Assembly: GCF_900106035.1 (NCBI RefSeq)
Contig: NZ_FNUC01000004.1
Span: 992,001-1,056,000, forward strand
From: Jiangella alba
GTDB taxonomy: Bacteria > Actinomycetota > Actinomycetes > Jiangellales > Jiangellaceae
Reading direction: 5' to 3'
Length of the DNA stretch: 64,000 bases
Within the stretch, counting starts at the first letter, position 1; each line of letters starts with the position of its first letter. Below, in pieces: positions 1 through 64,000 of the stretch. A program made the position numbers and the translations under genes. The notes below the pieces were generated by a model. The model was given only the letters and a program-made list of their open reading frames with translations, ran no database searches and was not told the DNA's origin.

Positions 1-1372
1 AGTACTGGATCTTCCACGACGCGGGCGCCGCGACGCCGACACCGCTGCCCTGCGGCTGGTCGTTCCAGAACTCGATCTGCGAGCCGGCCAGCCGCATCGG
101 CCGGTCCCACGTGTACTGGACCCACTGCTGCGGCGGGTTGTTGCCGGTCCAGGTGCCCCACATGTCCGGCGGCAGCGGGTTCGGCCGGACGATCTCGTCG
201 TTGAGCGCCTTCACCCAGTACTGCGTCGGGACCGGCGTGTTCGACACCGTGACGGTCGCCTCCTGCGCCACGTTGGCCCGCGGCGTGACGTCCTCGACCT
301 CGGGCGGCGTCGTCACGACCGGCTTGATCCGCGGCGGCGACTGGGTGTCGTCCCACTCGACGCGGTCGATCGCCACCGAGCGGCGGAAGTGGTTGCCGCC
401 CACCGCGTCGGCCGTGTGGTAGGCCAGCCACCATTCGCCGTCGAACTCGACGATGCCGGGGTGGCTGGTGGTCGACGACACCGGCGGCAGGATGGTGCCG
501 CGATACGTCCACGGCCCGGCCGGCGACGTGGCGGTGCCGTAGGCGATGCACGCGTGGTAGTTCGCCGGCGTGCAGGCCGACGTCGGTCCGGCGTTGTTGC
601 CCGCGTAGGCCAGGTAGTAGGTGCCGCCCCGCTCGAAGATCCAGGCCGCCTCGAAGAAGCCGGTCAGCCCGGTGACGGTGCGGACCGAGCCGATCGGCGT
701 CTTCATGTCCTGCGCCAGCTCCAGCATGCGCAGGTTGCCGAAGCTGCCCCAGTAGACGTAGACGCGCCCGTCGTCGACGAGGATGGTCGGGTCGATGTTG
801 TGGATGGTGTTCGCGACCGGCACCCGCTGCGAGATGATCGGCGCGCCGACGTGGTCGGTCCACGGGCCCGTCGGGGTGTCCGACACCGCCACGCCGATGC
901 CGAACTTGTCGCCGGCCGGGCTGGCCGCCTCGTTCACCGGGACGTACCAGTAGTAGCGGCCGTCGACGCCGCGCACGACCTGACCGGCGTAGGCGCGGCC
1001 GGGCGTCGCCCAGCTGAACACCTGCTCCGGGCGCATGAGCGACGGGTGGTGGGTCCACTCGCCCGCGTCGACGTCGGACGTCACGAACGCGCCCCACTCG
1101 TTCATGATGAAGTCGTTGCGGGTCGGGCCGGCCTCGTCGTGGCCGGTGTAGACGTAGAGCTGGTCGGCGCCGGTGTCGTTGCCCGGCGCCCCCGCCGGGA
1201 CGACCAGCGGCGCGGGGTCGGCGGAGTAGTAGCTGCCGTCGCCGAGGATCGGGTTCTCGGTGTTCGTGAACGTGACGGGGTCCGCGGCGGCCGCCGGCGC
1301 CGCCGGGCCGAGCAGCCCGGCGGCGAGCGCGACGACGACGGCGAACGGCCCGCCGCGTCTGATCGTGGTCAT
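1..1372 (-). CDS. Secreted glycoside hydrolase family 43 protein (C-terminus beyond window)
   Basis: A secreted GH43 five-bladed beta-propeller enzyme (arabinanase/arabinofuranosidase/xylosidase clan); 457 residues are visible and the reading frame is open at the window edge. The start has an AGGAGG site just upstream. A signal peptide ends near residue 30 (APAAAA/DP). GH43 landmarks follow in order: a candidate base Asp52 (YYSADPAPLV), the modulating Asp in HNIDPTILVDD, the acid Glu in GFFEAAWIF, and the blade motif HPGIVEFDGEWWLAYH. After the propeller come a bacterial Ig-like stretch and the start of a discoidin-like domain (QWVQYTWDRPM), echoing the domains of the neighbouring large glycosidase. 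It is last in the leftward operon. GH43 specificity cannot be read from sequence, but the GH127 neighbour favours arabinose-containing substrates. Confidence 0.88.
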   Translation of the reverse strand, partial: MTTIRRGGPFAVVVALAAGLLGPAAPAAAADPVTFTNTENPILGDGSYYSADPAPLVVPAGAPGNDTGADQLYVYTGHDEAGPTRNDFIMNEWGAFVTSDVDAGEWTHHPSLMRPEQVFSWATPGRAYAGQVVRGVDGRYYWYVPVNEAASPAGDKFGIGVAVSDTPTGPWTDHVGAPIISQRVPVANTIHNIDPTILVDDGRVYVYWGSFGNLRMLELAQDMKTPIGSVRTVTGLTGFFEAAWIFERGGTYYLAYAGNNAGPTSACTPANYHACIAYGTATSPAGPWTYRGTILPPVSSTTSHPGIVEFDGEWWLAYHTADAVGGNHFRRSVAIDRVEWDDTQSPPRIKPVVTTPPEVEDVTPRANVAQEATVTVSNTPVPTQYWVKALNDEIVRPNPLPPDMWGTWTGNNPPQQWVQYTWDRPMRLAGSQIEFWNDQPQGSGVGVAAPASWKIQY

Positions 1373-1391
1373 GGGAGCCTCCTCTCTGGGG

Positions 1392-4300
1392 CTACGACCC
1401 GCAGGTGATGGCGGGGTAGTCGTCCACGAGCACGGACCTCCGCGAGCCGTCGGCGGTGGCGGCGGTGACCGTCACCTCGCCGGCCGGCAGGTCGGCCACC
1501 CGGGTGGCAAACATCTGGTACGCGGCGGCGCCCGGCTGGATGCCGTCCAGCGGCCGGTCGCCGTACGGTGTGGCCAGCGTGATGTCGAGCGGGACGGTGT
1601 CCTCGTTCGTCGCCCGCACGGCGATGAACGCCCGCCGCCCGAGGCAGCGCACCTCGGTCGTCACCGACACGTCCACCGGCGCGATGCCGTCGCCCACCGT
1701 CAGCGTGAGCGTCGTGGACGTGGTGCCCGCGTCGCTCACGTAGTCGGGCAGGATCAGGTCGCCCTCGATGACGTACACGCCGGGGGTTTCCACCACGGAC
1801 TCGTCGAAGTCCCAGTCGACGCCGATCGCCTGGTTGTCGCGCGAGCCGTCGTTGTACGACACCTCGACACGGGCCGGCAGCACCGGCTGCTCACCCACGG
1901 CGACGGACTGCTCGAACTGCTGGGCGCCCTGGATCGAGATGCCGCCCGGCGAGTTCTCCGGCCGCACGTAGATGCGTGCCTCGGCGATCAGGCCGTACGT
2001 CGTGTTCGTGCCGTAGACGACGAACGGCTCGACGTTGGTCTCGTCGACCATGTCCGCCGTGATCGGCTGCCAGGTGAACGGCAGCGTGCCGCGCGGTCCG
2101 CTGGTGTACTCGACGTCCAGCTGAGCCGGCAGCTCCGGCACCTCGCCGACCACCGTGCGCATGATGACCGGGCTGGCCACCTGGCTGACGGTGTCGCCGT
2201 TGACCCGCCACCGCAGCACACCCGTCCCGGCGCCGCTGCCCTGCACGCCCGTGATGCGGATGCGCAGGTGGCTGGTGGTCACCGGCTCGAAGTCGAGGCG
2301 GTTGTACGCGTTGCGGGCGAGCGCCCCGGCGTACGTGGAGCCGGCGGTGAGCGTGACGGGCGTCCAGGTCTGGCCGTCCGCCGACTGCTCGACGACGTAG
2401 GTGTCGGCCCGCGGCATGCGGGTGCCGCCGTTGTCGTCGTACCAGTAGATGTCGGTCGAGCCGATCAGCACCGGCGAGTCCCAGGAGTACTGGATCCAGG
2501 CCGCGGTGGCCGGCGACGTGCCGTTGTTCGGCTGGCCCCACGAGCCCCAGCCGTTCCCGGCGCCGGGGTTGGAGCTGGCCGGCGTGGTCGCCTCGTTGAC
2601 CCGCAGCGGGTTCTCCCACGGCGCGCTGCCGCTGGTGGTGATGCCGGCCAGCGCGCCGAACTCGGCCGACGACGCCTTCTCCGTCAGCTCCACCTCGACG
2701 TCGCGCTGCGTCGTCAGCTCGCCGTCCGACGCCGTCAGCCGGAACACGTAGGCCCCCGCGACGGTGCCGGTGACCTGCGTGGTCAGCGCGTTCGGCGCGG
2801 CGAAGATGACGCCCGCGCCGTCGGGCGTGGACACCGCCGACCAGCCGTAGGTCAGCTCGCCGGTGTCCGGGATGCCGTCGTCGATGACGGTGCCGGCCAG
2901 CGTCGTCGACAGGTTGCCGTCGCGCGACCGGTCGACGTTCACCGTCACGGCCGGCGGGTCGTTGACGACGTCGGGCACCTCGCGCCCGGAGTCGAAGACC
3001 TGGATCTCCGAGATCGCGGTGGAGAACGACGGCGTGTTGGTGAACGCCACCCGCACCCGGTCGGTCGTGACGGCGTCGAACAGCGCCTCGTTGAACTTGG
3101 CGCCGGGGATCTTCGGCGACTTGAACGTGCCGGGCAGGGCGACCCAGCCGCCGGAGCCGTCCGGCACCTGGATCGTGTACCGCTGCGGCTCGCGGTAGCC
3201 GCCGGTCTGGCGGTCGCTGACGAACCACACCTTGACGTTGTCGAAGCGCACCGGCCCCCCGAGGTCCAGCTCGACGTAGCCGCCGGGCTCGGTGGTGCCG
3301 TGGTTGCCCCAGTACGGCTCGTTGACGGTGGCGCCGTCGGTCACGGCGGCCAGCGACACCGGTCGCTCGGTGGTGCTGATCGCGCCCGGCGTGTAGTTCA
3401 TCGAGCCGGTGCTCCAGCCGGGCGTGTGGAACTGCCGCCACGGCGTCGGGCGGACGCCCTGCTGCGTGAACGACGACGACAGCTCGGCGCCGGCGGCCAG
3501 GTTCGGCGCGTCCTCGCCGAGGTCGATGCCGGCGGTGCGCAGGTACGACGCGACCCGCTCGTCGTCGATCGCGGTGCCGACGGCCGACGGCAGCGCGCTG
3601 CCGGCGGCGGCGACGACGCTGACGTTCAGGCCCTCGTCGGCCTCGACGACCTCGTTGGTGTTCGGGTCGTAGACGAACCGGCCGAGCGCGTCGGCGGTGA
3701 CCTTCTTCTCCCCGTCGACGAACAGGCTGTACCCCGCGCCCAGGCCGTACTCGGAGCCGTCGGCGTCCCAGACGATCGTGACGTCCTTGCCGTGATAGCG
3801 CAGGTTGTTCACCATGAAGTGGTCGTAACCGAGGTCGACCGGCCACAGCTCGATCACGTCGTCGGAGCGCGGCTGGATGCCGCCCATGTCCTCGACGTAG
3901 ATGTAGTTCATGTTGCCGAGCATCACGTGGTTCGGGTTGTTGCGGTTGTAGGTGCGCGTCGCCGGGTTCCAGTTCGAGTAGTACTCGGCCTGGTTGGCCA
4001 CCCGCACGTCACCGCCGGGGTAGATGCTCCACGCCATCCAGTCCAGCAGCCGCGCGGCGTACTCCGGTGTGACGTACTTCTGCTCCGGGTCGTAGTGCCG
4101 CAGCGCCGACCGGACCGCCCGGTACTGCACGGTGAAGTTGATGTTGGAGAAGTTGTTCGAGCCGCCGATCCCGAACTTCGACCGGTCGAACTGGTTGGCC
4201 GTGTAGAACGGGAAGATCGGGAAGTTGTCGCCGTAGCGCAGGAACCGGAAGCCGTCGACGTAGTCCTCGTAGTCCTCGAACGGGATGAGGTTCTGCGCGT

Positions 4301-6113
4301 ACACGTCGTAGAGGTTCGACTCCTTCGCCGGGATGAGGTCCCGCTCGGCCTCGGTCAGCGGGTTCTGGCTGCCGCCCGAGCGGGCGCCGTGCGAGGTGCC
4401 GGCGAGGAACATCCGCATCTCCTCGCTCCACAGCCGGCCGAGGATCGACGCGCGGATCCGGTCGGCCTCCGCGCCCATCTCCGTCACCTTCGCCTGATCG
4501 GCGCCGGCCTGCTCGTACAGCTGCCGGGCCGCGTCGAACGCGCCCCACACGTACGCCGACTCCGGCCGCTCGATGGTGCGTGCGCCCGGTGCGCCGGCGT
4601 TCGTCCTGGGGTAGCCGAAGCTGATCGCGTCGGCGTCGTTGCCCGGCATGAAGTTGGTGTCGTAGGCGATCAGCCCGTCGTCGTTGCCGTCGTAGTGCTC
4701 CAGCTGGCCGACGCCGTCGCCCTCGAAGTAGCGGGCGAACCGCTCCGCCACCGCCGCGCCGCCGCCGTGGACGTTGTACGCCTCCAGGCCCGCGGTGCCG
4801 AGGTACTGCGAATAGTGGTTGTTCCAGCTGGTGTGGCCGGGGCTGTCGAGGAACGCCGACGAGCCGGACAGCTCGCCGATGTTCATGATCTGCCCGTAGG
4901 CGAGGTACGGGTTGCGGATCCACTTGGTGTCCTGCAGGTGCATCGGCTGGGTCAGCGCGACGGCGTTCTGGTAGAGATTCACCCCCTCGATCGTGGTCGG
5001 GTACTGGTAGACGTAGCCCGGCTCGTTCGCGTCGAGGCTGTTGTAGCGCTCGCCCCACCAGCGGTAGACGATCGCCTTCTCGACCGCCGCGTTCGGCACG
5101 TCGATGTACGGGATGTCGGCCGCCCAGCGCCGGTTGAACTCGGTGATCGCCGTGCGGGTGGCGTCGGACGGCGCCAGCCCGGCGTACTCGTGGAAGCTGT
5201 CCGCCGCGTTCGGCATGCCTGCGGAGTAGAGCACCCCGACGACGGACAGGTCGACGGACCCGCCCGCGGGCACGGTGATCTCGCGGTCGAGGGTGGTGCC
5301 GTTTCGCGTGAAACCAGCGGCCTTGAGGCCCACCGTCACCCGCGACCACGGGGTGTCGATGAGGCCGTTGTTGGCGCCGCTGGTGAGCGTCCGGGTGCCG
5401 GCCAGCTCGTCCGCCGCGTCCGTCGAGGTGGTCGCGAGCGGTGCGGTGGCGCGGACGGTGAACGTGACGGCCTCGGCGCCCGGGTTGCGGAACGTGAGCG
5501 CGGTGACCGCGACGTTGTCGTAGGTGATGGCCTTGGTCTGCTCGGCCACCACGCCGGTCGTGCCGACGGTGTACCGGCCGCTCGCGTGGCTGGGCGCGTT
5601 GAACCGCTCGGCGCCCACCTCGGCCACGGTCTGGCCGGGCACGGTGACGGTGTAGAAGTTGCCCAGGTTGTTCGGGCCGCCGGCGTACGCGCTGCCGGCG
5701 AAGCCCATGACGCCGAAGTTGCTGCCGCCGCGCAGGTACAGCGTGCGGCCCCGGGTCTGCAGGACGTTGTTGCCGCTGGTCCCGCGGACGCCGAGGATGC
5801 GGTCGAGGTAGTAGTCGGTGCCGCCGGCGGCGAGGTCCTTCTCGAAGATCGACTGGTGCATGTTCCCGGCGGTGTACGGCACGCCCGGCTCGAGCGCGGC
5901 CTCCACCTCGTCGGCGTTGACGAACGTGGGGTCGCCGATGTCCATCGTGTCGGTCAGGCCGTCGGTGTAGAGGCCGACGTCGCTCTCGTTGCCCGGCAGT
6001 ACGTGCGTGTCCGCGTACGCGGCGCCGGGTAACAGCACCAGGCTGCCGCAGGCCAACGCGCCGCTGGTCGCGGTCGCGAGGGCTCGTCTGAAGGTTCGTC
6101 CCGACATCACCAT
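1392..6113 (-). CDS. Large secreted multidomain glycosidase, (alpha/alpha)6-type catalytic region with discoidin and Ig-like domains
   Basis: A 1573-residue exported protein. The start is the first ATG of ATG-GTG-ATG, preceded by GGAGAGG; it overlaps the upstream stop by 7 bases. A signal peptide ends near AYA34/D35. Residues about 40-330 look like a beta-rich N-terminal domain. Residues about 330-750 are helical, rich in Trp, Tyr and acidic residues (YRWWGERYNSL, DSPGHTSWNNHYSQYLG), as in MGH1/GH63-like (alpha/alpha)6 glycosidases. Then come an F5/8 type C-like domain (about 880-1045), a PKD/cadherin-like module (about 1050-1145), a second discoidin-like domain (about 1145-1310) and bacterial Ig-like repeats. 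Beside a GH127 enzyme, a GH121-like beta-L-arabinobiosidase is an attractive guess, because GH121 shares this fold and partner. I cannot assign the family with certainty. Confidence 0.8.
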   Translation of the reverse strand: MVMSGRTFRRALATATSGALACGSLVLLPGAAYADTHVLPGNESDVGLYTDGLTDTMDIGDPTFVNADEVEAALEPGVPYTAGNMHQSIFEKDLAAGGTDYYLDRILGVRGTSGNNVLQTRGRTLYLRGGSNFGVMGFAGSAYAGGPNNLGNFYTVTVPGQTVAEVGAERFNAPSHASGRYTVGTTGVVAEQTKAITYDNVAVTALTFRNPGAEAVTFTVRATAPLATTSTDAADELAGTRTLTSGANNGLIDTPWSRVTVGLKAAGFTRNGTTLDREITVPAGGSVDLSVVGVLYSAGMPNAADSFHEYAGLAPSDATRTAITEFNRRWAADIPYIDVPNAAVEKAIVYRWWGERYNSLDANEPGYVYQYPTTIEGVNLYQNAVALTQPMHLQDTKWIRNPYLAYGQIMNIGELSGSSAFLDSPGHTSWNNHYSQYLGTAGLEAYNVHGGGAAVAERFARYFEGDGVGQLEHYDGNDDGLIAYDTNFMPGNDADAISFGYPRTNAGAPGARTIERPESAYVWGAFDAARQLYEQAGADQAKVTEMGAEADRIRASILGRLWSEEMRMFLAGTSHGARSGGSQNPLTEAERDLIPAKESNLYDVYAQNLIPFEDYEDYVDGFRFLRYGDNFPIFPFYTANQFDRSKFGIGGSNNFSNINFTVQYRAVRSALRHYDPEQKYVTPEYAARLLDWMAWSIYPGGDVRVANQAEYYSNWNPATRTYNRNNPNHVMLGNMNYIYVEDMGGIQPRSDDVIELWPVDLGYDHFMVNNLRYHGKDVTIVWDADGSEYGLGAGYSLFVDGEKKVTADALGRFVYDPNTNEVVEADEGLNVSVVAAAGSALPSAVGTAIDDERVASYLRTAGIDLGEDAPNLAAGAELSSSFTQQGVRPTPWRQFHTPGWSTGSMNYTPGAISTTERPVSLAAVTDGATVNEPYWGNHGTTEPGGYVELDLGGPVRFDNVKVWFVSDRQTGGYREPQRYTIQVPDGSGGWVALPGTFKSPKIPGAKFNEALFDAVTTDRVRVAFTNTPSFSTAISEIQVFDSGREVPDVVNDPPAVTVNVDRSRDGNLSTTLAGTVIDDGIPDTGELTYGWSAVSTPDGAGVIFAAPNALTTQVTGTVAGAYVFRLTASDGELTTQRDVEVELTEKASSAEFGALAGITTSGSAPWENPLRVNEATTPASSNPGAGNGWGSWGQPNNGTSPATAAWIQYSWDSPVLIGSTDIYWYDDNGGTRMPRADTYVVEQSADGQTWTPVTLTAGSTYAGALARNAYNRLDFEPVTTSHLRIRITGVQGSGAGTGVLRWRVNGDTVSQVASPVIMRTVVGEVPELPAQLDVEYTSGPRGTLPFTWQPITADMVDETNVEPFVVYGTNTTYGLIAEARIYVRPENSPGGISIQGAQQFEQSVAVGEQPVLPARVEVSYNDGSRDNQAIGVDWDFDESVVETPGVYVIEGDLILPDYVSDAGTTSTTLTLTVGDGIAPVDVSVTTEVRCLGRRAFIAVRATNEDTVPLDITLATPYGDRPLDGIQPGAAAYQMFATRVADLPAGEVTVTAATADGSRRSVLVDDYPAITCGS

Positions 6114-7096
6114 GTCCTCTCCATCGGGGATCTGGGTGGATCTGGGTTCTGAGCACGAGCGGCGGCGGCACCCTCGGCCCGGGCCCGGTCGAGCAGCCGC
6201 CGCAGCCGGTCTCGTCGCCGTCGCAGCAGCCGCCGCACGACCAGCACGAGGAGCACGAGCACGAGCAGGAACAGCAGTTGTGCCAGCGGCAGCGCCCACG
6301 CGGTCGCCGTCAGCGTCACCGCCGCCGGGGTCGCGACCGCAGCGCCGTCGCGCAGCCGCGGCTCGACGGTCAGCTCGGTCGTCACGCGCCCGGCCGGCCA
6401 GACGTCCGGCACCCGGACCGACCGCTCGACGCGGCCGCCGGGCAGCAGCTCGCTCGGCTCGCCGCCGGCCACGCCGGCGGCGCTCGCCGCGGCCGTGAGG
6501 CCGACGGTGCCGGTGTTGACCGCCTCGTAGTGCACGACGAGGTCGCCGGGCGCGAACGGGTTCCACGACGGCTCGTACGAGACGCCGGTGACGTGCGCGT
6601 CCAGCCCGGCCACCGCCTCGCCCGCCACGGTGAGGTTCACCCGCACGCCGACCCGGCTCTCGACCGCCACTTCGGACCCGGCGGAGCGGATCGACGCCGC
6701 GATGCCGGCCGGGTGGTCGCCCGGCTCGGCGGTCTCCGGCACGGTGATCTCCACCGGCACGACGACCGTCTCGCCGGCCCCGACCACGGCCTGCTCCGGC
6801 ACGCCGAGCCACGCGCCGCCGTCGACGGGAGGCGTGCCCGACGGCAGCATGTCGAAGCTGCCGCGCTCGGTCAGGTAGCCGTCGTTCGCACTGATCGAGA
6901 ACGTCACGGGCGCCGCCGAGTGGTTGGTCACCGCGACGTGCTCGACGGACTCTTGGCCCGGTTCGAGCACGACGTCGATGACCCGGCGCCCGTCCGGGCC
7001 GGACGCGTCCGCCGGCGTCACCGACCACGTGATCGGCGCGTCGGCGGGCGTGCTCGCGGCGATCGCCACGAGCACCGCACCGAGGAGGCCGATCAT
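6107..7096 (-). CDS. DUF916-like (WxL-interacting) membrane-anchored surface protein
   Basis: A 329-residue exported protein: N-terminal signal (MIGLLGAVLVAIAAS), two immunoglobulin-like halves typical of DUF916/WxL-interacting proteins (FSISANDGYLTERGSF; PGDHPAGIAASIRS; YEAVNTGTVGL), a hydrophobic segment at about 257-283 and a very basic cytoplasmic tail (RRLLRRRRDRLRR). In Firmicutes such proteins pair with WxL-domain proteins to hold glycan-binding complexes on the cell wall. The gene lies 4 bases after a WxL-like gene and overlaps the start of the large glycosidase, so the three are very likely co-transcribed. A role in displaying the glycosidases or binding plant glycans is inference. 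Confidence 0.75.
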   Translation of the reverse strand: MIGLLGAVLVAIAASTPADAPITWSVTPADASGPDGRRVIDVVLEPGQESVEHVAVTNHSAAPVTFSISANDGYLTERGSFDMLPSGTPPVDGGAWLGVPEQAVVGAGETVVVPVEITVPETAEPGDHPAGIAASIRSAGSEVAVESRVGVRVNLTVAGEAVAGLDAHVTGVSYEPSWNPFAPGDLVVHYEAVNTGTVGLTAAASAAGVAGGEPSELLPGGRVERSVRVPDVWPAGRVTTELTVEPRLRDGAAVATPAAVTLTATAWALPLAQLLFLLVLVLLVLVVRRLLRRRRDRLRRLLDRARAEGAAAARAQNPDPPRSPMERTW

Positions 7097-7100
7097 GCGA

Positions 7101-7736
7101 TCACTGGTCGAACAGCGACAGGGTCAGCACCGAGTGGTACTCGCCCGGCTCGACGTCCACCGGGGTGCGCAGCGCCAGCTCGGCGGTGACGTCCCAGCTG
7201 CCGGTCTCGTCCTCGGCGCTGAACGTCGAGACCAGCAGTTCCTGCCCGACGAGGCCGACGGCGGGCGCGCCGCTGCCGTCCGGGATGACGCTGGAGACCG
7301 GCTCGCCCTCGGCGACGTTGCCGGTCGGCGACGGCGTCAGCAGCTCCGGCCGCCAGCCGAGGTGGTCGGCGCCGATGGTGTGCTCGCCGCCGGTGAAGTC
7401 GCCGGCCTGGCCGACGACCGCCCAGAACGCGCCGTCCGGGATCTCGTCCGGGGTCCGTGTGTCGCTCACCGTCACGGTCGGGAGGGTGCCGGTGAACTGG
7501 CGGGCGTCCTCGTCCGAGCCGTCCTCCGCCAGGACGACGCCGTCGTTCGGCGCGACCGTGAGGGTGAGCTGGCCGGGCGGCGTCAGGTCGTCGATGACGA
7601 CCGACAGGTCGACGCCCTCCTCCTCATCGGCCACGGCGGCCGTCGCCGACCCGGCGAGGCCCAGCGCGACCAGGCCGAGCGCGGCCAGGACCAGGGCGGG
7701 TCTCCCGGGCCGGGGTCTGACGTGTCGTGTGCTCAT
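7101..7736 (-). CDS. WxL-like secreted surface protein
   Basis: A 211-residue exported protein. The chosen ATG has GGAGAGG 6 bases upstream; an in-frame upstream ATG (7796) lacks a ribosome site and would run through the operator. A signal peptide ends near residue 36 (TAAVA/DEEE). The mature part is acidic and beta-rich, with WxL-domain-like segments (VTVSDTR, FWAVVGQAGDFTGGEHTI, LGWRPELL). It has no LPXTG or transmembrane anchor; WxL proteins bind peptidoglycan non-covalently. It is the first gene of the leftward surface-protein/glycosidase operon, behind a LacI-type operator. The family call is moderate because the canonical C-terminal WxL block is weak. Confidence 0.65.
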   Translation of the reverse strand: MSTRHVRPRPGRPALVLAALGLVALGLAGSATAAVADEEEGVDLSVVIDDLTPPGQLTLTVAPNDGVVLAEDGSDEDARQFTGTLPTVTVSDTRTPDEIPDGAFWAVVGQAGDFTGGEHTIGADHLGWRPELLTPSPTGNVAEGEPVSSVIPDGSGAPAVGLVGQELLVSTFSAEDETGSWDVTAELALRTPVDVEPGEYHSVLTLSLFDQ

Positions 7737-7762
7737 GTCGAACCTCTCCGTCGTTGGAGCGT

Positions 7763-7776
7763 TGTTAGCGTTAACA
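7763..7776. promoter_or_regulatory. LacI-family operator candidate
   Basis: TGTTAGCGTTAACA is a near-perfect 14-base palindrome with the central CG typical of LacI-family operators; one base breaks the symmetry. It lies 27 bases before the start of the WxL-like gene and about 40 bases downstream of the lacI stop codon. The linked LacI protein is the obvious candidate ligand. Confidence 0.6.
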
Positions 7777-7816
7777 CCTCCGCCGTGCGGAGGCACGGGC
7801 CGGGCACCTCACGAGG

Positions 7817-8842
7817 TCACCCGGGGACGGTCGAGCCGCGGATCACCACACGGGTGTCCAACGCCTCGACCCCGGACCGCGGCTCGCCGTCGATGGCGGC
7901 GAACAGACGCTGCGCCGCCACCCGTCCGAGCCGTTCGAAGTTCATGTCGACGCTGGTCAGATCGGGGCGTGCGCCACTGGTGAAGATCTCCCAGTTGTCG
8001 AAGCCCATGACCGCGACGTCGTCGGGCACGACCCGGCCGTGCTCCCGCAGCGCGTCCATGACGCCGCGGGCCACCTGGTCGCTGCCGCAGAGGATGGCGT
8101 CGAGCTCGGGATGCTGGCCGAGCAGCATGGACGCCGCGGCGCGGCCCCAGCTCTCCGTCCAGGACCCGAACCGGACCTCGCCGACGAGCTCGAGGCCGTG
8201 ACCGTCGAGTGCGGCGAGCACACCCGCGGCGCGTTCCTGCGAGGCGCCGTAGGTGGGATCGCCGGTGATGTGGGCGATGCGGGTGCGCCCGGTCGAGACG
8301 AGGTGGTCGACCGCGCTGCGGCCGGCGCCGACGTTGTCGACCACGATGGACAGGTCGTCGGGGTCCTCCGACGGTGCGTAGGCGTAGACGACCGGGACCG
8401 GCAGCTCGCGGCCCAGCGACTGCCGCGGGTCGGTGCGGCTGCCGACCACGATGAGGCCGTCGACCCGGCGGCTGAGCAGCGCCTGGACGTGGTGCTTCTC
8501 GCGGATGGCGTCGCCGCGGGCGTCGCAGAGGAAGACCGCGACGCTGTCGGCGCCGAACGCGTCCTCGGCGCCCATGAGGATCGGGATGGAGAACCGGCCT
8601 TCGAGGTCGTTCGTGAGCAGTCCCACCGTACCGGTGCGGTCGGCCAGCAGGCTGCGGGCCAGCTCGTTCGGCGAGAACGAGAGCTGTTCGGCCGCCTCGA
8701 CGACGCGCGCGCGGGTCTCGGCGCGCACCTGCTTGCGGCCGTTGAGCGCCTTGGACGCGGTGGCGACCGACACCCCGGCCAGGCGGGCGACGTCGTTGAG
8801 CGTCACCTTGCGCGAGGCAGGCGACGGCACGGCGTTGTTCAT
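7817..8842 (-). CDS. LacI-family transcriptional regulator
   Basis: A 341-residue regulator. An N-terminal LacI helix-turn-helix (VTLNDVARLAGVSVATASKALNG) is followed by the hinge helix (NELARSLLADRTGTVGLL) and a periplasmic-binding-protein-like effector domain with the usual features (DGLIVVGS, CGSDQVARGVMDALREHG, VMGFDN). The start is MNNAVPSP: a TACAGT box lies 7 bases upstream and no Shine-Dalgarno is present, so the transcript is probably leaderless. It sits between the leftward glycosidase operon and the rightward transporter operon, and palindromes lie before both. The effector is probably an imported arabino-oligosaccharide or arabinose (inference). Confidence 0.92.
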   Translation of the reverse strand: MNNAVPSPASRKVTLNDVARLAGVSVATASKALNGRKQVRAETRARVVEAAEQLSFSPNELARSLLADRTGTVGLLTNDLEGRFSIPILMGAEDAFGADSVAVFLCDARGDAIREKHHVQALLSRRVDGLIVVGSRTDPRQSLGRELPVPVVYAYAPSEDPDDLSIVVDNVGAGRSAVDHLVSTGRTRIAHITGDPTYGASQERAAGVLAALDGHGLELVGEVRFGSWTESWGRAAASMLLGQHPELDAILCGSDQVARGVMDALREHGRVVPDDVAVMGFDNWEIFTSGARPDLTSVDMNFERLGRVAAQRLFAAIDGEPRSGVEALDTRVVIRGSTVPG

Positions 8843-8866
8843 GCGGTGGACTGTACCCGAGGGCCC

Positions 8867-8890
8867 CGAAAACGGATAGACCGGTTTTCG
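8867..8890. promoter_or_regulatory. Inverted repeat in the lacI/transporter divergent promoter
   Basis: CGAAAACGG and CCGGTTTTCG face each other across a 5-base centre, 25 bases upstream of the lacI start. The arms differ by a one-base deletion. It could be an autoregulatory operator or part of the divergent control region. Its half-site (GAAAA) recurs at the transporter promoter. Confidence 0.4.
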
Positions 8891-8942
8891 TGGACGCCGT
8901 CGACCCATGTGGACGCCTGGAGAATTACCACGCCGTAGAGGG

Positions 8943-8987
8943 TTGACGCCGCCCAACCGACCTCCTACCGTCGCAGAAAACCTTTTC
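8943..8987 (+). promoter_or_regulatory. Promoter and overlapping palindrome of the sugar ABC transporter operon
   Basis: TTGACG (8943-8948) and TACCGT (8966-8971) are separated by exactly 17 bases, a good housekeeping-sigma promoter. The palindrome GAAAACCTTTTC (8976-8987) falls over the expected transcription start, where a repressor would block initiation. The substrate-binding-protein start codon is 29 bases further on. Confidence 0.6.
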
Positions 8988-9016
8988 GGCTACTTTCGTT
9001 CTCCGGGGAGACGGCG

Positions 9017-10327
9017 ATGCGACGTAGTACCAGGACACGGGCGACGACGGCCGTGACCGCTGCTGTGCTGGCGCTCGTGATGAGCGCCTGCGGCGGTGGT
9101 GACGACGACACCGACACCGCGGACAGCGGCGGCGACTCCTCGCCGGAATCGCTGGCCGACGGGGTCGACGACGGCAGCACCATCACGATGTGGACCAGGG
9201 CGGCCACCGAGGCGCAGTCCCAGCGCCTGGTCGACGCCTACAACGCCGGCCACGAGAACCAGGTCGAGCTGACCGTCATCCCGACCGACGACTACCTGCC
9301 GCGGGTCGGCACGGCGGCCGGCGCGGGCGAACTGCCCGACGTGCTCAGCCTCGACGTCGTGTTCGTGCCGCAGTTCACCACCGCCGGCGCGTACCTCGAC
9401 ATCACCGACCGCATCGACGCGCTGCCGTTCGCCGACGACCTCGCGCAGTCGCACATCGACGTCGGCACGCTCGACGGCGCGAAGTACGTCGTGCCGCACA
9501 CCATGGACCTGTCGGTGCTCTTCTACAACAAGAACCTCTACGAGCAGGCCGGCCTCGACCCCGAGGCGCCGCCCACCACCATGCAGGAGTTCGCCGAGCA
9601 CGCCCGCGCCATCGACGCCCTCGGCGGCGACGTCAGCGGCACGTTCTTCGGCGGCAACTGCGGCGGCTGCTACGTGTTCACGTGGTGGCCGAGCATCTGG
9701 GCGTCCGGCGCCGACGTGATGAACGAGGACGGCACTGAGTCGTTCCTGGCCGAGCCCGAGGCGCAGGCCGTCTACGACGTGTGGAAGGGCCTGGTCGACG
9801 ACGACATCGTCGCGGCCGGCACCCAGGACGAGGCCGGCCCGACGTGGACCGGCGTCTTCCCCGAGGGCAACATCGGCGTGATGCCGATGCCGTCCACCAC
9901 GCTCGGCCTCATGCCCGACACCTTCGAGACCGGCGTCGCGCCCATCCCGGGCGTCGACGGCGGCGAGTCGACGTTCGTCGGCGGCGACGCCGTGGGCATC
10001 TCCAGCAACAGCGAGGTCCCGGACGCGGCCTGGAACTTCATCGCGTGGACGCTCGGCGACGAGGCGCAGGTCGAGGTGCTGGCGCAGAACCGCGACGTCG
10101 TCGCCCGGACCGACCTCGCGTCGAACGAGTACTCCGACCAGGACCCGCGGCTCGTGACCATCAACGAGGTCGCCGGCGTCGGCCGCACGCCGTACTCCAT
10201 GCGCTTCGGCGAGACGTTCAACGACCCGCAGGGCCCGTGGCTGCCGCTCGTGCGCAACTACGTGTTCGGCGACGGCTCGACGCTGGAGCAGGACAACGAG
10301 GCGGTCGACGCGTCGCTGCAGAGCTGA
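9017..10327 (+). CDS. ABC sugar transporter, substrate-binding lipoprotein
   Basis: A 436-residue extracellular solute-binding protein of the carbohydrate (family 1) type. The N-terminus is a lipoprotein signal with lipobox LVMSAC, followed by an acidic Gly/Asp linker. The body has binding-protein landmarks (TITMWTRA, LPDVLSLDVVFVPQF, VPHTMDLSVLFYNKNLYEQAG, WNFIAWTLGDEAQ). GGGGAG stands upstream of the ATG. It is the first gene of the rightward operon; two permeases, GH127 and RraA-like genes follow. No ATPase is encoded in the operon, as is usual for actinobacterial sugar importers that share an MsiK-type ATPase. The ligand is probably an arabino-oligosaccharide, by context only. Confidence 0.92.
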   Translation: MRRSTRTRATTAVTAAVLALVMSACGGGDDDTDTADSGGDSSPESLADGVDDGSTITMWTRAATEAQSQRLVDAYNAGHENQVELTVIPTDDYLPRVGTAAGAGELPDVLSLDVVFVPQFTTAGAYLDITDRIDALPFADDLAQSHIDVGTLDGAKYVVPHTMDLSVLFYNKNLYEQAGLDPEAPPTTMQEFAEHARAIDALGGDVSGTFFGGNCGGCYVFTWWPSIWASGADVMNEDGTESFLAEPEAQAVYDVWKGLVDDDIVAAGTQDEAGPTWTGVFPEGNIGVMPMPSTTLGLMPDTFETGVAPIPGVDGGESTFVGGDAVGISSNSEVPDAAWNFIAWTLGDEAQVEVLAQNRDVVARTDLASNEYSDQDPRLVTINEVAGVGRTPYSMRFGETFNDPQGPWLPLVRNYVFGDGSTLEQDNEAVDASLQS

Positions 10328-10359
10328 CCGCCCGCCCCGTCACAGGAAGGACCCGACGC

Positions 10360-11301
10360 TTGGCCAGCCCAGTCCTGCGCGAGCCCGCGGCTCCGCCGGC
10401 GCACCAGACCCCCAGCTCCCGGGCCTGGTGGCGCACCCGGACGTTCCAAGGAGCGATGTACGCCGCGCCCGCCGCGATCTTCGTACTGCTGCTGTTCGTG
10501 CTCCCGCTGCTGCTGGTGGGCCGGATGTCGGCCAGCGAATGGCCGCTGCTCAAGGGCGGCCAGGGCCTGAACCTGCCGGACAACTACACCGGCATCGCCG
10601 ACGACCGGCTGTTCTGGCCGGCGGTCGGGTTCACGCTGAAGTACACCGTCATCGTCGTGGTGGTGCTGCTGGTCCTCTCGATGGGGATGGCGCTGCTGGT
10701 GCAGGAGCGCCGCCGCGGCGTCGGGCTGCTGCGCACCGCGTACTTCCTGCCCGTCTCGCTCGGCCTGGCGTCGGCGTCGCTGCTGTTCTGGGGGTTCTAC
10801 AGCCCGCAGATCGGGCCGATCGACCCGATCCTGCAGTGGCTGGGCATCACCGACGAGCCGATCCGCTGGATCGGGACGCCGAACATGGCGCTGTTCTCGT
10901 CGATCATCCTCGTGGTCTGGAAGTTCGCCGGGTTCTTCATGCTGATCCTCATGGTCGGGCTGCAGTCGATCCCGACCGAGGTGTACGAGGCGGCCCGCGT
11001 CGACGGCGCCGGCACGGTGCAGTCGTTCTTCCGCATCACGCTGCCGCTGCTGCGCCCGTCGATCGCGCTGTGCCTGATCATCTCCGTCACCGGGTCGCTG
11101 CTGGCGTTCGACCAGTTCTTCATCCTGACCAACGGCGGTCCGGACAACTCCACCACCACCGTGGTGATGATGATCTACCGGGAGGCGTTCCGCCGGTTCG
11201 ACCTCGGCTCGGCGGCCGCGCTGTCCGTCGTCGTGCTGCTGGTGCTCCTGGTCATCAACATCGCCCAGTTCCGCTACCTGCGCCGTGGCGCGGACGGCTG
11301 A
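10360..11301 (+). CDS. ABC sugar transporter permease (MalF/UgpA type)
   Basis: A 313-residue inner-membrane protein of the binding-protein-dependent permease family with about six membrane helices. The start is TTG, with AGGAAGG ten bases upstream, giving MASPVLREP. The cytoplasmic EAA loop that contacts the ATPase is clear (EVYEAARVDGAGTVQSFFRI, followed by TLPLLRP). It has no large periplasmic P2-like insert. It follows the binding-protein gene by 32 bases and forms a heterodimer with the next gene's product (family knowledge). Confidence 0.92.
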   Translation: MASPVLREPAAPPAHQTPSSRAWWRTRTFQGAMYAAPAAIFVLLLFVLPLLLVGRMSASEWPLLKGGQGLNLPDNYTGIADDRLFWPAVGFTLKYTVIVVVVLLVLSMGMALLVQERRRGVGLLRTAYFLPVSLGLASASLLFWGFYSPQIGPIDPILQWLGITDEPIRWIGTPNMALFSSIILVVWKFAGFFMLILMVGLQSIPTEVYEAARVDGAGTVQSFFRITLPLLRPSIALCLIISVTGSLLAFDQFFILTNGGPDNSTTTVVMMIYREAFRRFDLGSAAALSVVVLLVLLVINIAQFRYLRRGADG

Positions 11302-11311
11302 GGGGCGAGCG

Positions 11312-12136
11312 ATGAGACTGCAGCAGGCCATCGGCCGCACGTCGTTCTGGGTGTTCGGCGGCGGGCTGGCGATCATGTTCCTCGTCCCGCTGATCTGGAC
11401 GACCGTCGCGTCGGTGTCGCCGCACGGCGCGACGGCCCAGCAGGACGGCTACGGCTTCAACAACTACCGGACGCTGACGGAGTACGACGCCGGGCTGCCG
11501 ACGTACCTGTGGAACAGCGCGTACGTCTCGATCCTCACGGTCGTGTTCACGCTGGGGCTGTCGCTGCTGGGCGGCTATGCGTTCGCCCGGTTCCGCTTCC
11601 CCGGCCGCGACGCGTTGTTCCTGCTGATCATCGCGATCCTCATGGTTCCCTACGCGACGCTGCTGGTGCCGCTGTGGGTGCTGATGGGCGAGATCGGGCT
11701 GCGGAACTCGCTGACCGGCCTGGCGCTGGTGCTGACGCTGTACCAGCTGCCGTTCTCGATGTTCATGATGCGCATCTCGTTCGAGGCGGTGCCCCGCGAG
11801 ATCGAGGAGTCCGCGCTGGTCGACGGCTGCGGCACGTTCGGTGTGCTGCGCCGGGTGCTGGTGTTCGCGGTCTGGCCCGGGATGATCACCGTGGGACTGT
11901 TCGCGTTCCTGCACGCCTGGAACGACTTCATCGCGCCGCTGTTCATGATCAACGACAGTTCGCGCTACCCGTTGTCGCTGGCCATCGCCACGCTGCGGCA
12001 GCAGACCATGGGCGCCGTCGACTTCGGCGCCACCCAGGCCGGCGTCGTGATCATGGCGCTGCCCTGCCTCCTCCTGTTCGTGCTCCTGCAACGGCATTAC
12101 GTGCGCGGCTTCATGTCCGGAGCGCTGAAGGGATGA
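11312..12136 (+). CDS. ABC sugar transporter permease (MalG/UgpE type)
   Basis: A 274-residue permease with six predicted membrane helices and an EAA loop (EIEESALVDGCGTFGVLRRV). The chosen ATG gives MRLQQAIGRTSFW and sits 10 bases after the first permease, behind GAGGGGCGAG. The stop overlaps the ATG of the GH127 gene (ATGA), so import and intracellular hydrolysis are translationally coupled. It lacks a recognisable ATPase partner in the window. Confidence 0.92.
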   Translation: MRLQQAIGRTSFWVFGGGLAIMFLVPLIWTTVASVSPHGATAQQDGYGFNNYRTLTEYDAGLPTYLWNSAYVSILTVVFTLGLSLLGGYAFARFRFPGRDALFLLIIAILMVPYATLLVPLWVLMGEIGLRNSLTGLALVLTLYQLPFSMFMMRISFEAVPREIEESALVDGCGTFGVLRRVLVFAVWPGMITVGLFAFLHAWNDFIAPLFMINDSSRYPLSLAIATLRQQTMGAVDFGATQAGVVIMALPCLLLFVLLQRHYVRGFMSGALKG

Positions 12137-14052
12137 CCATCGTGCCCGACGATCTGACCGGCCGGCCCGTGGTGCCGAGCACCGGGCGGCTGCGCCCGCT
12201 CGGCCTGCGCGAGGTGCGCATCACCGGGGGCTTCTGGGGGCAGCGGCAGTCCGTGAACGCCGCGGCCACACTCGAGCACAACCTGAGCTGGGAGCGGCGG
12301 GTCGGCTGGATCGACAACTTCGCCGCCGTCGTCGAGGGCCGGGTGGGCCGGGACCGCCGCGGCCGCGAGTTCTCCGACTCCGACGTGTACAAGCTGATCG
12401 AGGGCATGGCCTGGGAGGTCGCCCGCACCGGCGACGAGTTCGCCGCGGCGTCCATCGAGGAACTGGCGAAGGTGATCGAGCGGGCGCAGGAGCCCGACGG
12501 CTACCTCAACACCGCGTTCGGCCATGCCGGCCAGGGCGAGCGGTACTCCGACCTCGAGTGGGGCCACGAGCTGTACTGCTACGGGCACCTCATCCAGGCC
12601 GGCGTCGCCCTGCTGCGCACCGGCGTGGACGGCCCGCTGGCCGACGTCGCCGTGCGGGCCGCCGACCACGTCTGCCGGACCTTCGGGCCGGACGGCAACC
12701 AGGGCGTCTGCGGGCACCCGGTGGTCGAGATGGCGCTGGTCGAGCTGTACCGGGTGACCGGCGAGCGGCGCTACCTCGACCAGGCGGCCCTGTTCGTCTC
12801 GCGCCGCGGGCACGGGGTGCTGGCCGACGTGGAGTTCGGCCGCGGCTACTTCCAGGACGACGTGCCGGTGCGCGACGCAGACGCGTTCCACGGGCACGCC
12901 GTCCGGGCGCTCTACCTCGCCTCCGGCGCCGTCGACGTCGCGGTCGAGACCGGCGACGACGAACTGCTGGCCGCCATCGAGCGGCAGTGGGCGGCGACGG
13001 TCGCCCGGCGGACGTACCTCACCGGCGGCATGGGTGCACGGCACATGGACGAGGCGTTCGGCGACGACTTCGTGCTGCCGCCGGACCGCGCGTACTCCGA
13101 GACCTGCGCCGCGGTGGCGTCGGTGCAGCTGGCGTGGCGGCTGCTGCTCGCGACCGGTGACGCGCGCTACGCCGACCTCGCCGAGCGGACGCTGTACAAC
13201 GTCATCGCCACCTCGCCGGCCGACGACGGCCGTTCCTTCTTCTACGTCAACACGCTGCACCGGCGCCGGATCGGCGGGCTGCCGGCGGTGGATCGTCAGC
13301 ACCCGCGCGCGGAGTCCGGCGTCCGGGCCCCGTGGTTCGACGTGTCGTGCTGCCCGAACAACCTCGCCCGCACGTTCGCCAGCCTCGCCGCCTACCTCGT
13401 CACCGCCGACGACGACGGCCTGCAGGTGCACCAGTACGCCGACGCCTCGGTGTCGACGCGGCTGGCCGGCGGTCGGCCCGCGGGGATCGAGGTGCGCACC
13501 GGCTACCCGTCCGACGGCGCCGTCGTGCTGCGCGTGACGGAGACGTCGCCGGCGCCGTGGACGCTGTCGGTGCGGGTGCCCGCGTGGGCCGCGGACGGTG
13601 CGGAGCTGGTCGCGCCGGACGGCACCCGGCAGCCGGTCGGGCCCGGGTTCGCGTCGGTGACCGCGCCGTTCGCCGTCGGCGACGAGCTGCGGCTGGAGCT
13701 GCCGATGCGGCCGCGCTGGGTCCGGGCCGACCCGCGGATCGACGCGCTGCGCGGCACCGTCGCCGTCGAACGCGGCCCGCTCGTCCTGTGCGCGGAGTCC
13801 ACCGACCTCCCCGCCGGCCGCGACGTCGACGCCGTCCAGGTGGACGTCGACGCACCCCTGACCACCGACGACGACGGCGCGGTGCTCGCGTCCGGCGCGC
13901 TCACCGCCCCCGGTGACCACGACTGGCCGTACGCCGCCGACGCCGGCGCCGATGCCGCCGCGACGCCGGCCCGGATCAGGCTGGTGCCCTACCACTCCTG
14001 GGCCTCCCGCGGCCCGTCCACCATGCGGGTCTGGCTGCCCACCCTGGAGTGA
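12133..14052 (+). CDS. GH127 beta-L-arabinofuranosidase
   Basis: A 639-residue enzyme without a signal peptide, so cytoplasmic. It begins RPLGLREVRITGGFWGQRQ, the classic GH127 (formerly DUF1680) N-terminus, followed by an (alpha/alpha)6 barrel and C-terminal beta-sandwiches. The zinc/nucleophile site of HypBA1-type enzymes is present: Glu323 and Cys325 (YSETCAAV), then Cys406-Cys407 (SCCPNN); the first Cys of the pair corresponds to the known nucleophile. GH127 releases L-arabinose from beta-L-arabinofuranosides such as those on plant hydroxyproline-rich glycoproteins. Coupling to the permease suggests it acts on imported short oligosaccharides. Some GH127 relatives have other specificities, so the exact substrate is inferred. 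Confidence 0.93.
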   Translation: MTIVPDDLTGRPVVPSTGRLRPLGLREVRITGGFWGQRQSVNAAATLEHNLSWERRVGWIDNFAAVVEGRVGRDRRGREFSDSDVYKLIEGMAWEVARTGDEFAAASIEELAKVIERAQEPDGYLNTAFGHAGQGERYSDLEWGHELYCYGHLIQAGVALLRTGVDGPLADVAVRAADHVCRTFGPDGNQGVCGHPVVEMALVELYRVTGERRYLDQAALFVSRRGHGVLADVEFGRGYFQDDVPVRDADAFHGHAVRALYLASGAVDVAVETGDDELLAAIERQWAATVARRTYLTGGMGARHMDEAFGDDFVLPPDRAYSETCAAVASVQLAWRLLLATGDARYADLAERTLYNVIATSPADDGRSFFYVNTLHRRRIGGLPAVDRQHPRAESGVRAPWFDVSCCPNNLARTFASLAAYLVTADDDGLQVHQYADASVSTRLAGGRPAGIEVRTGYPSDGAVVLRVTETSPAPWTLSVRVPAWAADGAELVAPDGTRQPVGPGFASVTAPFAVGDELRLELPMRPRWVRADPRIDALRGTVAVERGPLVLCAESTDLPAGRDVDAVQVDVDAPLTTDDDGAVLASGALTAPGDHDWPYAADAGADAAATPARIRLVPYHSWASRGPSTMRVWLPTLE

Positions 14053-14068
14053 CCCCTAGAGTCAGGGC

Positions 14069-14749
14069 ATGTTCGAGAACCTCACCACCGCGCACCTCGC
14101 CGACGCGTGCCTGCGGGCGGGCGTGCCGGTGCGGTGCGCGTCGCTGCCGCCGGTCGTCGCCGGGTGGAGGGCGGCCGGGCGCGCGCTGCCGTGCGTGCAC
14201 GTCGGCAGCGTCGACGTGTTCCTGGAGGCGTACGAGTCGGCCGGGCCGGGCGACGTGCTGGTGGTCGACAACGGCGGGCGGCGCGACGAAGCGTGCGTCG
14301 GGGACCTCGCGGTGCTCGAGGCGCGCGCGGCCGGGCTGTCCGGCGTCGTCATCTGGGGGCTGCACCGCGACACCGCCGACGTCCGGGCCATCGGGCTGCC
14401 GGTGTTCAGCCTCGGCGCGCTGCCCACCGGGCCGCAGCGACTCGACCCGCGCCCGCCCGACGGCGGACTGGTGCGCGCCACCGTCGGCGACTTCGCGCTC
14501 ACCCGCGACGACGCCGTGCTCGCCGACGACGACGGCGTGGTCGTGGTGCCCGCGGACCGTGCGGACGAGCTGACCACGCTGGCCGCCGCGATCCGCGACA
14601 CCGAACGGCAGCAGGCCGACCTCGTCCGGTCCGGCACGACGCTGCGCGACCAGCTCCGCTTCACCGACTACCTCGCCCGCCGCCGCGCCGAGCCGGACCT
14701 CACCTTCCGGGCCCACCTGCGCGCCATCGGCGGCGCCATCGAGGAGTGA
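14069..14749 (+). CDS. RraA-like family protein (possible aldolase)
   Basis: A 226-residue protein of the RraA / 4-hydroxy-4-methyl-2-oxoglutarate aldolase-like fold (formerly called dimethylmenaquinone methyltransferase-like). Family features: MFENLTTAHLADACLRAG, the central GDVLVVDNGGRRDEACVGD and GLSGVVIWGLHRDTADVRAI, which carry the metal/substrate-binding Gly, Arg and Asp residues. TAGAGT lies 6 bases before the ATG, so it may have its own leaderless promoter although only 16 bases separate it from GH127. In sugar operons such proteins can be aldolases for keto-acid intermediates; no L-arabinose catabolic genes are visible here, so its role is open. Confidence 0.75.
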   Translation: MFENLTTAHLADACLRAGVPVRCASLPPVVAGWRAAGRALPCVHVGSVDVFLEAYESAGPGDVLVVDNGGRRDEACVGDLAVLEARAAGLSGVVIWGLHRDTADVRAIGLPVFSLGALPTGPQRLDPRPPDGGLVRATVGDFALTRDDAVLADDDGVVVVPADRADELTTLAAAIRDTERQQADLVRSGTTLRDQLRFTDYLARRRAEPDLTFRAHLRAIGGAIEE

Positions 14750-14763
14750 GCTGCCCGCGCCCT

Positions 14764-14831
14764 TTGCAATGAGCACCCATACGCACCACCCGGGTGGGCG
14801 CGGAGGTGGTGCGTATGGGTGCTCATTGCAA
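14764..14831. repeat. Palindromic element, locus 1 (27-base arms)
   Basis: Perfect inverted repeat: arms 14764-14790 and 14805-14831 with a 14-base loop. The core is TTGCAATGAGCACC then CATACGCACC, mirrored as GGTGCTCATTGCAA. It lies just after the RraA-like stop and could fold as a bidirectional terminator between convergent genes. It has no T-tract. The same core occurs at 55749-55869 with a compensating base change in both arms. Confidence 0.85.
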
Positions 14832-14978
14832 GGGGAGCTGACGGCGCTCAGGGCGCGCACCGCGGCGTCGACGCGGACGTGGTGCGTATCGGTGCTCATT
14901 GCAAAGGCGAACCGACCGCACTCAACGTCCGCACCGCGGCCTCGACACGGACCCGGTGCGCATCGGTGCTCATTGCAA
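14821..14978. repeat. Tandem 73-74 base repeat carrying copies of the EIIA gene end
   Basis: GCTCATTGCAA recurs at 14821, 14894 and 14968, i.e. with periods of 73 and 74 bases. Read leftward, each unit ends in a version of the EIIA C-terminus (AAVRxLSAVxSPLQ, stop). The copy nearest EIIA is almost identical. The far copy differs mainly at synonymous positions and has lost one base near its stop. The units begin ATGAGCACC and overlap the preceding stop as ATGA. Confidence 0.85.
14896..14973 (-). other. Repeat-encoded mini-ORF, 25 codons
   Basis: An open frame starting MSTDAHRVRV and ending LSAVGSPLQ. Its ATG overlaps the EIIA stop codon (ATGA) and its own stop overlaps the ATG of the next repeat unit. 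It is almost certainly a by-product of the tandem duplication, but the geometry would allow re-initiation by ribosomes finishing EIIA. I do not claim it is a gene. Confidence 0.3.
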
Positions 14979-15416
14979 AGGCGAACCGACCGCACTCAAC
15001 ATGCGCACCGCGGCCTCGCGATCCGGCGCCTGACGCAGCTGGTCGGCGAGACCGTCGAGCAGGTGCTCGGCGAGATTCTGCAGCAGCGCCAGGTGCGCGG
15101 CGTCGTCCGGGGAGCCGAAGGCCAGCACGACGTCGACGGGGTCGTTCTCGTCGTGGCCGAACTCCACCGGCGTCGCCAGGACGGCCACCGACAGACACAG
15201 CGCCAGCGCGCCGTCCTCGGGCCGGGCGTGCGCCAGCGCGATGCCCGGCGCCAGCACCATGTACGGCCCGTGCTCCTCGGCGATCGCGATGCATCGCTCC
15301 GGATAGCGCGGCTCCAGCGCGCCGTCGCTGACCAGCGGCGCGCAGGCCGCGTGCACCGCGCCGCGCCAGTCGGCGGCGCGCACGTCGACGACGGCGCCGA
15401 TGACGGGGGTGGTCAC
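14970..15416 (-). CDS. PTS EIIA component (mannitol/fructose/ascorbate type)
   Basis: A 148-residue cytoplasmic PTS EIIA-2 domain; His63 in APGIALAHARPEDGA is the phosphoryl-accepting residue. The GTG start overlaps the EIIB stop (GTGA). It would pass phosphate from HPr to EIIB of the adjacent ascorbate-type system (UlaC-like). The last three codons, TTG CAA TGA, are the core of a palindromic repeat, so the C-terminal tail REAAVRMLSAVGSPLQ is shared with the downstream tandem copies. The original stop may have been replaced when the element arrived. Confidence 0.88.
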   Translation of the reverse strand: MTTPVIGAVVDVRAADWRGAVHAACAPLVSDGALEPRYPERCIAIAEEHGPYMVLAPGIALAHARPEDGALALCLSVAVLATPVEFGHDENDPVDVVLAFGSPDDAAHLALLQNLAEHLLDGLADQLRQAPDREAAVRMLSAVGSPLQ

Positions 15417-15721
15417 GGCAGCCAGCCCTGCTCGCGCAGCGCCTCCTCCAGCTGCCGCCGCAAGCCGTCGACGTCCATGAAGTTGCTGATCGGCAGCACC
15501 ACCGGCGCGACCGAGCCGAGGTCGTCGGTGTGCAGGCCCTGCGCGATGGCGACGTCGGCCCGCATGCCGCGCGCCGACGACACGTCGGTGTGCTCGACCT
15601 TCGCCTCGACGCCGAGCGACTTCAGCGCCTTCTCGGCGTTCATCTTGAGGATCAGGCTGCTGCCCATGCCGACGCCGCAGACGGTCAGGACGCTCAGCGG
15701 GCGGTTCGGTGCTGGGGACAT
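15413..15721 (-). CDS. PTS EIIB component, ascorbate/SgaB type
   Basis: A 102-residue EIIB domain; Cys15 in LTVCGVGMGSSLILKM is the phosphocysteine, and the Cys-loop matches SgaB/UlaB-like proteins. The start MSPAPNRPLS was preferred over an upstream in-frame ATG at 15763, which would overlap EIIC by 35 bases and has no ribosome site; GAGAG stands upstream of the chosen start. It lies 7 bases after EIIC and overlaps EIIA. It phosphorylates the sugar during transport through EIIC. Confidence 0.87.
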   Translation of the reverse strand: MSPAPNRPLSVLTVCGVGMGSSLILKMNAEKALKSLGVEAKVEHTDVSSARGMRADVAIAQGLHTDDLGSVAPVVLPISNFMDVDGLRRQLEEALREQGWLP

Positions 15722-15728
15722 CGGGAAT

Positions 15729-17159
15729 TCACCGTTCTCTCGACACTTCGGATCGTTCATCATTCGACGCTGCCAGGCGCGCGTCGTCGCGGCGTTGCAG
15801 ACGCTTGAGGAACCACGTCCACACCCCGAAGACGGCGACGACGACCAGGCCGGCCAGCAGCACGCCGTTGTCGCCGAACCCGGAGAACAGCTCGCCCAGC
15901 CCGAGCAGCAGCAGGATCATCAGGTACCAGTCCGGGTCGGCCAGCGTGGCCAGCTCCGGCGCTGTGTCGGACAGCAGGTTCCAGCCGAGCCACTGGCCGA
16001 ACGCCAGCGACACCCCGGCGACGACGCCGGCCAGCACGGCGCCGCGCCAGCCGCCGAACGCGTTGCCGAACACCGCCGCGCCCGCGCCGACGAAGAACAA
16101 CATGATCATCGGCGGCACCAGGACGAACCAGCCGGCCGCCGCGAACACCCCCATCAGCACGAGGAACGTCACCGTCGTCGACAGGAAGCCGACCATGACC
16201 GCCGTCGGCGCCACCGGGAAGATCGTCGGCGCGTCCAGGGCGGGACGCGAGCCGGGGATCGCCTTCTCGCTGATGCCGGTGAACGCCGGCACGATCTCGG
16301 CCAGGAACATCCGCACGCCGTAGAGCAGGATCGCGATGCCCGCCGCGAACCGCAGCGCCGCGATGATGCCCCACACCCACGGGTTGATCTCCGGGTCGTA
16401 CGCCGCGGCCTGCGCGTCGACCACGCCGCCGTCGGCGAACGCCAGCCCGGCCAGCATGATCACCCCGATGACCACCGCCGTCGACACCGTGACGTCCTTG
16501 AAGAAGGACAGCCGCTTCGGCACCTTCACCTGCTCGACGTCGTCGCGCTCGGGGTTGCCGACGAGCGGCGCCAGCTTCCCGCTCAGCCACGCCACCGACG
16601 AGCTGGTGTGCCCGTAGCCCCAGTCGTCGGAGCCGATGACGCGGCGCATCATCGGCGCGATGAACAGCGGCTGGACGGTCCAGTAGCAGCCGGCCACGAC
16701 CGAGCCGACCAGCACCAGCTGCCAGCGGTCCAGCTCGCCGAACACCTGCACCAGCGACGCCGTGATGACGACGGCCATCCAGAACAGCAGGTGCCCGGTG
16801 AGGTACACGTAGCGGGTCCGCAGCACCCGGACCAGCACCAGGTGCACCACGAAGCCGAGCGTGATGACCAGCGCGATGTCGCTGCCGTGGGTGCCCAGGA
16901 ACTCGTCCAGCGTGTTGCTCGACGACGGCGGGTCCAGGCCGACCGCGCTGGAGACGATCGCCTGGAACGACGCCAGCCCGCCGACGAACACGTCGATGCC
17001 GATGAACAGGATGATGATGCCGATCGTCGCCCTGATCGCGCCGCCGACGACGTCCTCGACCGGCTTGCGCTGCAACAGCAGGCCGATGGCCGTGATCAGG
17101 CCGATGAGGACCGATACCTCGTTGAACAGGTTGGTCGCGATGAACTCGAGAACGTCCAC
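15729..17159 (-). CDS. ulaA: PTS EIIC component, ascorbate type (UlaA/SgaT family)
   Basis: A 476-residue integral membrane transporter with about eleven hydrophobic segments, starting GTG (MDVLEFIATNLFNEVSVL) behind TGGAGA. The sequence is characteristic of the UlaA family: KPVEDVVGGAIRATIGIIIL, LTGHLLFWMAVVI, a cytoplasmic loop KLSFF-like (VPKRLSFFKDVTVSTAVVI) and GLGELFSGFGDNGVLLAG. It is the first gene of the EIIC-EIIB-EIIA operon. UlaA transports and phosphorylates L-ascorbate in E. coli, but homologues take other substrates and no ascorbate-6-phosphate pathway enzyme is adjacent, so the sugar is uncertain. Confidence 0.85.
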   Translation of the reverse strand: MDVLEFIATNLFNEVSVLIGLITAIGLLLQRKPVEDVVGGAIRATIGIIILFIGIDVFVGGLASFQAIVSSAVGLDPPSSSNTLDEFLGTHGSDIALVITLGFVVHLVLVRVLRTRYVYLTGHLLFWMAVVITASLVQVFGELDRWQLVLVGSVVAGCYWTVQPLFIAPMMRRVIGSDDWGYGHTSSSVAWLSGKLAPLVGNPERDDVEQVKVPKRLSFFKDVTVSTAVVIGVIMLAGLAFADGGVVDAQAAAYDPEINPWVWGIIAALRFAAGIAILLYGVRMFLAEIVPAFTGISEKAIPGSRPALDAPTIFPVAPTAVMVGFLSTTVTFLVLMGVFAAAGWFVLVPPMIMLFFVGAGAAVFGNAFGGWRGAVLAGVVAGVSLAFGQWLGWNLLSDTAPELATLADPDWYLMILLLLGLGELFSGFGDNGVLLAGLVVVAVFGVWTWFLKRLQRRDDARLAASNDERSEVSRER

Positions 17160-17222
17160 GGGTGGGGTCTCCAGGATCTCGGCGCTCGGACGCCCCCCGT
17201 GTCGTTGCGCGCGACCCTACCG

Positions 17223-17627
17223 TCAATCGCCCGTGGCGAGGTACAGCAACGCCTTGCCGTACGCCTCCTCGGCCCGTTCGTCGTCGACCTCGACCCGCCG
17301 CCCGCCGACGTCGAGCGTCAGCCGGTAGCCGTCGTCGGCGCGGCGCAGCCCGGTGAACGCGCCGCCCAGCAGCTCGCGCAGCCGTTCCTCGCTCGGCAGC
17401 CAGAGCGCCGCCTCCTGCTCGACGCTGTCCAGCGCCCACTCGACCGTGCCGTTGAAGCCCAGCACCCGGCCGCCGCTGGGGAACTCGTGCACGTCGACGA
17501 CCATGTGGGAGACCACGAACACCTCGTCGTCCATGCCGCGGTCGGCGATGACGAATCGGTCGCCCGGACGGGGCTCCCAGCGCAGCCCCGCCTCGCGCAG
17601 CTTCCGAGCCAGCTCGACGGAGATCAT
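17223..17627 (-). CDS. Conserved hypothetical protein
   Basis: 134 residues, start ATG behind GGGGGC. Visible features: MISVELARKLREAGLRWEPRPGDRF, FVVSHMVVDVHEFPSGG and a C-terminal acidic/helical part (VDDERAEEAYGKALLYLATG). No signal, membrane segment or catalytic motif is recognisable. Small actinobacterial proteins of this shape are widespread without a known function. It is 63 bases upstream of and in line with the PTS operon, but nothing links it to transport. Confidence 0.7.
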   Translation of the reverse strand: MISVELARKLREAGLRWEPRPGDRFVIADRGMDDEVFVVSHMVVDVHEFPSGGRVLGFNGTVEWALDSVEQEAALWLPSEERLRELLGGAFTGLRRADDGYRLTLDVGGRRVEVDDERAEEAYGKALLYLATGD

Positions 17628-17646
17628 GCCCCCATTGTGACCCCGT

Positions 17647-18195
17647 TCAGCGGCGGCGGCCGAGGAGGCCGAGCAGCTTGGTCTGGTCGTCGGCGTCGTC
17701 GGGCACGGGGACCTCGGGGCCGCAGACGCCGGGGCGGCGCAGGTTGTCGCCCAGTTTCTCGACCATCGGCAGCAGGTCGGCGACGTCGTCGGGCGGGATG
17801 GTGTCGTCGAGGCCGGCGCCGCGGGCGATGTCCCAGCCGTGCACGACGAGGTCGAAGCCGAGGAACTGGTCGGCCGTGGCGGCCACCGTGGTCGGGCCGA
17901 ACATACCCTCGTACGGGGTGTTCGCGCGCTCCGGATCGTCGAGGAGGTCCTGCATGGCGTCGCGGGTGTGCGTCCAGGCGGCGACGGGGTCGGCGGCGGC
18001 GGGTGGGCCGTCGGGCAGCGTGAGGCCGCCGAGCTTCGCGACGTCGCGGTGCCAGTCGACGAGGTGGGCGACGACGTCGCGGGTGGTCCAGCCCTCGCAC
18101 GGCGACGGCGACTCCCAGCGATCGGCCGGGACGGACTCGATGCGGCTGGTGAGCGTGGCGGCCAGCCGGCGGTAGCGGTCAGCGATGTCGGTCAT
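17647..18195 (-). CDS. TIGR03086-family DinB-like metal-binding protein
   Basis: 182 residues of the maleylpyruvate isomerase/DinB-like four-helix fold. The N-terminal helix carries WESPSPCEGWTTRDVVAHLVDWHRD, where His residues normally bind a divalent metal; a further conserved His is in FDLVVHGWDIARG. These proteins act as thiol-dependent (mycothiol) transferases or isomerases in actinobacteria; a specific activity cannot be inferred. The start ATG follows GTGGA. It is 19 bases downstream of nothing obvious and is followed by the hypothetical gene at 17627. Confidence 0.8.
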   Translation of the reverse strand: MTDIADRYRRLAATLTSRIESVPADRWESPSPCEGWTTRDVVAHLVDWHRDVAKLGGLTLPDGPPAAADPVAAWTHTRDAMQDLLDDPERANTPYEGMFGPTTVAATADQFLGFDLVVHGWDIARGAGLDDTIPPDDVADLLPMVEKLGDNLRRPGVCGPEVPVPDDADDQTKLLGLLGRRR

Positions 18196-18260
18196 ACGTC
18201 CACTGTGCCGCGACGGCGGGACCGGCGCTTGTACGGATCGGACATCGGGTGCGCCGCCGC

Positions 18261-19052
18261 TCAGGCCGCCTGTCCGGCCGGCACCGGCGCGTCGTCGACC
18301 ACCGAGCCGGGGCCGTGCCAGTCGGGGACCTGGCTCTGCAGCAGCTCGCTGGGCGTGCTGGACGCGATGCGGCGGCAGTCGTGCGAGAGGTGCGCTTGGT
18401 CGCTGTAGCCGGCGAGGTGGGCCAGTTCGGCGAGGCCGAGGTGCGCGTTGCCGGGCGCGCGGGCCAGCGCCATGAACCGCTGCAACCGCAGGATGACCCG
18501 CAGCATGGACGGCGGGTAGCCGAACGCGGCCCGGCTGCGGCGCTGCAACTGGCGGTCGGTGAGCCCGGCGCCGTCGGCGAGCTCGGCGACGCTGCTGGAG
18601 CGCCGGCTCAGCACCCGCACCGTCCACAACGCCAGGGGGTCGGGGCCGTCGTTGTCGTAGAGCCAGCCCTGCGCCGCCGTGGTCAGGAGGCCGAGCCGGG
18701 CGTCGGCCGACCCGGCGTCGGTGACCTCGCGGGCCAGCGCCCGCGCACCGCGGCCGAGGACGTCGTCGAGCCCGACCCGGGTGTCGAGCAGCAGGTGCGC
18801 CGGCGTGCCGAGCAGCCCGGGCGCGACACCCGGCCGGAACCGCACGCCGACCGCTTCCGTGCCCTTCGGCAGCACGACCGGCCAGGCCGACGTCTCGGGA
18901 CCGCACACGACCACCCGCCCGTCGGCCAGCCACATGACGTCGACGCAGCCGTCGGGCACCAGCAACTCGACGCCGTCGACCTCGGCCGTCCACCCGCACA
19001 CCAGCGCGTCGCGCAGCTCGGGCGCGACGGCAACGGGGCGGTACCAGGCCAT
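18261..19052 (-). CDS. AraC-family transcriptional regulator
   Basis: 263 residues. The N-terminal part (LVPDGCVDVMWLADGRVVVCGP) is the DUF6597-type sensory domain often found before AraC helix-turn-helix modules. The C-terminal part has two HTH units (SSVAELADGAGLTDRQLQRR; LAELAHLAGYSDQAHLSHD). TAGGCT lies 6 bases before the ATG, suggesting a leaderless transcript. It diverges from the X-Pro peptidase gene across 60 bases and may control it, though no operator is evident. Confidence 0.88.
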   Translation of the reverse strand: MAWYRPVAVAPELRDALVCGWTAEVDGVELLVPDGCVDVMWLADGRVVVCGPETSAWPVVLPKGTEAVGVRFRPGVAPGLLGTPAHLLLDTRVGLDDVLGRGARALAREVTDAGSADARLGLLTTAAQGWLYDNDGPDPLALWTVRVLSRRSSSVAELADGAGLTDRQLQRRSRAAFGYPPSMLRVILRLQRFMALARAPGNAHLGLAELAHLAGYSDQAHLSHDCRRIASSTPSELLQSQVPDWHGPGSVVDDAPVPAGQAA

Positions 19053-19112
19053 ATCGCCAGCCTAGGCCGGAGCACTGACAGACCCGAGCGGCGTCCGGTA
19101 GGTTCCATGATC

Positions 19113-20969
19113 ATGGTGACGCGACGATTGCGCCGTCTGTCCGTTCCCCTCCTCGTGGCCGCGACCACGGCCGGCGCACTCGCCGGTGTCGCCCGGGCCG
19201 AACCCGCCCCGGCGTTCGTGCTGGAGGACGGCGTCACGCAGCCGGTGTACTCGTACGCCGACGCCATCCGCGAGTCGGTGTGGGTCAACCTCGGAACCGA
19301 CCTCGACGCCGACGGCGAGGCGGACCGCGTGGCGGTCGACATCGTCCGGCCGGCCGAGCCCGCCGCGGCCGGCCAGCGGGTCCCCGTCATCATGGACACC
19401 AGCCCGTACTACCTGTGCTGCGGCCGCGGCAACGAGGCGCAGCGCAAGACGTACGACGAGAACGGCGAGCCGGTCGGGTTCCCGCTCTACTACGACAACT
19501 ACTTCGTGCCCCGCGGGTACGCCGTCGCGCTGGTCGACGACCTGGGGACGAACCGGTCGACGAGCTGTCCGGACGGCGGTGGCCCGGCCATGACCGGTGC
19601 CAGCGCCGCCGTCATCGACTGGCTGAACGGCCGCGCCACCGCGTACACGTCGGCCACCGGCGACGACACCGCCGACGCGGGGTGGTCGACTGGCGCGGTC
19701 GGCATGATCGGCAAGTCCGCCGACGGCACCGTCGCCAACGGCGTGGCCACCCTGGGGGTCGAGGGGCTGCGCACCATCGTGCCCATCGGCGCCGTCAGCT
19801 CGTACTACCACCAGCACAACGCGAACGGCGCCTGGGGCGGCTACGCGCCGCTGCGCAGCGGCCCGCCGAACCTGCTGACGCCGCGGGCCTACGAGCTGTG
19901 CGAACCGTTCTTCCAGGACCTCGAGACCCGATTCGACGACGACGGCAACTGGACGCGGTACTGGGCCGAGCGCGACTACACCCGCCGCGCCGACGACGTC
20001 GAGGCGAGCGTCTTCCTGGTGCACGGGTTCACCGACCAGGCGGTGCCGTCGGACCACCTCGCCCGCTGGTGGGACGCGCTGTCCGAGGCCGACGTGCCGC
20101 GCAAGCTGTGGCTGACCCAGGCCGGCCACGTCGACCCGTTCGACTTCGACCGCGAACGCTGGGTCCAGACGCTGCACCGCTGGTTCGACCGCTGGCTGCT
20201 CGACATCGACAACGGCATCGACGACGAGCCGATGGTGTCGGTCGAACACGCCCCCGGCTCGTGGACCGACGAGGCCGGCTGGCCGGCCGCGGGCGCCCGC
20301 GACGTCGCGCTGCACCCGTCGTCACCGGGCCTCCTGTCGACCGCGACGGCGCCGGCCGGCGACACCGCCGCCTACACCGACGACCCCGAGCAGGACCGCT
20401 GGGTGTGGGCCGCCGACCCGGACCAGCCGTCGCCGGCCCGCGTCCTCTTCCGGACCGAGCCGCTGGAGTCGGAGCTGCGGCTGTCCGGCTCCGCGTCGGT
20501 GACGGTGCGCGCGTCGTCGACGACGTCCGAGGCGGTGGTATCGGCGGCGCTGGTCGACTACGGGCCGGCGACCGTCCACGACTACCTCAACCCGGGCTGG
20601 GGCATCGAGAACCTCGAGACCCGGTCCTGCTGGGGCGAGAGCACGCCGTCCGACAGCGCCTGCTACCTCGACACCGCCCTCTCCCTCCAGGACGTCGACC
20701 ACCACGTGCTCGCCAGCGGCACCGGCGACCTCGGCCACTGGGCGACGCTGTGGCGGCAGCTGCCGCTGCGGCCCGGTCGGGCGCAGACCATCACGTTCGA
20801 CCTCACCGCCATGGACCACGTCGTGCCGGCCGGCCACCGCATCGGGCTGATCCTCGCCGGCACCGACGCCTGGCGGTCCGGGGCGCCCAGCCAGCTGCCC
20901 ACCGTCACCGTCGACCTCGCCCGGACGTCCGTCGAGCTGCCGGTGGTGGGACGTACTCTCGACGAGTGA
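19113..20969 (+). CDS. Secreted X-Pro dipeptidyl-peptidase / CocE-type S15 hydrolase
   Basis: 618 residues with a signal peptide (LSVPLLVAATTAGALAG, cut near ARA/EP). The serine hydrolase triad is visible: Ser202 (MIGKSADGT), Asp308 (HGFTDQAVPSDH) and His339 (TQAGHVDPF). A C-terminal X-Pro peptidase beta-sandwich follows (PLESELRLSGSASVTVRASS; AGHRIGLILAGTDAW). It would remove X-Pro dipeptides or hydrolyse related esters/amides outside the cell. I chose the ATG at 19113, 8 bases after TAGGTT; an ATG at 19107 is also in frame. The stop overlaps the GTG of the pseudogene downstream. Confidence 0.88.
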   Translation: MVTRRLRRLSVPLLVAATTAGALAGVARAEPAPAFVLEDGVTQPVYSYADAIRESVWVNLGTDLDADGEADRVAVDIVRPAEPAAAGQRVPVIMDTSPYYLCCGRGNEAQRKTYDENGEPVGFPLYYDNYFVPRGYAVALVDDLGTNRSTSCPDGGGPAMTGASAAVIDWLNGRATAYTSATGDDTADAGWSTGAVGMIGKSADGTVANGVATLGVEGLRTIVPIGAVSSYYHQHNANGAWGGYAPLRSGPPNLLTPRAYELCEPFFQDLETRFDDDGNWTRYWAERDYTRRADDVEASVFLVHGFTDQAVPSDHLARWWDALSEADVPRKLWLTQAGHVDPFDFDRERWVQTLHRWFDRWLLDIDNGIDDEPMVSVEHAPGSWTDEAGWPAAGARDVALHPSSPGLLSTATAPAGDTAAYTDDPEQDRWVWAADPDQPSPARVLFRTEPLESELRLSGSASVTVRASSTTSEAVVSAALVDYGPATVHDYLNPGWGIENLETRSCWGESTPSDSACYLDTALSLQDVDHHVLASGTGDLGHWATLWRQLPLRPGRAQTITFDLTAMDHVVPAGHRIGLILAGTDAWRSGAPSQLPTVTVDLARTSVELPVVGRTLDE

Positions 20970-21299
20970 GGCTGAGCCCGACGGAGGACGCCAACCGCCG
21001 GTTGCTGCGCGCCTGCGACGCGATCGACCGGCCCTTCGCCGAGCCGCTCGACATCCCCGCGCTGCCCGGCCCGCCCGCGCTCAGCGAGGAGGTCGCCGGT
21101 CAGGTCCGGGACGTGCTGACGAAGGGAGCGCTCGGCGTGGTGTGCGTGCTCACCACCGACGACTGCCACAAGGCGTTCGCGGAGCTGTCGGCCCAGGGGC
21201 GTGGAGTTCACCCAGGAGCCGACCGAGCAGCCGTACGGCATCAACTGCACGCTGCGCGACCCGTTCGGCAACCAGATCAGGATCAACCAGCACACCTGA
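20966..21299 (+). pseudogene. Decayed AraC-regulator/VOC-protein fusion
   Basis: The first about 33 codons (RLSPTEDANRRLLRACDAID, then RPFAEPLDIPAL) match the N-terminus of small AraC regulators that often precede a VOC (glyoxalase-fold) gene. The sequence then jumps into the C-terminal half of a VOC protein (SEEVAGQVRDVLTKGALGVV, LTTDDCHKAFAELSAQG). A one-base frameshift near 21199 is needed to continue into VEFTQEPTEQPYGINC and RDPFGNQIRINQHT, stop. So the AraC HTH modules and the VOC N-terminus were deleted and the remainder frameshifted. Both parents are identifiable but neither can work. Confidence 0.8.
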
Positions 21300-21320
21300 T
21301 TCGCCCGGTTCGCGACACGC

Positions 21321-21370
21321 CTATGGTGTCGTCTAGCGAAATCTACGGATACCGCTAGACGACACCATAG
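21321..21370. repeat. 18-base-arm palindrome before the AAA ATPase gene
   Basis: Arms CTATGGTGTCGTCTAGCG (21321-21338) and its exact complement (21353-21370) flank a 14-base loop. It contains two copies of the rare tetranucleotide CTAG. The right arm overlaps a TAGAGT -10-like box (21368-21373) that sits 6 bases before the ATPase ATG, so it could be an operator, or a terminator for the upstream gene remnant. Confidence 0.8.
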
Positions 21371-21379
21371 AGTCCGATC

Positions 21380-22576
21380 ATGGACCCGGTGCGCAATCCC
21401 TACGCTCCCGGCGCCGGTCAGCGTCCGCCCGAGCTGGCCGGCCGCGACCGCGAGCTGCAGCAGTTCGACGTCGTGCTGGAGCGCATCGCACGGGGCCGGC
21501 CCGAGCGGTCGCTGGTGCTCACCGGGCTGCGCGGCGTCGGCAAGACGGTGCTGCTGAACGCGCTGCGGTCGCAGGCCATCGGGCGTATGTGGGGCACCGG
21601 GAAGATCGAGGCGCGGCCCGACCAGTCGCTGCGCCGCCCGCTGGCCAGCGCGCTGCACATGGCGGTGCGCGAGCTGACCCCGCGGCACCGCGACCCCGAC
21701 CGCGTCGACGGCTTCCTCGGCGTGCTGAAGGCGTTCGCGCTGCGCTCGGCCGGCGACGACGCGAAGCTGCGCGACCGCTGGCAACCGGGCATCGACGCGC
21801 CCGCGGCGACGGGACGGGCCGACACCGGCGACATCGAGGTCGACCTCGTCGAGCTGCTGGTCGACGCCGCCGGGGTCGCCCGCGACGTCGGGGTGGGCAT
21901 CGCGCTGTTCGTCGACGAGATGCAGGACATCCCCGCGCCGGACGTGTCCGCGCTGTGCGCCGCCTGCCACGAGCTGTCTCAGCAGGGCCTGCCGCTGGTC
22001 GTCGTCGGGGCGGGGCTGCCGCACCTGCCAGCCGTCCTGTCGGCGTCGAAGTCGTACTCCGAGCGGCTGTTCCGGTACGTGCGCATCGACCGGCTGGACC
22101 GCGAGGCCGCCGACCGCGCACTGGTCGCGCCGGCCGAGGACGAAGGCGTCGCGTACGACGCGGCGGCACTCGACGCGCTGTACGCGGCAACCGAGGGCTA
22201 CCCGTACTTCGTGCAGGCCTACGGCAAGGTGACGTGGGACAACGCGCCCACCGACCCCATCGGCGCCGACGACGTCCGCATGGCCGCGCCGGAGGCCGAG
22301 GCCGAGCTGGCGGTCGGCTTCTTCGGCTCGCGCTACGAGCGGGCCACCCCGGCCGAACGCGAGTACCTGCGCGCCATGGCCGCGCTGTCCGACCACACCC
22401 ACGGCGTCGTCCCCACCTCGGACGTCGCGACCTACCTCGGCCGCAAGCCGTCGTCGCTGTCGCCGGCCCGCGACTCCCTGATCAAGAAGGGGCTGGTCTA
22501 CTCCGCCGAGCGCGGCACCATCGCGTTCACCGTCCCCCATTTCGGCATCTACCTGCGCAAACACGCCACCGTCTGA
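21380..22576 (+). CDS. AAA/ORC-type P-loop ATPase with C-terminal winged helix
   Basis: 398 residues, cytoplasmic. Walker A is LTGLRGVGKTVLLNALRSQA (about residue 50), Walker B is IALFVDEMQD, a sensor-1-like segment is PLVVVGAGLPHLP, and a winged-helix-like end follows (VVPTSDVATYLGRKPSSLSP, ARDSLIKKGLVYSAERGT, FTVPHFGIYLRKH). This is the bacterial ORC-CDC6-like AAA family found next to many accessory genes. The start is probably leaderless. Fifty bases upstream is a long palindrome; an unknown gene follows at 46 bases. The partner or target of the ATPase is unknown. Confidence 0.85.
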   Translation: MDPVRNPYAPGAGQRPPELAGRDRELQQFDVVLERIARGRPERSLVLTGLRGVGKTVLLNALRSQAIGRMWGTGKIEARPDQSLRRPLASALHMAVRELTPRHRDPDRVDGFLGVLKAFALRSAGDDAKLRDRWQPGIDAPAATGRADTGDIEVDLVELLVDAAGVARDVGVGIALFVDEMQDIPAPDVSALCAACHELSQQGLPLVVVGAGLPHLPAVLSASKSYSERLFRYVRIDRLDREAADRALVAPAEDEGVAYDAAALDALYAATEGYPYFVQAYGKVTWDNAPTDPIGADDVRMAAPEAEAELAVGFFGSRYERATPAEREYLRAMAALSDHTHGVVPTSDVATYLGRKPSSLSPARDSLIKKGLVYSAERGTIAFTVPHFGIYLRKHATV

Positions 22577-22622
22577 CGTACACCGGGTTGCCCGGGCAGC
22601 GGGTCGCGCCGATGATGGGCCG

Positions 22623-23039
22623 ATGAACGACGTCGCCATCCCCCTCGTCGCGATCGTCGGGTTCAAGCGCAGCAGGTTCGCCCCGCTCGGCGGCATGCGC
22701 GTCCTCACCGTCCGCGACGGGGTCGTCCGCCTCCAGGGCAAGAACGGCACCGACCTCGAGTCCGACGTCGCCGCGCTCACGGCCCGGCTGACGAGAACCC
22801 GGACGGTCCGGCTGGAGTCCGCGGCGGGCTCCGCGTACATCTACGGGTTCGCGCAGCTGAGCAAGCTCCCCGACGCCCTCTCGCAGATCGTCATCCGCGA
22901 GAGCGCGGGCGCGGAGCTGATCGGCCCGTGCCCGCCCGGCACCCTGGGCGCCATGTCGCCGAAGACCGTCACCGGCGCGGCGAAGGTCAGCCGGGCGCTC
23001 GCCGACGCCCTGCACGAGCGCGGCGTCGGCGACAGGTGA
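22623..23039 (+). CDS. Hypothetical protein
   Basis: 138 residues, not recognised. It opens with a short hydrophobic strand (VAIPLVAIVGFKRSRFAPLG), followed by alternating strands (MRVLTVRDGVVRLQGKNGTD) and a helical C-terminus. No signal peptide or cysteines beyond one (GPCPPG). The arrangement of short basic strands could be a PH-like or nucleic-acid-binding small beta domain, but that is only shape. It follows the ATPase on the same strand and shares a pair of CTAG-rich flanks with it. Confidence 0.6.
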   Translation: MNDVAIPLVAIVGFKRSRFAPLGGMRVLTVRDGVVRLQGKNGTDLESDVAALTARLTRTRTVRLESAAGSAYIYGFAQLSKLPDALSQIVIRESAGAELIGPCPPGTLGAMSPKTVTGAAKVSRALADALHERGVGDR

Positions 23040-23048
23040 ATCGGGCCT

Positions 23049-23085
23049 TCTAGCGGTATCTAGCCTCAGAGCTAGAAAGCCCTAG
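23049..23085. repeat. CTAG-rich imperfect hairpin between convergent genes
   Basis: Four CTAG tetranucleotides within 36 bases. CCTTCTAGC pairs imperfectly with GCTAGAAAGC. TCTAGCGGTATC (23049-23060) is the exact complement of GATACCGCTAGA at 21348-21359, so the two form 12-base inverted repeats around the ATPase/unknown gene pair. It may also terminate both convergent genes. Confidence 0.6.
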
Positions 23086-23088
23086 ACC

Positions 23089-24546
23089 TCACCAGAGACC
23101 GTAATCGTCGACGACGATCTGCTCGTCGGGCACGCCCTGCTGCTGGAGCCGTTCGAGGCTGGTCGAGACCATGCCCGTCGGTCCGGCCACGTAGACGCGG
23201 TGCTTTCGCCAGTCGCCGTAGGCGGAGACGATGTTGCCCATGAGGTCGGGGCTGCGGTCGGTCGGCCCGTCCGGCGACACCACCGGGACGACGGTCAGCC
23301 GCCGGTAGCGCACGCCGATGGACTCGAGGTGCGGCAGCGCGTACAGGTGGTCGCGGTCGCGCCCGGCGTAGAACACGTGGACGCGGCGGCCGTCCTGGCG
23401 CTGCTCGAGCTCCTGCAGCGTGGCCAGTACGGGCGCGATGCCGGTGCCGCCGGTGATGCAGAGCAGGTCGTGCTCGGACCGCGGCGTGGCGACGTCGTGG
23501 CCCTGCGGCGCGCCGAGGTGCAGGACGTCGCCTGGCTCGGTGCGCCAGACCAGCGCGCTGCTGACCCAGCCCGCGCCGACGGTGCGCACGTGGAACTCGA
23601 GCAGGCCGTCGTCGCGCGGTGCGGAGGCCATGGAGTAGGCCCGCCAGATCTTCGGCCGCCGCGGCGTGGTGACGTACGCGTACTGGCCGGGCCGGTACGG
23701 ATAGTCCGTGTGCGGCCTGACCTGCATGATCGCGAGGTCGTCGAGGATGCGCCGGTGGTACACGACCTCGGCGTCCCACCACGGCGGCGAGATGACGGCG
23801 TCGCGACGGGCGGCGCCGACCATGATGCCGGCGATGTAGTCGTAGGCGTCGATCCACGCCTTCTCGTGCCGCGGCGTCCACGCGTCGCCGAGCGAGCGGC
23901 GGACGGCGAGGATGAGCGCCGTGCCGACGGGCGCGTAATGCTGGTCGATGACGCCGAACTTGCGGTGGTCGCGGCCGAGCCCTTCGAGGTAGGGCTGCAG
24001 CGACTCGCGGTCGCCGGCGTTGCCGACGATGCGCACCAGCGCGCCGACGAGTCGCGACCGCTGCACCGCCATGCCCGCGCCGAACAGCTCGCGCGTCTCC
24101 GGCGCGATGGTGAACAGCTGCGCATAGAAGTCGGAGCCGACCGTGTCGAGGTGGTCCTCGACGATGATCAGGCTCTCCCGCAGCGCCTCTTCGTCGAGAC
24201 CTGTGGTGTTGGCTGGCTGAGGTTCCAGTGCTCGCTCCGGCTCTGCCTCGGTACCTGCTGCCGCGCCGGCTCCTGACGTGCCGTCGGGTGACGGGACGTC
24301 CTCACCGGCCGGACCCGACCGAGTGTCACTCTCCTGGCCGGCATCCGCAACCGCGGCCGCGCCGTTCTGCCGCCCTTGCACCGGTGATACTGGAACGCCG
24401 GGTTCGAACCACGACACGTTGCCGCGTGTGTCGGCACGGCCGGGTACGTCGTCGCCGGTAGCGTCGACCATGGCGTCGCCCGACGCTCCCCCGGTCCGAT
24501 CCCCTTCCGCCCCACGTTGTCCCGAAGACCGGGAGTGAGTCCACAT
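23089..24546 (-). CDS. Globin-flavoreductase (flavohemoglobin-like, nitric oxide dioxygenase type) with long N-terminal extension
   Basis: 485 residues. Residues 1-115 are low-complexity, rich in Gly, Ala, Pro, Glu and Asp, with no domain. A globin domain follows (SDFYAQLFTIAPETRELFG; proximal His in RDHRKFGVIDQHYAPVG), then an FAD domain (YRPGQYAYVTTP, RAYSMASAP) and an NAD(P)-binding domain (CITGGTGIAPVLATL, VYVAGPTGMV). Flavohemoglobins oxidise NO to nitrate using NAD(P)H. I chose the second ATG because GGAGAGG is 6 bases before it but abuts the first. The extension is absent from the usual 400-residue proteins. Confidence 0.88.
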   Translation of the reverse strand: MWTHSRSSGQRGAEGDRTGGASGDAMVDATGDDVPGRADTRGNVSWFEPGVPVSPVQGRQNGAAAVADAGQESDTRSGPAGEDVPSPDGTSGAGAAAGTEAEPERALEPQPANTTGLDEEALRESLIIVEDHLDTVGSDFYAQLFTIAPETRELFGAGMAVQRSRLVGALVRIVGNAGDRESLQPYLEGLGRDHRKFGVIDQHYAPVGTALILAVRRSLGDAWTPRHEKAWIDAYDYIAGIMVGAARRDAVISPPWWDAEVVYHRRILDDLAIMQVRPHTDYPYRPGQYAYVTTPRRPKIWRAYSMASAPRDDGLLEFHVRTVGAGWVSSALVWRTEPGDVLHLGAPQGHDVATPRSEHDLLCITGGTGIAPVLATLQELEQRQDGRRVHVFYAGRDRDHLYALPHLESIGVRYRRLTVVPVVSPDGPTDRSPDLMGNIVSAYGDWRKHRVYVAGPTGMVSTSLERLQQQGVPDEQIVVDDYGLW

Positions 24547-24891
24547 CGTCATCCTCTCCGCCCCGCCCTAACCTAGCGGTCGATCCGCCACTTCGGCACG
24601 GAAGGAAGAGCCACGGCCGGACATATCCGTGCGATGTGGGCATCCCGATCACCGGCCCGCGCGCCCATCGGCAGCGCAAGATCAGGTAAACGCGCTGGTG
24701 ATCAACGGTGTGACGGTCATAGCCCGGCCACCTGCACAGTCGGCCGCGAAACCGGAGAACCGGAGAAGTCACATCTCAACATATGGACGTGATCGGGTGG
24801 CGAATGGTTCACTGTCGGGAGGTTTGGCAGAGTCGTGCAGTGGGCACCACTGGATGCGGGTGGCGTGGGTCCGGTGAAGGGAGATCAACCA
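24547..24891. other. Non-coding divergent region between the globin-reductase and the RsbW-like kinase
   Basis: 345 bases with no supported gene. It holds the GGAGAGG ribosome site of the leftward gene, a short AACCGGAG direct repeat near 24750, and, before the rightward gene, GTTT (24822-24825), 16 bases, GGGCAC (24842-24847), which resembles the GTTT/GGGTAT promoters of SigB-type stress sigma factors with one or two mismatches. The last is weak evidence. Confidence 0.35.
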
Positions 24892-25344
24892 GTGGGTCGA
24901 GTCGTGGCCACGAGGCGTGAGGCCCGATCCAACAGCGCACGCTCCGTCGAGCTGACCGGTGAGGTCAGCAACGTGCCGCACGCTCGCCACCTGGTCGCCG
25001 AAGACCTTCGCAACACCAACGTCTCGCCCACGGTCATCGAGAACGCGCTCATCGTCGTCACCGAGCTCGTCACCAACGCCATCCTGCACGCCCAGCCGCT
25101 GCCACTCAGCGGCACCCGCACCGGGGTCGTGCTGCAGTGGGCGGTCCTGGGCGACGACGTCCTCATCGAGGTCAGCGACGGCGGCGGCTCCGAGCGCCCG
25201 CGGGTGCGCCAGCCCACGTCCACCGAAGACCAAGGCCGCGGGCTGTCCATCGTCGACGCCATCGCCCGCGAGTGGCGGGTGCGCTCCGAGCCCGGCCGGG
25301 TGACGGTGCACGCCGTCGTCGGCCCGTGGAACTCCGGCACCTGA
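24892..25344 (+). CDS. RsbW-like ATP-binding protein (HATPase_c anti-sigma/serine kinase)
   Basis: 150 residues from a GTG that sits 8 bases after GAAGGGAG; longer in-frame starts (24835) lack a ribosome site. The GHKL ATP-binding signature is complete: N box (ENALIVVTELVTNAILHA), G1 (VLIEVSDGGGSERPR) and G2 (EDQGRGLSIVDAI). Streptomyces and relatives have many such proteins, which act as anti-sigma factors or kinases of anti-anti-sigma proteins. Neither a sigma factor nor an STAS protein adjoins it, so the partner is unknown. Confidence 0.85.
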   Translation: MGRVVATRREARSNSARSVELTGEVSNVPHARHLVAEDLRNTNVSPTVIENALIVVTELVTNAILHAQPLPLSGTRTGVVLQWAVLGDDVLIEVSDGGGSERPRVRQPTSTEDQGRGLSIVDAIAREWRVRSEPGRVTVHAVVGPWNSGT

Positions 25345-25393
25345 CGCCGTCCGGCTCACACCCGGCGGCCGGAACCGGCTACCCTCGCCTGTC

Positions 25394-26311
25394 GTGAGTG
25401 CCACTACCGAAGTTCCCGTCGTCGGCCCCCGCCAGCCCTGCCCGTGCGGTTCGGGCAAGCGCTACAAGGCCTGCCACGGCAAGAAGGCCCGCGACGCCGA
25501 GCGGCAGTACGTCGTCCGCCCCTTCGCCGGGCTGCCGGGCGAGTGCGACTGGGTGGCCATGCGCGAGATCGTGTCCGCCGCGACGGCGCCGCTGCGGCTG
25601 GCCTCCGGCGACGACCGCTCCGTCCTCGTCTGCACGCTGCTGCCGGGCGCGTTCCCGGCGCTGGTGCGCGAGAGCGGCGAGATCCTGCTGGCGCTGCAGA
25701 CCATGACGTCCACCGGCGACCCCGCCGCCGATCTCGGCCACACGCTGGCCGCGGCGCTCGAGGCCGAGCCCGGCTCGACGGTGAGTCCTGAGCCGCGTAC
25801 GTCCAGCACGCCGCGGCTGCACGATCTCATCGACACCGACGCGGAATTCCAGGTGACGGTTCACGACGGATTCGACTACTGGTTGGATCCCGAGTCGGAT
25901 GCCGCATCGGATGCCAAGGCGGCGCTCGAGGAGGCCAATTCGGCCGTCGTTCCGGCGGCCAGGCTGACGTCGGTCGAGGCGGCCTACTGGTGCAGCCTCG
26001 GCGACCGCGACCAGGTCCGCTGGGTGCTCCCGTACGACGAGGAGCCGCTGCTGGACGGGCTGGCCCGGCTGCACGCCGGCGGCGACGACACCCTCGGCGA
26101 GGGCACCCGGCTGCTCGGCACCTTCCGCGCCGCCGGTCTGCTCGTCCCGGTCTGGGATCTGGTCGACGGCACGCCCGCCGACGCCGTCGAGGAACCCGCC
26201 GCCGCGCTGGGCGAACGGCTGGCCGCGGCGGTGGCCGAGAAGGCGCCGCTGACGTCCGAGCAGCGCCGCGCTCGGGCCGGCCTCGCGAACCGTCAGGTGA
26301 CCATCCGCTGA
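25394..26311 (+). CDS. SEC-C motif / DUF5926 protein
   Basis: 305 residues, start GTG, 8 bases after TACCCT (probably leaderless). The N-terminus has the SEC-C zinc-binding motif (RQPCPCGSGKRYKACHGKK) with Cys-x-Cys and Cys-His spacing as in SecA tails. The rest is DUF5926, conserved in actinobacteria (FAGLPGECDWVAMREIVSAA; LTSVEAAYWCSLGDRDQVRW). Function is unknown; SEC-C domains often mediate zinc-dependent protein contacts. Confidence 0.88.
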   Translation: MSATTEVPVVGPRQPCPCGSGKRYKACHGKKARDAERQYVVRPFAGLPGECDWVAMREIVSAATAPLRLASGDDRSVLVCTLLPGAFPALVRESGEILLALQTMTSTGDPAADLGHTLAAALEAEPGSTVSPEPRTSSTPRLHDLIDTDAEFQVTVHDGFDYWLDPESDAASDAKAALEEANSAVVPAARLTSVEAAYWCSLGDRDQVRWVLPYDEEPLLDGLARLHAGGDDTLGEGTRLLGTFRAAGLLVPVWDLVDGTPADAVEEPAAALGERLAAAVAEKAPLTSEQRRARAGLANRQVTIR

Positions 26312-26335
26312 CGTCGCCGGACCCCGGCGCAGAGA

Positions 26336-26382
26336 AGACCCCGACCGCTCACGACGGGGGAACACGAGCGACCGGGGCCTCT
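26336..26382. terminator. Rho-independent-like terminator after the DUF5926 gene
   Basis: AGACCCCGACCGCT and AGCGACCGGGGCCT form a 14-base stem with two or three mismatches or G-T pairs around a 19-base loop, followed by CTTT. It lies 24 bases after the DUF5926 stop and faces the 3' end of arginine deiminase 130 bases away. Confidence 0.6.
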
Positions 26383-26514
26383 TTGGAGCTTACCGCCTAC
26401 CAGGGGTAGAAGTTCCACCGATTGGCGACTTCTTGAGATTCATTCCGTTACGTTCCGGTCTCGACCGGTCTGTACCGTTGTCGAAACAGTGCCGTGGCGC
26501 GAAGTACACCGGCG

Positions 26515-27741
26515 TCAGCTAGGGCTCGGCTCCGCGGAGTCGCGGCGGATCGGGCACGACATACACCGCGGTCCGCCCCGGCCGGAGCCCAGCTCGCTGC
26601 CGGCGATGCGCAGCACCTCGATGCCGGCGTCCTCGAGCCGGGCATTGGTCTCGATGTTGCGCTCGTAGGCGACGGCCAGCCGCGGCCCGATGGCCAGCGT
26701 GTTGTTGCCGTCGTCCCACTGCTCGCGCTCGGCGGTGACGGGGTCGAGGCCGGTCTCGACGATGCGCAGCGCGTCGATGCCCATGGCCGCCGCGGCCGCC
26801 TCGACGAACGGCGCCGGCTCGGGGTCGACGACGAGGTCGTCGCCGGACCACCGCAGCGCGACCGCCGTCAACTCGTCGGCGACGTTCGGGTACATGACGA
26901 TCGCGTCGTGGTCGACCATCGTGAGGACGGTGTCGAGGTGCATCGTGGCGCGGTCCTGCGCGATCGGGACGGCCAGGACGGTGTGCGCGAGGCCGCCGCT
27001 CAGCACGTTGCGGGCCAGCCGCTCGACGCCGGCCGGCGTGGTGCGCTCGCCGGTGCCGACCGCGACGACACCGGGCCCGAGCAGCAGCACGTCGCCGCCC
27101 TCGAGGTTCTCCAGCTGCGGGCCGTACACCTCCGGCACCCCGGCGAAGCGCGGGTGGTGCCGGTAGATCGCCGAGGTCAGACTGGTCTCGCGGCGCCGTG
27201 CGGCCATGGCGAGGCTGGTGACGGCGACGTGGTCGCCGATGCGCACGCTGGAGTCGCGGGTGAACAACAGGTTCGGCAGCGGGTCGATGACGAAGTCGTG
27301 CGGGTCCATCAGCCGGTAGGTCAGCCCGCGGCCGGACCGCAGTTCCTCGTGTGCGAGCCCGGCCATGAGCACCTGGGCGAGGTCGTCGGGGTGCAGCCCG
27401 CCGAGGTGCGACCGGAGCACGTCGCGCAGGGTGTCGCCGTGCCGCGGGTCGGACAGCGCCGCCTCGACGCACTCGTGCCGGGCGTCGTCGCCGGACAGCG
27501 TCTGTGTCAGCAGGTCGGCGAGGTAGAGCACCTCGACGCCGTGGTCGCGCAGCGTGCCGGCGAACGCGTCGTGCTCGTCCTGCGCGCGGCCCACCCACGG
27601 GACGCCGTCGAACAGCAGCTTGTCGTTGTTGCGCGGCGTGAGCCGCTTCAGCTCCGGACCGGGCCGGTGCAGCATGACGGTGCGCAGCCGCCCGACCTCG
27701 GAGTCGGCGGCGTCGACGGTGGTGGACGCGGACGTTGTCAT
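26515..27741 (-). CDS. arcA: Arginine deiminase
   Basis: 408 residues, cytoplasmic; converts L-arginine to citrulline and ammonia. Family signatures are complete: [19 protein letters not shown] at the N-terminus, substrate-binding Asp in NLLFTRDSS, the Glu/Asp of [12 protein letters not shown], catalytic His in ATMHLDTVL, and nucleophile Cys393 in GGPRCMSCP near the C-terminus. It stands alone: no carbamate kinase, ornithine carbamoyltransferase or antiporter lies within the window, so a complete ATP-yielding pathway cannot be claimed. It diverges from the glycosyltransferase gene across 36 bases. Confidence 0.95.
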
Positions 27742-27777
27742 CGAGAGCTGAGGCTACAGCCCCTAAGCTTGGCGCCC

Positions 27778-28533
27778 ATGACCACCGAGGACCCCCGGGC
27801 CGACGGCGTCGCCGCGATCATCCCGGCCAAGGACGAACAGGACCGCATCGCGGCCACCGTCGAGGCCACGAAGAGCATCCCGGGGGTCGATCTCGTCGTC
27901 GTGGTCGACGACGGCTCCGCCGACCGCACGGCCGCCACGGCCACCGAGGCCGGCGCCATCGTCGTCGGGCACGCCCGCAACCGCGGCAAGGCCGCCGCCA
28001 TGGAGACCGGCGCCACGGCGCTGGCCGCCATCGAGGCACGCGAGGCCGGCCGCACGGCGCCGCGCGCGCTGCTCTTCCTCGACGCCGACCTCGAGTCGAC
28101 GGCGGGCAACGCACTGCCGCTGATCGGCCCGGTGCTGACCGGCGAGGCTGACATGACCATCGGCGTGCTGCCCGCCCAGCGCACCGAGGGCGGCGGCCGC
28201 GGCCTCGTGGTCGACCTCGCCCGCACCGGCATCGAGCGGGCCACCGGCTGGACGGCCACGCAGCCGCTGTCCGGCCAGCGCTGCCTCACCCGGGCCGCGT
28301 TCGAGGCCGCGCTGCCGCTGGCTGAGGGGTTCGGCGTCGAGACCGGCCTCACCATCGACCTGCTGCGGGCCGGCTTCCGCGTCGTCGAGGTCGACGTCGA
28401 GTTCCATCACCGCGTCACCGGCACCGACCTCAAGGCCCAGCTGCACCGCGGCAAGCAGTACGCCCACGTCATGCGTGCGCTGGTCACCCGCGGCATCCGC
28501 CCGTCCGCCCCGGCCCGGTTCCGCCGTGTCTGA
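27778..28533 (+). CDS. Family 2 glycosyltransferase
   Basis: 251 residues, soluble GT-A fold. GT2 markers: AAIIPAKDEQDRIAATVEA, VVVVDDGSADRTAATA, the metal-binding LLFLDADLE, and PLSGQRCLTRAAFEAALPLA, which resembles the acceptor loop of glucosyl-3-phosphoglycerate synthases and related actinobacterial enzymes. TAAGCT lies 8 bases upstream of the ATG. It overlaps the next gene by 8 bases and is in one operon with it. Donor and acceptor are unknown. Confidence 0.85.
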   Translation: MTTEDPRADGVAAIIPAKDEQDRIAATVEATKSIPGVDLVVVVDDGSADRTAATATEAGAIVVGHARNRGKAAAMETGATALAAIEAREAGRTAPRALLFLDADLESTAGNALPLIGPVLTGEADMTIGVLPAQRTEGGGRGLVVDLARTGIERATGWTATQPLSGQRCLTRAAFEAALPLAEGFGVETGLTIDLLRAGFRVVEVDVEFHHRVTGTDLKAQLHRGKQYAHVMRALVTRGIRPSAPARFRRV

Positions 28534-29347
28534 CGCCTGGGAGACCGACCGGCTCGACCTCGCCGGCTACCTGACGCGGCTGGGCATCGCGCAGCGCCCG
28601 CCGAGCCGGGACGCCTTGGACAAGCTGCACGAGGCGCACGTCCGCACGTTCACCTTCGACAACATCGACGTGCTGCTCGACCAGCATGCTGGGGTGGGGC
28701 TGCCCGCCATCCAGGAGAAGTTCGCCGGCCGCGGCCGCGGCGGCTACTGCTTCGAGCACTCGACCATCGTCGCCGCGGCGCTGCAACGGCTCGGCTACGA
28801 CGTCGTCCGGCACCTCGGCCGCGTCGGCGACCCCGCGGCCGGCACCCAGCAGGGCCGCAGCCACATGGTCGTCGAGGTCGTGCTGGACGGTGAGCGGTTG
28901 CTCTGCGATCCGGGGTTCGGCATGGGCCTGCTGCGGCCGACGCCGCTGGCCGACGGCGCCGAGTCCGACCAGGACGGCTGGCCGTACCGCGTCGTCAGCG
29001 CCGGCCCCGGCCTCTGGGGGCTGCAGCGCTACCGCGAGGCGGGCTGGGAGCTGGCGCACACGACGGACGAGTACGACGTGAAGCCGATCGACGTCGTCAT
29101 GGCGCACCACTACACCAGCACGTTCCCCGGCATCCACTTCCGCACCGGCCTCATGGTCGGCAAGCACCTGCCCGGCCGGCACGTCATGGTCACCCACCGC
29201 ACGGTGACCATCCGCCGTCCCGGCGAGGCCACGGAGCACCGCGACCTGCGCGACGGCGAGCTGGCCGAGTGGCTGCGGGTGCTCGAGGTGCCGCTCGGCG
29301 CGGACGAGCTGGCCCGGCTGCTGGAGCGCGTCGCCGCCCTAGGGTGA
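28526..29347 (+). CDS. nat: Arylamine N-acetyltransferase
   Basis: 273 residues. The catalytic triad of NAT enzymes is present: Cys75 (RGGYCFEHS), His113 (RSHMVVEV) and Asp128 (LCDPGFG). The N-terminal LDLAGYLTRLGI and HEAHVRTFTFDNIDVLL are also typical. NATs transfer an acyl group from CoA to arylamines or hydrazines and in mycobacteria belong to sterol catabolism. The start is a GTG inside the end of the glycosyltransferase gene. Its last 9 bases overlap the convergent membrane-protein gene. Confidence 0.92.
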   Translation: MSDAWETDRLDLAGYLTRLGIAQRPPSRDALDKLHEAHVRTFTFDNIDVLLDQHAGVGLPAIQEKFAGRGRGGYCFEHSTIVAAALQRLGYDVVRHLGRVGDPAAGTQQGRSHMVVEVVLDGERLLCDPGFGMGLLRPTPLADGAESDQDGWPYRVVSAGPGLWGLQRYREAGWELAHTTDEYDVKPIDVVMAHHYTSTFPGIHFRTGLMVGKHLPGRHVMVTHRTVTIRRPGEATEHRDLRDGELAEWLRVLEVPLGADELARLLERVAALG

Positions 29348-31654
29348 CGGCGTCAGCAGCTCGCGCTCGGCCGGTGACGGCGCCGGCGTCGGGCCCTGCG
29401 ACGCCGCGACCGCGGCCATGCCCAGCGGCACGCCCACCGTCAGCAGCAGCGCCGGCACGATGATGCCGGAGTCGTTGGCGGCGAACCCGGCCGCGCCGGT
29501 CAGCAGCGCCGCCCACACCAGGTACCGGAACAGCGACCAGTGCTGCACCGTGCGGGTGACCGCGTTCTCGCCGTCGGGGCGGATCAGCCACAGGATCAGC
29601 AGGTAGGCCAGCGGCACCAGCCAGCCGTAGATCGGCCAGCGTTCCAGCGTGCCGAGCGACGCCTCGGCCTTGCGGAAGATCACCGTCAGGGCGTCGCCGG
29701 AGAGCAGGTCGGCGAAGAAGCTGCCGAAGTGGGTGCGCGAGCCGGGCGGGCGCAGCCAGTCGAGGAACGCGAACAGCCCGAACAGCGCCGTCGCGCCGAG
29801 CGCGGCGAGCGCCAGCTTCGCGATGGTGATGCGGGCGCCGAGGGTGCCGAGCACGAGGACGGCGAAGCCGGGGATCGCGGCCAGGATGCCGCCGACGTCG
29901 GCGCCGGCCTGCGGCGCGCCGTCGATGACCACGGCGATCATGCCGACGGCGGCCACCGCGCCCGCGGCGAAGCGCCGGGACTTGCCGATGTCGAGCAGCC
30001 ACTGGCCCAGCGCCGCCGCGGCCACCAGGCTGGCCACCACGAAGATCGCGAACGGGATGTTGCCGAAGCCGTAGAAGCGGCCGGCCACCAGCGGCGAGAG
30101 CCCCAGCAGGCTGGACTGCTGCAGGCTCGACCCGCTGGCGACGTCGACCGCCAGCACCGTCGCCGTCACCCCGGCCACCACGCCCGGCGGACCGTAGGCA
30201 CGGCGCCGCCACGGCCCGGCCAGCGCGACGATGGTCAGCACCAGCGTGCTGACCACGATCGACGTCCACAGCACGGTGTTCGGCTGGTCGTAGCGCCACC
30301 ACCGGGTGATGTTGGCGAGGTACGACGCCACCGGCGCGGCCGCCACGAGCACGGCCACCACCTGCACGACGCGCAGGACGGCCGGGCGGAACGAGACGCC
30401 GCGCAGCAGCGCCAGCAGGGCCGCCGCGCACACGACCACCAGCAGCCCGCCGAGGATCTGGAAGAACGGCCCGGACTGGTCGCGGTAGATCGCCGACGCG
30501 CGGTCGACGCCGATCAGTTCGGACACCGTGCCCGCGGAGCTGCCCGGGTGCGGGCCGGCCGCCCGCCACGGCCGCCCGACGACGTCCTTCGCGGGGTCCT
30601 CGACGCCGGCGTAGGCGAGCAGCGTCGGCGCGATGTCGGTCAGCTGCACCAGACCCGGCCACAGCGTGGACGACGACGTGAGCCAGTTCGGCCCGAACGT
30701 GCCGCCGTCGGCGATGGGACCCAGGGCGAGCGCGGCGCGCAGCCCGGCCGGCGGGATCGGCGTCGGCTCGTCCGGCAGCGGGATGGTGGTGCCGACGCTG
30801 TCGGACAGGCCCGCGATCATCAGCGCGGTGTCGGGCGGCAGCTGGTCGATGATGCGCTTGACCTGCTGGTCGATGGCGGCCGCGGTCTGCGCGCGGGCGT
30901 CGAGGGCGGCTTGGTCGGCGAGCTCGTCGCTGCCGTTCGGCGCCGGGTTCGACAGCCCGCCGAGGTCGATGACCGTGACCGGGCACTGGTTCAGCAGCCC
31001 GGCGCCGATGTCGCCGGAGCTCTGGTGGTACGACGCGACCCGGCCGGTGGAGTCGGCCAGCGCCATCGCCGCGCCCGGGCCGACCGCCGTGGCGCACACG
31101 CCGGCCTCGGCCAGGCGGTCGCCGAGCAGGCCGATCTCGGCGTTGTAGGAGTTGTCGTCCTGTTGCTGCTGCAGCAGTTCCCAGCCCGGCACGACGACGC
31201 CCGGCCCGTCGGGCGCGGACGTGGGCTCCGGCGGCTGGCGGCAGAAGCGGTCGCCGCCGCCGTCGGCGTCGATGTCGTGGAGGTCGGTGGAGCGGCGCCC
31301 CGAGCTCACCGTCAGCCAGCCGTCGACCACACAGGTGCGGGTGCGGACGGTGCGCACCGTCAGCGATCCGGCCGCCTCGGAACCCGCCATGTCGTAGAGC
31401 GTCGGCATGCCCTCGGGGGTGATGTCGGGCCACGACAGGCCCGGGATGCCGAGGAGGACGACGCGCTGCTGCGGGTCGGACGTGGTGGCCGGCTCCGGCG
31501 TCTCGGCGGCCGCGGGCGACGCCGTGAGGAGCGGGGCGAGGACCGCGAGCAGGGCCACGAGAAGCCCGGCGAGGCGAGTCCGGACCGCCCGCACCCGGTG
31601 CCGTTCGGCGCCGGGATGCGTGCCGGTGCTGCCTGCGCGCTCCACGTCCATCAT
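29339..31654 (-). CDS. Large membrane protein with alkaline-phosphatase-like extracytoplasmic domain
   Basis: 771 residues. A signal/membrane segment (RLAGLLVALLAVLAPLLTAS) precedes an extracytoplasmic region of about 350 residues with alkaline-phosphatase-superfamily features (VVLLGIPGLSWPDI, TPEGMPTLYDMA; TALMIAGLSDSVG; LVQLTDIAPTLLAYAGV). About ten membrane helices follow. This architecture is conserved in actinobacteria without an experimentally known role; modification of cell-envelope phosphoglycans is possible. The metal-binding Asp/His set is incomplete by eye, so catalytic activity is not assured. It converges on and overlaps the nat gene by 9 bases. Confidence 0.82.
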   Translation of the reverse strand: MMDVERAGSTGTHPGAERHRVRAVRTRLAGLLVALLAVLAPLLTASPAAAETPEPATTSDPQQRVVLLGIPGLSWPDITPEGMPTLYDMAGSEAAGSLTVRTVRTRTCVVDGWLTVSSGRRSTDLHDIDADGGGDRFCRQPPEPTSAPDGPGVVVPGWELLQQQQDDNSYNAEIGLLGDRLAEAGVCATAVGPGAAMALADSTGRVASYHQSSGDIGAGLLNQCPVTVIDLGGLSNPAPNGSDELADQAALDARAQTAAAIDQQVKRIIDQLPPDTALMIAGLSDSVGTTIPLPDEPTPIPPAGLRAALALGPIADGGTFGPNWLTSSSTLWPGLVQLTDIAPTLLAYAGVEDPAKDVVGRPWRAAGPHPGSSAGTVSELIGVDRASAIYRDQSGPFFQILGGLLVVVCAAALLALLRGVSFRPAVLRVVQVVAVLVAAAPVASYLANITRWWRYDQPNTVLWTSIVVSTLVLTIVALAGPWRRRAYGPPGVVAGVTATVLAVDVASGSSLQQSSLLGLSPLVAGRFYGFGNIPFAIFVVASLVAAAALGQWLLDIGKSRRFAAGAVAAVGMIAVVIDGAPQAGADVGGILAAIPGFAVLVLGTLGARITIAKLALAALGATALFGLFAFLDWLRPPGSRTHFGSFFADLLSGDALTVIFRKAEASLGTLERWPIYGWLVPLAYLLILWLIRPDGENAVTRTVQHWSLFRYLVWAALLTGAAGFAANDSGIIVPALLLTVGVPLGMAAVAASQGPTPAPSPAERELLTPSP

Positions 31655-31736
31655 GCACGACCGTATCCGTAGCGGGCCGATCTCACGCCAACGACGGCGC
31701 TAATTGTGGCCAGGCTGACACACTAGTCTTCTGAAC

Positions 31737-32672
31737 ATGACCGATCGCTACGCCTATCTCGGCCCGGAGGCGACGTTCACCGAGGCGGCCGCCCTGCGGT
31801 TTCCCGCCCTGGCCGGCGCGACGCTGGAGCCGTCGCCCACGGTGCACGCCGCCATCAACGCCGTGCGTACCGGCGAGGTCTCCGGCGCCGTCGTCCCCGT
31901 CGAGAACTCCGTCGAAGGGTCGGTCAACGCCACGCTCGACGAGCTGATCCGCGGCGAGCCGCTCGCCATCACCGCCGAGGTGCTGCTGCCGGTCACGTTC
32001 ACGCTGCTCGCCCGCCCCGGTACGGACCTCGCCGGCATCCGGCGCATCGTCACGCACCCGGTGGCCGAGGCGCAGTGCCGCGCGTGGGTCACGGCGAAGC
32101 TGCCCGACGCCGTCATCTCCCTCGGCCCGTCCACGGCCGCCGCAGCCGCATCGGTCGCCAACCGCACGCCCGGCCCCGACGGCACCGTCGCCGACGCCGC
32201 CATCGCCGCGCCGCTGGCCGGCGAGCGCTATGGCCTCGACGCCCTCGCCGTCGACATCGGCGAAGACTCCGACGCCGTCACCCGCTTCGTCCTCGTCACG
32301 CCGCCGGGGCGGCCGGGCCGGCCGACGGGCTCCGACAAGACCACCCTCGTCGCCTTCATCCGCGACGACCACCCCGGCGCGCTGCTCGAGATCCTCGAGC
32401 AGTTCTCCGCCCGGGGCGTGAACCTCACCCGCATCGAGTCGCGGCCCACCGGCAACGGCATGGGCCGCTACTGCTTCGCCATCGACGTCGAGGGCCACGT
32501 CGCCGACGCCCGCGTCGGCGAGGCGATGATGGGCCTGCGCCGGGTGTGCGCCACGGTGCGCTTCCTCGGCTCCTACCCCCGCGCCGACGGCGTCCGCCCG
32601 CCCGTCCTCCCCGGCACGTCGAACAGCGACTTCACCGACGCCGCGGAGTGGCTGGCACAGCTGCGCGGATGA
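31737..32672 (+). CDS. pheA: Prephenate dehydratase
   Basis: 311 residues; converts prephenate to phenylpyruvate in phenylalanine synthesis. Catalytic domain: YAYLGPEATFTEAAALRFP, AVVPVENSVEGSVNATLDEL (substrate-binding Thr-Arg-Phe later, SDAVTRFVLV). The C-terminal ACT domain (TTLVAFIRDDHPGALLEIL) has the ESRP allosteric motif (RIESRPTGNGMG) that binds phenylalanine. TAGTCT is 7 bases before the ATG. serS lies downstream, as in many actinobacteria, but a small gntR gene now intervenes. Confidence 0.95.
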   Translation: MTDRYAYLGPEATFTEAAALRFPALAGATLEPSPTVHAAINAVRTGEVSGAVVPVENSVEGSVNATLDELIRGEPLAITAEVLLPVTFTLLARPGTDLAGIRRIVTHPVAEAQCRAWVTAKLPDAVISLGPSTAAAAASVANRTPGPDGTVADAAIAAPLAGERYGLDALAVDIGEDSDAVTRFVLVTPPGRPGRPTGSDKTTLVAFIRDDHPGALLEILEQFSARGVNLTRIESRPTGNGMGRYCFAIDVEGHVADARVGEAMMGLRRVCATVRFLGSYPRADGVRPPVLPGTSNSDFTDAAEWLAQLRG

Positions 32673-32691
32673 AACCCCCGCGCGCTCCCGC
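32671..32691. repeat. 21-base direct repeat, left copy
   Basis: GAAACCCCCGCGCGCTCCCG plus C, beginning at the last two bases of the pheA stop region. The identical sequence lies at 33107-33127, right before serS. Similarity continues for about 10 bases with mismatches (CCCG/CCCGA). The two copies bracket the small gntR gene. Confidence 0.85.
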
Positions 32692-32744
32692 ACCCCGCCC
32701 GACTGCCCGCCCGGCGCCCGGCTTCGGACCCCGCGTGCTATGCA

Positions 32745-32760
32745 ACGCGTACCGACGCGT
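32745..32760. promoter_or_regulatory. Possible GntR operator
   Basis: ACGCGT-accg-ACGCGT: two palindromic hexamers 4 bases apart, about 45 bases before the gntR start. TACGCT at about 32763 could be a -10 box. Self-regulation is common for GntR proteins; this is a weak prediction. Confidence 0.3.
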
Positions 32761-32804
32761 CCCTACGCTGACCAGCGCGAACCGGTGACCTGGATTCCGG
32801 CCTC

Positions 32805-33080
32805 GTGCCCGAATTCGTGCCGGACTACACGTCAGACACGACCGTCTACGTTCAGTTGGCCGACTTCCTGGCGGACGAGATCAGAGCCGGCCGTCCGTCT
32901 GCCGGTGGCCGGCTCCCCGGCGAGAACGAGATGGTCGGGATCTACGGCGTCTCGCTCACGACGATCCGCCGCGCGCTCGGCGTCCTTCGCGAACGTGGCG
33001 TCGTGCGGACGGTGCCGGTCAAGGGCACCTTCGTCATCGGCCCGCCGCCGGCCGACGATGGCACGGAGCGGTCCGGCTAG
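32805..33080 (+). CDS. Small GntR-family regulator (DNA-binding domain only)
   Basis: 91 residues, start GTG. It is a complete GntR winged helix ([57 protein letters not shown]) with almost no C-terminal effector domain, so it is either a mini-regulator or a truncated gene. It lies between pheA and serS inside a 436-base segment bounded by 21-base direct repeats, which suggests late insertion or local duplication. Confidence 0.8.
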
Positions 33081-33106
33081 ACGCCGCCCGCGGCAGGCGT
33101 CCGCCC

Positions 33107-33127
33107 GAAACCCCCGCGCGCTCCCGC
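33107..33127. repeat. 21-base direct repeat, right copy
   Basis: Exact second copy of the sequence at 32671-32691. It runs into the serS promoter (TACCCT at 33140-33145). If the ancestral order was pheA-repeat-serS, one copy would be the original intergenic sequence and the other would be the duplication created on insertion. Confidence 0.85.
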
Positions 33128-33151
33128 GTCCCGGCCCGATACCCTCGGGTG

Positions 33152-34414
33152 GTGCTAGATCTGCGCCTGATCCGGGAAGACCCCGACCGTGTCCGCGCCT
33201 CGCAGCGAGCGCGCGGCGAGAGCGAGACCGTCGTCGACGAGTTGCTCGCCGCCGACGAGTCGCGCCGGTCCTCCCTGGCCGAGTTCGAGCGGCTGCGCGC
33301 GGAGCAGAAGCGCCTGGGCAAGCTCATCCCGAAGGCCGCGCCCGACGAGAAGCAGCAGCTGCTCGCCACCACCCGCGAGCTCGCGGCCGCGGTGAAGAGC
33401 GCCGAGGCGGCCGCCGACGACGCGCAGTCGAAGCTCGACGAGCTGGCGCGGGTGCCGTCGAACCTCGTCCTCGACGGCGTGCCCGCGGGCGGCGAGGACG
33501 ACTACACCGTGCTCCGCGAGGTGGGCGACAAGCCGTCGCTGGAGAAGGTCCGCGACCACCTCGAGCTGGGCGAGGGGCTGCGCGCCATCGACACCGAGCG
33601 CGGGGCGAAGGTGTCGGGCGCCCGGTTCTATTTCCTCACGGGGGTGGGCGCGCAGCTCGAGCTGGCCATCCTCAACCACGGCATGGCCACGGCCGTCGCC
33701 GCCGGGTTCACCCCGGTCATCACGCCCACGCTGGTGCGGCCCGAGATCATGGCCGGCACCGGCTTCCTCGGCGCGCACGCCGACGAGATCTACCGCATCG
33801 ATGCCGACGACCTCTACCTCGTCGGCACCAGCGAGGTCGCGCTGGCCGGCTACCACGCCGACGAGATCGTCGACCTCTCCGACGGGCCGCTGCGCTACGC
33901 CGGCTGGTCGGCCTGCTACCGCCGCGAAGCGGGTTCCTACGGAAAGGACACCCGCGGGATCATCCGCGTTCACCAGTTCCACAAGGTCGAGATGTTCTGC
34001 TACTGCCACGAGGAGGACGCGGCCGACGAGCACGCGCGTCTGCTCGGGTGGGAGGAGCAGATGCTGGGCGACATGGAGCTGCCGTACCGCGTCATCGACG
34101 TCGCCGCGGGCGACCTCGGGTCCAGCGCGGCCCGCAAGTTCGACTGCGAGGCGTGGCTACCGTCGCAGCAGCGCTACCTGGAGCTGACGTCCACGTCGAA
34201 CTGCACCACGTTCCAGGCCCGGCGGCTCGGCGTCCGCGAGCGCACCGACGCCGGCACCCGTCCGGTCGCGACGCTCAACGGCACGCTGGCCACCACCCGG
34301 TGGATCGTGGCGCTGCTCGAGAACCACCAGCAGCCCGACGGCTCGGTGTACGTGCCGAAGGCGCTGCGGCCGTTCCTCGGCGGACGCGAGCTGCTGACGC
34401 CGGTCGCGACGTGA
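33152..34414 (+). CDS. serS: Seryl-tRNA synthetase
   Basis: 420 residues, class II aminoacyl-tRNA synthetase. The N-terminus ([19 protein letters not shown]) is followed by the long coiled-coil tRNA-binding arm (about residues 30-105), motif 2 ([20 protein letters not shown]) and motif 3 ([20 protein letters not shown]). Two GTG codons are in tandem; the second was chosen because TACCCT lies 6 bases before it, giving a leaderless start and the usual N-terminus. Its stop overlaps the next gene (GTGA). Confidence 0.96.
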
Positions 34415-35226
34415 CGCTGCCCCAGGGGTGGCGCCCGGAGCTCGTGGCGCTCGACGTCGACGGCACGCTGGTCACGTACGCCGAGGCGCACCAGCCGCCC
34501 CGGCCACCCGTCGTCGACGCGGTGCGGCGGGCGCGCGACGCCGGCGCGCACGTCGTCGTCGCGACCGGGCGGTCGATGCACTCGACGCTGCCGCTGCTCG
34601 ACCTGCTCGGGCTCAAGGACGGCTACGCGGTCTGCTCGAACGGCGCGGTGGTGGTCGACGTCGCGATGCGGGCGCCGGTCGAGATCGAGTCGTTCGACAT
34701 CACCGACACCGTCCGCTACTTCACCGCCACCATCCCCGACGCCGTTCTGGCGGTCGAGGAGCTGGGCCGCGGCTACCGCGTCACCGGCGAGTTCCCGGCC
34801 GGCGACCTCGACGGCGACACCACCGTCGTCCCGCACGACCAACTGGTCGCCAAGCCGGTCACGCGGCTGGTGGTGCGCTGGCCCAACGGCGACCGCGACC
34901 GGCTGCGCGACATCGCCCGCGACTCCGGCCTGCCCAGCGTCGACTACGCCATCGGCTTCACGGCGTGGCTCGACATCATGCCGGTCGGCGTCTCGAAGGC
35001 GTCCGGGCTGGCCAAGGTGGCCACCCGCCTCGGCGTGACGGCCTCCGACGCGCTCGCCGTCGGCGACGGTCACAACGACCTCGAGATGCTGCGCTGGGCC
35101 GCCGTCGGCGTCGCGATGGGCCAGGCCCCGGACGACGTCAAGGCCGTCGCCGACACCGTCTGCGGGGACGTGGAGTCCAACGGCCTGGCCGCGCTCCTCG
35201 AGGCCTACTTCCCCGCTCCGGAGTAG
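34411..35226 (+). CDS. HAD-superfamily Cof-type phosphatase
   Basis: 271 residues. HAD motif I is [12 protein letters not shown] (nucleophile Asp and general acid Asp), motif [11 protein letters not shown], and motifs III/IV are [13 protein letters not shown] and [16 protein letters not shown], with a Cof-type C2 cap between. These enzymes dephosphorylate small phosphometabolites with Mg2+. It is coupled to serS through a GTGA overlap, an arrangement common in actinobacteria; substrate unknown. Confidence 0.9.
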
Positions 35227-35394
35227 AGGGCGTTCGCCGAACCGGCGTCACTCCGATCACTCTGATCCCACGAGACCGCACGCGCACCAAACCGGACAAA
35301 TACCGCTCTTCGCCGCACCGATCTTCGTGTTCTACAGTGGCGGAGCACATCCGTCACATCTGAAAAGAAATCGATACTGAGGGGCACTTCCCAC
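35227..35394 (+). promoter_or_regulatory. Relatively AT-rich upstream region of the DUF6918 gene
   Basis: 168 bases, less GC-rich than the surroundings at 35330-35390. TTCGCC (35309-35314), 18 bases, TACAGT (35333-35338) is a plausible promoter, and GAGGGGC 12 bases before the next ATG is a ribosome site. No hairpin of note. Confidence 0.4.
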
Positions 35395-35850
35395 ATGGCT
35401 GACACACTCCGCGAGATCCTTCTCGACCCGGCCCGCCGGCCCGCCGTCGTCAAGGATCTCCACCAGCTCGTCGACGCCGAGGTCTCCGACAAGAGCGGCG
35501 TCTCGGGGATGGCCGTCAAGGGCGGCTACGCGGTCCTGAAGAAGATCAACTCCGGGTTCGTCCCGGAGACCATCGACAACATGCTCGACTCCTTCGTCGA
35601 GCGGGCCGAGCCGTTCTACGCCGACTTCCAGGCCACGGGCGGCGGCTCGCTCGCCGACTACTTCGAGGGCCGCCGCACCGAGGTGGCCGACGCCCTGCTC
35701 GGGGTGTCCGACGCACGCGCCGCGGCGTCGCAGCGCGACAGCGTCAAGAAGGTCTACGGCAAGCTGCGTCCGCAGGCGCAGAAGCACGTCGAAGAGGCGC
35801 TGCCGCGACTCGCCAGCGTCATCGAGAGCCACGCCCGCACCGCCGCCTGA
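35395..35850 (+). CDS. DUF6918 family protein
   Basis: 151 residues, helical and soluble (LREILLDPARRPAVVKDLHQ, KGGYAVLKKINSGFVPETID, ADALLGVSDARAAASQRDSV). Matches the actinobacterial DUF6918 family, function unknown. No signal peptide. It has its own promoter-like region and ribosome site, and converges on the Bpa-linked gene with only 9 bases between stops. Confidence 0.75.
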   Translation: MADTLREILLDPARRPAVVKDLHQLVDAEVSDKSGVSGMAVKGGYAVLKKINSGFVPETIDNMLDSFVERAEPFYADFQATGGGSLADYFEGRRTEVADALLGVSDARAAASQRDSVKKVYGKLRPQAQKHVEEALPRLASVIESHARTAA

Positions 35851-35859
35851 CGAGCTCAC

Positions 35860-36294
35860 TCACCCGCGCGGCCGAGCAGCCCCGACGTCGTCGAGCTGCT
35901 CGGCCAGGCGGGCCACCCCGGCCGTGATCATCCGGCCGTAGCCGTCGTCCTCCAGCTCGGAACAGGCGGCCAGGGCGAGCGCCTGGTGCGACCGCGCCGC
36001 CGTGAGATCGCCCAGCCGACGGTAGGCGTCGGCGACGTTGAGCTGCAGCGACGCCCCGAATCCGCGGGCGTCGAACCCGTCCGCCGCCGCGAGCGCGCGC
36101 AGATCCCACTCCAGTTCGGCCGCCACGTCGTCCTGGAGGTCGGCGAGGTGGTGCGCCACCACGCAACGGTGCAGCGGCGTGGCCACCGACTCCCACAGCT
36201 CGGTCAGGAGCGTGCGCGCCGTCGTGCGCGACTCGGTGTGGCCGACGGCGACCGCCGCGGCGATCCGCTCGAGCAGCGGATCGCCCGCCGGCAT
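35860..36294 (-). CDS. Hypothetical helical (TPR-like) protein
   Basis: 144 residues, all-helical with TPR-like pairs (LQLNVADAYRRLGDLTAARS, HQALALAACSELEDDGYG). It starts 2 bases after the Bpa stop, so it is in the same operon. Such short tetratricopeptide proteins downstream of Bpa could be partners, but nothing proves it. The His-rich HRCVVAHHLADLQ stretch is noticeable and could be structural. Confidence 0.7.
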   Translation of the reverse strand: MPAGDPLLERIAAAVAVGHTESRTTARTLLTELWESVATPLHRCVVAHHLADLQDDVAAELEWDLRALAAADGFDARGFGASLQLNVADAYRRLGDLTAARSHQALALAACSELEDDGYGRMITAGVARLAEQLDDVGAARPRG

Positions 36295-36296
36295 CG

Positions 36297-36875
36297 TCAG
36301 AGGTACATCCCGCTGCCGCGTTGGTCGCCCTCGTCGGGCCCCTGCTGGCCCGGCATCGCCTGGCCGGGCGCCAGCTGCACGCCCGGAGGCAGCGCCCGGC
36401 GCATCTGCTCGAGCTGCGCCCGCGCCGCCATCTGCTGCGCGAACAGCGTGGTCTGGATGCCGTGGAACAGCCCCTCCAGCCAGCCGACCAGCTGGGCCTG
36501 CGCGACCCGCAGCTCGGCGTCGGTGGGCACGTTGTCGTCGTCGAAGGGGAGCGCGAGCCGCTCGAGCTCGTCGACCAGCTCAGGCGCCAGGCCGTCCTCG
36601 AGCTCGTCGATGGAGGCCCGGTGGATCTCGCCCAGCCGGCGGCGGCTCGCTTCGTCGAGCGGCGCGGCCTTCACCTCGTCGAGGAGCTGCTTGATCATGC
36701 TGCCGATGCGCATGACCTTGGCCGGCTGCTCGACGAGGTCGGTGAGCGAGCGCTGCTCCTCCTGACCACCGGGCGCGGACTCGACGGCCATGCCGCCAGG
36801 GCCGACGACGACGACGCGCTGCTCGTCGTCCTCGTGGGTGTCGTGGGACTCGGCGTTCTGGTTGGGCTCCGTCAT
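36297..36875 (-). CDS. bpa: Bacterial proteasome activator (Bpa/PafE)
   Basis: 192 residues, DUF2587. The central four-helix core is clear (LTDLVEQPAKVMRIGSMIKQ, LLDEVKAAPLDEASRRRLGE, AQLVGWLEGLFHGIQTTLFA). The C-terminus ends GMYL, matching the GQYL-type tail with which Bpa docks into and opens the 20S proteasome. Bpa is an ATP-independent ring that feeds unstructured proteins to the proteasome, known from Mycobacterium. The N-terminal acidic region is disordered. GGTGAAGA precedes the ATG. The proteasome genes are outside the window. Confidence 0.93.
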   Translation of the reverse strand: MTEPNQNAESHDTHEDDEQRVVVVGPGGMAVESAPGGQEEQRSLTDLVEQPAKVMRIGSMIKQLLDEVKAAPLDEASRRRLGEIHRASIDELEDGLAPELVDELERLALPFDDDNVPTDAELRVAQAQLVGWLEGLFHGIQTTLFAQQMAARAQLEQMRRALPPGVQLAPGQAMPGQQGPDEGDQRGSGMYL

Positions 36876-36885
36876 GGCACCATCT

Positions 36886-37047
36886 TCACCCCTCGGTCCC
36901 CCTCTCGACACCTCCGGGTCGAACTTGACGCACGGTCCGTCGTTCCGCCGGGCGCCGGCCGGCGGCCTCGGCCCTGCGCAGGGCGAGCAGCTCCAGCGTC
37001 CGGCGCCGCGCGGCCTGACGCGCGCGGCGCATTGTCGTGCTGTTCAC
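36886..37047 (-). CDS. Small basic protein coupled to the FtsX-like permease
   Basis: A 53-residue, strongly basic peptide (MNSTTMRRARQAARRRTLEL, then LALRRAEAAGRRPAERR). Its GTG overlaps the permease stop (GTGA) and an excellent AGGAGGG lies 5 bases upstream, stronger than most ribosome sites in this window. Not recognised as a family. An amphipathic Arg-rich helix that binds RNA, DNA or anionic membrane is plausible. Confidence 0.55.
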   Translation of the reverse strand: MNSTTMRRARQAARRRTLELLALRRAEAAGRRPAERRTVRQVRPGGVERGTEG

Positions 37048-39779
37048 TCGACCCTCCTGATCATCGGCAACCGACTCGGGGTGAAGACCACCGCGACGAG
37101 GACGGCCAGGACGGGGACGGCGACGCCGGTGAGGACGAGGCTGTCCCAAGCCCAGATGAAGTCCGGCGCTCCGAGCGCCGGCCACACCAGATACGCGAAA
37201 TAGATACCCAATCCGGACCCGATCAGTACGCCGATTCCGCCCACGACCAACGCCTGCGCCCCAGCCAGCCCGCGCCGGCGCCGCGGCGGTGCGCCGACGG
37301 CGGCCAGGGTGGCGAGGTCGGCCCGCCCTTCGGCGGCCGCCAGCGAGACCGCGATCGCCACGCCGACCAGCGTCACGAACGCCGCGCCGGCGGTGAGCGC
37401 CAGCACCGCGGGGTCGCGTTCGGACTCGAACGGGGTCTCGACGGAGGCCCACGCGCCGGCCGACTCGATGGCCTGCAGAGCAGCGTCGAGCTGCTCGGGC
37501 GTGGCCTCATCGAACGTGACGATGCTGCCGGTCGTGCGCAGCTCGAATCCCTTCGCGGTCAACGTCTCCGCCGAGGCGAACGCCCCCGGCAGGCCTGAGT
37601 AGGCGAGCTCGCGCTCGGCCACGTGCCCGGGGAAGCGGACCGGCACCAGCTCGCCGTCAGCGGGATAGGTGTCGACGACGACGTCATCGCCGGCCACGAG
37701 GAACGCGTGGTCGTAGACGACCATGGCGCCGCCGGCGACGGCGTCGAGCACGGCCTGGTCGGGCGGGCCGCCCCCGGCGGCGGCCATGACGGCGGGGTCG
37801 GCGACGGCGGCCGACACAGATCCGCTCCACCCCGCGCAGCCGTCGCACTCGGGTGACCCGTGCAGCCACGCGACGTTGTAGGACTCATCGGCCGCGAACT
37901 GCAGCGTCGCCTCGGTGAGCCGGTGCACAGCGGCGCCGGGCAGGGTCCTGGCGGCCGCCTCCTCGGCGGCGCCGAGCTGGGCTACGGCCTCGTCTGCGGG
38001 TAGCTCGTACCAGTCGACGTCGATGCGGATGACGTTGTCGGGCAGCATCGGCGTGTAGCGCAGCTCGTCGGCCTTGGCCGAGCCGCCGGCGCCGAACGCG
38101 ACCGCCGTCGACCCCGCCACGACGATCGCGATGGCCGCGACCGCCGGCGCCGTGCGGTGCCGGTGCCGGGCGGCGTCGCGGACGGCCAGCCGCGCCGAGA
38201 GGCCCAGCCGGTGCGCGCCGCGGGCCAGCGCGGAGATCAGCCCGGGCAGCAGCACGACGAGGCCGGCCGTCGCCACCAGCGCACCGGCCAGCTGGATGGC
38301 GATGTAGGGCGCCGTCGAGGGCTGGTTGACGTACGCGCCGGTGCCGGAGAGCTGCTCCAGCTGACGTCCGTAGTCGGCCAGGTTCCCGGACATGATGCGG
38401 CTGGCGATCAGCGCACCGCCGGCGCCGACGACGAACAGCACGAGCCCGACCAGCGGCAGCCGCGCCGCCACCCGCGTGGTCCGGAACCGCGCCGCCAGCG
38501 CGTCGACCGGCTTCATCCGGGCGGCGCCGATGGCCGGCACCACGGCGGCGGCCACCCCGGACAGCACGCCGACGGCGGCGGCCACGACCAGCTCGACCCA
38601 GCCGAACGTCCAGTCGTCGATCAGCTCGCCGAGATACCACTCCCACAGCGGCGCCACCGCCGGCACCAGCAGCGCGCCGGCGACCACCCCCAGCACCGCG
38701 CCGATGACGCCGAGCACCAGGCCCTGGGCCAGCACCGTCCGCCGCACCTGCGCCGCGGAGGCGCCGCCGGAGACCAGCAGGCCGATCTCGCGGACCTGCC
38801 GCCGGGCGCCGACGGCGAACGCGGCGCCGGCCAGCAGCACGACCTCCAGCAGTCCCAGGCCGACGACGAGCGCGACGAGCGCCGCCTGCTGCAGCTGGTA
38901 GGCGGTCGGCCCGCCGCCGGTCTCGTAGAACTGGTCCGGGTCAGCGACGGCGTCGCGCGGCATCAGGCCGACACCGTCGGCGGCCAGCAGCCGGCCGAGC
39001 TCGTCGACGTCGGTCCCGGCCGGGAGGTCGGCCAGATAGGCCTCGCCGCCGGTGAAGGACAGCTCGCCCCAGCCGGTCTCCAACGTGGCCGCGTACTCGG
39101 CGGCGACCGAGCCCGGCGCGGCGCTGACCACCTGGTCGTCGAGGTAGAACGGGTCGACGACCAGGCCCGTGACGCGCACCTGCGGACCGTCGTCGAACGT
39201 CACCGTGGCGTCGGGCCGCAGCTCGCCGTCGTCGAGGAGGTCCAGCCGCTCGGCCAGCTGCGACGTCACCACGACCTCGTCGCGCGCCTCCGGCCAGCGG
39301 CCGCCGTCGAGCCGGAACGCGTGGTCGGTCAGCGGGCCGCCCTGCGTCCCGATGTCGAGCATGACGCCGCGCAGCACGGTGTCGCCGTCGCGCGGCCGGA
39401 TGCTCTGGATGCGGCGCTCGGGCTCCAGGACGGTGCCCGCGGGGAGCAGCGCGGGCAGGTCGACGCCGGCGGCGTCGCGGTCCGGCTGGTTGTCCGGGAT
39501 CGCGTTGAACCACATGTCGACCATAGGCAGCAGGCCGTTGGCGGGCAGCGCGAGCTCGGCCCACGGCGTGACCTCGATGATCGCGTCGGCGTCGCCCATG
39601 CGCGAGTAGGCGGTGCGCTCAGGGGAGTCGGCGCTGCGGTACAGGACGTCGGCGATGGTCGCGCCCGCCACCGGGAGCCCCACCAGCACCGCGATCAGCA
39701 ACGAACGGCCGAGGTTGCGGCGGACCTGCCGCCGGGCGATCCGCAGCGCGGGCCGCCATCCGCGCCCGGGACGCCTCAC
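37044..39779 (-). CDS. ABC transporter permease, FtsX/MacB family
   Basis: 911 residues. One membrane helix near the N-terminus is followed by a large extracytoplasmic domain, then FtsX-type helix triplets: VALVVGLGLLEVVLLAGAAF, LGVIGAVLGVVAGALLVPAV and related segments at the middle and C-terminus, i.e. two FtsX cores in one chain. Such permeases with a LolD/MacB-like ATPase act in mechanotransmission or in lipid, peptide or lipoprotein export. The GTG start overlaps the ATPase stop. The PadR gene heads the operon. Confidence 0.88.
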   Translation of the reverse strand: MRRPGRGWRPALRIARRQVRRNLGRSLLIAVLVGLPVAGATIADVLYRSADSPERTAYSRMGDADAIIEVTPWAELALPANGLLPMVDMWFNAIPDNQPDRDAAGVDLPALLPAGTVLEPERRIQSIRPRDGDTVLRGVMLDIGTQGGPLTDHAFRLDGGRWPEARDEVVVTSQLAERLDLLDDGELRPDATVTFDDGPQVRVTGLVVDPFYLDDQVVSAAPGSVAAEYAATLETGWGELSFTGGEAYLADLPAGTDVDELGRLLAADGVGLMPRDAVADPDQFYETGGGPTAYQLQQAALVALVVGLGLLEVVLLAGAAFAVGARRQVREIGLLVSGGASAAQVRRTVLAQGLVLGVIGAVLGVVAGALLVPAVAPLWEWYLGELIDDWTFGWVELVVAAAVGVLSGVAAAVVPAIGAARMKPVDALAARFRTTRVAARLPLVGLVLFVVGAGGALIASRIMSGNLADYGRQLEQLSGTGAYVNQPSTAPYIAIQLAGALVATAGLVVLLPGLISALARGAHRLGLSARLAVRDAARHRHRTAPAVAAIAIVVAGSTAVAFGAGGSAKADELRYTPMLPDNVIRIDVDWYELPADEAVAQLGAAEEAAARTLPGAAVHRLTEATLQFAADESYNVAWLHGSPECDGCAGWSGSVSAAVADPAVMAAAGGGPPDQAVLDAVAGGAMVVYDHAFLVAGDDVVVDTYPADGELVPVRFPGHVAERELAYSGLPGAFASAETLTAKGFELRTTGSIVTFDEATPEQLDAALQAIESAGAWASVETPFESERDPAVLALTAGAAFVTLVGVAIAVSLAAAEGRADLATLAAVGAPPRRRRGLAGAQALVVGGIGVLIGSGLGIYFAYLVWPALGAPDFIWAWDSLVLTGVAVPVLAVLVAVVFTPSRLPMIRRVE

Positions 39780-40507
39780 CCGAACCCGTCCGCGGTCAGC
39801 AACACCTCGGGCGGCGGCGCGGCGCCGGTGTCGTCGACCAGCGCGCCGTCGCGCAGGAACACGACGCGGTCGGCCCAGGCGGCGTGCCGGGCCTCGTGCG
39901 TCACCAGCAGCCCGGACGCGCCGGCGTCGCAGCGTGCGCGCAGCACCCGCAGCACGTCCTCGCCGGTCTGGGAGTCGAGCGCGCCGGTGGGTTCGTCGGC
40001 CAGCACCAGCCGCCGCGGCCCGATCAGCGCGCGGGCGATGGCGACCCGCTGCTGCTGCCCGCCGGACATCTCGTCGGGGAACCGGTCGGCGAGGTCGCCG
40101 ACGCCCACCTCGGCCAGCGCCTCCAGCGCCTCGGCCCGGGCGGCCCGGACGCGGACGCCGTCCAGCTCGCGGGGGAGGGCGACGTTCTCGGCGGCGGTCA
40201 GCGCGGGGATGAGGTTGAGGTCCTGGAAGACGTAGCCGAGGCTGCGACGGCGGACGGCGGCCAGCTCGGCGCGGCTCAGCGTGGCGAGGTCGGTGCCCTC
40301 GACGAGGACGGCGCCGCTGGTCGGGACGTCGAGGCCGCCGGCGAGGTGCAGGAGCGTGCTCTTCCCCGAGCCGGACGGGCCCATGACGGCGATCAGCTCG
40401 CCGGCCCGCAGCGTCAGGCTGACATCGCTCAGCGCGTGCACCGCCGTGGCGCCGTCGCCGTGCACGCGGTCGACGGCGCGCAGGTCGAGGACCGGGTCGG
40501 TGGTCAT
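39776..40507 (-). CDS. ABC transporter ATP-binding protein, MacB/LolD type
   Basis: 243 residues. Walker A GPSGSGKSTLL, Q-loop YVFQDLNLIPALTAAENVAL, signature MSGGQQQRVAIARAL, Walker B RLVLADEPTGALD, and H-loop LLVTHEARHA are all intact. It pairs with the FtsX-like permease encoded immediately downstream. Its ATG overlaps the PadR stop (ATGA). Regulation by that PadR is likely. Confidence 0.95.
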   Translation of the reverse strand: MTTDPVLDLRAVDRVHGDGATAVHALSDVSLTLRAGELIAVMGPSGSGKSTLLHLAGGLDVPTSGAVLVEGTDLATLSRAELAAVRRRSLGYVFQDLNLIPALTAAENVALPRELDGVRVRAARAEALEALAEVGVGDLADRFPDEMSGGQQQRVAIARALIGPRRLVLADEPTGALDSQTGEDVLRVLRARCDAGASGLLVTHEARHAAWADRVVFLRDGALVDDTGAAPPPEVLLTADGFG

Positions 40508-41115
40508 CGCCGCACGGTCCGATCGGTCTCGTCCGCGCGGGCGCCGGCCGGGTTCGCCGGGGCGGCCGGGACGCCGGGGGTGGCCGGGCGGGGCGCCGTG
40601 GCCAGCCGCGCCAGCCGGGTCTCGGAGTGGTCGAGCCAGCGCACCTCGGCCTCGGCCCGGAAGATCATGGAGTCGAGCACCAGCAGCCACGCGGTGTCCT
40701 CGGACCCGTCGGCGACCGCCTTGAGCCGGGTCAGCTCCTGCAGATGCCGCAGCGTCGCCGTCCGCTGCGTCTGCAACACCGCCCGCACGTCGACACCGGG
40801 CGTCGTCAGCGCGAGCGCCACCTTGATCGCCAGCTCGTCGCGGGGCCGATCGCTGCCGCCGAGCGGCGTGGCGAACCAGCCGGTCAGCTCCGCATGCCCG
40901 GCGTCGGTGAGGCGATAGACGACCTTGCCGTCCTCGTCGGACTCACCGGTCTGCTCCACCAGCCCGTCGCGTTCCAGCCGGGCCAGCGTGGTGTACACCT
41001 GACCGACGTTCAGCGGCCAGGTGGCGCCGGTGGACCGTTCGAATTCGTGGCGCAACTGGTAGCCGTACATCGGGGACCGCTCCAGCAACGCCAGCAGACC
41101 GTGACGAATCGACAT
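40504..41115 (-). CDS. PadR-family transcriptional regulator
   Basis: 203 residues, class with a long C-terminal dimerisation helix. The PadR winged helix is complete: RHGLLALLERSPMYGYQLRH, EFERSTGATWPLNVGQVYTT, LARLERDGLVEQT. PadR repressors commonly control adjacent ABC export genes and respond to small hydrophobic or antimicrobial compounds. It is first in the PadR-ATPase-permease-small-protein operon, with a palindromic operator inside its promoter. The C-terminal 25 residues are Ala/Pro-rich and probably disordered. Confidence 0.93.
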   Translation of the reverse strand: MSIRHGLLALLERSPMYGYQLRHEFERSTGATWPLNVGQVYTTLARLERDGLVEQTGESDEDGKVVYRLTDAGHAELTGWFATPLGGSDRPRDELAIKVALALTTPGVDVRAVLQTQRTATLRHLQELTRLKAVADGSEDTAWLLVLDSMIFRAEAEVRWLDHSETRLARLATAPRPATPGVPAAPANPAGARADETDRTVRR

Positions 41116-41123
41116 GGCTACCA

Positions 41124-41151
41124 AGTATGCATACCCAGTATGTTCCGTCAA
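41124..41151 (-). promoter_or_regulatory. PadR operon promoter with embedded operator
   Basis: On the minus strand, TTGACG (41151-41146), a 16-base spacer and CATACT (41129-41124) form a good promoter, putting the start a few bases from the ATG. The perfect palindrome GTATGCATAC (41125-41134) and the partly overlapping CATACCCAGTATG (41130-41142) lie between and over these boxes. PadR operators of the ATAC/GTAT kind are known, so repression by blocking RNA polymerase is likely. Confidence 0.7.
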
Positions 41152-41255
41152 GCCGACGCTGGTCAGCGCGGTGTCGACGACGTGGTCGGCGATGCTGTCG
41201 GCGCCCGCCCGTAGGGTGGGACTCCCTCCCAGCCGGGCGGGGACCGCACCCGGCA

Positions 41256-41317
41256 GAAACCGCAAACCGCGCACGCCCGAGCGGCAACCCGCGCAGGGCC
41301 GAAACCGCAACCCGCGC
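41256..41317. repeat. Degenerate 45-base tandem repeat, intergenic
   Basis: GAAACCGCAAACCGCGC (41256) and GAAACCGCAACCCGCGC (41301) differ at one base; a partial copy (GCGGCAACCCGCGC) lies between. It occupies the 267-base gap between padR and the NUDIX gene, which otherwise holds no gene I can support. Confidence 0.55.
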
Positions 41318-41382
41318 CTCGGCGGCAGCCCCCGCCTGCGCCCGGCCGCAGCGGCACCCGGCCGCCGCGAGGGCCGGCAGGG

Positions 41383-41934
41383 TCAGCGGGCGAAGTGGTT
41401 GGTCGGCACCGTCGACTCCTCGGCGGCGCTCAGCACGACCGGCCAGCGGGCCGGGGCGTGCACAGCGTCGACCAGCCCCGCCAGCCCGACCGGCCAGATG
41501 GGCCGCTCGGTCCGCGCCAGCTCGTCGAGGCTCCACCAGCGGTGGCCGATGACGGTGAGCTGCTCTTCCTCGGTGAGCCCGGCCGGCTCGATCTCCTGGC
41601 CGGGCGCGTCGACGACGAAGAAGGTCTCGGACTGGACGGCGATCTTGTCGGAGTAGGCGTGGACCACCGTGCGTTCGGCGATGGGGCCACGGATCTCCGA
41701 CGGGCTCAGGCGGAGGCCGGTCTCTTCCTCGAGCTCGCGGACGACGGCGTCGAGGAGGGTCTCGCCGGGGTCGACGCCGCCACCGGGGGTGATCCAGAAG
41801 GTGGGCGCGCCGGGCGCGGACGGATCGCTGTCCTCGAACAGCAGGATGCGGCCGCCGGGCTCGAGGAGCAGCACCCGGGCGGTGCGGCGGTGAGTGACCG
41901 GCCGATCGATCTCGGACTCCAGCGACATGACCAC
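41383..41934 (-). CDS. NUDIX hydrolase
   Basis: 183 residues. The NUDIX box is complete: GGGVDPGETLLDAVVRELEE followed by ETGL, giving the G-x5-E-x7-REUxEExGU pattern with metal-binding Glu residues. TACCCT at 41942-41947 is 7 bases before the GTG, giving a leaderless start; an ATG 6 bases further in is the alternative. Such enzymes split nucleoside diphosphates linked to other moieties. C-terminal FAR end sits near the repeat. Substrate unknown. Confidence 0.9.
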   Translation of the reverse strand: MVMSLESEIDRPVTHRRTARVLLLEPGGRILLFEDSDPSAPGAPTFWITPGGGVDPGETLLDAVVRELEEETGLRLSPSEIRGPIAERTVVHAYSDKIAVQSETFFVVDAPGQEIEPAGLTEEEQLTVIGHRWWSLDELARTERPIWPVGLAGLVDAVHAPARWPVVLSAAEESTVPTNHFAR

Positions 41935-42026
41935 GTTCGCCAGGGTACGCCCCCTTCGAGCACCCGTGACCGCTGATGTCGCATCGAGTCATCAGACCGA
42001 CGTCATCGCCGCTGGTCTCAGCGATC

Positions 42027-43004
42027 TCAGGTGGTGAGCAGCACCTTGCCGACGTGCTCGCCGTCGGCGACGACGCGGTGGGCCTCGGCCGCTTCGGGCA
42101 TCGGGACGACGCGGTCGACGACGGGGCGGACGGCGCCGGACTCGATCAGCGGCCAGACGTGCTCGCACACCTCGGCGACGACGGCGGCCTTGCCGGCCAC
42201 GGTACGCCGGCGCAGCAGCGAGCCGGTGACGCGGGCCCGCTTCGCCATGACGGCGGCGAGGTCCAGCTCGGCGCTTCGCCCGCCCATCGTCCCGATGATG
42301 GTGATGCGGCCGTCGATCGCCAGCGCATCGACGTTCCGCGACAGGTACGAGCCGCCCATGATGTCGAGGACGACGTCGGCGCCGTGGCCGTCCGTCGCGG
42401 ACCGCACGACCTCGACGAAGTCGTCGGTGCGGTAGTTCACCAGGATCGACGCGCCCAGCTCGGCACAGCGCTCCAGCTTGGCCGCCGAACCCGCCGTGAC
42501 GGCGACCCGGGCGCCCAGCGCGCGCCCGACCTGGATCGCGGCCGTCCCGATGCCGCTCGCGCCGCCGTGCACCAGCAGCACCTCGCCCGCCCGCAGCCCG
42601 GCGGTCATGACGAGGTTCGACCAGACGGTGCACATGACCTCGGGCAGCGCGGCCGCGGTGACGAGGTCGACGCCGCGCGGGACCTGCAGCAGCTGGCCGG
42701 CCGGGACCGCGACCCGCTCGGCGTACCCGCCGCCGGACAGCAGCGCGCACACCTGGTCGCCGGCCTTCCAGCCGGTGACACCCGCGCCGACCTCGCTGAC
42801 GGTGCCGCTGCACTCGAGCCCGGGCCAGGCCGGCGCACCGTCGGGGACGGGGTACTTGCCCATGCGCTGCAGGAGGTCGGCCCGGTTGACGGCGGACGCG
42901 ACGACGTCGACGATCACCTCGCCCGGCCCGCAGACGGGGTCGGGCACCTCCGTCCAGCGCAGGACCTCCGGCCCGCCGGGCTCGGTGATGACGACCGCGT
43001 GCAC
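42027..43004 (-). CDS. NAD(P)H quinone oxidoreductase (zinc-independent MDR family)
   Basis: 325 residues of the medium-chain dehydrogenase superfamily, PIG3/quinone reductase branch: MHAVVITEPGGPEVLRWTEV, ASAVNRADLLQRMGKYP, PGLECSGTVSEVG and the nucleotide-binding LLVHGGASGIGTAAIQVGRA. The catalytic zinc ligands of alcohol dehydrogenases are missing. These enzymes reduce quinones with NADPH. GTG start with GGAGGGG 4-5 bases upstream; the K+ channel gene lies 13 bases before it on the same strand, so they may be co-transcribed. Confidence 0.93.
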   Translation of the reverse strand: MHAVVITEPGGPEVLRWTEVPDPVCGPGEVIVDVVASAVNRADLLQRMGKYPVPDGAPAWPGLECSGTVSEVGAGVTGWKAGDQVCALLSGGGYAERVAVPAGQLLQVPRGVDLVTAAALPEVMCTVWSNLVMTAGLRAGEVLLVHGGASGIGTAAIQVGRALGARVAVTAGSAAKLERCAELGASILVNYRTDDFVEVVRSATDGHGADVVLDIMGGSYLSRNVDALAIDGRITIIGTMGGRSAELDLAAVMAKRARVTGSLLRRRTVAGKAAVVAEVCEHVWPLIESGAVRPVVDRVVPMPEAAEAHRVVADGEHVGKVLLTT

Positions 43005-43017
43005 GTGACCCCTCCGC

Positions 43018-44118
43018 TCAGACGCCGCCCGGCGGACGGTCCGCCGGGTCCTCGGGCTCGTCCGCCGGCGGCGGCTCGTGGGCGTCCTCGCGCCGCGCCC
43101 ACGGGTACTCCTCGGACGGGCGGATGACGATGAGGCGGTCGCCGCGGACGAGGTGCCCGATGGCCGGCGAGTGGAACGGCAGCTCGTCGCCGTCGCGGAC
43201 GACCGCCACGACGAGATCGGCGACCTGCCGCGGCTGCTTGCCCTCTTCGCGCGGCGACACCAGCCGCTCGGCCACCTCGAGACCGACGCCGGACGTGGTG
43301 AGGTCCTCGAGCACGTGGCCGAGCGCGGGGCTGACGGTCGCGAGGCCCAGTATGCGGCCGACGGCGTCCGACGACGTGACGACCTCGTTGGCGCCGCCCT
43401 GACGGACCAGCGCGAGGTTGTCGGCCTCGCGGACCGACACGACGATGTTCGCCGTCTGGTTGAGCTGACGGCACGTGAGCGTGGCCAGCACGCTGGCGTC
43501 GTCGCGGGCGGTGGTGATGACGATGCGGCTGGCGGCCGGGACGCCGGCGCGGCGCAGCACCTCGGTGCGGGTGGCGTCGCCCATGACGGCGACCAGCCCC
43601 TGCTCGTTCGCCTCGGCGATGGCGGCGGGGTCGGGGTCGACGACGACCAGCGTGTCGGTCGCCATGCCGTTCGCGAGCATCGTGGCCACCGCGCTGCGTC
43701 CCTTGACGCCGTAGCCGATGACGACGGTGTGGTCGCGCAACTTCTTCCTCCAGCGGTTGAGCCGCACCTGCTCCCGGCTCCGGGTGGTCAGTGTCTCCAG
43801 TGTCGTACCGATGAGGACGATCAGGAACAGCACCCGCAGCGGCGTGATCAGCACGATGTTGACCAGTCGCGCGCTGTCCGACGTCGGCGTGATGTCGCCG
43901 TAGCCGGTGGTCGAGAGCGACACGGTCGTGTAGTAGAACGCGTCGAGCAGGTCGACCGAGCCGTCGGAGTTGTCCGTGTAGCCGTCGCGGTCGAGGTAGA
44001 CGAGCAGCGCCGTCAACACCAGCACGCCGACCGCGATGATCACCCGCTTGGTCAGCAGGCGCAGCGGGTCGACCACCTCTGCCGGGGCCGGCAGGTGGAC
44101 GGAACTCTTGGTCTGCAC
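43018..44118 (-). CDS. Potassium channel with RCK (TrkA-N) domain
   Basis: 366 residues. A first helix (VIIAVGVLVLTALLV), a pore loop with selectivity filter TTGYGD (residues 70-75) and a second helix form a two-helix K+ channel subunit. A cytoplasmic RCK domain follows: the Rossmann dinucleotide site VVIGYGVKGRSAVATML with acidic VVVDPDP, and a TrkA-C part (RQVADLVVAVVRDGDELPFH). The C-terminal 35 residues are acidic and Pro-rich. TAGCGT is 6 bases before the GTG. Confidence 0.93.
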   Translation of the reverse strand: MQTKSSVHLPAPAEVVDPLRLLTKRVIIAVGVLVLTALLVYLDRDGYTDNSDGSVDLLDAFYYTTVSLSTTGYGDITPTSDSARLVNIVLITPLRVLFLIVLIGTTLETLTTRSREQVRLNRWRKKLRDHTVVIGYGVKGRSAVATMLANGMATDTLVVVDPDPAAIAEANEQGLVAVMGDATRTEVLRRAGVPAASRIVITTARDDASVLATLTCRQLNQTANIVVSVREADNLALVRQGGANEVVTSSDAVGRILGLATVSPALGHVLEDLTTSGVGLEVAERLVSPREEGKQPRQVADLVVAVVRDGDELPFHSPAIGHLVRGDRLIVIRPSEEYPWARREDAHEPPPADEPEDPADRPPGGV

Positions 44119-44141
44119 AGCGCGACGCTAGCGGACGCGGC

Positions 44142-44405
44142 TCACTGCAGGGTCGGCGTGGTGACGTCCGGACCGTCGTTCCAGTCGCGGGCCAGCTCGG
44201 CGGCGATGTCGAGGGCGGCGTTGACGGCGGCCGCGCCACCGCCCTTGGTGGCCGCCGCGTAGCCCGCGATGAACGCCGTCACCGGCGCGGCGGGCCGCTC
44301 GACCGTGTGCGCGGCGTCGCGGGCGAGGTCGAGGATGCCGCCGACGTCGACGTCGTCGACCGGTACCCCCAGACGTTCACACAACGCGCTCACCCAGCTG
44401 TCCAT
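44142..44405 (-). CDS. DUF6457 family protein
   Basis: 87 residues, short helical protein (MDSWVSALCERLGVPVDDVD, GILDLARDAAHTVERPAAPV, TAFIAGYAAATKGGG). DUF6457 is a small actinobacterial family found beside molybdenum-cofactor genes, as here, so it probably serves cofactor synthesis or a molybdoenzyme; its function is unknown. GGAGGAAGG stands 7 bases before the ATG. Confidence 0.85.
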   Translation of the reverse strand: MDSWVSALCERLGVPVDDVDVGGILDLARDAAHTVERPAAPVTAFIAGYAAATKGGGAAAVNAALDIAAELARDWNDGPDVTTPTLQ

Positions 44406-44447
44406 GTCACGTACCTTCCTCCCGCCGTCCGGCCCATCCTCCACTGA

Positions 44448-45020
44448 TCATGGCCGCCATCGGGCCAGGTCGCCCGGCGTGTCGATGTCCGCGGCGCCGC
44501 CGTCGTCCGGCAGCGTCGCCACGCGCAGGCGTTCCAGCAGCGCGCGGACCGGCCGGTCCCGCGGGTCGCCGACGGCGTCCAGGGCGGCCCGCAGCGGCTC
44601 GATCCGGTACGCCGCCACCAGCGGCTGTACCCAGCCGGAGGCATCGACGACGGCGACGGCGTCGACGTTCTGCTCCAGCCCGGCGAGCAGCCGCCCGACC
44701 AGCACCGACGACACCCGCGGGAGGTCCGCGGCGAGGACGACGACGGCGTCCGGCGCGACGTCCAGGGCGGCCAGGCCGGCGCTGAGCCCGGCCAGCGGGC
44801 CGCCGCCGGGCGGGTCTTCCCGGGTCCACGTGACCGGGGTGGACGTGTCGCGCCGCGGGCCGGCGACGACCACCTGCGCCGCGCCCGCGCCGTCTGCCGC
44901 GGCGACCGCGCGATCCAGCAGTGTCTGCCCGCCGACGACGAGCGCGGGCTTGTCCGTCCCGCCGAGCCGCCGCCCGGCCCCGCCCGCGAGGATCACCGCC
45001 GCCCAGGGCCCCGCGATCAT
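44448..45020 (-). CDS. mobA: Molybdenum cofactor guanylyltransferase (MobA)
   Basis: 190 residues. The nucleotide-binding loop AAVILAGGAGRRLGGTDKPA (Gly-rich, with Lys) and metal-binding VVLAADLPRVS are the key MobA motifs; the acceptor-side PLVAAYRIEPL is also typical. MobA attaches GMP to molybdopterin to make the bis-MGD cofactor. Some family members instead handle other nucleotidyl transfers, so the exact product is inferred. It overlaps the upstream nitrilase by 4 bases (ATGA) and DUF6457 follows 43 bases after. Confidence 0.86.
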   Translation of the reverse strand: MIAGPWAAVILAGGAGRRLGGTDKPALVVGGQTLLDRAVAAADGAGAAQVVVAGPRRDTSTPVTWTREDPPGGGPLAGLSAGLAALDVAPDAVVVLAADLPRVSSVLVGRLLAGLEQNVDAVAVVDASGWVQPLVAAYRIEPLRAALDAVGDPRDRPVRALLERLRVATLPDDGGAADIDTPGDLARWRP

Positions 45021-45796
45021 GGGGCCGGCCAGCTCCGCCGGTGCCGCAGCGCCGGGTTGCGCTCACGTGCCGCCGCGAGGCGCGCCGGGTCCAGCGAAGC
45101 GGCCAGCCGGCCCTCCTCGTCGCCCAGCGCGGCGACCACGACGCCGAGCGGGTCGACCAGCTGGCTGAGCCCGCAGTACGCGCGCCCGGTCTGCGCCGCC
45201 GCGGCGACGTAGACGGTGTTCTCGATCGCCCGCGCCCGCAGCAGCGTCTGCCAGTGGTCCTCCTTCAGCGGCCCGCGCACCCACGCGGCCGGGACGACGA
45301 ACACGTCGGCGCCGGCGTCGACCAGCGCCCGGCCCTGTTCCGGGAAGCGCAGGTCGTAGCAGGTCAGCAGGCCGAGCCGAACACCGTCGACGGTGACGAC
45401 GGCGGGCACGGCGTCGCCGGCGCGCAGCCGGTCGGACTCGCGGTAGCCGAAGGAGTCGTACAGGTGCGCCTTGCGATACGTCGCCAGCACGGCGCCATCG
45501 GTACCCACCGCGACCAGCGTGTTGTACGGCCGGTCGGGGTCCTCGGAGCGCTCGAACATGCCGCCGACGACGACGGCGCCGGACGACCGCGCCACCGCGG
45601 CGAGCGTCGCCACGAACGGGCCGTCCAGCGGCTGCGCGACGGGGCCGAGCGGCAGTGCGGGGTCGCCGAAGTCGTGCATGACCGCCTCCGGCAGCACGAC
45701 GAGATCGGCCTCGACGCCGTCGGTCAGCCGCCGGATCGCCGCCGTGTTCTCGGCGACGTCGGTGCCCGCCGCCAGCTGGACCAGTGCTACCCACAT
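45017..45796 (-). CDS. Carbon-nitrogen hydrolase (nitrilase superfamily)
   Basis: 259 residues with the Glu-Lys-Cys triad: Glu37 (VVLPEAVMHDFG), Lys109 (ATYRKAHLYDSFG) and Cys146 (LLTCYDLRFPEQG). It resembles the omega-amidase/NIT-type branch (AWVRGPLKEDHWQTLLRARA). TTTAAT stands 6 bases upstream of the ATG. It is the second gene of an apparent operon: hydroxyacid dehydrogenase, this gene, mobA, DUF6457. Substrate unknown. Confidence 0.92.
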   Translation of the reverse strand: MWVALVQLAAGTDVAENTAAIRRLTDGVEADLVVLPEAVMHDFGDPALPLGPVAQPLDGPFVATLAAVARSSGAVVVGGMFERSEDPDRPYNTLVAVGTDGAVLATYRKAHLYDSFGYRESDRLRAGDAVPAVVTVDGVRLGLLTCYDLRFPEQGRALVDAGADVFVVPAAWVRGPLKEDHWQTLLRARAIENTVYVAAAAQTGRAYCGLSQLVDPLGVVVAALGDEEGRLAASLDPARLAAARERNPALRHRRSWPAP

Positions 45797-45803
45797 ACGG
45801 TCA

Positions 45804-46742
45804 TTAAAGCGGCACCGGCGTCGCCAGCGTCCCGTCGGCCAGGAACCGCTCGAGGTTGCGCAGCACCAGCTGCGCCATCGCTTCGCGCGTCTCGACCGTC
45901 GCACTGCCGATGTGCGGCAGCAGCACGACGTTGTCCAGCGCGAACAGCTCTTCCGGCACGTGCGGCTCGTCGGTGAACACGTCCAGCGCGGCGCCGCCCA
46001 GCGCGCCCGACGTCAGCGCGGCCACCAGCGCGTCCTGGTCGACGACGCTGCCGCGCGCGACGTTGACGAGGAAGCCGGACGGCCCGAGCGCCGCGATGAC
46101 CTCGGCGGAGACCAGCGCCTGGGTGCCGGGGCCACCGGGGGTGACGACGATGAGCGCGTCGGCCGACCGGGCCAGCTCCACCGGCGAGGCCGCATACGCG
46201 TACGGGACGTCGTCGACGCGGCGGCGGTTGTGGTAGCTGACGGTGCAGCCGAACGCCTCGAGCCGGTGCGCGATGGCGGCGCCGATGCGGCCGAGCCCGA
46301 GGATGCCGACCCGGGTGCCGCTGACCCGGCGTCGCAGCGGCGCCTTCTCGCCGGCCGCCCACGCGCCACGGCGGACGAACCGGTCGCCGGCGGACAGACC
46401 GCGGAACACGTCGATCAGCCCGCCGACGGCGAGGTCGGCGACGCAGTCGGTGAGCACGTCGGGGGTGTTGCTGAGCGCGATGCCGCGCGGCCTCAGCGCC
46501 GCGACGTCGACCGCGTCGTAGCCCACGCCGAGGTTGATGACGGCGGCCAGCCGCGGCAGCGCGCCGATCAGCTCGGCGTCCATGCCGGCCCCGGTGACCG
46601 CGACGGTGACGTCGGGGCCGTGCTCGTCGAGGAACGCCGCCCGCTGCGGGCCGGACGGCAGCCGCAGCGCCCCGTACGTCGCCAGTCCTCGCTCGGCTGT
46701 CGGATGGAGCCCGCCCACCTGCAGAATCACGCCGTCAGTCAC
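45804..46742 (-). CDS. D-2-hydroxyacid dehydrogenase (glyoxylate/hydroxypyruvate reductase type)
   Basis: 312 residues. The NAD(P)-binding GILGLGRIGAAIAHRLEAFG is followed by a basic NRRR stretch that favours NADPH. The catalytic Arg, Glu and His are in LVNVARGSVVD, DVFTDEPHVP and LLPHIGSAT. It reduces 2-keto acids such as glyoxylate or hydroxypyruvate. AGCGTA on the plus strand is the complement of a TACGCT box 7 bases before the GTG start. 7 bases separate it from the nitrilase. Confidence 0.93.
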   Translation of the reverse strand: MTDGVILQVGGLHPTAERGLATYGALRLPSGPQRAAFLDEHGPDVTVAVTGAGMDAELIGALPRLAAVINLGVGYDAVDVAALRPRGIALSNTPDVLTDCVADLAVGGLIDVFRGLSAGDRFVRRGAWAAGEKAPLRRRVSGTRVGILGLGRIGAAIAHRLEAFGCTVSYHNRRRVDDVPYAYAASPVELARSADALIVVTPGGPGTQALVSAEVIAALGPSGFLVNVARGSVVDQDALVAALTSGALGGAALDVFTDEPHVPEELFALDNVVLLPHIGSATVETREAMAQLVLRNLERFLADGTLATPVPL

Positions 46743-46825
46743 GGGCGCCAGCGTACAAGCCAGTGTTCACACCGCCGTCACCTGCCCGAACACCGGCCCT
46801 TACATGATCGTCCTTGACTCGAGCC

Positions 46826-46966
46826 ATGGACCTCAGAGACCGCGAAGTCCGGCTCACCGACGGCAACATCGTGCTCAACGAGCACGCCGACGACGCCGGG
46901 CTGTGCGCCGTCTGCGGCTCGGCCTGGCCCTGCGACGCCACGCTGCTGGTGAGCGACCTGTACTGA
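46826..46966 (+). CDS. Small CxxC protein, 46 residues
   Basis: MDLRDREVRLTDGNIVLNEH, followed by ADDAGLCAVCGSAWPCDATLLVSDLY (read in two pieces): a CAVC...C arrangement that could bind zinc or iron-sulfur. No strong ribosome site; TTGACT 12 bases before the ATG is not at -35 distance. Codon use fits the neighbours. It lies alone between the divergent dehydrogenase and DUF389. The prediction is moderate because the frame is short. Confidence 0.5.
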   Translation: MDLRDREVRLTDGNIVLNEHADDAGLCAVCGSAWPCDATLLVSDLY

Positions 46967-46997
46967 CCCGCGCCCGCTGCGCCCTTACGATGGCGCC

Positions 46998-47948
46998 GTG
47001 CTGCACCTGCGCGTCACGTCGCCCGCCGAGACGACCGACCGCATCGTCGAGCTGCTGGACGAGTGCCCGGGCGTGGCCAGCATCGCCGTCCTGCGCGGCG
47101 CGTCCGTGCGCCCCGAAGGCGACCTCGTGCTGGCCGAACTGGCCCGCGAGTCCGCCGAGGGGATGATCCAGGCGCTGCGCGAGCTGGGCGTCGACCAGAC
47201 CGGCACCATCGCGCTCGAGTCGGTCGAGACGTCGGTCTCGGCGGCCGCCGAGCGGGCCGAGGACGAGGCGCCCGGCGAGGGCGCCGACGCCGTCATCTGG
47301 GAGCAGGTCGTGCGCCGCGCCGACGAGGACTCGGTGCTGTCGAACACGTTCGTCTGGTTCCTCAGCCTGGCCGCCGTGCTGGCCGCCATCGCGATCGTGC
47401 TCGACTCCGCCATCCTGGTGGTCGGCGCGATGGTCGTCGGGCCGGAGTTCGGCCCGCTCGCGGGCATCGCCGTGGGCCTGGTGCACCGGCGGTTCAGCAT
47501 CGTGCGACAGGGGTTGGTCACCCTGGTGGTGGGGTTCGCCATCGCGATCACCGTGACCACCGTGCTCGGCCTGGTGGCGTCGTGGGCAGGCTGGATCGAC
47601 GCATCGGTGCTGACGACCGACCGGCCGTTGACCGGGTTCATCTGGCATCCGGACCGGTGGTCGTTCGTCGTGGCGTTCATCGCCGGGATCGCCGGCATCC
47701 TGTCGCTCACGTCCGCGAAGTCGGGCGCGCTGGTGGGCGTGTTCATCTCGGTGACGACCGTCCCCGCCGCCGGGAACCTGGGACTGGCCCTGGCTCTCGG
47801 TGACGGCGCCGAGGTCGGCGGCGCGGCCGCTCAGCTCGGCATCAACCTGGCCGCGATCGTGCTGGCCGGAATCCTGACCCTCATCGCGTTGAAGGCGAGC
47901 ACCGGCCGGCTGCCGCGGCTCAGTGCTGGACGGACGCCCGCCGCATGA
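46998..47948 (+). CDS. DUF389 membrane protein
   Basis: 316 residues. A soluble N-terminal ferredoxin-like part (LHLRVTSPAETTDRIVELLD) is followed by about six membrane helices with the DUF389 core (VLDSAILVVGAMVVGPEFGP, LAGIAVGLVHRR; SAKSGALVGVFISVTTVPAA). The family is uncharacterised. TACGAT lies 6 bases before the GTG, so a leaderless start is likely. Its last 29 bases overlap the convergent GrpB-like gene. Confidence 0.88.
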   Translation: MLHLRVTSPAETTDRIVELLDECPGVASIAVLRGASVRPEGDLVLAELARESAEGMIQALRELGVDQTGTIALESVETSVSAAAERAEDEAPGEGADAVIWEQVVRRADEDSVLSNTFVWFLSLAAVLAAIAIVLDSAILVVGAMVVGPEFGPLAGIAVGLVHRRFSIVRQGLVTLVVGFAIAITVTTVLGLVASWAGWIDASVLTTDRPLTGFIWHPDRWSFVVAFIAGIAGILSLTSAKSGALVGVFISVTTVPAAGNLGLALALGDGAEVGGAAAQLGINLAAIVLAGILTLIALKASTGRLPRLSAGRTPAA

Positions 47949-48474
47949 TGTCTTCGATGAACGGCGCCTTGCCCGCGCGGTAGGCGGGGCGGTCGTCGTG
48001 GTGCACGGCCGCCAGGCTCTGCTTGATCTCGGCGTAGCGCCGCGCGTCGTCGGGGTGGTGGCGCAGGTGGTCGCGGAAGGCCAGGCAGTCGCGGCCGAGC
48101 TGCGAGACGTACTCGACGACGTGCAGGTGGTGCGTGCGCCAGGCCGGTTCCGGGAAGCAGAACGACCAGCGCCGCAACTCTTCGTCGCCGGCCTCGGCCA
48201 CCTGGGTCCAGCCGATCTCCCGCATCGCGGCGACGGCGCCCTGGGCCTGCTCGTAGGAGGGCACCATGGCCATCATGTCGATGATGGGCTTGGCCGGCAG
48301 GCCCGGCACGGCCGTGCTGCCGACGTGCTCGACCGAGCCGATCAGCCACGGACGCAGGGCCGGTTCGACCTGCTGGCGCTGCTGCTCGAACGACTCGGGC
48401 CACGCGGTGTCGTAAGGATGGATGTCTATCGGGTCGCGGCGCACAGCATCGTGCGCAGCCTCACTCTCGTGCAT
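47920..48474 (-). CDS. GrpB-family nucleotidyltransferase-like protein
   Basis: 184 residues of the UPF0157/GrpB family (nucleotidyltransferase fold): IDIHPYDTAWPESFEQQRQQ, IGSVEHVGSTAVPGLPAKPI, IDMMAMVP, with the Gly-Ser and Asp residues typical of the fold. Some homologues carry a dephospho-CoA kinase; here the domain is alone. TATGGT is 6 bases upstream of the ATG. Confidence 0.88.
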   Translation of the reverse strand: MHESEAAHDAVRRDPIDIHPYDTAWPESFEQQRQQVEPALRPWLIGSVEHVGSTAVPGLPAKPIIDMMAMVPSYEQAQGAVAAMREIGWTQVAEAGDEELRRWSFCFPEPAWRTHHLHVVEYVSQLGRDCLAFRDHLRHHPDDARRYAEIKQSLAAVHHDDRPAYRAGKAPFIEDIMRRASVQH

Positions 48475-48547
48475 GCTTCGACCATAGCCCTCCAACCCCT
48501 GTCGTGACGCATGGGATTCGCAGGATCGTCCGGAGTTACGACCCTGT

Positions 48548-49567
48548 TCACGACCCGGACCGCGACCCGGCGGTCGTCCGCAGGTCGGGGTCGATCATGC
48601 CGGCCCGTTTCACGGTGCGCAGCGCCACCGCGACGTCGGCGTGGATCAGCCCGGGCAGGTGGCCGACGGTCTCGGAGAGGAACTCGTAGAGCGCGCTGTC
48701 GCTGGCCACGGCGATCTCGCCGCAGAGGTTGCGGTCGCCGGTGGTGGCCGCGATCATCACCACGCTGCGGTGCCGGGCCAGGATCTCGCCGGCGAGGCCG
48801 ATCTTCGTCGGGTTGATGGTGAGCCACACGAACGCGTTGACCGTCAGCCCCAGCACCTCCGGCTCGACGACGGTGCGCATGCGCAGCACGCCCTGGGCCA
48901 TCAGCGTCTCGGTGCGCCGGCGGGCCGTGCTCGGTGTGACGCCGCACCGGGCGGCGAGGTCCTGCCAGCTGATCCGGCCGTCGTCGATGAGCACGGCGAC
49001 GAGATGCTCGTCCAGCTCGGACAGCGGCGCGGCCTCGTCGGGCTCGGGGTGCTCGCTCCACCGGTCGCGCCGCTCGGCCCGCAGCTCGGCGACGACGGTG
49101 TCGGGGAGCAGTCCGGGGTTCCAGCCGTGCGGGGTGGAGAACCGCCGGATCACCTGGTTGCTGAACGTCGCCATGACGCCGTCGAACCGCGGCAGCTCGT
49201 GCATCATCAGCCGGTAGAGGTGCTCGTTGGAGGTGTAGGCGATCTCGGCGACGCAGTCGACGCTGCCGGTGAGCACCTTGACCGAGCCGGTCTCGTCCCA
49301 CTGCGCCAGCGGCAGCGCCAGCTCGTCGGCCGCGCCGGGCGCGCACCGCAGCCGCACGAACACCGACCGCGCCCGGTGGCTGATCTGCGAGTCGATCGCG
49401 CCGACGACGCGGACGGCGCCGGCGCGCCGCAGCCGGGCCAGCCGCCGCGACACCGTCGCCTCGGAGCTGCGCACCGCCTGCCCGATGACGGCGTGGGTGG
49501 CCCGCGGCTGCGCCAGCAGGGCGCCGATGACCAGACGGTCGAGTTCGTCGATCTTCACCGAATCCAT
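48548..49567 (-). CDS. Lrp/AsnC-family regulator with two HTH-RAM modules
   Basis: 339 residues, twice the normal size. Module 1 has an AsnC HTH (IDELDRLVIGALLAQPRATH, QAVRSSEATVSRRLARLRRA) with a RAM-like domain; module 2 has a second HTH (LSELDEHLVAVLIDDGRISW, DLAARCGVTPSTARRRTETL) and RAM domain. I chose the ATG at 49567 with AAGGCGG upstream; GTG 49570 is possible. It diverges from the sugar ABC/sulfatase operon and probably regulates it. Double-module AsnC proteins are known in actinobacteria. Confidence 0.88.
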   Translation of the reverse strand: MDSVKIDELDRLVIGALLAQPRATHAVIGQAVRSSEATVSRRLARLRRAGAVRVVGAIDSQISHRARSVFVRLRCAPGAADELALPLAQWDETGSVKVLTGSVDCVAEIAYTSNEHLYRLMMHELPRFDGVMATFSNQVIRRFSTPHGWNPGLLPDTVVAELRAERRDRWSEHPEPDEAAPLSELDEHLVAVLIDDGRISWQDLAARCGVTPSTARRRTETLMAQGVLRMRTVVEPEVLGLTVNAFVWLTINPTKIGLAGEILARHRSVVMIAATTGDRNLCGEIAVASDSALYEFLSETVGHLPGLIHADVAVALRTVKRAGMIDPDLRTTAGSRSGS

Positions 49568-49588
49568 CACATCACCGCCTTGTGTTCA

Positions 49589-49631
49589 TGATTCCTTGCA
49601 CATCTTGTCCATTCGTTGACACCTTGAATCA
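49589..49631. promoter_or_regulatory. Divergent promoter region with GATTC inverted pair
   Basis: TGATTC (49589-49594) and GAATCA (49626-49631) form an inverted pair 31 bases apart, and TTGACA (49614-49619) is a good -35 box for the binding-protein gene, although a matching -10 is not obvious. It lies between asnC and the ABC operon, so it is where the AsnC protein would bind. Weak. Confidence 0.35.
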
Positions 49632-49689
49632 CCGATCCCAACCATGGTGCCCCATATTCGGCAGGCGCTTCACGAGGAGGGACGGCATC

Positions 49690-51090
49690 ATGTGGCGACG
49701 ACCTCTGACCGCACTCGCGGTGATCGGCCTGGTCGCGGCAGGCTGCTCCGGCGACGACGACGGCGAGAGCGCGGGCTCCGGCGAGGGCGGCGGCAGCATC
49801 ACCCTGTGGACGGTCTACGACACCGCCGACCGCATGGCGACGATGCAGCAGGTGCTGGCCGACTTCACCGAGCAGTCCGGCATCGACGTCGAACTGGTCG
49901 GCGTCAGCGCACCCGACCTCACGCAGGCCATGGTGTCGGCGGCCGCCGCCGGTGACCTGCCGGACGTCGTCGTGCACGGCGTAGAGGTGGCCGCCGGCTG
50001 GGTCGACGAGGGCATCCTCGACCCCGTCGTGGCCAGCGAGATGATCGACGAGCTGGGCACCGACACGTTCAACGAGAGCGCGCTGGACCTCATCCGCGTC
50101 GACGCCGAGGGCGAGTACGCCTCCGTGCCGTCCGACGGCTGGGGCCAGATGATCTTCTACCGGAACGACCTGTTCGAGGCCGCCGGGCTGGAGGAGCCGA
50201 CGACGTACGAGAACGTGCTGGCAGCGGCCGAGACGCTCAACGGCCAGGACGGCGCCTCCGGCTTCGCGCTGGGCAGCACCGGCGGCGACGGCTTCACCAT
50301 GCAGGTCTTCGAGCACGTCGCGCTGGCCAACGACTGCCAGCTCGTCGACGACGACGGAGAGGTGACGCTGGACAGCCCCGAGTGCGAGGAGGCGATCCAG
50401 TTCTACGTCGACCTCGCGCAGTACGCGCCCGCCGGCGCCGGCGACGTCGACACCACCCGGGCCAACTACCTGGCCGGGCAGACCGCCATGACGTCGTGGT
50501 CGCCGCACCTGCTCGACGAGCTGGCCGGGCTGTTCCCGGACACGCCGCTGACCTGCGCCGAGTGCGCCGCCGACCAGCAGTGGCTGGTCGACCGCACCAC
50601 CATCCTGCCGCTGTTCCAGGGCCCGTCCGGCGACGAGCCGACCCAGTTCGGCCTCACCATCAACCTCGGCATCACGTCGTCGGCCGACACCGAGCCGTCC
50701 AAGGAGCTCGTCCGCTACCTGCTCGGTGACGGGTACATGGGCTTCCTGTCCATCTCGCCGGAGGGCCGGTTCCCGATGCGCAACGGCCCGGAGGCCGGCG
50801 ACACGACCTACGTCGACGGCTGGACCGGCCTCGCGGTCGGCTCCGGGCAGGCGCAGCTCAGCGTCGGCGAACTGTACGGCGACGACGCGGTGCAGACCAT
50901 CACCGAGGGCGCCACCGGGTTCGAGCGCTGGGGCTTCCCGCAGGGACAGGGCGCGCTGGTCACCGCGATGTACGGCGACCTCGAGCTGACGAACATCCTG
51001 CGCGAGGCGCTGGACGGCACCCTCACGCCGGCCGAGGCGGCCGCGCAGATGGACGAGAGCGCCACGCAACTCCAGTCCGAACTGAGCTGA
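49690..51090 (+). CDS. ABC sugar transporter, substrate-binding lipoprotein (second system)
   Basis: 466 residues. Lipobox LVAAGC with an acidic linker (SGDDDGESAGSGEGGG), then a family 1 solute-binding fold (SITLWTVYDTADRMATMQQV, SDGWGQMIFYRNDLFEAAGL, GLTINLGITSSADTEPSKEL). The ATG (MWRRPLTALAVIG) has GAGGAGGGA 8 bases upstream. It heads an operon with two permeases, an oxidoreductase and a sulfatase. No ATPase is linked. Sulfated or otherwise modified sugars are the suggested ligand. Confidence 0.92.
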   Translation: MWRRPLTALAVIGLVAAGCSGDDDGESAGSGEGGGSITLWTVYDTADRMATMQQVLADFTEQSGIDVELVGVSAPDLTQAMVSAAAAGDLPDVVVHGVEVAAGWVDEGILDPVVASEMIDELGTDTFNESALDLIRVDAEGEYASVPSDGWGQMIFYRNDLFEAAGLEEPTTYENVLAAAETLNGQDGASGFALGSTGGDGFTMQVFEHVALANDCQLVDDDGEVTLDSPECEEAIQFYVDLAQYAPAGAGDVDTTRANYLAGQTAMTSWSPHLLDELAGLFPDTPLTCAECAADQQWLVDRTTILPLFQGPSGDEPTQFGLTINLGITSSADTEPSKELVRYLLGDGYMGFLSISPEGRFPMRNGPEAGDTTYVDGWTGLAVGSGQAQLSVGELYGDDAVQTITEGATGFERWGFPQGQGALVTAMYGDLELTNILREALDGTLTPAEAAAQMDESATQLQSELS

Positions 51091-51095
51091 CGCCC

Positions 51096-52139
51096 ATGGC
51101 CTCCGGACCGATCGCCCCGTCCGCCGCCGACCCGGCCGAGACCGCCACCGGGCCCGGCCGCGGCGGACGGCGCGGACGGCGCGGCCGGCGGGGTGACGGC
51201 CGGCGCGGCCCGTCGCTGCGCGTTCGCGAGGGCCGCGCCGGGCTGGTGCTGGTCAGCCCGACGGTGCTGATCGTGCTGCTGGTGGTCGTGCTGCCGTTCC
51301 TGTGGACGATCCTCATGTCGTTCCAGCGGCTGCGGCTGATCGACCTGCAGAACGTCTTCGACATCACGCTGACGCTGCGCAACTTCGAGACCGTGCTGGG
51401 CAGCTCGGACCTGTGGGAGATGGTCCGCACCACGCTGATCTACAGCATCGGCGGCACGGCGCTGTCCATCGGCGCCGGGCTCGCGACGGCGCTGGCGCTG
51501 CGGCACCGGTTCCCGGGCCGGATGATCATCCGGGCGTTCGTGCTGGTGCCGTACGTCATCCCGGTGGTGTCGGCGGCCCTGGTCTGGCGGACGCTGCTGA
51601 ACCCGCAGTTCGGGCCGGTCAACGTGTTCGGCGTCGACGTACTGGGCTGGGACCAGCCGATCGGGTTCCTCAGCGAGCGGTTCCACCGCATCGAGCTGTT
51701 CGGCGTCGGGTTCGACGCCCCCATCGCGCTGCTCTCCGTCATCGCGTTCGAGGCGTGGAAGACGTTCCCGCTGGCGTTCTTGTTCATCCTGGCCCGGTTG
51801 CAGGGGCTGCCGCGCGATCTGGAGGAGGCGGCCCGCGTCGACGGCGCCACCCCGCTGCAGCGGTTCCGGTACGTCATCGCGCCGCAGCTGTCCGGCGTCA
51901 TCGCGCTGCTGGTGCTGCTGCGGTTCATCTGGACGTTCCAGAACTTCAACGACGTGTACCTGCTGACCCGCGGCGCCGCCGGCACCGAGGTCGTCGCGGT
52001 GCAGGTCTACCAGTACCTGGTGGCACGCAACGACGTCGGCGGGGCGGCCGCGCTCGGCCTGCTGATGTCCGTCGTGCTGATCATCGCGTTCGCCGTCTAC
52101 TACCGGTACGGCGTGCTCAAGCAGGAGTCGGAGGACTGA
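51096..52139 (+). CDS. ABC sugar transporter permease
   Basis: 347 residues. The first about 45 residues are Gly/Arg-rich and cytoplasmic (GPGRGGRRGRRGRRGDGRRG), before six membrane helices. The EAA loop is DLEEAARVDGATPLQRFRYV followed by IAPQL. The basic N-terminal extension is longer than usual for this family. The start ATG is 5 bases after the binding-protein stop; its stop overlaps the next gene (TGATG). Confidence 0.92.
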   Translation: MASGPIAPSAADPAETATGPGRGGRRGRRGRRGDGRRGPSLRVREGRAGLVLVSPTVLIVLLVVVLPFLWTILMSFQRLRLIDLQNVFDITLTLRNFETVLGSSDLWEMVRTTLIYSIGGTALSIGAGLATALALRHRFPGRMIIRAFVLVPYVIPVVSAALVWRTLLNPQFGPVNVFGVDVLGWDQPIGFLSERFHRIELFGVGFDAPIALLSVIAFEAWKTFPLAFLFILARLQGLPRDLEEAARVDGATPLQRFRYVIAPQLSGVIALLVLLRFIWTFQNFNDVYLLTRGAAGTEVVAVQVYQYLVARNDVGGAAALGLLMSVVLIIAFAVYYRYGVLKQESED

Positions 52140-53002
52140 TGGCGTCGCGGGAACGGGTCGAGACCCGGGTGCTCGGCGTCGCGCGAGTGCTCTGGCTGAC
52201 GGTGGTGCTGATCGCCTGCGTGCTGCCGCTGCTCTACATGCTGCTGCTGTCGGTGCGGCCGTTGCAGGCCGTGTTGCAGGACCCGCTCGGCGTGCCGTCG
52301 CCGAGCGAGCTGAACCTGGAGGCGTACCGGAAGGTCATCGCGTCGCCCGAGGACGGCGGGTACGGCCTGCTGTCCTTCTTCGGCAACTCGCTGATCGTCG
52401 CGCTGGGCTCCGTGGTGGCGACCGTGCTGCTGTCGGTGCTCGGGGCGTACGCGGCGACCCGGCTGCGCTTCCCCGGCAAGAACATCATCAACATCTCGTT
52501 CTTCGCCTGCTACATGTTCCCCGGCATCGTCATGGCGATCCCGCTGTTCGTGCTGTTCTCGCGGCTCGGGCTGCGCGGCGAGCTGCCGGCGCTGATCGTC
52601 ATCTACCTGGCGTCGACGGTGCCGGTGTCGGTGTACATGCTGCGCAACTACTTCCGCTCCATCCCGCGCGCACTGGAGGACGCGGCGATGGTCGACGGCT
52701 GTAACCGGGCGCAGGTGATCGTGCGGATCGTGCTGCCGCTGGCCATGCCGTCGATCGCCGCGACCTCGCTGTACGTGTTCATGATCGCCTGGAACGAATA
52801 CCTGTTCGCGCTGCTCTTCCTGCTGGAGAGCCGGGACAACTGGACGGTCTCGCTCGGGCTGGCACAGCTGGACGACATCAGCGTGTCGGCGACCGTCCTG
52901 ATGGCGGGGTCGGTGCTGTTGACGTTGCCGGTCATCGCGCTGTTCTTCGCCGCCGAGCGTCTGTTGGTCGAGGGCCTCACCGCCGGGGCCGAGAAAGGGT
53001 GA
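52139..53002 (+). CDS. ABC sugar transporter permease
   Basis: 287 residues with six membrane helices (VLWLTVVLIACVLPLLYMLL) and the EAA loop ALEDAAMVDGCNRAQVIVRI. It partners with the preceding permease. Start ATG overlaps the upstream TGA by one base. There is no separate ribosome site, so translation is coupled. Confidence 0.92.
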   Translation: MASRERVETRVLGVARVLWLTVVLIACVLPLLYMLLLSVRPLQAVLQDPLGVPSPSELNLEAYRKVIASPEDGGYGLLSFFGNSLIVALGSVVATVLLSVLGAYAATRLRFPGKNIINISFFACYMFPGIVMAIPLFVLFSRLGLRGELPALIVIYLASTVPVSVYMLRNYFRSIPRALEDAAMVDGCNRAQVIVRIVLPLAMPSIAATSLYVFMIAWNEYLFALLFLLESRDNWTVSLGLAQLDDISVSATVLMAGSVLLTLPVIALFFAAERLLVEGLTAGAEKG

Positions 53003-53004
53003 GC

Positions 53005-54300
53005 ATGACGGACATCGACGGGCCGGTGCGGTTGCTGGTGATCGGCGCCGGAAACCGCGGCGGCCAGGCCTACGCCGGCTGGTGCCTCCAGCATCCGGAG
53101 GCCGCCGTCGTCGCGGGCATCGCCGAGAGCGACGAGCGGCGGCTGGCCAGCGTCGGCGACGCGCACGGCGTGCCGGCCGAGCACCGGTACACCGACTGGC
53201 GGACCGCCCTGACCCGCCAGGGTCCATGGGACGCCGTCGTCGTCACCACGCCGGACCGCATGCACGTCGACCCGACGGTGCGGGCGCTGGAACACGGCTA
53301 CGACGTGCTGCTGGAGAAGCCGATCGCGCCGACGTCCAGTGAGCTGGACCGGCTGATCGCCGCGACGAAAGACCGGCCCGGCGCGATCACCGTCTCGCAC
53401 GTCATGCGGTACACGGAGTTCTTCAACGCGCTGAAGCGGCTGCTGGACGAAGGCGCCATCGGCGAGCTGCAGGGGATCGAGCACGCCGAGCACATCGCCT
53501 ACTGGCACTTCGCGCACAGCTACGTCCGGGGCAACTGGCACCGGACGGCCGACTCCAGCCCGATGCTGCTGGCCAAGGCGTGCCACGACCTCGACATCCT
53601 GCGCTGGCTGGTCGGCTCGCCGTGCATCGCGGTGTCGTCGTTCGGCGACCGGCGGCACTTCCGCATCGAGAACGCTCCGCCAGGCTCCACCGACCGCTGC
53701 GTCGACGGATGTGCCGTCGCCGCGACCTGCCCGTACAACGCCCACCGGTTCTACGTCGAGCAGCTGGCCGGCGTCGAGACCTGGCCGGTCTCCGTCATCA
53801 CCGACGACCCGTCGCCCGAGGGCCGGCTGAAGGCGCTGCGCGAGACCGACTACGGCCGCTGCGTCTACCGCATGGACAACGACGTCGTCGACCACCAGAC
53901 GACCTCGCTGCGCTACGCGAACGGGGTGACGGCGTCGCTGGTGGTGTCGGCGTTCACCGAGCAGAACACCCGCGTCATCACGATGATGGGCAGCCACGGC
54001 GAGCTCAACGCCGACCTCGAGTCCGGCCGCATCGAGGTGGTCCGGTTCGGCGAGTCCGCGCCGGACGTCGCCGGTCTGCCACCCGCCGAGCGGCGCGTCG
54101 AGCAGGTGTCGAACGACCGCGCCGGGCACTCCGGCGGCGACGCCGGGTTGATGGCCGACTTCGTCGAGCGGACCCGCCGGCGACGCGCCGGGCGGCCCGT
54201 GCAGGCCGCGCCCAGCGCGTTCGAGGAGAGCCTCGAGAGCCACTGGGTGGCGTTCGCGGCCGAGCGGTCGCGCCAGAACGGCACCGTCGAGTACCTGTGA
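53005..54300 (+). CDS. Gfo/Idh/MocA-family oxidoreductase
   Basis: 431 residues. The N-terminal Rossmann domain (RLLVIGAGNRGGQAYAGWCL) and the EKP motif (VLLEKPIAPTSSELDRLIAA) are typical; MRYTEFFNALKRLLDEGAIG follows. An extra Cys-rich insertion (DRCVDGCAVAATCPYNAHRF) is seen in a subgroup of these proteins. They oxidise or epimerise sugars with NAD(P). Start ATG with AAAGG 6 bases upstream was preferred over GTG 52999. Gene order suggests it acts on the imported sugar; the next gene overlaps by GTGA. Confidence 0.9.
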   Translation: MTDIDGPVRLLVIGAGNRGGQAYAGWCLQHPEAAVVAGIAESDERRLASVGDAHGVPAEHRYTDWRTALTRQGPWDAVVVTTPDRMHVDPTVRALEHGYDVLLEKPIAPTSSELDRLIAATKDRPGAITVSHVMRYTEFFNALKRLLDEGAIGELQGIEHAEHIAYWHFAHSYVRGNWHRTADSSPMLLAKACHDLDILRWLVGSPCIAVSSFGDRRHFRIENAPPGSTDRCVDGCAVAATCPYNAHRFYVEQLAGVETWPVSVITDDPSPEGRLKALRETDYGRCVYRMDNDVVDHQTTSLRYANGVTASLVVSAFTEQNTRVITMMGSHGELNADLESGRIEVVRFGESAPDVAGLPPAERRVEQVSNDRAGHSGGDAGLMADFVERTRRRRAGRPVQAAPSAFEESLESHWVAFAAERSRQNGTVEYL

Positions 54301-55745
54301 CGGCGCCACGTCCGAACCTGCTGCTGGTCACCACCGACCAGCAGCGCCGCGACACCGTCGGGCCGGGCGCGCCGGGGTTCCTGCGCACGCCGCACCTGGA
54401 CCAGCTTGCGCACGAGGGCATCCGGTTCGACGCCGCCTACGCGTCGACGCCGGTGTGCGTGCCGTCGCGGGTCACGCTGCTCACGGGATTGTCGGCGCTG
54501 CGGCACGGCATGACGCACAACGGCCGGACCGGCGACGTGCTGGCGCCGGACGCGCCGACGCTGCCGGCCCGGCTCGGCGCGCTCGGGTACGCGACCGTCG
54601 GCATCGGGAAGATGCACTTCACGCCGCCGCGAGCGCACCACGGCTTCGACGAGCTGATCCTGCCCGACGACTACTACCGGACCGGCGTGCCGGCGATGCG
54701 GCACGGGCTCGGGCAGAACGAGCTCGCGCCGGGCATGGCGACCGTCCCCGAGGCGGAGACGCTGACCTCGTGGCTGTCGGAGCGGGCGGTCGAGCACATC
54801 CGGTACCGCCGCGACCCGACCCGGCCGCTGTTCCTGTGGCTCTCGTACAGCAAGCCGCACCCGCCGCTGGACCCGCCGGAGCCGTACTACTCGATGTACC
54901 GCGACGCGCCGGTGCCGGAGCCGGTCGTGGGCGACTGGGCCGGCGACGACGCGCCCGCGGCGTTCCGGCGGCAGCGCCACCGCGGCTCGTTCGACCTGCT
55001 CGACGCCGCGACCGTGCGCGCCGCGCGGGCGGCGTACTACGGGCTGGTGACGCAGCTGGACTACAACCTCGGCCGGGTCCTGGCGGCGCTGCAGGACGCC
55101 GGCGAGCTGACCCGGACGACGATCGTGTTCACGTCCGACCACGGCGAGTTCCTCGGCGATCACCGCACCGGCAACAAGGTGTTCTTCCACGAGGCGTCGG
55201 CGGGCGTGCCGATGATCGTGCGGCCGGCGGCGGGCACGTCAGCCGTCCCGCCGGGCACGGTGGTCCGGACGCCGGTGACGCTGGCCGACGTGCTGCCGAC
55301 GTTCGTGGCGGCGGCCGGCGGGCCGGCCCCCGACGACGTCGACGGCGTGGACCTCGTCGGGCTGGCCGCCGCCGGAGACCGTCCGCGCGTCGTCGTCGCG
55401 CTGGCCGGCGGCGACGCCGGGCCGCCGGGGATCCCGTACTACCTGGCCATGACGGACGGACGGCACAAGTACGTCTGGTACCCGGAAGGGCCGGCCGAGC
55501 AGCTGTTCGACCTGGGCTCCGACCCGGACGAGCGGCACGACCTCGCCCGCTCCGCGTCGGCGCCCGAACTGGACGGCTGGCGCGACCGCCTCGTCGCGGC
55601 CGTCACCGACGCCGGCGGCGCCCACCATCTCGTCGACGGCGCGCTGCCCGCCGTCGCGCCCATGACCGACACCGTCGCCGAGCAGCGGGCGAACGGCTGG
55701 CCCGGCTACCACACCGAGGCCTTCCACCTCGACGTCCGCCACTGA
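54297..55745 (+). CDS. Sulfatase (formylglycine-dependent arylsulfatase family)
   Basis: 482 residues, no signal peptide, so cytoplasmic. Metal-binding Asp and Gln near the N-terminus (LLLVTTDQQRRDTVG), the maturation motif CVPSR with Cys54 (STPVCVPSRVTLLTG), and FTSDHGEFLGDHRTGNKVFF are all present. Cys54 would be oxidised to formylglycine. It cleaves sulfate esters, probably from sugars imported by the linked transporter (inference). GTG start overlaps the upstream gene. The stop is 3 bases before a palindromic repeat block. Confidence 0.93.
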   Translation: MTAPRPNLLLVTTDQQRRDTVGPGAPGFLRTPHLDQLAHEGIRFDAAYASTPVCVPSRVTLLTGLSALRHGMTHNGRTGDVLAPDAPTLPARLGALGYATVGIGKMHFTPPRAHHGFDELILPDDYYRTGVPAMRHGLGQNELAPGMATVPEAETLTSWLSERAVEHIRYRRDPTRPLFLWLSYSKPHPPLDPPEPYYSMYRDAPVPEPVVGDWAGDDAPAAFRRQRHRGSFDLLDAATVRAARAAYYGLVTQLDYNLGRVLAALQDAGELTRTTIVFTSDHGEFLGDHRTGNKVFFHEASAGVPMIVRPAAGTSAVPPGTVVRTPVTLADVLPTFVAAAGGPAPDDVDGVDLVGLAAAGDRPRVVVALAGGDAGPPGIPYYLAMTDGRHKYVWYPEGPAEQLFDLGSDPDERHDLARSASAPELDGWRDRLVAAVTDAGGAHHLVDGALPAVAPMTDTVAEQRANGWPGYHTEAFHLDVRH

Positions 55746-55748
55746 CCT

Positions 55749-55869
55749 TTGCAATGAGCACCTATACGCACCGTGCGCGGCCGGTGCGTATAGGTGCTCA
55801 TTGCAAGGCGGCCGGTGCGTATCGGTGCTCACTGCAAAAGCGGCCGGTGCGTATCGGTGCTCATTGCAA
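55749..55869. repeat. Palindromic element, locus 2, with three tandem units
   Basis: Arms 55749-55772 and 55783-55806 form a perfect 24-base inverted repeat (core TTGCAATGAGCACC, then TATACGCACC) with a 10-base loop. Two further units in the same orientation as the right arm follow at 55814-55837 and 55846-55869, so the period is 31-32. Between them is GGCC/AGCGGCC, copying the end of the adjacent sigma-factor gene. The sigma gene ends TTG CAA TGA inside the last unit. Confidence 0.88.
55829..55864 (-). other. Repeat-encoded mini-ORF, 11 codons
   Basis: MSTDTHRPLLQ, stop. Its ATG overlaps the sigma-factor stop as ATGA, exactly the geometry of the mini-ORF in locus 1. A by-product of the repeat; not claimed as a gene. 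Confidence 0.25.
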
Positions 55870-56787
55870 AGCGGCCGGGAGGTCGAAGGCCGGGAACAGC
55901 TCCGGGCCGAACGTGGTGATCTCGGCGATCAGCCCGTCCTCGACCCGGAGCACGTCGATCTTGAAGGCGTCGAACGTCGCCCCACCCGGCAGGCGCAGGT
56001 AGCAGGCGGCGGCCGGCAACCGGTTCGCCGACGTCGGCAGCAGCCGCCAGTCGCCGTGCTCGGCCGCCGCGGCGTGCAGCGGCGCCAGCGCGGCCCAGCC
56101 GTCGAAGCAGACCGGCTGCGGCGGCATGGTGACGCGGATGTCGTCGCGGACGAGCTCGGCCATGCGGCCGACGTCGGGCCGCTCGCTCAGCGCGACGTAG
56201 CGGTCGAGCAGGTCGCGCTCGTCGGCGCTGAGCACCGTCCGCGGCGGGGTGGTCTCCGGCGACCGAGGCGAGCGCTGCAGCGTCGCCCGGGCCCGTTGCA
56301 GCGCGCTGTTGACCGCGGGCACCGACGTCTCCAGGATCGCCGCGGTCTCGGCGGCCGACCAGCCGATCGCGTCGCGCATGACGAGGACGGCGCGCTGCTG
56401 CGCGGGCAGTTCCTGCATGGCCGCGACGAACGCCAGCTCGATCGTCTCGCGGCCGACGACGACGGCCTCCGGCTCGTCCGCGTGCGGCGCGACCTGGTCG
56501 AGCAGCCGGTCCGGGTACGGCTGCAGCCACGGCACCTCGGCGAACGAGCGCACCTGCTCGGGCCGCCGGGACCGCAGCCGCAGCAGGTCGAGACAGGCGT
56601 TGGTCGCGATGCGGTAGAGCCACGCCCGCAGGTTGGTGCCCTCCTCGTAGGAGTCGCGGTGCGTCCACGCCCGCAGCAACACGTCCTGGACGACCTCCTC
56701 GGCGTCGTCGAACGAGCCGAGCATGCGATAGCAGTGCACGTGCAGCTCGCGCCGGTGCCCCTCGGCGGCGGCCGTGAAGTCGTCCAT
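55861..56787 (-). CDS. ECF sigma factor with SnoaL-like C-terminal domain (TIGR02960/SigG-like)
   Basis: 308 residues. Sigma region 2 is CYRMLGSFDDAEEVVQDVLL with RAWLYRIATNACLDLLRL; region 4 is LPAQQRAVLVMRDAIGWSAA followed by ETAAILETSVPAVNSALQRA. A C-terminal SnoaL/NTF2-like domain (residues about 190-305) is typical of ECFs that are regulated by their own extension, not by an anti-sigma factor. CAGAAT is 6 bases before the ATG. The last codons come from the palindromic repeat. Confidence 0.9.
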   Translation of the reverse strand: MDDFTAAAEGHRRELHVHCYRMLGSFDDAEEVVQDVLLRAWTHRDSYEEGTNLRAWLYRIATNACLDLLRLRSRRPEQVRSFAEVPWLQPYPDRLLDQVAPHADEPEAVVVGRETIELAFVAAMQELPAQQRAVLVMRDAIGWSAAETAAILETSVPAVNSALQRARATLQRSPRSPETTPPRTVLSADERDLLDRYVALSERPDVGRMAELVRDDIRVTMPPQPVCFDGWAALAPLHAAAAEHGDWRLLPTSANRLPAAACYLRLPGGATFDAFKIDVLRVEDGLIAEITTFGPELFPAFDLPAALQ

Positions 56788-56853
56788 CGGGACATTCTGC
56801 AAGTCGTTCGCTCCGGACCGATGAGTCCGCGGCCGGAGTGTCGTTACACGGGC

Positions 56854-57421
56854 ATGAACACACTCGTACTGGACATCAGCATCTCCCTCGACGGCTTCAT
56901 CACGGCGGCCGGGCAGACCCCCGACCAGCCCCTCGGCCAGGGTGGCGAGCGCCTGCACGACTGGGTCGGCACCGACGCCGGCCGCGACGTGCTGAACGAC
57001 GGCATCGGGCGGCTCGGCGCGGTCATCACCGGCCGCCGGAACTACGACGACTCCGTGCCATGGTGGGGTGCGGACGGCCCGTCCGGCCCGGCCCGCCGGC
57101 CGGTGTTCGTCCTGACGCACGAGGCGCCGGAGGAGTCGCCGGAGAACGGCGTCTACACCTTCGTCACCGGCGGCATCGAGGACGCGTTCGCGCAGGCCGC
57201 AGCGGCGGCGGGCGACGGCGCGGTCTGCGTCATGGGCGGCGCCGACGTCGCCCGGCAGTACCTCGCCGCCGGCCTGGTCGACGAGATCTCGCTGCACGTC
57301 GTGCCGGTGCTGTTCGGCGACGGCACCCCGCTGTTCGACCGGGCCACGACCGCCCACGTCGAGCTCGAGGCCGTCAGCACGAACCAGACCGACGCGGCCA
57401 CCCACCTGACCTACCGCGTGG

Positions 57422-57429
<8 letters not shown>
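56854..57429 (+). CDS. DHFR-like reductase (RibD C-terminal domain family)
   Basis: 191 residues of the dihydrofolate-reductase fold as in the RibD C-terminal/YwjB-like family: TLVLDISISLDGFITAAGQT, GAVITGRRNYDDS, VCVMGGADVARQYLAAGLVD, EISLHVVPVLFGDGTPLFD. These act on unknown substrates. It diverges from the sigG-like gene across 66 bases and converges with the next sigma gene, overlapping it by 8 bases. Confidence 0.88.
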
Positions 57430-58632
<1,203 letters not shown>

Positions 58633-58636
<4 letters not shown>

Positions 58637-58992
58637 AGGTCCGGCGGGGCGTCCATCGCCGGGCGGACCTCGAGCCGGCCGGAGTACTTCACGATCTGCC
58701 CGGCGAGCTCGAGCACCCGCTCCTCGCTCTCGACGTCGACCACCCAGAAGCCGATCAGCGACTCCTTCGCCTCGGCGAACGGGCCGTCGGTGGCGACCGG
58801 GAGGCCGTCCTGCAGCCGCACCGTCTTCGCGGCGCCGGGGTCGGCGAGACCCTGCTGGAACACCAGCTCGCCGGACGCCTCGAGGTCCTTGTCCAGCTGG
58901 ACCATGAAGCCGATCATCTCCTCGATCCACTCCTTCGACGCCGTGGCCTGCATCGACTCGGCGTCGCCGAACATCATCAACATGTACTTCAT
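58633..58992 (-). CDS. DGPF (YCII-related) protein
   Basis: 119 residues. MKYMLMMFGDAESMQAT at the N-terminus and the eponymous DGPF motif (VATDGPFAEAKESLIGFWVV) identify the family. It is encoded with an ECF42 sigma factor in many actinobacteria; its function is not known, though it is often proposed to be a target. GGGAGC precedes the ATG. Operon with the sigma gene. Confidence 0.93.
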
Positions 58993-59077
58993 CGGGGTTG
59001 CTCCCGTCTCGTGGCGCCGCCCTCGGGCGCTCTCTCGGCAGTGGGTCGGAGCCGTCGCGGCATTCTCGACAACCGGC

Positions 59078-59956
59078 TCAGATGTCGTTGTCCTTGCCGG
59101 CGCAGCGGATCGGCTGCATGGCGTCGAGCGCGGCCCGGTGGGCGTCGTCGACCGGGATCGCGGTGGGGATCTCGACGCCGTCGCCGAGGTCGATCCAGGC
59201 GGTGAAGCCGTACGGCCGCTTCGCGTCGCCGATGGCGTGGCCGCCGCAGCGCAGCACGTCGGCCACCACGCGCAACTGCCCGGGCGGGAGCGCGGGGTCG
59301 GCCTCGGGCGTGATGGTGAACAGCACGCTGCCGCGGGTGTTGGTGAGGGTCGCCGGCGCCGTGCCGCCGTCGACCCGGGTGACGGTGAGGACGCCGGTCA
59401 GCGTGCCGTCGGCGCGTGGCTCCAGTGGGCCCATCGCCAGCGTGACGGCCTCGGCCAGCGCGGCGTCGCGGCAGTCGGTGCGCAGCAGGCGGTCCAGCGT
59501 GCCGTTCGGGTGCGGGAGGTCGAGCACCTGCTCGTGCTCGTCGCCGTCGCCGACGCGGGCGGTCAGGCGGACCTGCGACGGGGCGGCCGCGGAGTCGACG
59601 CCGTCGGGGCAGCGGGCCGGGCCGTACTCGACCTGGAGGTCGACCGGGATGTCGCCGGGCCCGATGGTGGAGTCGCGCGGCTGCGGGCCGGTGGCCTCGA
59701 AGGAGTCGCTGAGCAGTTCCGCCGACGTGACGGTGACCGGCTCGGCGCCGTGGTTGGTGACGGCGATGACGACCAGTCCGGACCGGTTGAACGAGCGCCG
59801 GATCTCGGCGGTGGCGCTGAGGTCGGGCGCCGCCGCGGCGCCGTCGCCGCCCGCGACGTCGTCGTCATCGCCCGTGGTCAGCGCCACGACCGTCGCCGCG
59901 ATGCCGGCCAGCAGCACCGTCACGACGAGGACCAGGACGAACCGCAGCCGGCGCAT
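59078..59956 (-). CDS. Membrane-anchored extracytoplasmic hypothetical protein
   Basis: 292 residues, not recognised. An N-terminal membrane anchor (LRFVLVLVVTVLLAGIAATV) and an acidic linker (TTGDDDDVAGGDGAA) precede a beta-rich domain with two repeated-looking halves (SFNRSGLVVIAVTNHGAEPV; VDGGTAPATLTNTRGSVLFT). Each half resembles an immunoglobulin-like strand order. A pair of cysteines (CPDG, CRDAA, plus CGGHA and CAGK) could form disulfides. It is 24 bases downstream of the GH15-like gene on the same strand. Confidence 0.7.
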   Translation of the reverse strand: MRRLRFVLVLVVTVLLAGIAATVVALTTGDDDDVAGGDGAAAAPDLSATAEIRRSFNRSGLVVIAVTNHGAEPVTVTSAELLSDSFEATGPQPRDSTIGPGDIPVDLQVEYGPARCPDGVDSAAAPSQVRLTARVGDGDEHEQVLDLPHPNGTLDRLLRTDCRDAALAEAVTLAMGPLEPRADGTLTGVLTVTRVDGGTAPATLTNTRGSVLFTITPEADPALPPGQLRVVADVLRCGGHAIGDAKRPYGFTAWIDLGDGVEIPTAIPVDDAHRAALDAMQPIRCAGKDNDI

Positions 59957-59980
59957 GGTCCAGTATCTCCCGCTGCCGCG

Positions 59981-61264
59981 TCAGTGGGGAGGCGCCGGCA
60001 GCGGTCGTCCGTCGAGGGCGGCCAGCGCCAGCAGGACGGTGGCGCCGGTCAGGCCGAGCGGTGCGACGGCGGACGGGCGGCCGTCGGCGGTGACCTTCTC
60101 GGCCAGCGCGCCGAGGTCGGTCCGGCGCAGGTCGAGCCAGCTGAGCAGCCGGTGCGCGAGCGCGGTGTCGCCGGTCGACGCGGCGGTCAGCGCGTGCAGC
60201 GACACCTGCGGCGTCCACGCGGTGAGGACGTCAGTCCACTCCTCACCTGGCCGGACCCCGCCGTTGCCGACGGTGGTGGCGTCGACGGCGGACCGCCAGG
60301 CCGCCGCGACGGCCTCGTCGTGGGGAGCGAACGGCGGCAGCAGGAACGCGACCGACGCGTCGCGGCCGCCGCTGCCGCTGATGCGCCGGGCGTAGCCGTG
60401 CGCGCCGAACCCGCCGGTGACCGCCGCGGCCAGCCGCTCGGCGCCGTCCGCCGCCCGGGCCGCGAGCCGCGCGTCGTCCGGCCCGCCGAGCAGGGTCAGC
60501 AGCTCACGACCGGCCCGCAGGCCGAGCAGCAGCGGGGCCGCCGAGCCGAGCGTCGCCTCGTCGAGGTCCATCTCCCAGAAGTCCTGCGACGCCCGCGGCA
60601 GCCCGGTCGACGGGTCCAGCGCGGCCAGCGCGGCGCCGACGGCGGAGCGGACCATCGGCGCCAGCGAGCCCACGGCGCCACCCGTCGCCCCGGCCCACAG
60701 CCACGTCGCCCACAGCGTCCAGCCGATGCCGTCGAGCTGCAGCCCGCGGTCGTCGGGCACCCCGCGCGAGCCGTCGGGCAGGTAGCGCGCCTGCCAGGTG
60801 CCGTCCTGCTCCTGCATGGCGGCCACGTACGCCAGCTGCGCGAACGCCGGCTCGGGCCGGCCGCACACCGTCAGCGCGGCGGCCATGTAGCCGACGTCGC
60901 GCGGCCACACGTAGCGCCAGTACGGGCTGCCGGCCGCCACCGCGGCGCCGTTGGCGAACGTCAGCACGCCGATATCGATCAGCGCCTCCTCGGCCATCGG
61001 CTGGTACGGCGTGCCCCGGCCCGGCAGCTCGGTCGCCGCCAGCAGCTCGCGCGCGGCGTCGGCGTCGTCGCCGGTCGGGACCGCCGCGCCGGGCAGCGCG
61101 CCGGAGGACGGGTCGAGGTAGCCGGTGCCGGGCAGCCGCCGGAGCCCGCTGTGCGGCGGAACGATCAGCGGCGCGCCGTCGGCGCCGATGACCACCCCGT
61201 CGGAGTACAGCCGGGTCTCCGGCGACCACGCCGTGCCCCGGGTGCCGAGTTCTGCAGTCTGCAT
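59981..61264 (-). CDS. GH15-like (glucoamylase-type) protein
   Basis: 427 residues without a signal peptide. The (alpha/alpha)6 glucoamylase core is recognisable: SPYWRYVWPRDVGYMAAALT, DGIGWTLWATWLWAG, FWEMDLDEATLGSAAPLLLG and a late EEWTDVLTAWTPQVSLHALT. The N-terminal beta-sandwich usual in bacterial GH15 enzymes is missing, and the usual catalytic Glu positions are not certain. TACGGT is 6 bases before the ATG. Substrate unknown, perhaps trehalose or maltooligosaccharides as in other mycobacterial GH15 members. Confidence 0.75.
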   Translation of the reverse strand: MQTAELGTRGTAWSPETRLYSDGVVIGADGAPLIVPPHSGLRRLPGTGYLDPSSGALPGAAVPTGDDADAARELLAATELPGRGTPYQPMAEEALIDIGVLTFANGAAVAAGSPYWRYVWPRDVGYMAAALTVCGRPEPAFAQLAYVAAMQEQDGTWQARYLPDGSRGVPDDRGLQLDGIGWTLWATWLWAGATGGAVGSLAPMVRSAVGAALAALDPSTGLPRASQDFWEMDLDEATLGSAAPLLLGLRAGRELLTLLGGPDDARLAARAADGAERLAAAVTGGFGAHGYARRISGSGGRDASVAFLLPPFAPHDEAVAAAWRSAVDATTVGNGGVRPGEEWTDVLTAWTPQVSLHALTAASTGDTALAHRLLSWLDLRRTDLGALAEKVTADGRPSAVAPLGLTGATVLLALAALDGRPLPAPPH

Positions 61265-61283
61265 CGGCACACCGTAAGCACAG

Positions 61284-62555
61284 CTACGCCGTGACGACGT
61301 CCTCCGACACCTCGTCGGAACCGATCTCGTAGCCCGACTCGCCGTGGTGCACCCGGTCGACGCCGACCACCTCGTGGTCGTCGTCCACCCGGAACCCGAT
61401 CGTGCGCTGCAGCACCAGGCCGATCAGGTACGTGACGACGAACGAGTAGGCCAGCACCGCGCCCGCACCGACGACCTGCCGCCACAGCTGGTCGACGCCG
61501 CCGCCGAAGAACAGGCCGTCGACACCGGCCGGCGCGTCCGCCGTGGCCAGGAAGCCGATCGCGATGGTGCCGACGAGCCCGCCGACCAGGTGCACCGCGA
61601 CGACGTCGAGCGAGTCGTCGTAGCGCAGCCGGAACTTCAGGTCGACCACCAGCGAGCAGATCGCCCCGGCCACGACGCCGAGGATCAGCGACCCGACGGG
61701 GTTCAGCGCCGAGCACGCCGGGGTGATCGCGACCAGGCCGGTCACCACGCCGGACGCCGCGCCCAGCGACGTCGCGTGGCCGTCGCGCAGCTTCTCGACG
61801 ACGATCCACGCCAGCATCGCCGCACCCGTCGCCGCGACGGTGTTGACCAGCGCGACCGCCGCGACACCGTTGGCGCCGACGGCCGACCCGGCGTTGAAGC
61901 CGAACCAGCCGAACCACAGCAGTCCGGCGCCGAGCATCACCAGCGGCAGGTTGTGCGGGCGGTGCGCGCCCTTGGCGAAGTCGCGACGCCGCCCGAGCAC
62001 CAGCGCCAGCGCGAGTCCGGCCGCACCGGCGTTGATGTGCACCGCGGTGCCGCCGGCGAAGTCGATCGCGAGCAGGCGGTCGGCGATCCAGCCGCCGTCG
62101 CCGTCGGCGAACGCGAACACCCAGTGGGCCACCGGGAAGTACACGAGCGTGCCCCAGACCGCGGCGAACAGCAGCCAGGTCCAGAACTTCGCGCGGTCGG
62201 CGATCGACCCCGACACCAGCGCGACGGTGATGACCGCGAACATGCCCTGGAAGCCGACGAACAGCATCGACGGGATCGTGCCGGACAGCGCGTCGGGGCT
62301 CATCAGGCCGGAGAGGCCGAAGAACTCACCCGGATCGCCCAGCAGGCCGCCGCCGAGGTCGGTGCCGAAGGCCATCGAGTAGCCGTACAGAACCCACAGC
62401 ACGCTGATCACGCCGAGCGCGCCGAAGCTCATCATCATCATGTTGACGACGCTCTTCGCCCGGACCATGCCGCCGTAGAACAGCGCGAGGCCGGGGGTCA
62501 TCAGCATGACCAGTGCGGTGGACGCGAGAATCCACGCGGTGTCTCCGGTATCCAT
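61284..62555 (-). CDS. amt: Ammonium transporter
   Basis: 423 residues, eleven membrane helices. Amt signatures: LMTPGLALFYGGMVRAKSVV at the N-terminus, DFAGGTAVHINAGAAGLALA (His of the twin-His pore) and VVAVHLVGGLVGTIAIGF (the second His). The C-terminus contains the regulatory DDDHEVVGVDRVHHGESGYE. Downstream glnK/glnD genes, common in actinobacteria, are absent; the GH15-like gene follows. A GlnR-like box lies upstream. Confidence 0.95.
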   Translation of the reverse strand: MDTGDTAWILASTALVMLMTPGLALFYGGMVRAKSVVNMMMMSFGALGVISVLWVLYGYSMAFGTDLGGGLLGDPGEFFGLSGLMSPDALSGTIPSMLFVGFQGMFAVITVALVSGSIADRAKFWTWLLFAAVWGTLVYFPVAHWVFAFADGDGGWIADRLLAIDFAGGTAVHINAGAAGLALALVLGRRRDFAKGAHRPHNLPLVMLGAGLLWFGWFGFNAGSAVGANGVAAVALVNTVAATGAAMLAWIVVEKLRDGHATSLGAASGVVTGLVAITPACSALNPVGSLILGVVAGAICSLVVDLKFRLRYDDSLDVVAVHLVGGLVGTIAIGFLATADAPAGVDGLFFGGGVDQLWRQVVGAGAVLAYSFVVTYLIGLVLQRTIGFRVDDDHEVVGVDRVHHGESGYEIGSDEVSEDVVTA

Positions 62556-62600
62556 GCGGGCAGCGTGGTCGCGGGGCGTTTCGCCAGGTGGGCGCCTGCC

Positions 62601-62616
62601 GTTACGAGGCGGTTAA
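62601..62616 (-). promoter_or_regulatory. GlnR-like operator upstream of amt
   Basis: On the minus strand, TTAAC, 6 bases, GTAAC matches the GlnR pattern (gTnAC-n6-GnAAC) except at the first base. It lies 46 bases before the amt ATG. amtB is a known GlnR target in Streptomyces and mycobacteria. Confidence 0.5.
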
Positions 62617-62711
62617 TCCGGCAGCGATCAAGACTTCCGCCGGTGACATTCCTGCGGCAGGGTATGGGCGACAGACACGGCGTCGCCGGGTCCTCGATGG
62701 GGAGGTCTCCC

Positions 62712-64000
62712 GTGATCACCAGCACGATGATGGACGTTCCGCTGCAGGTGCGCCGGCTGCTCGAACACGGTGCGACGATCCACGGCGGCAGCCGGGTGGT
62801 CACGGCCACCGGCACCGGATCCGGCGTCCACGAGACGACCTTCGCCGACATCGCGCGGGCCGCGGCCCGGCTGGCCCGAGCGCTGTCGTCGCTCGGCGTC
62901 CACCCCGGCGACCGGGTGGGGACGTTCATGTGGAACAACCACCGGCACGTCGAGGCGTACTTCGCGGTGCCGGCGATGGGCGCGGTGCTGCACCCGCTGA
63001 ACATCCGGCTGTTCCCGGAGCAGATCGCGTTCACCGCGAACCACGCGGCCGACCGCGTCGTCATCGTCGACGGCTCGCTGCTACCCGGGTTCGCCAAGCT
63101 GCTGCCGTCGCTGAAGTCGGTGCGCCACGTCATCGTCGCGGGCGCCGCCGACCGCGGTCTCCTGGAGGGCACCGGCGTCGGCGTGCACGACTACGAGTCG
63201 CTGCTGGCGGCGCAGCCGGTGACGTACGACTGGCCGGACGTCGACGAGCGAGCCGCCGCCGCGATGTGTTACACGTCCGGCACCACCGGCCACCCCAAGG
63301 GCGTCGTCTACAGCCACCGGTCGATCTACCTGCACGCGCTGACCGAGGCGATGCCCGACCTGTTCGACCTGTCCGCCCGCGACCTGCTGCTGACCGTCGT
63401 CCCGCAGTTCCACGTGCTGGCGTGGGGGCTCCCGTACGCCGCGTTCGCCGCCGGCACGTCGCTGGCCATGCCAGACCGCTTCCTCGCGCCGGAGCCGCTG
63501 GCCGCGTTCATCGCCGCGGCAAGGCCCACCATCGGCGCCGGCGTGCCGACCGTCTGGGTCGGGCTGCTGCAGTACCTCGAAGCGCACCCTGAGATCGACA
63601 TCTCGTCCCTGACCAGCCTGGTCGTCGGCGGGTCGGCGATGTCCGAGACGCTGATGCGCGGGCTGGACGCCCGCGGCATCACCGGCCTGCACGCGTGGGG
63701 CATGACGGAGATGAGCCCGCTCGGCACGTTCTCGCGGCCGCCGGTCCACGCCGCCGACGAGGACGTCGACGGCTACCGGCTCGCCCAGGGCCGGTTCGCC
63801 GCGCCGGTCGAGGCCCGGCTGGTCGGCCCGGACGGCGAGGTGCTGGCCTGGGACGGCGAGTCCGTCGGCGAGCTGGAGGTCCGCGGTCCCTGGATCACCG
63901 GCTCGTACTACCAGGAGAACGACGACGAGCGCTTCGACGACGGCTGGCTGCGCACCGGCGACGTCGGCACCGTCACGTCGGACGGCTACCTGCGCCTCAC
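62712..64000 (+). CDS. Acyl-CoA synthetase / AMP-dependent ligase (C-terminus beyond window)
   Basis: The first about 430 residues of an ANL-family ligase. ATP-binding P-loop MCYTSGTTGHPKGVVYSHRS, the later WGMTEMSPLG acceptor motif, and YDW/FDDGWLRTGDVG (the Asp that binds the ribose) are seen. Sequence suits the medium/long-chain fatty acyl-CoA synthetase type. The GTG start has GGGGAGG 6 bases upstream; an in-frame ATG at 62697 is less likely. It diverges from amt. The frame is open at the window end. Confidence 0.92.
   Translation, partial: MITSTMMDVPLQVRRLLEHGATIHGGSRVVTATGTGSGVHETTFADIARAAARLARALSSLGVHPGDRVGTFMWNNHRHVEAYFAVPAMGAVLHPLNIRLFPEQIAFTANHAADRVVIVDGSLLPGFAKLLPSLKSVRHVIVAGAADRGLLEGTGVGVHDYESLLAAQPVTYDWPDVDERAAAAMCYTSGTTGHPKGVVYSHRSIYLHALTEAMPDLFDLSARDLLLTVVPQFHVLAWGLPYAAFAAGTSLAMPDRFLAPEPLAAFIAAARPTIGAGVPTVWVGLLQYLEAHPEIDISSLTSLVVGGSAMSETLMRGLDARGITGLHAWGMTEMSPLGTFSRPPVHAADEDVDGYRLAQGRFAAPVEARLVGPDGEVLAWDGESVGELEVRGPWITGSYYQENDDERFDDGWLRTGDVGTVTSDGYLRL

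Follow-up and report, generated by a model that had tools for sequence, protein, structure and literature searches.

The stretch of DNA analysed here (the window, G000:C4:992001-1056000) is a 64-kb part of the 7.68-Mb genome of the soil bacterium Jiangella alba (G000), and it was compared with a set of 12 Jiangella genomes including G001 and G010. At one of two sites in the window, here termed locus 2, a cluster of palindrome arms lies between a sulfatase gene (PF00884, 53580..55745, plus strand), which terminates 3 nt short of the left arm, and a convergent ECF sigma factor gene on the minus strand (55861..57405, start putative; Sigma70_r2, Sigma70_r4_2 and SnoaL_2 domains). The left arm, TTGCAATGAGCACC-TATA-CGCACC (55749..55772, minus strand), contains one of the genome's 126 exact 14-mers. 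It is separated by a 10-nt loop (gtgcgcggcc, 55773..55782), which is different in the G001 orthologue, from a first right arm of the same TATA class (55783..55806, plus strand), with which it pairs; the RNA hairpin of these two arms has a calculated energy of -53.2 kcal/mol (z -9.84). A second right arm of the GATA class, with one mismatch in the 14-mer (55814-55837, plus strand), lies together with the spacer aagcggcc in 55807..55845 (plus strand) and is followed by a third right arm, also GATA (55846..55869, plus strand). The right arms start at 55783, 55814 and 55846, that is, in steps of 31 and 32, and TRF reported a period of 31 with 3.3 copies and a score of 174, in agreement with the tandem period of 31-32 in the original prediction. 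The TGA stop codon of the sigma factor gene (55861..55863, minus strand) lies within the third right arm, and the protein ends in ..AALQ. In G001, the orthologous locus has one arm pair and no extra arms.

The second site of the window, locus 1, is located between a RraA-like gene (PF03737, 14069..14749, plus strand) and a convergent PTS EIIA-like gene (PF00359, minus strand, ORF 14970-15416). A left arm of the CATA class, starting at 14764, a 20-nt loop and a first right arm, also CATA, together occupy 14764..14831 and form a hairpin of -67 kcal/mol (z -10.57). The right arms start at 14808, 14881 and 14955 (steps of 73 and 74), the latter two belonging to tandem units of 73-74 bp that consist of flank and right arm (14832..14978, plus strand). 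The last right arm contains the TGA stop codon of the PTS EIIA-like gene (14970..14972, minus strand). The orthologous locus in G010 has a single arm pair with a loop identical except for one base, and the extra arms are missing from the orthologues in both G010 and G009; in G010, as judged by eye, flank DNA is present in tandem copies without arms. In G001 this locus contains no element. The claimed recurrence of the element at both sites was thus found with the coordinates and sequence as described, and so was the supply of the neighbour's stop codon by the repeat, with TGA inside the last arm at both loci.

The arm has the consensus CTTTGCAATGAGCACC-NN-TACGCA-Y-C and is followed by a loop of 0 to about 170 nt and then by the inverted arm; spelled fully, it reads TTGCAATGAGCACC plus four variable letters plus CGCACC. 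The loops between facing arms fall into classes of 0 nt (giving a 48-bp palindrome), about 8-30 nt and up to about 170 nt. The exact outer-arm 14-mer was found 126 times (63 + 63) in G000, and the reversed pattern, which served as control, 0 times. In the window, 13 arm matches with at most 3 mismatches were found vs. 1.98 expected and a shuffle maximum of 6. The arms of G000 form at least 57 clusters at up to 4 mismatches and 58 at up to 5 mismatches, the additional one being a lone chance match. The cluster sample consists of the window and 54 further G000 loci, and the matches listed contain a few more copies. Simple arm-arm pairs (inverted doublets) account for 41 of the 58 arm groups, one group being the chance match, and 55 of the 57 clusters lie outside called genes, the other 2 inside them. 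Locus 2 had been described as a second copy; both copies are real, but the description understated the family, which is not confined to two sites, as 57 clusters were read in G000. Hairpins of four copies gave energies of -50 to -67 kcal/mol and z-scores of -9.8 to -12.5, with a stem of about 25 bp and a foot that, by eye in the printed copies, is mostly (G/C)CTTTGC..GCAAAG(C/G). No Rfam family was detected in the 64-kb window at gathering scores. The original interpretation is partly supported as a whole, and its view of the palindrome as a REP/REPIN-like dispersed element is supported.

The position of the clusters relative to genes was determined with gene calls from a home-made codon score, which also underlies the background and stop-codon counts. 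The 57 clusters lie in convergent (26), tandem (23) and divergent (6) junctions and inside genes (2), whereas the junctions of at least 20 nt in a 446-kb block of G000, used as background, were 33 convergent, 119 tandem and 59 divergent (Fisher p 2e-6 for the convergent excess, p 0.008 for the divergent shortage). By a strict criterion, the arm supplies the stop codon of 5 genes in the 57 clusters (L058, L075, L077 and both window loci), and a less strict criterion adds L047. These five proteins end in Leu-Gln-stop because the arm contains TTG CAA TGA; in other reading frames the arm is open. That REPs can provide stop codons, and that their clusters can be reiterated together with flanking DNA, is already known from the available text of PMC3733652.

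Two further copies touch coding sequence in a different way. At L049 (2967-4268, minus strand) the C-terminal tail of an alanine racemase is read through the element, and its G001 orthologue, L154, likewise seems by eye to have an open frame. At L084 (2403-3641, minus strand; G000:C4:3716922) a loop-less copy lies in frame within the gene of an M20 peptidase, which we take to be AllC-like. This in-frame copy is present in G000 and G010 (L259) only and is missing from the same gene in nine other species aligned; relative to G008, the insert adds about 27 residues (..PLCNEHHDAPVRIGAHCKG..). Rickettsia palindromic elements sit in frame in protein genes, and the M20 copy is like them in being in frame in a protein gene, in two species, whereas here it is one clear case in 57 clusters, the family lying otherwise at or between gene ends.

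One-arm arrays are present at six places in G000 (both window loci, L032, L038, L043 and L056), besides a doubled left arm at L061 and duplications of the whole element at L054, L066 and L076; the extra-arm patterns at L037, L078 and L080 are seemingly chance or overlapping matches. Tandem units with flank were counted at about 10 of 57 clusters in G000, at 1 of 45 in G001 (L182) and at 0 of 17 in G010, with the 3-arm patterns of L167 (G001) and L185 (G010) taken as chance matches. The longest array (L043, 3001-3325) has a single right arm and eight left arms, the latter with a period of 38-39. Five of the one-arm arrays were compared for sequence common to loop and flank, and each has a short one, namely gcggcc (window locus 2), ccgccga (L032), acccgccgg (L043), cccgcc (L056) and ggcgc (window locus 1); these come from GC-rich DNA and are given without a null. 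The tandem units with gene-end DNA were probably generated by local slippage between short repeats bracketing one arm, with the hairpin perhaps helping. The suggestion that the element multiplies together with its flank is not supported: the dispersed copies have no common flank, and the units that include flank are local tandem expansions, almost confined to G000.

The two loci of the window had been said to differ by a compensating change. With the arm letters read from outside to inside, this applies to the innermost pairs, which are CATA/CATA at 14764/14808 and TATA/TATA at 55749/55783, but the outer right arms, GATA at 55814, 55846 and 14881 and GATG at 14955, mismatch the left arm. Across genomes, the NN letters of the two arms of looped copies (8-36 nt) were equal in 16 of 27 copies in G000 (4.7 expected), 16 of 21 in G001 (10.4 expected) and 10 of 12 in G010 (2.8 expected), each with p 0.0002. 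The corresponding numbers for loop-less copies were 9 of 25 in G000 (5.6 expected, p 0.05), 8 of 15 in G001 (7.3 expected, p 0.39) and 2 of 4 in G010 (1.3 expected, p 0.34), and all four variable letters gave the same picture of looped vs. loop-less copies as NN. Genome-wide covariation of the arms is hence seen in the looped copies, whereas the arms of the 25 loop-less copies of G000 vary nearly independently, so that the outcome named in advance as refuting occurs in part. As described in the accessible part of PMC8794818, template switching within a hairpin can keep the arms equal and yield paired changes. Since template switching can also give paired changes, covariation alone does not prove a function of the RNA.

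Exact 14-mers were found in 9 of the 12 Jiangella genomes and are numerous in three of them (126, 83 and 51, the last being G010); G002, G008 and G011 have none. The extended arm was found in 4 of 12 Jiangella genomes and in 0 of 10 other genomes of the order; this pattern requires GGTGC and therefore gives 0 in G010 despite its 51 exact 14-mers. A search with the 24-nt arm in a genome contig collection, from which near relatives of the window may be absent, matched 3 contigs, all from Jiangella (J. asiatica, J. endophytica and J. rhizosphaerae). In the available text of the J. gansuensis genome paper, CRISPRs are the sole palindromes mentioned.

The junction of locus 2 is occupied by different palindromes in different species. 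G001 carries the same family and G011 a decayed copy, whereas the palindrome is built around ATGATCATCAATGATC in G010 and G002 and around GTTGATCTTGGAG in G008, G009 and G005; nothing was found in G003, G004 and G007, and none was recognisable in G006. In a syntenic block, orthologues were located for 5 of 6 G000 element sites. At three of these five sites (J162, J171, J222) G008 carries a palindrome of another family, and at the remaining two it has none; in G010 three sites hold the family of G000, one holds a different family and one a gene insertion. By eye, the insertion at J171 of G010 is a nucleotidyltransferase/HEPN-like gene pair, located where G000 has the palindrome. Arms around AGTTGATCTTGGAG are lacking in G000 and number 74, 62, 58, 38 and 79 in G001, G004, G005, G008 and G009, respectively. 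In the locus 2 orthologues (L118-L128) and at other junctions, families around GTTGATCTTGGAG, ATGATCATCAA and TTGACnCCAGCGCCAA were observed in other species, the first being abundant in five Jiangella genomes and missing from G000.

Independently of family, inverted repeats with a score of at least 14 were counted in the blocks of three species. They are present at 7/20, 8/17 and 7/16 convergent junctions of 20-400 nt, vs. 5/100, 4/73 and 5/71 tandem and 2/51, 2/36 and 3/38 divergent junctions, and in none in one shuffle each. This suggests that gene 3' ends are a niche fillable by hairpins of several families.

To follow the element between species, 12 orthologous copies of G000 and its sister species G010 with both flanks matched were compared. 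Of 1290 aligned positions in the 60-bp flanks, 179 (13.9%) differ, and the loops differ at 24 of 167, whereas the outer 14-mer differs at 5 of 336 (1.5%) and TACGCA.C at 0 of 168. The copies were found by arm similarity, so that conservation of the 14-mer is inflated; TACGCA.C is less affected. The NN letters differ at 18 of 48 positions, and position 17 alone at 11 of 24 (p 0.0002 vs. flanks). Of the 24 arms, 22 have a different letter at base 23, and in 21 of these the G010 letter is T (p 3e-17 with positions treated as independent). Counted per locus, ten of the 12 have both arms changed, with T in G010, and the exceptions are L063 (T in both species) and L038 (A and T in G010). Synteny alone led to three of the G010 orthologues (J162, J181, J310); their 14-mers agree with those of G000 at all but 1 of 84 positions (by eye), and T is present in 6 of 6 arms. 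In this set L192 of G010 was paired with L081, which it matches at 95%, vs. 87% for L056. Four pairs were left out: L039/L190, where the G000 right arm is one base short (at base 23 G000 has C in one arm and T in the other, which thus already carries the change, and G010 has T in both); L054/L184 and L078/L186, where the loops are not homologous (both C in G000, T in G010); and L082/L187, for which the flank match is unconfirmed. L157 has no counterpart among the G000 loci read.

The inner 6-mer CGCATC was found in 26 of 29 G010 arms and in 7 of 136 G000 arms, whereas CGCACC was found in 114 of 136 arms of G000, 87 of 90 of G001 and 4 of 4 of G006. Because CGCACC prevails in these three genomes, T at base 23 is most simply derived in G010; some G000 copies (L063, L056) retain T at this position. 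The loops of the eight looped pairs are identical in two cases, differ by 1-2 letters in three and are partly alike in three (L038, L062, L066), and the copy within the M20 gene also carries the base-23 change in G010. Since copies with homologous loops and the M20 copy have changed, the new letter did not come in by simple replacement of these copies, and selection acting on the RNA at gene ends is insufficient as an explanation. Re-insertion at the same site is unlikely where the loops are homologous. A general C-to-T bias at CGCACC in G010 was rejected, as this motif occurs 193 times per 100 kb in the G010 block vs. 203 in G000; C-to-T differences between G000 and G010 at ACGCACC were raised, at 5 of 59 vs. 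1.4% overall, with the element copies included. The 14 copies compared between G000 and G001 differ at 192 of 1261 flank positions, at 17 of 28 for position 17 and at 0 of 392 for the 14-mer, the last largely by choice because the copies were picked from exact 14-mer matches. In G001 the TATA variant makes up 51 of 90 arms. No report of in-place change of orthologous REP copies was found in the accessible parts of the open-licence literature, including PMC3116915, PMC8049555, PMC3686654 and PMC3733652.

A RAYT transposase had been predicted for the genome. PF01797 matched in 0 of 12 Jiangella genomes (positive controls 5 of 14), which contradicts the prediction. The NCBIfam REP transposase model NF047646 gave 0 of 3 (G000, G001, G010), and 6 of 14 controls matched it, 1 of them over the cut-off. 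No GTAG/CGTC tag was seen at the stem foot in the printed copies. In REP systems the repeats flank a RAYT gene. The two elements of L078 lie about 2 kb apart, the sole such pair in the loci read, and the two genes between them encode an NAD(P)-binding protein and an APS kinase, with no transposase. Viral contigs contained 0 arm matches, and plasmids and phages only matches with E of at least 2. No autonomous transposon with these arms was found among the 100 of 126 G000 arms listed, the loci read and the listed matches to a form of about 180 bp.

This longer form is represented by six G001 copies (L162-L165, L167, L168) with the arms as terminal inverted repeats; 11 of their 15 pairs are alike over at least 187 columns at 71-87%. 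Among the matches listed, G000 has one relative over most of this form, at 82%. Terminal inverted repeats with related inner sequence were thus seen in the long G001 copies only and not in copies of 48-59 bp. By eye, the G001 copies of about 180 bp hold an inner inverted repeat, CTTGGC.CGGCTGGTCA. MITEs have terminal inverted repeats, a target-site duplication and an autonomous relative with a transposase. The G001 copies are alike in their terminal inverted repeats; unlike MITEs, no target duplication was made out and no autonomous parent was found, and most copies are barely more than two arms. A duplication of 3-4 nt is possible at L069 vs. G008 (by eye, in GC-rich flanks), and none is clear. 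The presence of the element differs between species, and no insertion event or intermediate was seen. Judged by sequence, the family probably descends from a MITE whose transposase would have been lost or undetected.

Taken from sequence comparison, the reading to which we give slightly better than even credence is that the arm would be read as DNA in trans by a putative sequence-specific agent, other than a known RAYT, within a REPIN-like, MITE-derived family. Such an agent would demand that most arm letters stay fixed while NN drifts, and a shift of its preference at Y (C in G000, T in G010) would show up in the two arms of almost all copies compared. Candidates for the agent are a chromosomal binding protein, a nuclease paired with a methylase, or an enzyme such as a transposase remnant or a different HUH enzyme. 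In looped copies the arms are kept equal, probably and most simply via template switching in the hairpin. Most copies are retained immediately downstream of gene 3' ends, where hairpins of several families replace one another between species and probably serve as terminators or 3'-end hairpins in both directions. More tentatively, and somewhat short of even confidence, we propose that a RAYT-less Jiangella palindrome population is read in trans and that a preference change in one species at one base pair would have changed the same letter in both arms of almost every copy, in place and including inside a protein gene, while position 17 differs at 3-4 times the flank rate. Against such an agent it has to be weighed that none was found, that its support consists entirely of substitution patterns, that selection at dozens of dispensable sites would need to be strong and that directed mutation or conversion could mimic the pattern.

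It is unlikely that the copies are instead two-way transcription terminators kept by RNA-hairpin selection, their shared sequence being a relic of past spread. The gene-end bias, the inverted repeats at convergent junctions, the exchange of hairpins there and the energies of -50 to -67 kcal/mol would all agree with this explanation. Intrinsic terminators without a U-tract form a strong hairpin at gene 3' ends, as is seen here, also at convergent junctions; in the present family, however, the sequence itself is largely fixed across loci and species, beyond structure. Structure alone explains neither the fixation of these letters nor the change of a single one in almost every copy compared. Moreover, the copy inside the M20 gene is read through, the arms are hardly coupled in loop-less copies, 0 of 132 arms have at least 5 T in 8 bases within 12 nt, and the other terminator searches, which cover loops of 3-8 nt only, found nothing.

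Homogenisation of the copies in each species, by ectopic gene conversion or by a re-inserted new master copy, appears rather improbable. It would account for the uniformity within species (TATA in 51 of 90 arms of G001, CGCATC in 26 of 29 of G010) and for the loops that differ in part (L062, L066, L081) or, in several G000/G001 pairs, are unrelated. However, the loops are homologous despite the base-23 change in both arms at L053/L188, L043/L193 and window/L248, NN is not uniform in G010, and L067/L250 changed only base 23 within the inner ten letters. An element-specific base change, e.g. methylation of a palindrome cytosine followed by C-to-T on both strands, seems improbable to the same degree: the changes are mostly C-to-T on each arm's own strand, symmetric and independent of loop and NN, the coding copy included, but methylation of a short motif is unlikely, the conservation of the other letters stays unexplained, L053 has A in G000 and T in G010, and L038 has A and T in G010. 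Very improbable is a REP/BIME population of the classical kind, mobilised by a RAYT transposase, for although inverted doublets, gene-end preference, flank-bearing tandem clusters and repeat-supplied stops are known for REPs (PMC3733652, as far as its available text extends), PF01797 and NF047646 gave no match in the Jiangella genomes searched, no GTAG/CGTC tag was seen, and there is no transposase between the L078 elements.

In REPIN/REP doublets, as in the present elements, two inverted arms and a spacer fold into a hairpin, outside genes and also in tandem arrays; those doublets have a RAYT, whereas none was found here, orthologous copies stay put and one letter differs jointly at almost all copies compared (PMC3116915, available sections). 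REPs tagged with GTAG/CGTC similarly lie mostly between convergent and unidirectional genes, form clusters reiterated with flank and supply stop codons, and the CGTC REPs are likewise without a dedicated transposase; they supply TAG, in contrast to the TGA, the Leu-Gln ends, the stem of about 25 bp and the lack of any tag seen here (PMC3733652, available sections). Coevolution of RAYTs and REPs is known for gammaproteobacteria from the accessible text of PMC2817692, and the accessible text of the RepRanger paper (PMC12306157) contains no mention of Jiangella or RAYT. The uniformity of short palindromic repeats within bacterial genomes is usually ascribed to RAYTs, of which the searches here detected none. 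Copies that are fixed in place while one letter changes would constitute a natural experiment on the reading agent, and the exchange of families at convergent junctions hints that different repeats of this kind share gene 3' ends as a niche.

A further family was observed at J337 in G000, G008 and G010. Its loop is largely fixed (GCTGCGGGCGTCCGAGCGAG..), and its arms change together between species, which is the reverse of the family studied here.
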